Part shown: piece after piece, positions 1 through 20,249 of the stretch
Numbering within the stretch: position 1 is the stretch's first letter
Layout: every line of letters starts with the position of its first letter
Virus record (IMG/VR): IMGVR_UViG_3300042346_000547
Span: 1-20,249 of that record
DNA from: a virus
Reading direction: 5' to 3' (one strand)
DNA: 20,249 nt
Made by a program: the position numbers and the translations under genes
Notes under the pieces: model-generated
The model's database searches: none
What the model was told of the DNA's origin: nothing
Seen by the model: only the letters and a program-made list of their open reading frames with translations

Positions 1-427
1 CAACAAGACCCTTGATTTTTTCATATTCACCAGTCTTTAGATGATCCACAGACTCAATGATGGCATTCTTCAACTTTTGGTTCTTACAGAACTCAAGAAA
101 CTGCTCACGAACAAACTGTAGATCCTTCTCGTTGATCTTTGTAAAGACGCTACGCAAAGAGTCTACAACAGTTTGCTTGAAATCGACGTTCTCAATCGTG
201 TCAACGCGAACCTTGAACACCTGCATCGTGGGCATATCCTTGTATTCGGCGTGATATGAAATTATCTCTTTCAAGATCCAACGATGCACTTCGTTTTCAA
301 ACGCCTCAATATCAATGATATCAACGATGCGTTCAAAGAATACCTTGTCGGTAAGGATACTTGCGATGATCTTGACTTGAAAGTCGAGACCATATTTGTG
401 TAGGTTGTCAATGATTACTGGAGCCAT
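1..427 (-). CDS. Replicative DNA helicase, gp41/DnaB-like (N-terminal fragment, runs off the left edge)
   Basis: Reading the minus strand from the ATG at 427-425 gives 142 open codons without a stop up to the window edge, so this is the 5' part of a longer gene. The product starts MAPVIIDNLHKYGLDFQ and continues as a helical domain (residues about 15-135). Its pattern (KIIASILTDKVFFERI, then a helix, then EYKDMPTMQVFKV) closely parallels the N-terminal domain of T4 gp41 and the DnaB N-terminal collar. The Walker A/B ATPase part would lie outside the window. In T4 this hexameric helicase unwinds the lagging-strand template and recruits primase. It follows SSB, recombinase and flap-exonuclease genes, the expected partners. 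The leader (ATCATCATTATAT before ATG) has no Shine-Dalgarno sequence. The family assignment is by eye and fairly firm; exact orthology is inferred. Confidence 0.72.
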   Translation of the reverse strand, partial: MAPVIIDNLHKYGLDFQVKIIASILTDKVFFERIVDIIDIEAFENEVHRWILKEIISYHAEYKDMPTMQVFKVRVDTIENVDFKQTVVDSLRSVFTKINEKDLQFVREQFLEFCKNQKLKNAIIESVDHLKTGEYEKIKGLV

Positions 428-445
428 ATATAATGATGATGTTAA

Positions 446-473
446 GACAATACGCTTAAATATGCGTATCGTC
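446..473 (-). promoter_or_regulatory. Intercistronic RNA hairpin before the helicase gene
   Basis: In minus-strand RNA, GACGAUACGC (473-464) pairs with GCGUAUUGUC (455-446) around an 8-base loop AUAUUUAA. All ten positions pair, one of them G-U. It sits between the exonuclease stop (494) and the helicase start (427). No T-tract follows, so a processing, stability or translational role is more likely than an intrinsic terminator. The wobble pair means the structure is better on the transcribed strand than on the other. Confidence 0.5.
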
Positions 474-493
474 AATTTGTTTTAGAAAATATT

Positions 494-1603
494 TCAGGAG
501 GATGTCGCTAATACGTGTAGCGGGTAGAAAACTTCCTGTAGCCACACATGATAGTTTGGTATTGTGGAGTGCATACCATGTGCAGTTAGTTTTTGAATGA
601 ACGTAAATTTGTTATAGTCATATGTCTTATCAACTGAGTCATTCAGCTTCAGTTGTAAAGAACCAGCAAAGTTTGGGTTCTTTAGTTGCATAAGCATATA
701 GTTTCTGTTTAGTACTCTTGAATGCTCAACTACTGTAGCATATATCTTCTTCTCGTTGATACAATCCTTGGCGCGAATAAGTAGTTCATCAACAGATGTT
801 TCCTTAGACTCTGTAAGCATAGGAAAACATTTGATGGCAGTTTTTAATCCAACGCCTTTTACGCCATCAATATTATCTGAAGAATCTCCCTCAAGCACAC
901 GATAGTATACAAAGTTGGTAGGATGCACGCCATACTCATTGATTACATCCTGTATACCATATATCTTTTTCTTGATAGGACTCCATACATTCACTCTTTC
1001 ATTGATGAGTTGATAAAAATCCTTGTCTCCACTCATAATGGTAATCTTGGCGTTTGGATACATCTGCGTGGATATATAAGCAATAGCATCGTCTGCTTCT
1101 ATATAATCTATAGATACGACCGTAACAGGCAGGCTGCGAAGAAAATCAATTAGTTTTACCATTTGATTTATCATCGCGTCTTGTTCTGTTTGCGGATCGC
1201 TCATTTCTTCATATGCCCTGTTTACACGAACAGACATCTTGCGATTGTTCTTATATTCAGGATATATGTCTCTGCGACGTTGACTACCACCCTTGCCATC
1301 AAACACCACAATTACTCTAGTTGGACGCAATAGTTTTATTGCATATCCAATACTGGTAAGAAATCCACTAACTCCACCTACATGATCTCCATGATCACTT
1401 AATGTGGGAACAACAGTCCAACAACGAATAAAGTTGTTTGTACCATCAACAACAAGTATATCGCTATTTTTATCCTTCTTTGTATTTACTGGCAGATTAG
1501 CGTGTTCGGACTTGATCTGCGAAAAGATGGATGTGAACTTCTTTTTAGTTTCCTCTTGCATGATATAAGAATCGTGTGGAGGTATTTCACTCCACACGAT
1601 CAT
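494..1603 (-). CDS. 5'-3' exonuclease / flap endonuclease (T4 RNase H-like, FEN/PIN family)
   Basis: The 369-residue product carries the FEN-family acidic metal ligands in order: ILVVDGTN (Asp53), VVFDGKGG (Asp102), the RRR..YPEYKNNR basic patch, YIEADDAI (Glu169, Asp171, Asp172), MSGDKDFYQL (Asp193, Asp195) and EGDSSDNIDGVKGVG (Asp240, Asp243), which leads into the helix-hairpin-helix that grips duplex DNA. It should remove RNA primers and 5' flaps on the lagging strand, as T4 RNase H does. I place the start at 1603, one base after the recombinase stop. The frame is open to an ATG at 1648, but that would add 15 residues with no family resemblance and overlap the upstream gene by 44 bases. 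A perfect 11-bp inverted repeat begins directly after the chosen start codon. T4 RNase H is about 305 residues, so this one is slightly longer at its N-terminus. The family call is confident; the start is less so. Confidence 0.88.
   Translation of the reverse strand: MIVWSEIPPHDSYIMQEETKKKFTSIFSQIKSEHANLPVNTKKDKNSDILVVDGTNNFIRCWTVVPTLSDHGDHVGGVSGFLTSIGYAIKLLRPTRVIVVFDGKGGSQRRRDIYPEYKNNRKMSVRVNRAYEEMSDPQTEQDAMINQMVKLIDFLRSLPVTVVSIDYIEADDAIAYISTQMYPNAKITIMSGDKDFYQLINERVNVWSPIKKKIYGIQDVINEYGVHPTNFVYYRVLEGDSSDNIDGVKGVGLKTAIKCFPMLTESKETSVDELLIRAKDCINEKKIYATVVEHSRVLNRNYMLMQLKNPNFAGSLQLKLNDSVDKTYDYNKFTFIQKLTAHGMHSTIPNYHVWLQEVFYPLHVLATSS
1571..1600 (-). promoter_or_regulatory. Perfect hairpin directly after the exonuclease start codon
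   Basis: ATCGTGTGGAG (1600-1590 on the minus strand) and CTCCACACGAT (1581-1571) form a perfect 11-bp stem with an 8-base loop TGAAATAC. The stem begins immediately after the ATG at 1603-1601 and encodes codons 2-11. A stable stem at this position would lie within the initiating ribosome's footprint and could hold down translation. It could equally be an mRNA-processing element between recombinase and exonuclease. The structure is seen; the role is inferred. Confidence 0.55.
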
Positions 1604-1604
1604 T

Positions 1605-2837
1605 TTATTCGTCCATTCCTTCTGCACCAGAATCATAAGAGATGTCATCTCCTGATCCTGCTTCTGGACTCTTGTACTTCATGATGAAGTCCTCACAGAT
1701 CTTATTGTAAAGATATTCCTTACAATCTGCTCTGTCGTTCAACAGTTTGGTAAAGTCCTTCTTTTCAAACACGACGGTCTCAGGATCTTTTCCTGCTACT
1801 TCCATGATGAATTGTAGGCTCTTTGCCTTCTTGTCTTCTTCTTTTTCTTCTTCCAACTGCTTCTTTGTCTTCTTTTCACCAGCAACCTTTACCTTCTTGG
1901 CATTGGTGACAATATCCCATTCAATCAGCTTTTCGAGCCAATTTCCATAGTTATCAATACCACGATCAAAGAAGATATCGAATTCAACAGATCGCATAGG
2001 TGGACCCATACGATTCTTGACTACGGTACACTTGGTTTTGATTCCAATAGCTTCCTTATCACCATTCTTGATTTGCCCAATACTCTTCAGTCTAAGACGA
2101 AGAGAAGCGTGGAAAGCAAGAGCCTTTCCTCCGCTTGTGGTATATGGATCGCCTAGTCCAACAAAACCCACCTTCTGACGAAGTTGGTTTGTGAAACACA
2201 AGCAAATGCGTTGCTTCGCAATAAGACCAGTGATCTTACGCATCGCCTTGCTGATGATGATCGCTTTACCCGTGGCAAACCCCTCTTGACCGTGGTCTGA
2301 TGCAATTTCCTTTGATGTAGAAGCAGCAGCAACAGAGTCAACCAAGATAGTGACTAAACGATTCTTGCTACTTTTACGAACCAGCGCGATAATCTCTTCA
2401 ATTTTGTCAAAGATCTCTTCGACTGTTTCGACTGGAATGTACATCATCTTCTGCGTATCAACGCCAATAGCTTTCAGAAACTGACGATCAACGGATGATT
2501 CTGTATCAATGAATACAGCCATACCGCCTTTACGCTGTGTTTCGGCGAGCAAATGGCCACCCATTAAACTCTTTCCAGATGCTTCAAGTCCAGTTAGTTC
2601 AGTAATTCGACCAACCGGTAGACCGGCATTCGGTCTGTTGGCGATTGCCAAGTCAACCAAACTGTTTCCTGTAGAAACCCAGTCAACGATTTGAGATGGG
2701 TCATCTTCCGCGTCCAAAAAGAACGCAACTTTACCATCACCGCTCTTATTAAGAGATTCGGCAATAGACTCAGCCAATTCATCCCTGTTCGTTTCCAGTT
2801 CAACCTCAACAGGCTTTTTCTTTTTTTCTTTTTCCAT
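1605..2837 (-). CDS. uvsX: RecA/UvsX-family recombinase
   Basis: The 410-residue product has a full RecA core. Walker A is GLEASGKS (83-90), a catalytic-Glu strand FIDTESS spans 109-115, Walker B ILVDS is at 164-168, and the L2 DNA-binding region TNQLRQKVGFVG..TTSGGKAL runs 216-240. The C-terminal core strand VKNRMGPP..EFDIFFDRGI follows at about 273-294. These motifs read closer to bacterial RecA than to T4 UvsX, but its place beside SSB, flap exonuclease and helicase genes suits the UvsX role: strand exchange, recombination-dependent replication and repair. A charged Lys/Glu linker (about 313-345) leads to an acidic C-terminus ending SGAEGMDE, comparable to RecA's inhibitory acidic tail. 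The N-terminus is also highly charged (MEKEKKKKPVEVELE). The leader before ATG is AT-rich (AATAATAACATTT) without a Shine-Dalgarno sequence, and a 12-bp hairpin lies about 20 bases upstream. Confidence 0.93.
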   Translation of the reverse strand: MEKEKKKKPVEVELETNRDELAESIAESLNKSGDGKVAFFLDAEDDPSQIVDWVSTGNSLVDLAIANRPNAGLPVGRITELTGLEASGKSLMGGHLLAETQRKGGMAVFIDTESSVDRQFLKAIGVDTQKMMYIPVETVEEIFDKIEEIIALVRKSSKNRLVTILVDSVAAASTSKEIASDHGQEGFATGKAIIISKAMRKITGLIAKQRICLCFTNQLRQKVGFVGLGDPYTTSGGKALAFHASLRLRLKSIGQIKNGDKEAIGIKTKCTVVKNRMGPPMRSVEFDIFFDRGIDNYGNWLEKLIEWDIVTNAKKVKVAGEKKTKKQLEEEKEEDKKAKSLQFIMEVAGKDPETVVFEKKDFTKLLNDRADCKEYLYNKICEDFIMKYKSPEAGSGDDISYDSGAEGMDE

Positions 2838-2858
2838 AAATGTTATTATTTGAGATAA

Positions 2859-2890
2859 GTGGTGCTCCAGTACTCCATCTGGAGCACCAC
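2859..2890 (-). promoter_or_regulatory. 12-bp perfect hairpin between SSB and recombinase genes
   Basis: GTGGTGCTCCAG (minus 2890-2879) and CTGGAGCACCAC (2870-2859) pair perfectly over 12 bp around an 8-base loop ATGGAGTA. The element begins 32 bases after the SSB stop and ends 21 bases before the recombinase ATG. The downstream minus-strand sequence TTATCTCAAATAATAA is not a proper U-tract, so efficient intrinsic termination is doubtful. It may protect the SSB mRNA 3' end or act as a partial terminator that lets SSB be made in excess of recombinase. Confidence 0.6.
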
Positions 2891-2921
2891 ATCATCATTT
2901 ATTTCTACTACTCCGTTCAAC

Positions 2922-3746
2922 TTAACTGTTGAACAAATCGTTGAATTCGTCGGCAATTGCCTTGGTGCTGGAAGGTGCTTTTACAGCAGCCTTTGCGGTT
3001 GCACTCTTTGGTGCAGGTGCTGCGGGGGCGGCTTCTGTTTCTTCAGTTACCGTTGTTGCAGCAGGCTCGGCGTCTTCAGCATTTTCCTGCGAAGAGTTGA
3101 GCCAAGTATCCATTACCGAAGCAAGTTCTTCATAAGACAACTCTGGGAAAAGTTCAGTAACATTCTTTTGGTTCTTTACCTTCTCCTTGAGTGCGGCGTC
3201 GCTGGGATCAAACGCGGGGGTCTGGTTAGGCTTGACGCGAATAGTTGTTTCAGGGAAAGACTTGCCAGTTTCCTCGGCGGTCTTAAACTCAACAACGATA
3301 TCACGACCGGCCTTGAGATCAGTAATATCACCATAATCAGCATCAGCAATGATGCTAAGAATTTCTTGATATACCTGCTTACCCATGCCCCAGAACTTCA
3401 CCCCCTCGTGCTCTGCCCCGCGAACCAGAACCGGTACATATGTACGCAGCTTGGGCTCAAGTGAGCGACCCGTCTTCCACTCTTCCTTATCTCCACTCTT
3501 TTTGAGCTTGTTAGCAAACTCAACGATGGGATCAGGACGACCAAAGGTCGCAGGCGAGAGATATGTCTTGCCGTTCATGTTATAATGAAACAGCAGTTCA
3601 ATGAACGGATTCTCGGGATTATGGGCATAAGGAACAATTCGGATTACGTTCTTGCCCGGATTCGGCTTCCACACGGCGGTGGTCTTGTTTTGCGTGCTCT
3701 TGAGAGACTCAAGACGCGACTTGATTTTAGTTAGATCTAATGACAT
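2922..3746 (-). CDS. Single-stranded DNA-binding protein, gp32-like
   Basis: The 274-residue protein follows the T4 gp32 plan. A basic N-terminus (MSLDLTKIKSRLESLKS) is followed by an OB-fold core opening WKPNPGKNVIRIVPY (about 26-40), which matches the gp32 pattern WKL..G.AVIRFLP. The core then reads LLFHYNMNGKTYLSP, YVPVLVRG and VKFWGMGK up to about 190. A long Ala/Pro/Thr linker (about 220-262) ends in the acidic tail AIADEFNDLFNS, the part that in gp32 contacts other replication proteins. The His/Cys zinc site of T4 gp32 is absent: where T4 has a CPxC-type segment this has SPATFGRPDP, and the protein contains no cysteine. It should coat single-stranded DNA and support the recombinase, helicase and polymerase encoded nearby. 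Its leader holds repeated ATTAAC elements resembling the T4 gene 32 operator. The family call is good, resting on pattern plus context. Confidence 0.82.
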   Translation of the reverse strand: MSLDLTKIKSRLESLKSTQNKTTAVWKPNPGKNVIRIVPYAHNPENPFIELLFHYNMNGKTYLSPATFGRPDPIVEFANKLKKSGDKEEWKTGRSLEPKLRTYVPVLVRGAEHEGVKFWGMGKQVYQEILSIIADADYGDITDLKAGRDIVVEFKTAEETGKSFPETTIRVKPNQTPAFDPSDAALKEKVKNQKNVTELFPELSYEELASVMDTWLNSSQENAEDAEPAATTVTEETEAAPAAPAPKSATAKAAVKAPSSTKAIADEFNDLFNS

Positions 3747-3807
3747 AATTAGTTAATTAGTTAATTGTTAATGTTTGACCAATTTTGTTTGCACTCAACT
3801 AGGTCAA
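3747..3807 (-). promoter_or_regulatory. Repeat-containing SSB leader, candidate autoregulatory translational operator
   Basis: Directly upstream of the SSB ATG the minus strand is almost purely A/T and repeats ATTAAC three times (at 3772-3767, 3765-3760 and 3757-3752), ending TAATTATG at the start codon. Just 5' of this lies an inverted repeat, TTGACC (3807-3802) and GGTCAA (3780-3775), with a 21-base loop. T4 gp32 represses its own mRNA by nucleating at a 5' pseudoknot and spreading over an unstructured leader with UUAAA repeats. The layout here (structured 5' element plus unstructured A/U repeats reaching the start codon) matches that logic. The sequence arrangement is seen; operator function is inferred. 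Confidence 0.5.
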
Positions 3808-3844
3808 TGTTGAATACAATGGCTCAATAAATGGTGATAGTCAA

Positions 3845-3873
3845 TCTATAAATAATAGCAATCATTTTTTCAA
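3845..3873 (-). promoter_or_regulatory. Possible sigma70-type promoter for the SSB/replication genes
   Basis: The 191-base gap 3747-3937 is the longest gap with no visible coding potential. It contains TTGAAA (3873-3868), 17 bases, then TATAGA (3850-3845) on the minus strand, near the -35/-10 consensus at ideal spacing. Transcription would begin about 90 bases upstream of the SSB ATG and include the repeat leader. In AT-rich DNA such matches arise by chance, so this is tentative. Confidence 0.33.
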
Positions 3874-3937
3874 TCGTTAATCAGTCATTCGTTAAGTGAA
3901 TATAACTATAATCCAAAAAAAGATTTCTTCGGATATA

Positions 3938-4336
3938 TTAAGTTATCTGGAAAATCTTCAGCAATCTTGTAGGCGTGATTTTCACCTTACCATCTCTGGC
4001 CGTGATAAATGAGTTTTTGTACATTCCCCAATCTATTTGATATGTGTTGGAAATAAATCCGTTATTCTGTTCCTTGATCAATTCATTGAGTGCATTTATG
4101 CTGTAAATGATATTGTGTTCCTTTTTACGATGAACAGATATGGTGTTGGGATAAAACTGACTACCGTTCTTTTCGGAGTTATATGTTAAAAACACATCTT
4201 CTTTATTCAATCCGCTTTGCAACACATATACTTTTTTCTCTATGATATTATAATATTCAGATAACGCAAATATCTCGTTTTGATAATTGTTGTACTTGGT
4301 GAAAGTACAAAGCAGTTGTGCGTTACCTGTGGCCAT
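3938..4336 (-). CDS. Conserved-looking phage protein of unknown function (132 aa)
   Basis: I do not recognise a named family. The protein (MATGNAQLLCTFTKYNNYQN...) is soluble-looking, without a signal peptide or membrane segment. It alternates strand-like segments (KKVYVLQSGLN, NTISVHRKKEHNIIYSI) with a central helix (NALNELIKEQNNG) and a C-terminal basic part (GKVKITPTRLLKIFQIT), consistent with a compact alpha/beta fold. The start two bases after the upstream stop (TAATAATGG) and its own stop before a 191-base regulatory gap suggest it is the last gene of the transcript that begins in the tail region. It follows two genes with capsid-targeting-like N-termini, so a virion-related role is possible but unproven. 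The leader AATTAATCTAATA shows no Shine-Dalgarno sequence. Confidence 0.72.
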   Translation of the reverse strand: MATGNAQLLCTFTKYNNYQNEIFALSEYYNIIEKKVYVLQSGLNKEDVFLTYNSEKNGSQFYPNTISVHRKKEHNIIYSINALNELIKEQNNGFISNTYQIDWGMYKNSFITARDGKVKITPTRLLKIFQIT

Positions 4337-4338
4337 TA

Positions 4339-5208
4339 TTAGATTAATTTTTCCGCGAATAGTTTATATTCGTCTCTATCTATACTTCTTATCGGTACAA
4401 TTTCACCACTCATCCCTACAACAGCTACGGTGTTACCTTCTCTATCAATATATTCACCATACAACTCAGATCTCCATCCCTTTTTCTCCGCAAATTTTTT
4501 TGAGACCGACGAATATTGTTCTGGCGGCGTTGTTACTACCGGTACATCAATCTCCGGTGCTTGTTGTGTCGGTTCTGTTGATGGTTCTTCTGACCGCGTT
4601 GGTTGTTCTTCTGGTTTAGGTGATGGTTTTTTAGCCATCGTTGGTTTTACGACTGGCGTCTTTGGTCCATCATCAACTTCATCGTCCACAACTGTACTAT
4701 ATATTGCGCTTTTAGTGTCTGGTTGTGTTGGTTGTTTCTGCGACTGTGGTTCAGCGTTTTTATCTACTGGCGTGGTGGACAAAGCTTGTTGTTTTGCTAC
4801 CGGCGCTGTAGATTTGTCAGTAGACTGCACGGTGGAGGTGCTCTGTTGCGTTTGTCTTTTTTGCTTTCCTTTTTTCTTATAATACAAGTTCATTCCGCCT
4901 TTGCCGTGTGTGGGATCAGAAACAGAATGGGTTCCTTTTTTAAGCGCAGCATCGCGATATTCTTTCGATGGGAATGTAACAAGCCAACCGTCTTTATTAA
5001 ATGCTTGTCGTTCTGGATATTTTCCTTCGCCAATCATTGATTCTAAAAATTCGTTCACCACTTCTTCATCTCCACATCTATCATACACGATTTCTGCTAG
5101 AACCATTATATGACTTACATTATTGATATCAACGATACCGTCAGGTATTCTATTGTCTAGCGAAGCTTCGCTTATGATCGATGAAATGAAATTTTCTATA
5201 TTTTTCAT
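4339..5208 (-). CDS. Putative internal/virion protein with capsid-targeting-like N-terminus and disordered linker
   Basis: Function is not recognised. The 289-residue protein has three parts. The N-terminus MKNIENFISSIISEASLD resembles T4 capsid-targeting peptides (MKTYQEFIAEA), including an I-x-E followed by a small residue (IISE-A, residues 12-15), the type of site the T4 prohead protease cuts. A small globular part follows to about residue 115 (AFNKDGWLVTFPSKEYRDAA, then DPTHGKGGMNLYYKKKGKQK). Then comes a long disordered stretch rich in Pro, Thr, Gln, Ser and Lys (about 116-238). The end is a short globular C-terminus (KKFAEKKGWRSELYGEYID, GNTVAVVGMSGEIVPI). It lies six bases after a gene with a similar N-terminus. 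The likely reading is a protein packaged in the head, but no protease or head gene is in view to confirm it. Confidence 0.7.
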   Translation of the reverse strand: MKNIENFISSIISEASLDNRIPDGIVDINNVSHIMVLAEIVYDRCGDEEVVNEFLESMIGEGKYPERQAFNKDGWLVTFPSKEYRDAALKKGTHSVSDPTHGKGGMNLYYKKKGKQKRQTQQSTSTVQSTDKSTAPVAKQQALSTTPVDKNAEPQSQKQPTQPDTKSAIYSTVVDDEVDDGPKTPVVKPTMAKKPSPKPEEQPTRSEEPSTEPTQQAPEIDVPVVTTPPEQYSSVSKKFAEKKGWRSELYGEYIDREGNTVAVVGMSGEIVPIRSIDRDEYKLFAEKLI

Positions 5209-5214
5209 ATAATT

Positions 5215-6732
5215 TTAATCTTCTGAAAAGTCGCTAGGCGCTGTTGTTCCTGGTAGAACAAAGTTTATCTTGTTTAGTCCAAGATTTAAAAACATAAATT
5301 CTGAGTCTGCGCTTACAAATCTTGCTTTGTTACCAGCCCGTTTATCTATCACAATCAATCCACTATACTTATTTTTTAGCAATTTCCGTAACTCTTGAGA
5401 AATCTTATCTACCGTGTATTTTTCTTTAAAATATATAAGGGTTTTTGCTTCTCCTTCATAGTCTTTTTGAGTTTTTTTCTCGACTGAAGATTTTACTTTC
5501 AGGGTTAAATCCGGTTTTTGATTGTTTACTATTGCATCAATCTCTTTTTTTGCATCGTTTGGATCAATCGCAAATTCTTCTTTTTCACCAGCAACTACAA
5601 TAACTGCTTTTGCTGTCCGTGGAGTTTCTGGTTCGGGCGGTGGTTGCGTCTTAGAACTTGAGACGGAACCAAGTTTTACTCCTATCTCAGCCAATGCATT
5701 GAATAAATTTGTCGGCATTTCGGTTGTTCTTAACAAGCTACAGAAGTTTACCAATGAACGAAGCATTTTGGCACGGTCTCCTTCGGACGGTCCCGGATAC
5801 GTTTCAAGTACTCGAACTAAAAATGTTGCAAGCGATGGATTTTTTTCAAAATCATAGCTATCTGGTGATTCCGCAGTTATTCCGCTGTTACCGCTCTTTC
5901 TTATTTCCGTCGCCAGTTCATCTATACCTATTCTAAACCTAGTGTTGTAATACCCTTTCAAAGTTGGAGCACTAATACTTACCACATCTTTTTTACTCTT
6001 TCCAGTAAGCTCCTTCATCTCGATATCTTTTTCAACACTGCCAAACACCAGATCTACTTCAGCCGTTCCTCCGGATTTATATCCTTTCATCAACCATACA
6101 AAAAACAATTCACCTCTACCCAATCCTTTTTTTTCTTTTCCGCTACCCTCAATTGCGTCAATAATTCTATCATATTGCCCATTGCTATACGAGGCAATCG
6201 CTTGGTCCATTTCCATTGTATCGTATGCATTATAAAAACGCTCTCCTTCTTCACCGGTAGATGCCACTGCTTTTTCTATCCATCTAGCCCCAACAGACCC
6301 CGCTCTCTTTCCATTCGGTGCAGCAAAGTCTTCATATTTATTTTTATTTATTCGCTCTTCTCGTTCTTTGTCTGATAGTGCTTTTGTAGTTTGCAACTTG
6401 TTGTATTTAGCCCAATTCATTATTCTTTTTTTACCAGCAAGTACGTCGGCCAATTTTGTACCCGGAGGATATTTCGGGTGTTTAAATTTTCCACCAAACA
6501 CAACTTCACCGTCTGCATTTTTTGTTAAGAATTTTGGATCATATGGTCTACCTATTTCATCCAATGTTTCAAGCAACATATCAAATTCATATCCACTCAT
6601 GCCATATTCCATCAACATGATTTCTTCCAGAGTGCTTAGATTTTCATCTGTGTCATACCCTCCCGCCAACCCATCGGGAGATCGCATTGCCCACTCGCTA
6701 ATAATATAGTCTATAATCTTGCTTTTATCCAT
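5215..6732 (-). CDS. Large protein with capsid-targeting-like N-terminus and PD-(D/E)XK-like signature
   Basis: This 505-residue protein is not one I can name. It begins MDKSKIIDYIISEWAM, a short helix ending in an I-x-E site (IISE, residues 10-13) like T4 capsid-targeting peptides. A middle region has GLGRGELFFVWLMKGY (Glu208), GGTAEVDLVFG (Asp227) and EKDIEMKEL (Glu238, Lys240). This E...D...ExK spacing on a helix and two strands is the hallmark of PD-(D/E)XK nucleases. Before it, VGARWIEKAV and the YDTMEMDQAIA helices look like a conserved helical domain. A Pro-rich linker (PPPEPETPRTAK, about 367-378) leads to a separate C-terminal alpha/beta domain. If both readings are right, this would be a nuclease carried inside the capsid. 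Alternatively it may be a structural protein with an inactive nuclease fold. The leader (ATATTTATATATT before ATG) lacks a Shine-Dalgarno sequence. Confidence 0.72.
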   Translation of the reverse strand: MDKSKIIDYIISEWAMRSPDGLAGGYDTDENLSTLEEIMLMEYGMSGYEFDMLLETLDEIGRPYDPKFLTKNADGEVVFGGKFKHPKYPPGTKLADVLAGKKRIMNWAKYNKLQTTKALSDKEREERINKNKYEDFAAPNGKRAGSVGARWIEKAVASTGEEGERFYNAYDTMEMDQAIASYSNGQYDRIIDAIEGSGKEKKGLGRGELFFVWLMKGYKSGGTAEVDLVFGSVEKDIEMKELTGKSKKDVVSISAPTLKGYYNTRFRIGIDELATEIRKSGNSGITAESPDSYDFEKNPSLATFLVRVLETYPGPSEGDRAKMLRSLVNFCSLLRTTEMPTNLFNALAEIGVKLGSVSSSKTQPPPEPETPRTAKAVIVVAGEKEEFAIDPNDAKKEIDAIVNNQKPDLTLKVKSSVEKKTQKDYEGEAKTLIYFKEKYTVDKISQELRKLLKNKYSGLIVIDKRAGNKARFVSADSEFMFLNLGLNKINFVLPGTTAPSDFSED

Positions 6733-6751
6733 AATATATAAATATTGATAT

Positions 6752-6771
6752 ATACACCAAAGTTGGTATAT
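6752..6771 (-). promoter_or_regulatory. Small hairpin between polymerase stop and the 505-aa gene
   Basis: On the minus strand AUAUACCA (6771-6764) pairs with UGGUGUAU (6759-6752), one U-G wobble, loop ACUU. It sits in the 47-base gap after the polymerase stop and about 20 bases before the next ATG. The surroundings are very AT-rich and no U-tract follows. Weak evidence; a processing or stability element is possible. Confidence 0.3.
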
Positions 6772-6779
6772 TATAAATA

Positions 6780-8147
6780 TTATATAGACACTTGTTTCAT
6801 ATCACCATAATTCTTACCTACATACACTTTTACAGGAAACTTGTCTCGTTCCATTATGGTTTTGATCTTTTTTATAATAGGCATCTTATCGCTTTTATGC
6901 GCATCAAACAATATGCTATCGTATGTATATAACACGGGCTTGGTTTGCTTGTCGGTTAGATAGCTTATTAACTCACCCAACACATCAACCGCCATTTCTG
7001 TTTCAAACGCTTGTAGTATATAGTTGAACAGTTTGTTTGGCGTAGGATCTTGAATATGGCAGTGCTTGATTTTACGACCATATTTTGGAGTTTCTATATA
7101 ACCATTAGCTTCAAAGAACTTCCAGCGATGATCAATATACTCCTGCACTTTCTTGAAGTATGGAATATGCGTCCATTTCTTGTCTATGCCGCCATATATC
7201 TGAGTAAAAGTAAATCCTTTAGCCACGGCAATATCTTCGTCGGTTGCGTGAGGCTTATTAAAGAAATGCTTGGCCAGATAAGCATATGGATTTTCGGACG
7301 CATCCATCTGGAAGTTTGACAGGTGAGCAATCAGTCTTGGATGAAATGCATTATAGTCCATCATTATAAGCATACCATCCTCGCCATATCTACTCACAAA
7401 ACAATCTCTGCTACCGTCATTTTTATTCAGAGCAGCATAGTTGACGCCGCCAAATCTATTAGACGGTCTACCCGTTGAAGTAAGCAGGTTATATTGTGAG
7501 AACACAAGGTTGTTCTTCATATGCTTGGTCTGTTCCTCGCCAAATACATCCGTAAAATCATCATTTACGCACAAGCCATAAGACTCAAGTTTGGCAAACA
7601 ACTTAGTCATATTGTTGTTGGTGAATACAAATCCTTTTTCAAGTGTGCTTTGGTACGCAATCTTTTTGATCTTATCTACAACTTCATTGAATACTTTAGC
7701 GTGTTTATACACAGGTACGCACACATTCAAGTTATTCATATACTTGAAGTTACTATGTATGAAAGTTGATGCGTTACTGTTTTGAATCTCGCTTGGTAAA
7801 GTTCCATTCTCCAAAAAGTTGTATATGTTTATATCAACAAACCCAAGATCAGTACCAAACAACTGAATCATACTTTTCTTGTCATATACAATCTTGTTGT
7901 ATCTTGTTGCATTCTTGATCGCGTCAGTTACTTTAGACAATCCATCTTTGATACAAAGACACTCGTTATGCTTGATAGGTAAGCATATACTTTCTTCGCT
8001 TACCATAAAATAGAAGAAAAGTAAGCACAAGTTATTGTTGCTTACATGCCTTTCATCATCTGTATAAACAGGGTGAATATATACGTGCTCTGCCGACAAA
8101 GCAGATAATAGTATATTCAGGTCATCCGATGTTTCTATAATACGCAC
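6780..8147 (-). CDS. Compact family A DNA polymerase
   Basis: All polymerase motifs of family A are readable. LTSTGRPSNRFGGVNYAAL (222-240) is the template/primer-grip region. Motif A is MMDYNAFHPRLIAHLS (Asp264) and motif B is AVAKGFTFTQIYGG (Lys310, Tyr318). NYILQAFETEMA (375-386) is the helix after motif B, and motif C is YTYDSILFD (Asp410). Both metal-binding aspartates are present. Two positions depart from the Pol I consensus. The motif A Glu of DYSQIELR (the ribose steric-gate position) is His269, and motif C reads YDS instead of HDE. The 455-residue length is short. The N-terminal 120 residues look like a remnant of a 3'-5' exonuclease domain but lack its first D-x-E. The start is GTG at 8147, the only plausible start after the in-frame TGA at 8180-8178, and it lies inside a hairpin. 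Its place between tail genes and putative head proteins is unusual for a replication gene. Confidence 0.85.
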   Translation of the reverse strand: MRIIETSDDLNILLSALSAEHVYIHPVYTDDERHVSNNNLCLLFFYFMVSEESICLPIKHNECLCIKDGLSKVTDAIKNATRYNKIVYDKKSMIQLFGTDLGFVDINIYNFLENGTLPSEIQNSNASTFIHSNFKYMNNLNVCVPVYKHAKVFNEVVDKIKKIAYQSTLEKGFVFTNNNMTKLFAKLESYGLCVNDDFTDVFGEEQTKHMKNNLVFSQYNLLTSTGRPSNRFGGVNYAALNKNDGSRDCFVSRYGEDGMLIMMDYNAFHPRLIAHLSNFQMDASENPYAYLAKHFFNKPHATDEDIAVAKGFTFTQIYGGIDKKWTHIPYFKKVQEYIDHRWKFFEANGYIETPKYGRKIKHCHIQDPTPNKLFNYILQAFETEMAVDVLGELISYLTDKQTKPVLYTYDSILFDAHKSDKMPIIKKIKTIMERDKFPVKVYVGKNYGDMKQVSI

Positions 8148-8172
8148 AAGGTCATTATGACTTTTGTGCCAT
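8144..8172 (-). promoter_or_regulatory. Start-codon hairpin and five-codon minicistron before the polymerase
   Basis: In minus-strand RNA, GCACAA (8169-8164) pairs with UUGUGC (8149-8144), with an inner stem GUCA (8161-8158) / UGAC (8154-8151) closing a UAA loop. The 3' arm contains the polymerase GTG start (8147-8145). A five-codon reading frame, ATG GCA CAA AAG TCA TAA (8172-8155), runs through the 5' arm and stops in the loop. A ribosome translating it would melt the hairpin and finish eight bases from the GTG, a layout suited to translational coupling. The geometry is seen; regulation is inferred. Confidence 0.42.
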
Positions 8173-8184
8173 ACTTGTCAATCT

Positions 8185-8574
8185 TTATCTGCCACGCCAA
8201 TATTCAAGTAAGTTAGTCAGTGTAGTAGACAGATCGATGCCTTCTTCTTTTTTTACTCGGTCAATTTCAAATCTGTTGGACTCTTCTACGCCATTTTTAT
8301 CAAGAATACCATTCTTGTACACATTACTTTTTGGACCAGATATTCTCCATTTTACTTCAACAAATTTGTATAAGTTTGTGTTGATATTTTGCGTAGTTAT
8401 ATATGAAACTTCGAATATAAAATTTTCGTTAACTTTCTTGACAAGATATCTGTTGATATATCCATTTGTATAATCTTCTACTGTCGGAGTTGGTTTATTC
8501 TTTGCTACATTAGAACTACCTCCTATTTCAGAGAAAGCTCCATACTGAATTGGTAGTGTATTGTTATATATCAT
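8185..8574 (-). CDS. Small probable virion structural protein (129 aa)
   Basis: The start is chosen at the ATG of an ATGA overlap with the upstream 781-aa gene stop (MIYNNTLPIQYGAFSEIGG...). An in-frame ATG at 8619 would add 15 residues overlapping that gene and is less likely. The protein has no cysteine, membrane segment or signal peptide. Its core (GYINRYLVKKVNENFIFEVS, then NLYKFVEVKWRISGP) reads as beta strands and ends in a helix with a basic terminus (LLEYWRGR). The tight coupling to a baseplate gene and the general layout resemble small structural proteins found in baseplate clusters of environmental T4-like phages. I cannot match it to a named T4 gene product. Translational coupling to the upstream gene is likely, since there is no Shine-Dalgarno sequence. 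Confidence 0.72.
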   Translation of the reverse strand: MIYNNTLPIQYGAFSEIGGSSNVAKNKPTPTVEDYTNGYINRYLVKKVNENFIFEVSYITTQNINTNLYKFVEVKWRISGPKSNVYKNGILDKNGVEESNRFEIDRVKKEEGIDLSTTLTNLLEYWRGR

Positions 8575-10916
8575 AATACAGTCAGTGGTCTTACTTGTGC
8601 CGTAACGGTCGTTGTCCACATTTTATCTTCTATGGTTTGCTTGATGTCCGATATTTGCCATACCGCGTTTTCGTAATTATATGCGTCCGGCGCATGGTCT
8701 ATCACGAACTGCGAAAGATAATTTATTCCAGATATACCCAGTAGTTCGAGTGTAAGTGTTGTGCCCGGCATAATAGCGTTATTTAAATATGAAGATTTCT
8801 TATTAGGTAAAGTAAGAAGATTGTTCAGGAAATCTTTATCTTTTTCATACAAATAGTATCTTATTGGATTTTTTGGATCATTCGGGTTGGGTTCGTAATA
8901 AATAAAAAAGTTGTCATTACTTTCACTTCTAGCGGTTTTCTTTTTTTCTATTTCTTTGTTTTTTACTGTTTGTTCCTGTGTAACTCGTTTTTTTTGCTGT
9001 TCTGGTGTTTCCACTACGGCTGAAGATTCGGACGTTATAATGGTCTTAATTTCTCCTTTGCGATACAAACGATCCCCCGCAGAATATCTACTAGTTATAG
9101 GAGTGGCTTTTGTGTTGCTTGTTGACGTTGATCCGTTTGGATCTTGCTCGGGATTGGCACTTTGCATCACCAACTGATTCATCATTTCCGCGCTTAACTT
9201 CACATCAAACGATACATTCTTTAAAAATGCAGAGTCTATCGCCCCCAAAGTTATTTTTGGTAAAAGTTTAGCATCGTTCTTTGTTGATATTCCGGCCAAG
9301 TTTTCGTCGTAAACTGAATATTTTGAATTACCATATTCAGCCGGTTGCAATTTAAGCTGGCATATCTGACACAGAGATTCGTTGATTCCTTGAAGCAATT
9401 GTTCTATAAGTTTCAACACAGAATCATTTTTTTCAACCAACGATTTGAAATACTCAGCATTTATAAATAAGTCTTTTAAATTTCCCCAATATCCGGATTT
9501 TAATATCTGTGCAGTTTTTCCGTCTTCGTCATTTATCGTGAGATTATCATAAACTGGAAACGATTGTCCATTTTTGTTTATTACTTTCTGTAGATCATCA
9601 AATGAAGTATCAAAGTTATATTCTTTTTTCAAAGAGTCTATTTTTTCTTTAAACAGCAAATCATATACACCTTCTTGAGTTGGTTTCTTTGCCCCCGCAG
9701 TTTTTTCTGTCTCATAAACGAACCTTGGTGCATATTTGTTTGGTACCAACACGTTACCATCTTTTCCGGTTGATTTGACAAATGGATTCGCGGACATTCT
9801 TGTCTGCATGATATCAAAGTTTCGTATTATGGCAACCTTCGGATTTTCCATGGTAATCTGAAAAAATGCGTTTATGATATCCTGAACCAGATCCATTCTT
9901 AACCAAAAACCTTTTTTATTTTTGCTTATCTTATCATCCTTGATTCTAAACACTCGGTCTTTAATATTATCTATGGTGTCGATTACGTTTTCGTCGGCAT
10001 CTTGAATCTTCTCAACAAGGTTCAACGCCTTTCTTATATTTTTATACTCTTGAGTATCTGAATCTATACTGGTCAAGTTTTTCTTGGCGAATTCAAAAAA
10101 ACTTTTAACGGGTAATTGTGACTGTTCTTGTTTAACCGTAACAACCTTGTTGGCAATTTGCTCACCTTCTATCAGGCGGTTGGCATTTATGATGGTGGTA
10201 AAACAATCATAGCCCCCGTTTTCACTCATTTTAAATCCATAGTCAGTTATAAATCCAAGACCGGCGTCATAATTTCCGTTCGATTGCTTTATATATTCCA
10301 ACGTATAGCTGGGATCCACGAACATCTCATTTATCCAGTCCAAATCAGATAAATCAGCCAGCGCGGCTCGGTTGTAGTTGTTCCATCCCCATTCAACCAA
10401 GCAAGTTATTCTTGGATTAAGAAAATAAGGCATCATATAGTTCAATTGAGCCAGCGAAAAACAACGCCAATTGAATGTAATTTTTCTGCACAAATTTGGA
10501 AAACTGGAGTTTGATCCGTTTAATTCACAAGATACGCTCGTTAAACTGGGAGGTGGTCTATGTGGAAAGTCTGCTTGGTCTTTTCCTTTTGACGTTGTTG
10601 CTCTATCAAAAGGTATCTTATGTGGTTCTCCCTTTGCATCAACCCCTATTGTTATAGTTTTTTCCGTATTAAACCCATAACTTTCAGCAAACCCATATGT
10701 ACCACCAAGTACAAATCCATCTTTTCCTTTGGCAGCAGGGTGGTTGGATATTCCGTTTGAAAAAACTCTTGCCCACGCAGTTCTTGGTCCACTATATGGT
10801 TTGGATGCATCGGGGGTTGGGTTTTGGCCATATTCTTTGGTACGCCGTTTAAGTTCATCCGTAACCCATCCAGAAAGCGGGTGTAATCCCCAAGGCACTA
10901 CAGTTACATTACTCAT
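8571..10916 (-). CDS. Large baseplate/tail structural protein (781 aa)
   Basis: The product is a large soluble protein with an N-terminus rich in Trp, Gly and Pro (MSNVTVVPWGLHPLSGWVTD). A central block reads PPPSLTSVSCELNGSNSS, FNWRCFSLAQLNYMMPYFL and RITCLVEWGWNN, at roughly 120-200. That block resembles a structural family I associate with environmental myovirus baseplates, where a layered beta domain is followed by an EWGW-type motif, but I cannot assign a T4 number. The middle is helical and charged, and a Ser/Thr/Lys linker lies around 595-660. The C-terminus (PGTTLTLELLGISGINYLS, ISDIKQTIEDKMWTTTVTA) reads like the closing beta domain of a hub or tube-like protein. It lies between a gp53-like gene and a small structural gene, which supports a baseplate role. 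The start six bases from the upstream stop is unambiguous. Confidence 0.75.
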   Translation of the reverse strand: MSNVTVVPWGLHPLSGWVTDELKRRTKEYGQNPTPDASKPYSGPRTAWARVFSNGISNHPAAKGKDGFVLGGTYGFAESYGFNTEKTITIGVDAKGEPHKIPFDRATTSKGKDQADFPHRPPPSLTSVSCELNGSNSSFPNLCRKITFNWRCFSLAQLNYMMPYFLNPRITCLVEWGWNNYNRAALADLSDLDWINEMFVDPSYTLEYIKQSNGNYDAGLGFITDYGFKMSENGGYDCFTTIINANRLIEGEQIANKVVTVKQEQSQLPVKSFFEFAKKNLTSIDSDTQEYKNIRKALNLVEKIQDADENVIDTIDNIKDRVFRIKDDKISKNKKGFWLRMDLVQDIINAFFQITMENPKVAIIRNFDIMQTRMSANPFVKSTGKDGNVLVPNKYAPRFVYETEKTAGAKKPTQEGVYDLLFKEKIDSLKKEYNFDTSFDDLQKVINKNGQSFPVYDNLTINDEDGKTAQILKSGYWGNLKDLFINAEYFKSLVEKNDSVLKLIEQLLQGINESLCQICQLKLQPAEYGNSKYSVYDENLAGISTKNDAKLLPKITLGAIDSAFLKNVSFDVKLSAEMMNQLVMQSANPEQDPNGSTSTSNTKATPITSRYSAGDRLYRKGEIKTIITSESSAVVETPEQQKKRVTQEQTVKNKEIEKKKTARSESNDNFFIYYEPNPNDPKNPIRYYLYEKDKDFLNNLLTLPNKKSSYLNNAIMPGTTLTLELLGISGINYLSQFVIDHAPDAYNYENAVWQISDIKQTIEDKMWTTTVTAQVRPLTVL

Positions 10917-10921
10917 AACAA

Positions 10922-11224
10922 TTATGTATTATTTTCTCGATTAAATCTGGCGATAATATCGTCTATGTTTTGTGGTATTCTAATTTGCACACCAGTCGGT
11001 GCTTTGAGTGTTGCTTTTATTCCGTTTGCCTGCGCAATTACCCACCATAGTGTAATATCTCTATAAAATCTATACGCAAGACTGTCCAAATAGTCCGTTT
11101 CGTTTGCCACTATATATATGTCATTTATATTCACGGGAATTTTTGGGTACCGAGTAGTTCTAAAAACTCGTTTGCCGTCATATCGCTTAAACACATTATT
11201 TTCACTGGTGCTATATCTATTCAT
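10922..11224 (-). CDS. Baseplate wedge protein, gp53-like with LysM-type domain
   Basis: This 100-residue protein has a short basic N-terminus and then a LysM-like fold: DIYIVANETDYLDSLAYRFY (about 36-55), DITLWWVIAQANGI (about 57-70) and PTGVQIRIPQNIDDII (about 76-91). In T4 gp53 and other contractile tails the same motif set (a start strand, a D.L..R.Y..T.WW.I...N helix pair, and G..L.IP at the end) anchors wedge to hub. The C-terminal helix (DDIIARFNRENN) is brief. It is sandwiched, with three-base spacing, between a tube/baseplate protein and a large structural protein, as expected for baseplate assembly genes. The length is half that of T4 gp53 (about 196 residues), so only the LysM part is represented. 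Bacterial LysM peptidoglycan binding is unlikely in this context. Confidence 0.8.
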   Translation of the reverse strand: MNRYSTSENNVFKRYDGKRVFRTTRYPKIPVNINDIYIVANETDYLDSLAYRFYRDITLWWVIAQANGIKATLKAPTGVQIRIPQNIDDIIARFNRENNT

Positions 11225-11227
11225 ATA

Positions 11228-13363
11228 TTACAGCGTGTTCTCCCATCCCGTAATTGGTCCAAAATGATAATTACTGGTTTGAGATTGTTGTTTTTCAAGT
11301 AGTCTTAGACCGACGCTTATGTCAACGATTGTTGGTAACTGTCTGGACGTTGCAGTCCTTTTGATTGATTTTTCTTCACTGTTTCCATAATAATATACAT
11401 ATTCGTCTGATCTTAACGTTTCCCAATTCGCATCATCTGGTATATTAGTGGTTACGCTATTCAAAATTGCCGGTTGGTCTACATATAAATCTCCTATTCT
11501 AAATTCTATCATAGGAGGATATATGAATCCACTTTCACGCCCAGTTGAGTCGGTTTCTGCACCAGACTCAGCAGCTTCTCCAGCCGTGGCTAATGCGCGG
11601 TCTGTGTATTTACTTGGTCTCGTTAGTCCAACTAAATAGTTTATTCTCTTCCACATAGAAACGAGTTCAGATACGCTATTGGCGTAAACTCTAAAATTAA
11701 AATTTACGTCTCTCGTGAATCCTTTATAAACAAACAATGTATCCGCACGACCCATATATTTAACAGGATCCCATTCTGGGCTATTTTGATCGCTTATACC
11801 ACCTAATGTTGCTCTGAATGGAAGATAAAGATCATGAATAAGATCTTTGAAGTAAAAGAAAATTATGTCTTGTGACTGATCGGACCCCTGTCCCATGTAT
11901 ATCAGTCTTTTAAAATTTCGTTCTTCAACAGTTTCTAAATTATTATAATTATCTCTACCGTATTGATTATTCTTGGTTGTTGCTTTGGCGAATCCTTTGT
12001 CTTCCAACGTTATGTTCTTATCTGAGAAAAACGTATAGTATGGAGTTGCTCCTTTGTCCGATGGTATTTTTTTGTAGTTGTTTGAGGCATCAATGCTGGT
12101 GTATGTATTTGTATTATATCTTTCAGCAGACTTGTTATACATCGGATGCTGGTTTTCCGTATTCTGCCCCTCGACTAAATCAAACATTCTTTTATACAGA
12201 GCAATCGTTCCAAAATCATGTTTCGTATCTTTGTTGAACCTCTCGGTCATCTGGAACTCTCCAGCGTATCTAATCACAGGATCTTGGACTGGGCCGCTTA
12301 CAATTACATCACCTGCACCAAGGTTTGTGTCAAGATCTTTCCCCTTATCCGGAACATCCATTGTAGGAGATTCCGACGCTGGTATTCCAAGTGCAAGTGA
12401 TTCTAAATCAGTTTGTATGTTTGCAGATTCTGTGTTTGCTCTTTTTTTTCTTTTTTCTACAAGTTGTGTATAGTTCAACGGGTCTCTACTGTCATTGTAA
12501 AAACGGCCATAATCTTTACCTCCAGCCGAACGTAGTGCTCTATTTCCGATATAAGACAATAACCCATTACTATCCGCAACCATTGAAATATATGGACTAT
12601 CACCTGTTTTGTACTCTGGTCTGTATAACCAATCTGCTTTTTTTCCTGTTTTACTAAACAGCCCAGTTGTACTGGCTATCGATTTCAATACACTAGCCAA
12701 AAAACCACCGCTACCTTTTTTTGTTTCAACGCCAAGCCAAGTTTTATCCATGTTGGCCAGACCCGATGCTGCTGTTTCGCCGCGCATCAAGCCGTATCGA
12801 CCACCTTTCTTTGATTGCACATATGGTGATAATGGAGCGGTTGCCGTACCAGGTATTGGTTCAACTAAATTTTCTTTTGTGGTAGAAAATCCAATCGTGC
12901 TCAACAGAGAACTTGCAAAAAAGTTTAATAAACCTCCACTCGATTCTATATGTCGCACTGGTCTGTTTCCAAATAACGGGTATCTGGTTGCACCAAGTAC
13001 ACTGCCTGCGTTGTATGTGCGAGTTTCATCAAATGGTGCAGAACCTTGCAACAGTAATTGTTTTCCAAGAAATAGTATCCCAGTACCAGTAACAGTAAAC
13101 TTTCCCATTCGGATCAAGTCTCTTGCAACCGAACCTATTGGCACTGCCCGCGAATCATACTTCGTTAAACTCTTTTGAAAGTTGGAGTCTGTTAATTTTG
13201 TATATACAAATGGTTGATCCGGTCCTATACCGCCGCCCGCTTGGTCGTATGGACTAAACTTGTTATAAATACTTCTTTCATTCTTTTGAAACGAAGCCAC
13301 ACGCTCCGAAGGAGTACTTCTTTGTATTGGAGATAATGGTGCTAAAAATGTATTGTCTGCCAT
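11228..13363 (-). CDS. Baseplate/tail-tube protein with contractile-injection-system tube domain (gp48/gp54-like)
   Basis: The 711-residue protein has an N-terminal region without clear homology, rich in Gly, Ser and Tyr (MADNTFLAPLSPIQRSTPSE). A recognisable C-terminal block spans about 495-600. It reads IIFFYFKDLIHDLYLPFRA, PEWDPVKYMGRADTLFVYKG, then FTRDVNFNFRVYANS and ELVSMWKRINYLVGLTRPS. The F-R-A / W..V.Y.GR.D..Y.Y.G..R / F.F.V.A.S..EL..MW..LN.L pattern is that of tube-initiator and LysM-adjacent baseplate proteins, such as T4 gp48/gp54 and contractile injection system tube proteins. The gene follows the tape measure and precedes the LysM protein, the same order as gp29-48-54-53 functions in contractile tails. 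The long N-terminal part could be a decoration or attachment region. The exact T4 equivalent is uncertain. Confidence 0.74.
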   Translation of the reverse strand: MADNTFLAPLSPIQRSTPSERVASFQKNERSIYNKFSPYDQAGGGIGPDQPFVYTKLTDSNFQKSLTKYDSRAVPIGSVARDLIRMGKFTVTGTGILFLGKQLLLQGSAPFDETRTYNAGSVLGATRYPLFGNRPVRHIESSGGLLNFFASSLLSTIGFSTTKENLVEPIPGTATAPLSPYVQSKKGGRYGLMRGETAASGLANMDKTWLGVETKKGSGGFLASVLKSIASTTGLFSKTGKKADWLYRPEYKTGDSPYISMVADSNGLLSYIGNRALRSAGGKDYGRFYNDSRDPLNYTQLVEKRKKRANTESANIQTDLESLALGIPASESPTMDVPDKGKDLDTNLGAGDVIVSGPVQDPVIRYAGEFQMTERFNKDTKHDFGTIALYKRMFDLVEGQNTENQHPMYNKSAERYNTNTYTSIDASNNYKKIPSDKGATPYYTFFSDKNITLEDKGFAKATTKNNQYGRDNYNNLETVEERNFKRLIYMGQGSDQSQDIIFFYFKDLIHDLYLPFRATLGGISDQNSPEWDPVKYMGRADTLFVYKGFTRDVNFNFRVYANSVSELVSMWKRINYLVGLTRPSKYTDRALATAGEAAESGAETDSTGRESGFIYPPMIEFRIGDLYVDQPAILNSVTTNIPDDANWETLRSDEYVYYYGNSEEKSIKRTATSRQLPTIVDISVGLRLLEKQQSQTSNYHFGPITGWENTL

Positions 13364-13377
13364 ATGTTATATAAATA

Positions 13378-16300
13378 TCAAACAGATGCCCTTGCTAGCA
13401 ATTTAGACGCTTTTACACCATCTATATTTACTCCAATATTTCCTTCGGCCATTAGCGTTATCAATTGATCGAGTTTACCAACAACTGCGTCGCAACATAC
13501 TCCACCGGATGCAGCATCCGTGGCAGTGGTAGTTGCTGTACTTCTGTTTTCTCCAATTCTGGTTATTGCGTCTGTCAGTTTAACTATTGCATCCTTTAAT
13601 TCGGTCAATCCTTTAACTTCCATTGGAGCAGTGGTGGAACTTTCTGCCTTTGCCTTTGCGTCTCCGGAAACATTCGCAGTCGCGTCAGCATTTCCTCCAC
13701 CAAACAATTTGCTTATAAATGGTATTTTGCTTATTAACTCAAACGCTTGTTTGAAAGGCCATGTTATTACGTCTATTAAAGAAGAAAACGCTTTGACAAA
13801 AACGTCAAATATTCCTTCTACAGTCGTTTTTATTCCTTCCATTATTTTTGTACCAAGTTCTCCGCTACCACCAAACAAACCGGAAACAAAATTTACGACT
13901 TCTCTGAACGGAACTGTAAATATATCAAACAACGTTCCCGCGATGCTTTTTATTCCCGATATGATGTTTGTCGCGAATTCTCCAGCATTTGAAAATAATG
14001 CGGAAACAAAATTAACAACGGTTTTGAATGGTAGTGTTAATATATCGAAGATAAAACTGCCTATGCTTTTTATACCATCTATTATCTTTGTTCCCAAATC
14101 GCCACTTCCCCCGAATAGACCAGAAACAAAGTTTATCACAGTTTTGAATGGAAACGACAATATATCAAAAATAAAAGATGCAACCGATTTGATACCTTCA
14201 ATTATTTTTGTTCCAAGTTCACCGTTTCCACTAAACAAGTCTGAAACCATACCAACCACAAATTTAAATGGAAACAGAAGTATGTCCAATATAAAAGAAC
14301 CAGCCGCGCTAATTCCGTTCATTATTGCACTTATAATACTACCTCCACCGGAAGGAGTAAATATACCATATACAAATTCAGATATTTTTTTGAATGGCCA
14401 CATCAATATATTCAATACAAATTTTCCTGCCATTTGTATTCCGTTTAGTATGGAGTTGATAATATCTCCACCTTTACTAAAAAACTTCGTTACAAGTTCT
14501 TTCATTTTTCTGAACGGCCATGCTAGTAATTCTCCCATTTTTTCACCGGCAAATTTTATAGATTTTAATATTTTAGTCCCAATTCCCTCGTCACCGGTTA
14601 ATATATTTTTTATGGTATAATATGCATCAACGAACGGTTGAATTGTATATTCGTATAATACACTTCCTATCTTTTTTATTCCTTCAAGCATGCCGTCACC
14701 AAGACCCGGCCATATTTTATTTAAGACCCAAGCGACTCCGTCTATTATTGGTTGAATCATCACGTTCCATATTGCAACGGGTAACGCGGCCAAACTTGCA
14801 ATGACTTTTTCAAAAATGTTCATATCGTCCCGCTTAAATATTTCAAAAATACTAGATACCCATTCCCACAAAATTTGTATTGCGGATATAACCAAACCAA
14901 TTGGACCAAGAACATTTTTTACAAAATTTCCAATAAATTTAAATATGCCCTCCACACTGTTTAAAATTGGAGTCAGTGATTTAAATGCACCAGTCAATCC
15001 ACGGGAAAATATTGATAATTTGTCAGATATATTTATAAAATATGTACCTATTATTTTAAACGGTTTGAAAGCTTCTGAAAACTTGCGTGTTATACCTAAA
15101 AGGCCCATTGAAATCGCATTAAGAACAAATCCAAAAACTTCTCCAAGTTTTTCAACAATTGGAATTACCTTTTCTGTCAGCACTGCTCCGATTGATGCCA
15201 TAACTTCTTCAAGTTTAAGCCCGCCTTCTTCGCTGGATCGCATGATTTTACCGAATCCATCGAATGCGCTTAAAAATCCTCTAACAACTGCGCTAATCAC
15301 CTTAAATACCATACCAAGTGCTCTAGCAGCGACCAATATAACGGGCATGATAGTGTTAGCGATTGGTAATAATGCATCTGTTATATCTGTCCATATAGCA
15401 TTGAGTGCGTTTGTAAGTTTATTCATTTCGGCCTGACGCAGTTGTTGTTGCATCATTTCTCTACCTCTGGCGACAAGATCTTCTTTTGCCGCTTTTTCGT
15501 TTTCGGCAATCTTTTTTTGCATTGCTTCATACTTGTCGAGCATTTCCTTGTCTTTACCTGTCGCTTTTGCTCTAAATTCGGCAAGCATCTTTTGCTGGTT
15601 TTGTTGCTTGATAACTTCATCCACCGTCATACCAGCCGCTTTTGCAAGTGCTTCTTGTTGATATACATTCAACTTTGTAAAGTCTCCAGCCTTTTCAAGT
15701 TGTTTCAGAGCAAGTTCTCGCGATTTTACAACATCGCCAGCATATGCAGCCGCTCTTGCTTCTTGGAAGTTGAGAGATTTTCCAATCAGTGCGGACGCTT
15801 CAAGTTCACTTGTTATAGAATCTTGATAGTTCAAGAAGCCTCTGGCGGATTTTGATAGAGAGTTTACGGTTGTACCCAACCGGCGTGCTTCTACTGTGGC
15901 TTTAATCAATGCCATAGGACTTTTTGCCAAAAATGAAAGTGTTTCACTAGACGCCTCTGCCATATCTTTTATCACGGCGGATGGTGCAACTCCTCCCATT
16001 TCAGCCAACGCAGATGCTGCTTGCATACTCTGCGTTGCGGTCATACCAGCAGATTGAGAAATAGAAGTAAACAACCCTCTAAATTTTGCAGCGTCAGTAA
16101 TGGCTATACCAATATTAGCGGCCATTTGAGCAGTATCGGAAATCATTTCTTTTGTTACTAGTCCAATAACTTGAAATTGATCTACAAGTGCTTGCGCGGT
16201 TGCGTATACTGCTCCAATATTTACGCCGATAGAAGCAAATTGAACGCTAACTTCGCGAGCGGCTTTGTCTAGTTGTCTGGTTTGTGTGACTATAAATCCA

Positions 16301-17058
16301 GTCTTTTCTCTGAAATCTGCGGCTGCTTTATCTAATTCTTGCCACCTGTCCAATGAAGCTTTGATTATTGCAAGATAGCCCGCCGCCCCTCCTTTTGATA
16401 GGGCGTTTCCAAGTGATGCTAAGTTTTTAAATTCTTTAGCGTCGTTGAGCAATGGACCAAATAAATTATCATATACTCCTTTCAACAATTGTGCTTGGGT
16501 TCTTCTATCTTTTTCTTGCTTTACTAGTTTTGTTTGTACTATTGACTGAGCAACCAGATTTTGAGTTTGCGCGTTTAATGCATCTATAATTTCAAAATTT
16601 CCAGCTACTCGCGAATTGATTCCGTTTATTTCTTCAACTATGGCAATTCTTCTTTCGGCAAGATCTTCTGCTCTCAATCTTGCTTGATTTTTCATTTCTG
16701 CACTAACTGAGCTAACTGAACTATTAATTATAGCGTGTTCCGCTGCAATTCTTTCTTGAAATTCTGCATCTTTAGCGAGAAGTCTACCGGCTTTATTTGA
16801 TAAATCAAAATTTTGTTTTTCAAATTCTAAAACCGAACTTTTATTTTTTGTTATTAGATTATTTATAGCCGTCTGTTTTTCTGTTGCCTTATTTAGTGCT
16901 TCCGTGGCACTTTGTACTGCCTTTGTGGCGTCAAACCAACCATTCGTCTCTTCTCTGGCCTTTCGTATTTCCATACGAGCTTTATTTAAAGATCTAGTAA
17001 GATCCTCTCCAGCTTTTTCAATTTCCCGCAATTGTTTTTCTGTTAGGTCGTCGGCCAT
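13378..17058 (-). CDS. Tail tape measure protein
   Basis: At 1226 residues this is the longest gene here, with classic tape-measure architecture. A charged coiled-coil N-terminus (about 1-190, many Lys/Glu/Ala heptads) is followed by helical segments (AAADFREKTGFIVTQTR, about 245-262). Hydrophobic stretches occur near 555-620 (IANTIMPVILVAARALGMVF). An array of 40-residue amphipathic repeats occupies 787-1108. A Ser/Thr/Ala-rich linker then leads to a C-terminal helix (GKLDQLITLMAEGNI) with a rare Cys-Cys pair. The protein sets tail length during tube polymerisation and is later ejected. At about 0.15 nm per residue, the general tape-measure rule, the tail would be roughly 180 nm, clearly longer than T4's. 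The gene lies just after the two putative chaperone frames and before tube and baseplate genes, as in most long-tailed phages. The leader (CCTATTATATAA before ATG) lacks a Shine-Dalgarno sequence. Confidence 0.93.
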   Translation of the reverse strand: MADDLTEKQLREIEKAGEDLTRSLNKARMEIRKAREETNGWFDATKAVQSATEALNKATEKQTAINNLITKNKSSVLEFEKQNFDLSNKAGRLLAKDAEFQERIAAEHAIINSSVSSVSAEMKNQARLRAEDLAERRIAIVEEINGINSRVAGNFEIIDALNAQTQNLVAQSIVQTKLVKQEKDRRTQAQLLKGVYDNLFGPLLNDAKEFKNLASLGNALSKGGAAGYLAIIKASLDRWQELDKAAADFREKTGFIVTQTRQLDKAAREVSVQFASIGVNIGAVYATAQALVDQFQVIGLVTKEMISDTAQMAANIGIAITDAAKFRGLFTSISQSAGMTATQSMQAASALAEMGGVAPSAVIKDMAEASSETLSFLAKSPMALIKATVEARRLGTTVNSLSKSARGFLNYQDSITSELEASALIGKSLNFQEARAAAYAGDVVKSRELALKQLEKAGDFTKLNVYQQEALAKAAGMTVDEVIKQQNQQKMLAEFRAKATGKDKEMLDKYEAMQKKIAENEKAAKEDLVARGREMMQQQLRQAEMNKLTNALNAIWTDITDALLPIANTIMPVILVAARALGMVFKVISAVVRGFLSAFDGFGKIMRSSEEGGLKLEEVMASIGAVLTEKVIPIVEKLGEVFGFVLNAISMGLLGITRKFSEAFKPFKIIGTYFINISDKLSIFSRGLTGAFKSLTPILNSVEGIFKFIGNFVKNVLGPIGLVISAIQILWEWVSSIFEIFKRDDMNIFEKVIASLAALPVAIWNVMIQPIIDGVAWVLNKIWPGLGDGMLEGIKKIGSVLYEYTIQPFVDAYYTIKNILTGDEGIGTKILKSIKFAGEKMGELLAWPFRKMKELVTKFFSKGGDIINSILNGIQMAGKFVLNILMWPFKKISEFVYGIFTPSGGGSIISAIMNGISAAGSFILDILLFPFKFVVGMVSDLFSGNGELGTKIIEGIKSVASFIFDILSFPFKTVINFVSGLFGGSGDLGTKIIDGIKSIGSFIFDILTLPFKTVVNFVSALFSNAGEFATNIISGIKSIAGTLFDIFTVPFREVVNFVSGLFGGSGELGTKIMEGIKTTVEGIFDVFVKAFSSLIDVITWPFKQAFELISKIPFISKLFGGGNADATANVSGDAKAKAESSTTAPMEVKGLTELKDAIVKLTDAITRIGENRSTATTTATDAASGGVCCDAVVGKLDQLITLMAEGNIGVNIDGVKASKLLARASV
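13735..14700 (-). repeat. Eight diverged 40-residue (about 120-bp) tandem repeats in the tape measure gene
   Basis: Units start at 14700, 14580, 14469, 14343, 14214, 14094, 13974 and 13854. The last four are spaced exactly 120 bp; the others vary by a few codons (111-129 bp). The consensus is G-T-K-I-I-x-G-I-K-S-I-x-S-F-I-F-D-I-L-x followed by FPFKxVVNFVSGLFGGSGEL. The central units (14214-13854) are most alike and the outer ones more diverged, as expected if the array grew from the middle. Each unit is an amphipathic helical hairpin with a conserved Pro-Phe kink. Confidence 0.85.
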
Positions 17059-17103
17059 TTATATAATAGGTTATCTTATATAAATATATAATAACATCTG
17101 TTT

Positions 17104-17346
17104 TTACCTTCTTATAGCAGGTCTATCTACCTTGGGACCGCTAGTTTTGGATCCCTTTGCTGCACTCTCTTGCTGGTCTGCTTCTTGTTTCTTTGTATCA
17201 ACTAGTTTTTTGACATAAAACCTACGCAAATACACGGGCATATTATATACTTCAGAGTGGTTGAACCCTCCGTTGCTATAATAGCAAAGATTAAAAATCT
17301 CTTCGTGTAATCCTACCTTATACTCAGGAGGAAGGCCAAAAGAAGT
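17104..17346 (-). CDS. gp51-like / tail chaperone extension read in the +1 frame after the hub gene
   Basis: This frame is open from just after a TAG (17349-17347) to TAA (17106-17104). It encodes FGLPPEYKVGLHEEIFNLCY, then YSNGGFNHSEVYNMPVYLRR and FYVKKLVDTKKQEADQQE, and ends KVDRPAIRR. The pattern (E-I-F-N-L-x-Y-Y, then V-Y-N-M-P-V-Y-L-R-R-F-Y-x-K-K-L) looks like a genuine conserved small protein of T4-like baseplate clusters (gp51-like) or the second half of a tail-chaperone pair. There is no ATG, GTG or TTG before the conserved part; the first ATG (17241) would leave only 45 residues. It overlaps the 3' end of the gp26-like gene in the +1 frame, so it is probably made by frameshifting as an extension of that protein. 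A non-standard start (for example ATT at 17298) or a sequence error are alternatives. The tape measure follows 45 bases later. Confidence 0.6.
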   Translation of the reverse strand, partial: TSFGLPPEYKVGLHEEIFNLCYYSNGGFNHSEVYNMPVYLRRFYVKKLVDTKKQEADQQESAAKGSKTSGPKVDRPAIRR

Positions 17347-18193
17347 CTACACCCAGTGGCATAGCCATCCTTTCCTCGTGCCCACACTCGGAGCATTTGA
17401 AGCTGAAATTCATATCAAGTTCTGGTGTATTTTCTCGTATATATTTTCTCAAAACAATACTATCTCTGGCTGGTAGATTATCCACAAACTTTTTGACAAC
17501 CCCACGATCTTCGTCTCCGTTTACAGAAACAATCATATATTTTAACCGCGTTGTCATTTCCGGCGATGTACCCTTGGATACTTTTGCCAAACCCTTTAGT
17601 TCCGCATCTATATCGTTTTCATCCTTATGAGTAAGAATCTTGTATGTGACTGTCTTCTTTGTAACTGGTAATTCGAACTCAAACGAGTTCTCTCCCTTTT
17701 TGTATTTGCTAAAATCAAATTCCTTCGGGGCTAAAGTAGAAAGGTCAACGTCTATATTGTTTTCTGCTTCGCATTTTGGGCATGTAATCTTTACAGGATA
17801 TTTGTCACCATACGCAAGGCGACGGGCTGCAACAAATATGGCGTTCTTATCCAAAACAAAAATATCTTCCAATTTAACACCAGGTGAAACAATTAATGCT
17901 CTTAACAACTCGTCCAGAACCACGCCCTTCTTGATAAGGTTTTGACTGGTAAGAATATCTTCTTCCTTGGCAGTCATATATTTTAGTTGTATACGACCAG
18001 AAGATAGCGGAGAAGACAATGGATAAAAATGACCCTGCGATGGTAAATCGATATATTCTGTTGGGAAATCAAAAGCAGGAGCAGTTGTGGCTACTGGCTG
18101 CGCTGTTACTGGAGAAGGTGCTGCTGTAGCAGGCTGTTTTGATACTGGTATAGTTTGTTCTGGCATATTATTTATAACATTTCTGTTTAACAT
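17324..18193 (-). CDS. T4 gp26-like baseplate hub subunit / tail assembly protein with two CxxC pairs
   Basis: The 289-residue protein has a Pro/Ala/Thr-rich N-terminus (1-40) and then the conserved core of the T4 base-plate hub family: YIDLPSQGHFYPLSSPLSSG, IQLKYMTAKEEDILTSQNLI and KKGVVLDELLRALIV (about 47-102), then DKNAIFVAARRLAYGDKY (115-132). Two CxxC pairs, CPKC (138-141) and CSEC (267-270), probably form a zinc ribbon. The C-terminus is PLGVDFFWPSS. The listed start is the first ATG (18193). A second ATG at 18166 (MPEQTIPVSK) is equally possible, since neither has a Shine-Dalgarno sequence. The gene follows a strong terminator, so it probably opens the tail operon. Hub assembly and, given the overlap with a second frame before the tape measure, a tail-chaperone role are both plausible. 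The family call is confident. Confidence 0.86.
   Translation of the reverse strand: MLNRNVINNMPEQTIPVSKQPATAAPSPVTAQPVATTAPAFDFPTEYIDLPSQGHFYPLSSPLSSGRIQLKYMTAKEEDILTSQNLIKKGVVLDELLRALIVSPGVKLEDIFVLDKNAIFVAARRLAYGDKYPVKITCPKCEAENNIDVDLSTLAPKEFDFSKYKKGENSFEFELPVTKKTVTYKILTHKDENDIDAELKGLAKVSKGTSPEMTTRLKYMIVSVNGDEDRGVVKKFVDNLPARDSIVLRKYIRENTPELDMNFSFKCSECGHEERMAMPLGVDFFWPSS
17336..17344 (-). other. Candidate +1 ribosomal frameshift site
   Basis: The hub gene ends GAC TTC TTT TGG CCT TCC TCC TGA. At TTT TGG a tRNA-Phe in the P site (17341-17339) can slip one base forward and pair perfectly with TTT (17340-17338), after which GGC CTT CCT CCT GAG continues in the +1 frame. This would join VDFF to GLPPEYKVG. 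No other codon between the +1-frame TAG and the 0-frame stop re-pairs as well. The slippery geometry is seen; use is inferred. Confidence 0.45.
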
Positions 18194-18232
18194 ATATATG
18201 AACTACAAAAAGTTTTTGTATATATTAAACAT

Positions 18233-18260
18233 AAAAAAGGCGTATAAAAATACGCCTTTT
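18233..18260 (-). terminator. Intrinsic terminator after the 264-aa gene, usable in both directions
   Basis: The minus strand reads AAAAGGCGTAT, loop TTTT, ATACGCCTTTT, then more T. This is an 11-bp stem (18260-18250 with 18245-18235) whose GC-rich GGCG base is followed by six T residues (18238-18233). The other strand has a comparable T-rich end (CGCCTTTTGTTTTT). It lies 10 bases after the 264-aa gene stop and about 40 bases before the hub gene start. It separates two transcription units; the hub/tail genes need their own promoter in 18194-18232 or read-through. Confidence 0.88.
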
Positions 18261-18269
18261 GTTTTTATA

Positions 18270-19064
18270 TTATTCTGTTGGCTTTATACCTCGCTTACGC
18301 ATTAAGTATGCACGAAGGTTTGCCATTTTTCTTTGTTTATCCGTTTTTTCTTTTGCAGTAAGATCTGTGGCAACTGGTTCTGAAGTACTGCTTTCTGGTG
18401 ATTCCTCGGCGTCTTTTACCATGTGTATTGCGTTTGCGACAATTGATGGTGTAAGATTCAGTGGCTCACCGTTTTCACTTCGAGTTGTTAATTCGGCGGC
18501 GATTTCTTCGTCGGTTGCATTTGGATTATATTTCAGGATGTCTGCGACGGCCAATTCAGTTTCACGGGTAGATACTGGTTTTTTCGTTGAACTTGACTGG
18601 GATGTTGGCAATCCAGTTGTATCGGCATATTTTCCTTTTTTGATATATGGACCTTTTGGTGCTTCCGTAGGAGTGCCGTCTGGAATGGTATTGTGTCCTT
18701 TAACAACCCAACCTGTTGGAGAGTTTGCGTCCTTGACCTTAAACTTGCTTCCTACAGCGCCTTTGACACGAGCCATTTCGTCAATCTCTTCACGAATCAT
18801 TTGTAGGATCTCTTCCTTGATACTGCCAACTTTTTGTGGGTTGGCTGGTTTTTTTACCACAGGAAGTTTCTTACCTTCTTCTTTTTCTTTTGGTGCTGGA
18901 CCAGTCAGGTCTTTTGAATCAGCAACATTCTCTGTGTGTTCGGTTGATTCTGGTGCTTTCTTCATACCAGACAATCCTTTGGTTTCGTTAAGTTGTTCTT
19001 GCTTTGCAGCAATTACTTCTTCGGTGATAACTTTTAGTAGTGCTTTGAGTTCTGATTTTTTCAT
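18270..19064 (-). CDS. Charged phage protein of unknown function, virion-protein-like N-terminus (264 aa)
   Basis: I do not recognise a named family. The N-terminus MKKSELKALLKVITEEVIAA is a short amphipathic helix ending in I-x-E, like those on packaged phage proteins. A disordered Lys/Glu/Pro segment follows (about 25-80). A second similar helix, SIKEEILQMIREEIDEMAR, lies at about 80-98. A small domain follows (GSKFKVKDANSPTGWVVKGH, GPYIKKGKYADTTGLP, about 104-152). A helical part spans about 165-217 (ELAVADILKYNPNATDEEIA), and the protein ends basic (MANLRAYLMRKRGIKPTE). There are no membrane segments or cysteines. It sits 20 bases after the Cys-rich protein and just before a terminator, so it is the last gene of the upstream unit. 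A structural or packaged role is likely but unproven. The start ATG is preceded by the AT-rich leader AACATATAAATCT. Confidence 0.7.
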   Translation of the reverse strand: MKKSELKALLKVITEEVIAAKQEQLNETKGLSGMKKAPESTEHTENVADSKDLTGPAPKEKEEGKKLPVVKKPANPQKVGSIKEEILQMIREEIDEMARVKGAVGSKFKVKDANSPTGWVVKGHNTIPDGTPTEAPKGPYIKKGKYADTTGLPTSQSSSTKKPVSTRETELAVADILKYNPNATDEEIAAELTTRSENGEPLNLTPSIVANAIHMVKDAEESPESSTSEPVATDLTAKEKTDKQRKMANLRAYLMRKRGIKPTE

Positions 19065-19084
19065 AGATTTATATGTTTAAAGTT

Positions 19085-20249
19085 TTACCAAGCTCTGCAA
19101 CTCCAGTATCTCGCGGATGTTCTATCTTTTGCTGTAGCACATTTGTGGCGTGCTCTAAAACTTTTCCTTCTCTTTGGATTTGATTTTTTGATTCTCATAT
19201 TTGGATCGCCGAAGTTTACCTTTTTTACTTTCCCAGTTTTAGGATTCCTAACAAAAACTTTGAACTTTTTTACATCGCCCCTCATCGGCTTTCCAAGTTT
19301 TACTTTACGACCACGATATTCTGCTTCTGCCAAGTTTTCTTTAGCATCGGCATTAATATCTCCATAAATCTCATAAAACTCATCATCTTCGCAAGTATGT
19401 TCTTCGCCTTCTGGCACCATTTCCCAGTTGGTCTTACGATAGCATTCTTCATACGCTTCATTAGTGCCTTCTTCCATGGCAGCTTCATAACATTCCCAGC
19501 ACTCATCCTGCATCTGGTTCTGTTCGTTATACATCTCTTCTATCATTTCTCTGATTATATTCTTCAGTTGTTCTTCTTTCATAAGGGTTTCCTCGTTCTT
19601 TTTTCTGCCTTGGCAATGTGCTTTTTGACTGAATCCTTTTGGATGACTACAATCAATGCTACGCTTATATTTTTCACTCCATTTTTCATCAAGTTCTTCA
19701 ACGCCTTCTGATTTGTTGCCCCAGTTCTTTGCTCCTTTTTTACGGCATTTTACCAATGCACCAGAAGCATATGCACTTGGCCACACTTTATAGCGCGATT
19801 TAACTTTATAATAACAAGCATCTTTCTTTTCGTTCATCAATAGTTCTGACACAAGTTCTCCACCACAAATAGGGCACATATGATTTTCATTTACATTATC
19901 CATAGTAAATTCCTCTGTTTCTGCTATATTTTGTTTTTCTAAATGGTTTTTAACTTTCATCAACTCTGCTTGATTTAAATCGTCCAAGTGTTCTTTACCC
20001 GTCAACTCTTTTGTAAGTTCAAGAAAGCTTGGCTCGTTGTCCCACTCAATACCTAAGTCGTCTGCAAGTTTATGTATGGTTTCTGGTGTTATAGATTCGC
20101 TCAATTCTTTTTTCAACGATTGCAACAAAGCACGAGCTACAACACGATCCTTTTCTTTTTCGGCATCGCTTAGTTGGTTGTAGTCAATATTCATCAATTT
20201 TGTTCTTTGTTGTATCTTGCTATCCAATTTACCAGATTGGCGTAGTTTT
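19085..20249 (-). CDS. Cys-rich modular phage protein of unknown function (5' end beyond the window)
   Basis: The frame is open to the right edge (KLRQSGKLDSKIQQR precedes the first ATG at 20194), so the gene may begin outside the window; 20194 is an alternative start. Modules below are numbered from the TTG at 20227. DYNQLSDAEKEKDRVVARAL (15-34) is a helical segment typical of phage RyR-like domains. A helical part GIEWDNEPSFLELTKELTGK (59-78) follows. CPICGGE begins at 118. A block YYKVKSRYKVWPSAYASGAL (139-158), continuing VKCRKKGAKNWGN, recurs widely in environmental phage proteins. CSHPKGFSQKAHCQGRKK (193-210) follows. Then come a helix LKNIIREMIEEM, an acidic Cys/Glu-rich region (DECWECYEAAMEEGTNEAYE), and a basic C-terminus RIKKSNPKRRKSFRARHKCA ending ARYWSCRAW. 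Spread CxxC and Cys/His sites suggest metal binding. I know the modules as recurrent in phages but not their function. Confidence 0.75.
   Translation of the reverse strand, partial: KLRQSGKLDSKIQQRTKLMNIDYNQLSDAEKEKDRVVARALLQSLKKELSESITPETIHKLADDLGIEWDNEPSFLELTKELTGKEHLDDLNQAELMKVKNHLEKQNIAETEEFTMDNVNENHMCPICGGELVSELLMNEKKDACYYKVKSRYKVWPSAYASGALVKCRKKGAKNWGNKSEGVEELDEKWSEKYKRSIDCSHPKGFSQKAHCQGRKKNEETLMKEEQLKNIIREMIEEMYNEQNQMQDECWECYEAAMEEGTNEAYEECYRKTNWEMVPEGEEHTCEDDEFYEIYGDINADAKENLAEAEYRGRKVKLGKPMRGDVKKFKVFVRNPKTGKVKKVNFGDPNMRIKKSNPKRRKSFRARHKCATAKDRTSARYWSCRAW

Follow-up and report, generated by a model that had tools for sequence, protein, structure and literature searches.

A gp26-type phage gene very probably yields a short and a long tail assembly chaperone through +1 frameshifting

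How is a conserved reading frame translated when it holds no ordinary start codon ahead of its conserved core? This question is raised by a window of 20,249 nucleotides, the whole stretch of viral DNA analyzed here (IMG/VR virus record IMGVR_UViG_3300042346_000547). On the minus strand of the window, a gene for a 289-aa PF12322/gp26 "baseplate hub" protein (17324..18193, stop TGA 17326-17324) ends in GTA GAC TTC TTT TGG CCT TCC TCC TGA. A second frame lies in +1 to the hub, begins behind an in-frame TAG (17347..17349) and runs for 80 codons (17104-17346) to a TAA stop at 17106-17104. Both precede, on a common strand, the gene for a 1226-aa tape measure protein (13378..17058; phrog_167, E 5.8e-19; phrog_58, E 4.7e-16). 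A first-pass annotation of the window had proposed that the two frames are joined by a programmed +1 frameshift. Comparison across 160 loci and 121 junctions strongly supports this candidate, as far as sequence can speak for it, and very probably one gene here gives rise to a short and a long tail assembly chaperone (TAC) through +1 frameshifting.

A slip site joins the hub frame to a C-terminal extension

The slip site, TTC TTT TGG (17336..17344), can be read directly from the sequence. As the first-pass annotation had it, TTT TGG (17341-17336) permits a +1 slip of the P-site tRNA with full re-pairing, the 80-codon frame and its upstream bounding TAG are present, and the pair lies directly before the tape measure gene. 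The same annotation saw no ATG, GTG or TTG ahead of the conserved core, which is right in effect: the first such codon is codon 36, an ATG within the conserved VYNMPVYLR. The TAG, 3 codons 5' of the slip codon, closes the extension frame upstream, so that entry by initiation further 5' is impossible. Translation of the fusion gives a C-terminal extension (TAC-C) of 77 post-slip codons in the +1 frame (17107..17337, GLPPEYK...AIRR) and a predicted product of 362 aa.

In the mechanism we propose, the majority of ribosomes would end the gp26-like TAC-N at the hub TGA, and a minority would slip +1 at 17341-17338, where tRNA-Phe would leave UUU for the overlapping UUU, skipping one U. The P-site TTT at 17341-17339 would re-pair on TTT 17340-17338, and decoding would restart at GGC 17337-17335. 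Slipped ribosomes would yield the 362-residue TAC-NC, in which the C-terminal domain comprises three helices. By analogy with lambda gpG/gpGT, both forms would coat the tape measure protein and recruit tube subunits in tail polymerization. We infer the occurrence of slippage, its efficiency and the chaperone role alike.

The genes of the window start without a visible Shine-Dalgarno (SD) motif, behind AT-rich leaders (e.g., 17058, 18193 and 13363). SD use is weak in Bacteroidota, and leaders of this kind are fitting for a Bacteroidota host. Elsewhere on the minus strand, a 455-aa match at 6780-8147 covers the polymerase domain only of a family-A DNA polymerase, whereas the DNA polymerase of T4 belongs to family B; the ORFs of 505 aa and 289 aa beside this match have no family match. 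Large minus-strand ORFs near the tail genes (11228-13363, 711 aa; 8571-10916, 781 aa; 18270-19064, 264 aa) found no match in Pfam or PHROG, and Rfam and tRNA scans of the window gave no matches.

The overlap and the slip string are conserved

Searching IMG/VR with the hub and the extension separately, we recovered 160 loci with both parts, and the +1 relation of the two frames is present in 160/160. The sole locus without an extension match, L035, sits on a contig that stops at that point. Relatives within metagenome-assembled genomes (MAGs) are mostly from Bacteroidota; the overlap is kept in 7 Bacteroidota-type MAG loci, with TGG in 6 and TTT TTT TTC in 1. The order hub, extension, tape measure recurs in Flavobacterium phage immuto and in SP-15. 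In the deposited annotation of immuto, the extension is represented by its 3' end alone, entered as a hypothetical gene of 111 nt (L162, 4336-4446). At one further locus (L036, 3001-3768) the presumed hub stretch is interrupted by an in-frame stop.

The consensus TTY-(TTT/CTT)-(TGG/TAC)-CC(T/A) fits 121/121 distinct junctions. The most frequent string is TTT TTT TGG CCT (76), followed by TTT TTT TAC CCT (32); rarer are TTC TTT TGG CCT (7, including the window), TTT CTT TGG CCT (4) and TTT TTT TGG CCA (2). The A-site codon, TGG in the TTTTGG string singled out in the first pass, is TGG at 89/121 junctions and TAC at 32/121. The P-site codon is TTT in 117 junctions, CTT in 4 and TTC in 0, counts that are not independent draws, as the 121 sequences share ancestry; among the other Phe codons of these hubs, TTC makes up 262/1263 (21%). 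Re-pairing of the P-site codon in +1 (TTT or CTT, then T) is kept beyond coding need at 121/121 junctions. After a slip, position three of the slip codon goes unread in the extension product, so its fixation is unexplained by protein coding, which points to slippage.

Over 7139 codons of the extension region we counted no stops in the +1 frame, 784 in frame 0 and 310 in the -1 frame. Substitutions in the +1 frame, taken from pairs with <40% aa difference, number 7777, 4289 and 16150 at codon positions 1, 2 and 3. Judged from the aligned relatives, the +1 frame is under strong purifying selection. No ATG, GTG or TTG stands ahead of extension codon +30 at 48/121 junctions, and in 58/121 the extension frame is closed 3-5 codons 5' of the shifted codon.

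Alternatives to a +1 slip

The extension frame could also be reached by a -2 frameshift, as used for the chaperone of phage Mu, with one residue more in the product. We consider this improbable: the run of seven Ts (TTT TTT T) in most relatives would allow a single P-site tRNA to re-pair two bases back, but at 11/121 junctions (TTC TTT TGG in 7, TTT CTT TGG in 4) a -2 shift leaves a middle-base mismatch where +1 pairs well. The CTT-T and TTC-TTT-T variants favor +1 P-site slippage over a -2 slip and over stuttering of the polymerase alike. Such transcriptional slippage on the T run, giving a mixed mRNA population, is highly unlikely, for the seven-T runs frequent among relatives give way to four Ts in the window and three in the CTT variants, too short for ordinary polymerase slippage, and still the frame and the string are kept.

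Slightly less probable than a -2 shift, in our judgment, is a separate small gene translated by internal initiation or by termination-reinitiation, for instance from a non-standard start. The apparent lack of SD motifs makes starts in this window hard to read, and in PVA8, Cr30 and Marzo, all of the -1 branch described below, an ATG overlaps the hub stop, with the extension listed as a gene of its own. In the +1 branch, missing starts (48/121 junctions, as above) and a frame often closed 3-5 codons upstream make separate initiation unlikely; in addition, the conserved extension starts right at the slip site, and the slip codon is fixed with no coding reason. As for an assembly error or a decaying gene, one lost base could give two overlapping frames with the second startless. 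This explanation, to which we assign next to no probability, is ruled out by the conserved relatives: 121 distinct junctions lie across many contigs, purifying selection is strong, and a near-identical second assembly (L003, 99.87% identity over 5.9 kb) aligns gap-free with an identical junction, with no base missing or added. This comparative evidence gives strong support to a programmed +1 frameshift at TTT-T.

Candidate stimulators

The A-site codon of the window, UGG, is an ordinary sense codon. No SD stood at a spacing like that of RF2 in the 12 sequences we inspected. A downstream hairpin was rejected as a general stimulator, being confined to a subset of relatives and absent from the window, where no significant structure was found (L003, z -0.3). 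In 13 relatives, which were picked because they fold, a covarying hairpin of 7 bp with a 4-nt loop starts 7 nt past the first base of the A-site codon. Its pairing is 100%, double changes occur in 12 cells, and slid controls score far lower. The hairpin loop contains the hub stop region (L017, L030, L032, L038, L073 and others), and these loci form part of the +1 branch.

The hub and the extension as a probable tail assembly chaperone

What, then, are the two parts of the protein? The hub matches PF12322 (E 1.6e-17, 64.3 bits against a curated cut-off of 24.5) and phrog_150 (E 5.1e-20). Searched directly with the 80-aa frame, Pfam and PHROGs yielded no usable match, and sequence searches of the PDB gave no matches. 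We predicted the structures of hub and extension separately with AlphaFold, obtaining a hub model with pLDDT 89 and pTM 0.79 and an extension model of three helices with pLDDT 84.7. Foldseek found no significant PDB match for the hub model. When 503 PDB chains were realigned to it, the top two were 3klu (YqbN, Z 5.4), which we take to be a phage-tail chaperone-like protein, and 2ob9 (Z 5.2), the HK97 tail assembly chaperone; both scores are modest, below the Z 8 at which such a match would be comfortable, and both matches span hub model residues 40-130. PDB matches of the extension model were generic helices and histones and are uninformative on function. Its match to the "tape measure chaperone" of phage Moogle is weak (rank 24, prob 0.63) and, at the level of predicted structure, points the same way as the tail assembly chaperone reading.

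The relation to T4 runs through intermediate relatives. Residues 1-201 of T4 gp51 are a paralogue of gp26 (PF12322, E 3.9e-52), and its C-tail, the last ~48 residues, aligns where the extension sits. Profile comparison with hhalign linked extensions of the -1 type to the gp51 tail (prob 96, E 3.6e-9) and +1 extensions to -1 extensions (prob 93, E 3.2e-7); 0/200 column-shuffled controls reached the score of either comparison. Compared directly, +1 extensions and T4 gp51 gave no significant match. The gp51 C-tail is thus homologous to the +1 extensions by way of the -1 members, and the first-pass label "gp51-like" survives in essence by that route, though not by direct comparison. The label "gp26-like hub" is correct as to family, although the short form of a tail assembly chaperone is a better reading of this protein than part of a baseplate hub.

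Probable frameshifts of both directions and separate genes in one family

Members of this family differ in how the extension would be reached. Named phages with the +1 arrangement are Flavobacterium immuto (TTT CTT TGG), Microcystis Mel-JY01, RM378, SP-15, LIS04, GXN1, BRock and LR756508, the last few with a slip at TTT-C or TTT-T. The -1 arrangement is found in Aswh_1, S13, PVA8, Cr30, Marzo, Desulfovibrio 7757 and Sf-CH1b, and further in Cassandra, Atu_ph07, XacN1, RAS14 and LR756511; SFP10 has a -1 extension with the canonical heptamer absent. With cyanophage and Aswh_1 seeds, all distinct loci were -1 (72/72), at T TTT TTC and in one case T TTT TTT. In T4 and KpV477, gene 25 overlaps or abuts the hub stop and there is no extension.

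In every distinct cyanophage-type locus (L173, L178-L257), gp26 ends in a slippery T TTT TT(C/T) and is followed by a conserved -1 extension of ~60 codons, unannotated in the records examined. Three -1 relatives (L265 2801, L266 2654, L269 2732) combine a T TTT TT(C/T) site with an ATG overlapping the hub stop and may make the extension both fused and alone.

In our trees, a large -1 group is separate from a group of the +1 members plus a second -1 lineage. The direction label changes four times with all rows and two times without long-branch rows, and without the latter the +1 members form one group (support 88/62). We dropped the idea of several independent +1 origins, given one +1 group without the long-branch rows and 2-3 changes with them. 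Slippage direction appears, from these trees, to have switched at least once, the exact number being unsure. The genes for gp26 and gp51 lie back to back in T4, which suggests that duplication replaced frameshifting. A broader reading, on which our judgment is evenly balanced, is that a single chaperone family may use three modes: slippage by -1 (T-TTT-TTC), slippage by +1 (TTT-T or CTT-T of the same Phe-Phe) and two genes (T4), with direction switched at one site and the Bacteroidota +1 mode working without an SD stimulator.

The chaperones of T4-like phages have themselves been recognized before. As cited in PMC10885494 and PMC12846349, Vladimirov et al. 2022 identified T4-like TACs, with a separate short gene and a longer fused gene in some T4-likes and poly-T -1 sites in TAC-N genes. 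The novelty suggested in the first pass is accordingly reduced. In the literature consulted, with Vladimirov et al. 2022 known through those citations, we found no description of a +1 mode in the gp26-type family, of its 121-fold conservation or of the same-site switch. Within that literature, the new part would be the +1 mode in a Bacteroidota-associated clade and the change of direction at one homologous site. A widely annotated "baseplate hub" gene gains a better-supported role, that of a frameshifted tail assembly chaperone, in many uncultured phages, and a C-terminal domain left unannotated or truncated in many public genomes is restored. With +1, -1 and two-gene solutions set side by side in nature at a single homologous site, the determinants of slippage direction become testable.

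Comparison with known systems

Like lambda gpG/gpGT and other frameshifted TACs, the pair lies before the tape measure gene, and a short and a long form with a common N-terminus are predicted, here known at the sequence level from the overlapping frames. Sequence search found no relation between gpG/gpGT and the window proteins, and the lambda frameshift is -1. A likeness in pairing is seen with the CUU-U site of RF2 (prfB), where the P-site codon likewise re-pairs in +1: the window and its relatives have CTT or TTT followed by T, and CTT T itself occurs in 4 relatives. The RF2 site has a stop codon in the A site and an SD upstream, whereas in this branch UGG or UAC occupies the A site and there is no well-placed SD. 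Actinobacteriophages share the +1 direction (the PRFect set of annotated, mostly TAC, joined phage genes counts 350 cases with a forward motif; PMC10885494), but their chaperones are of different families than the gp26 type.

The nearest systems by descent are those of T4 and the -1 phages. The first-pass annotation had gp26 and gp51 as separate genes in T4, and indeed they are two paralogous genes on opposite strands (L164, T4 3803-5229), with neither overlap nor slip site; the window hub belongs to the family of gp26 (PF12322), to which gp51 adds the C-tail discussed above, and the window has one gene with a +1 overlap instead. The -1 versions (Kyanoviridae-type cyanophages; Straboviridae S13, Aswh_1 and PVA8; Desulfovibrio 7757, Pseudomonas Cassandra and Agrobacterium Atu_ph07) have the same hub, the same Phe-Phe shift site near the hub C-terminus as the +1 branch, and a homologous extension ahead of the next tail gene. 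They differ in using the classical heptamer T TTT TTC and in shifting in the direction opposite to that of the window.
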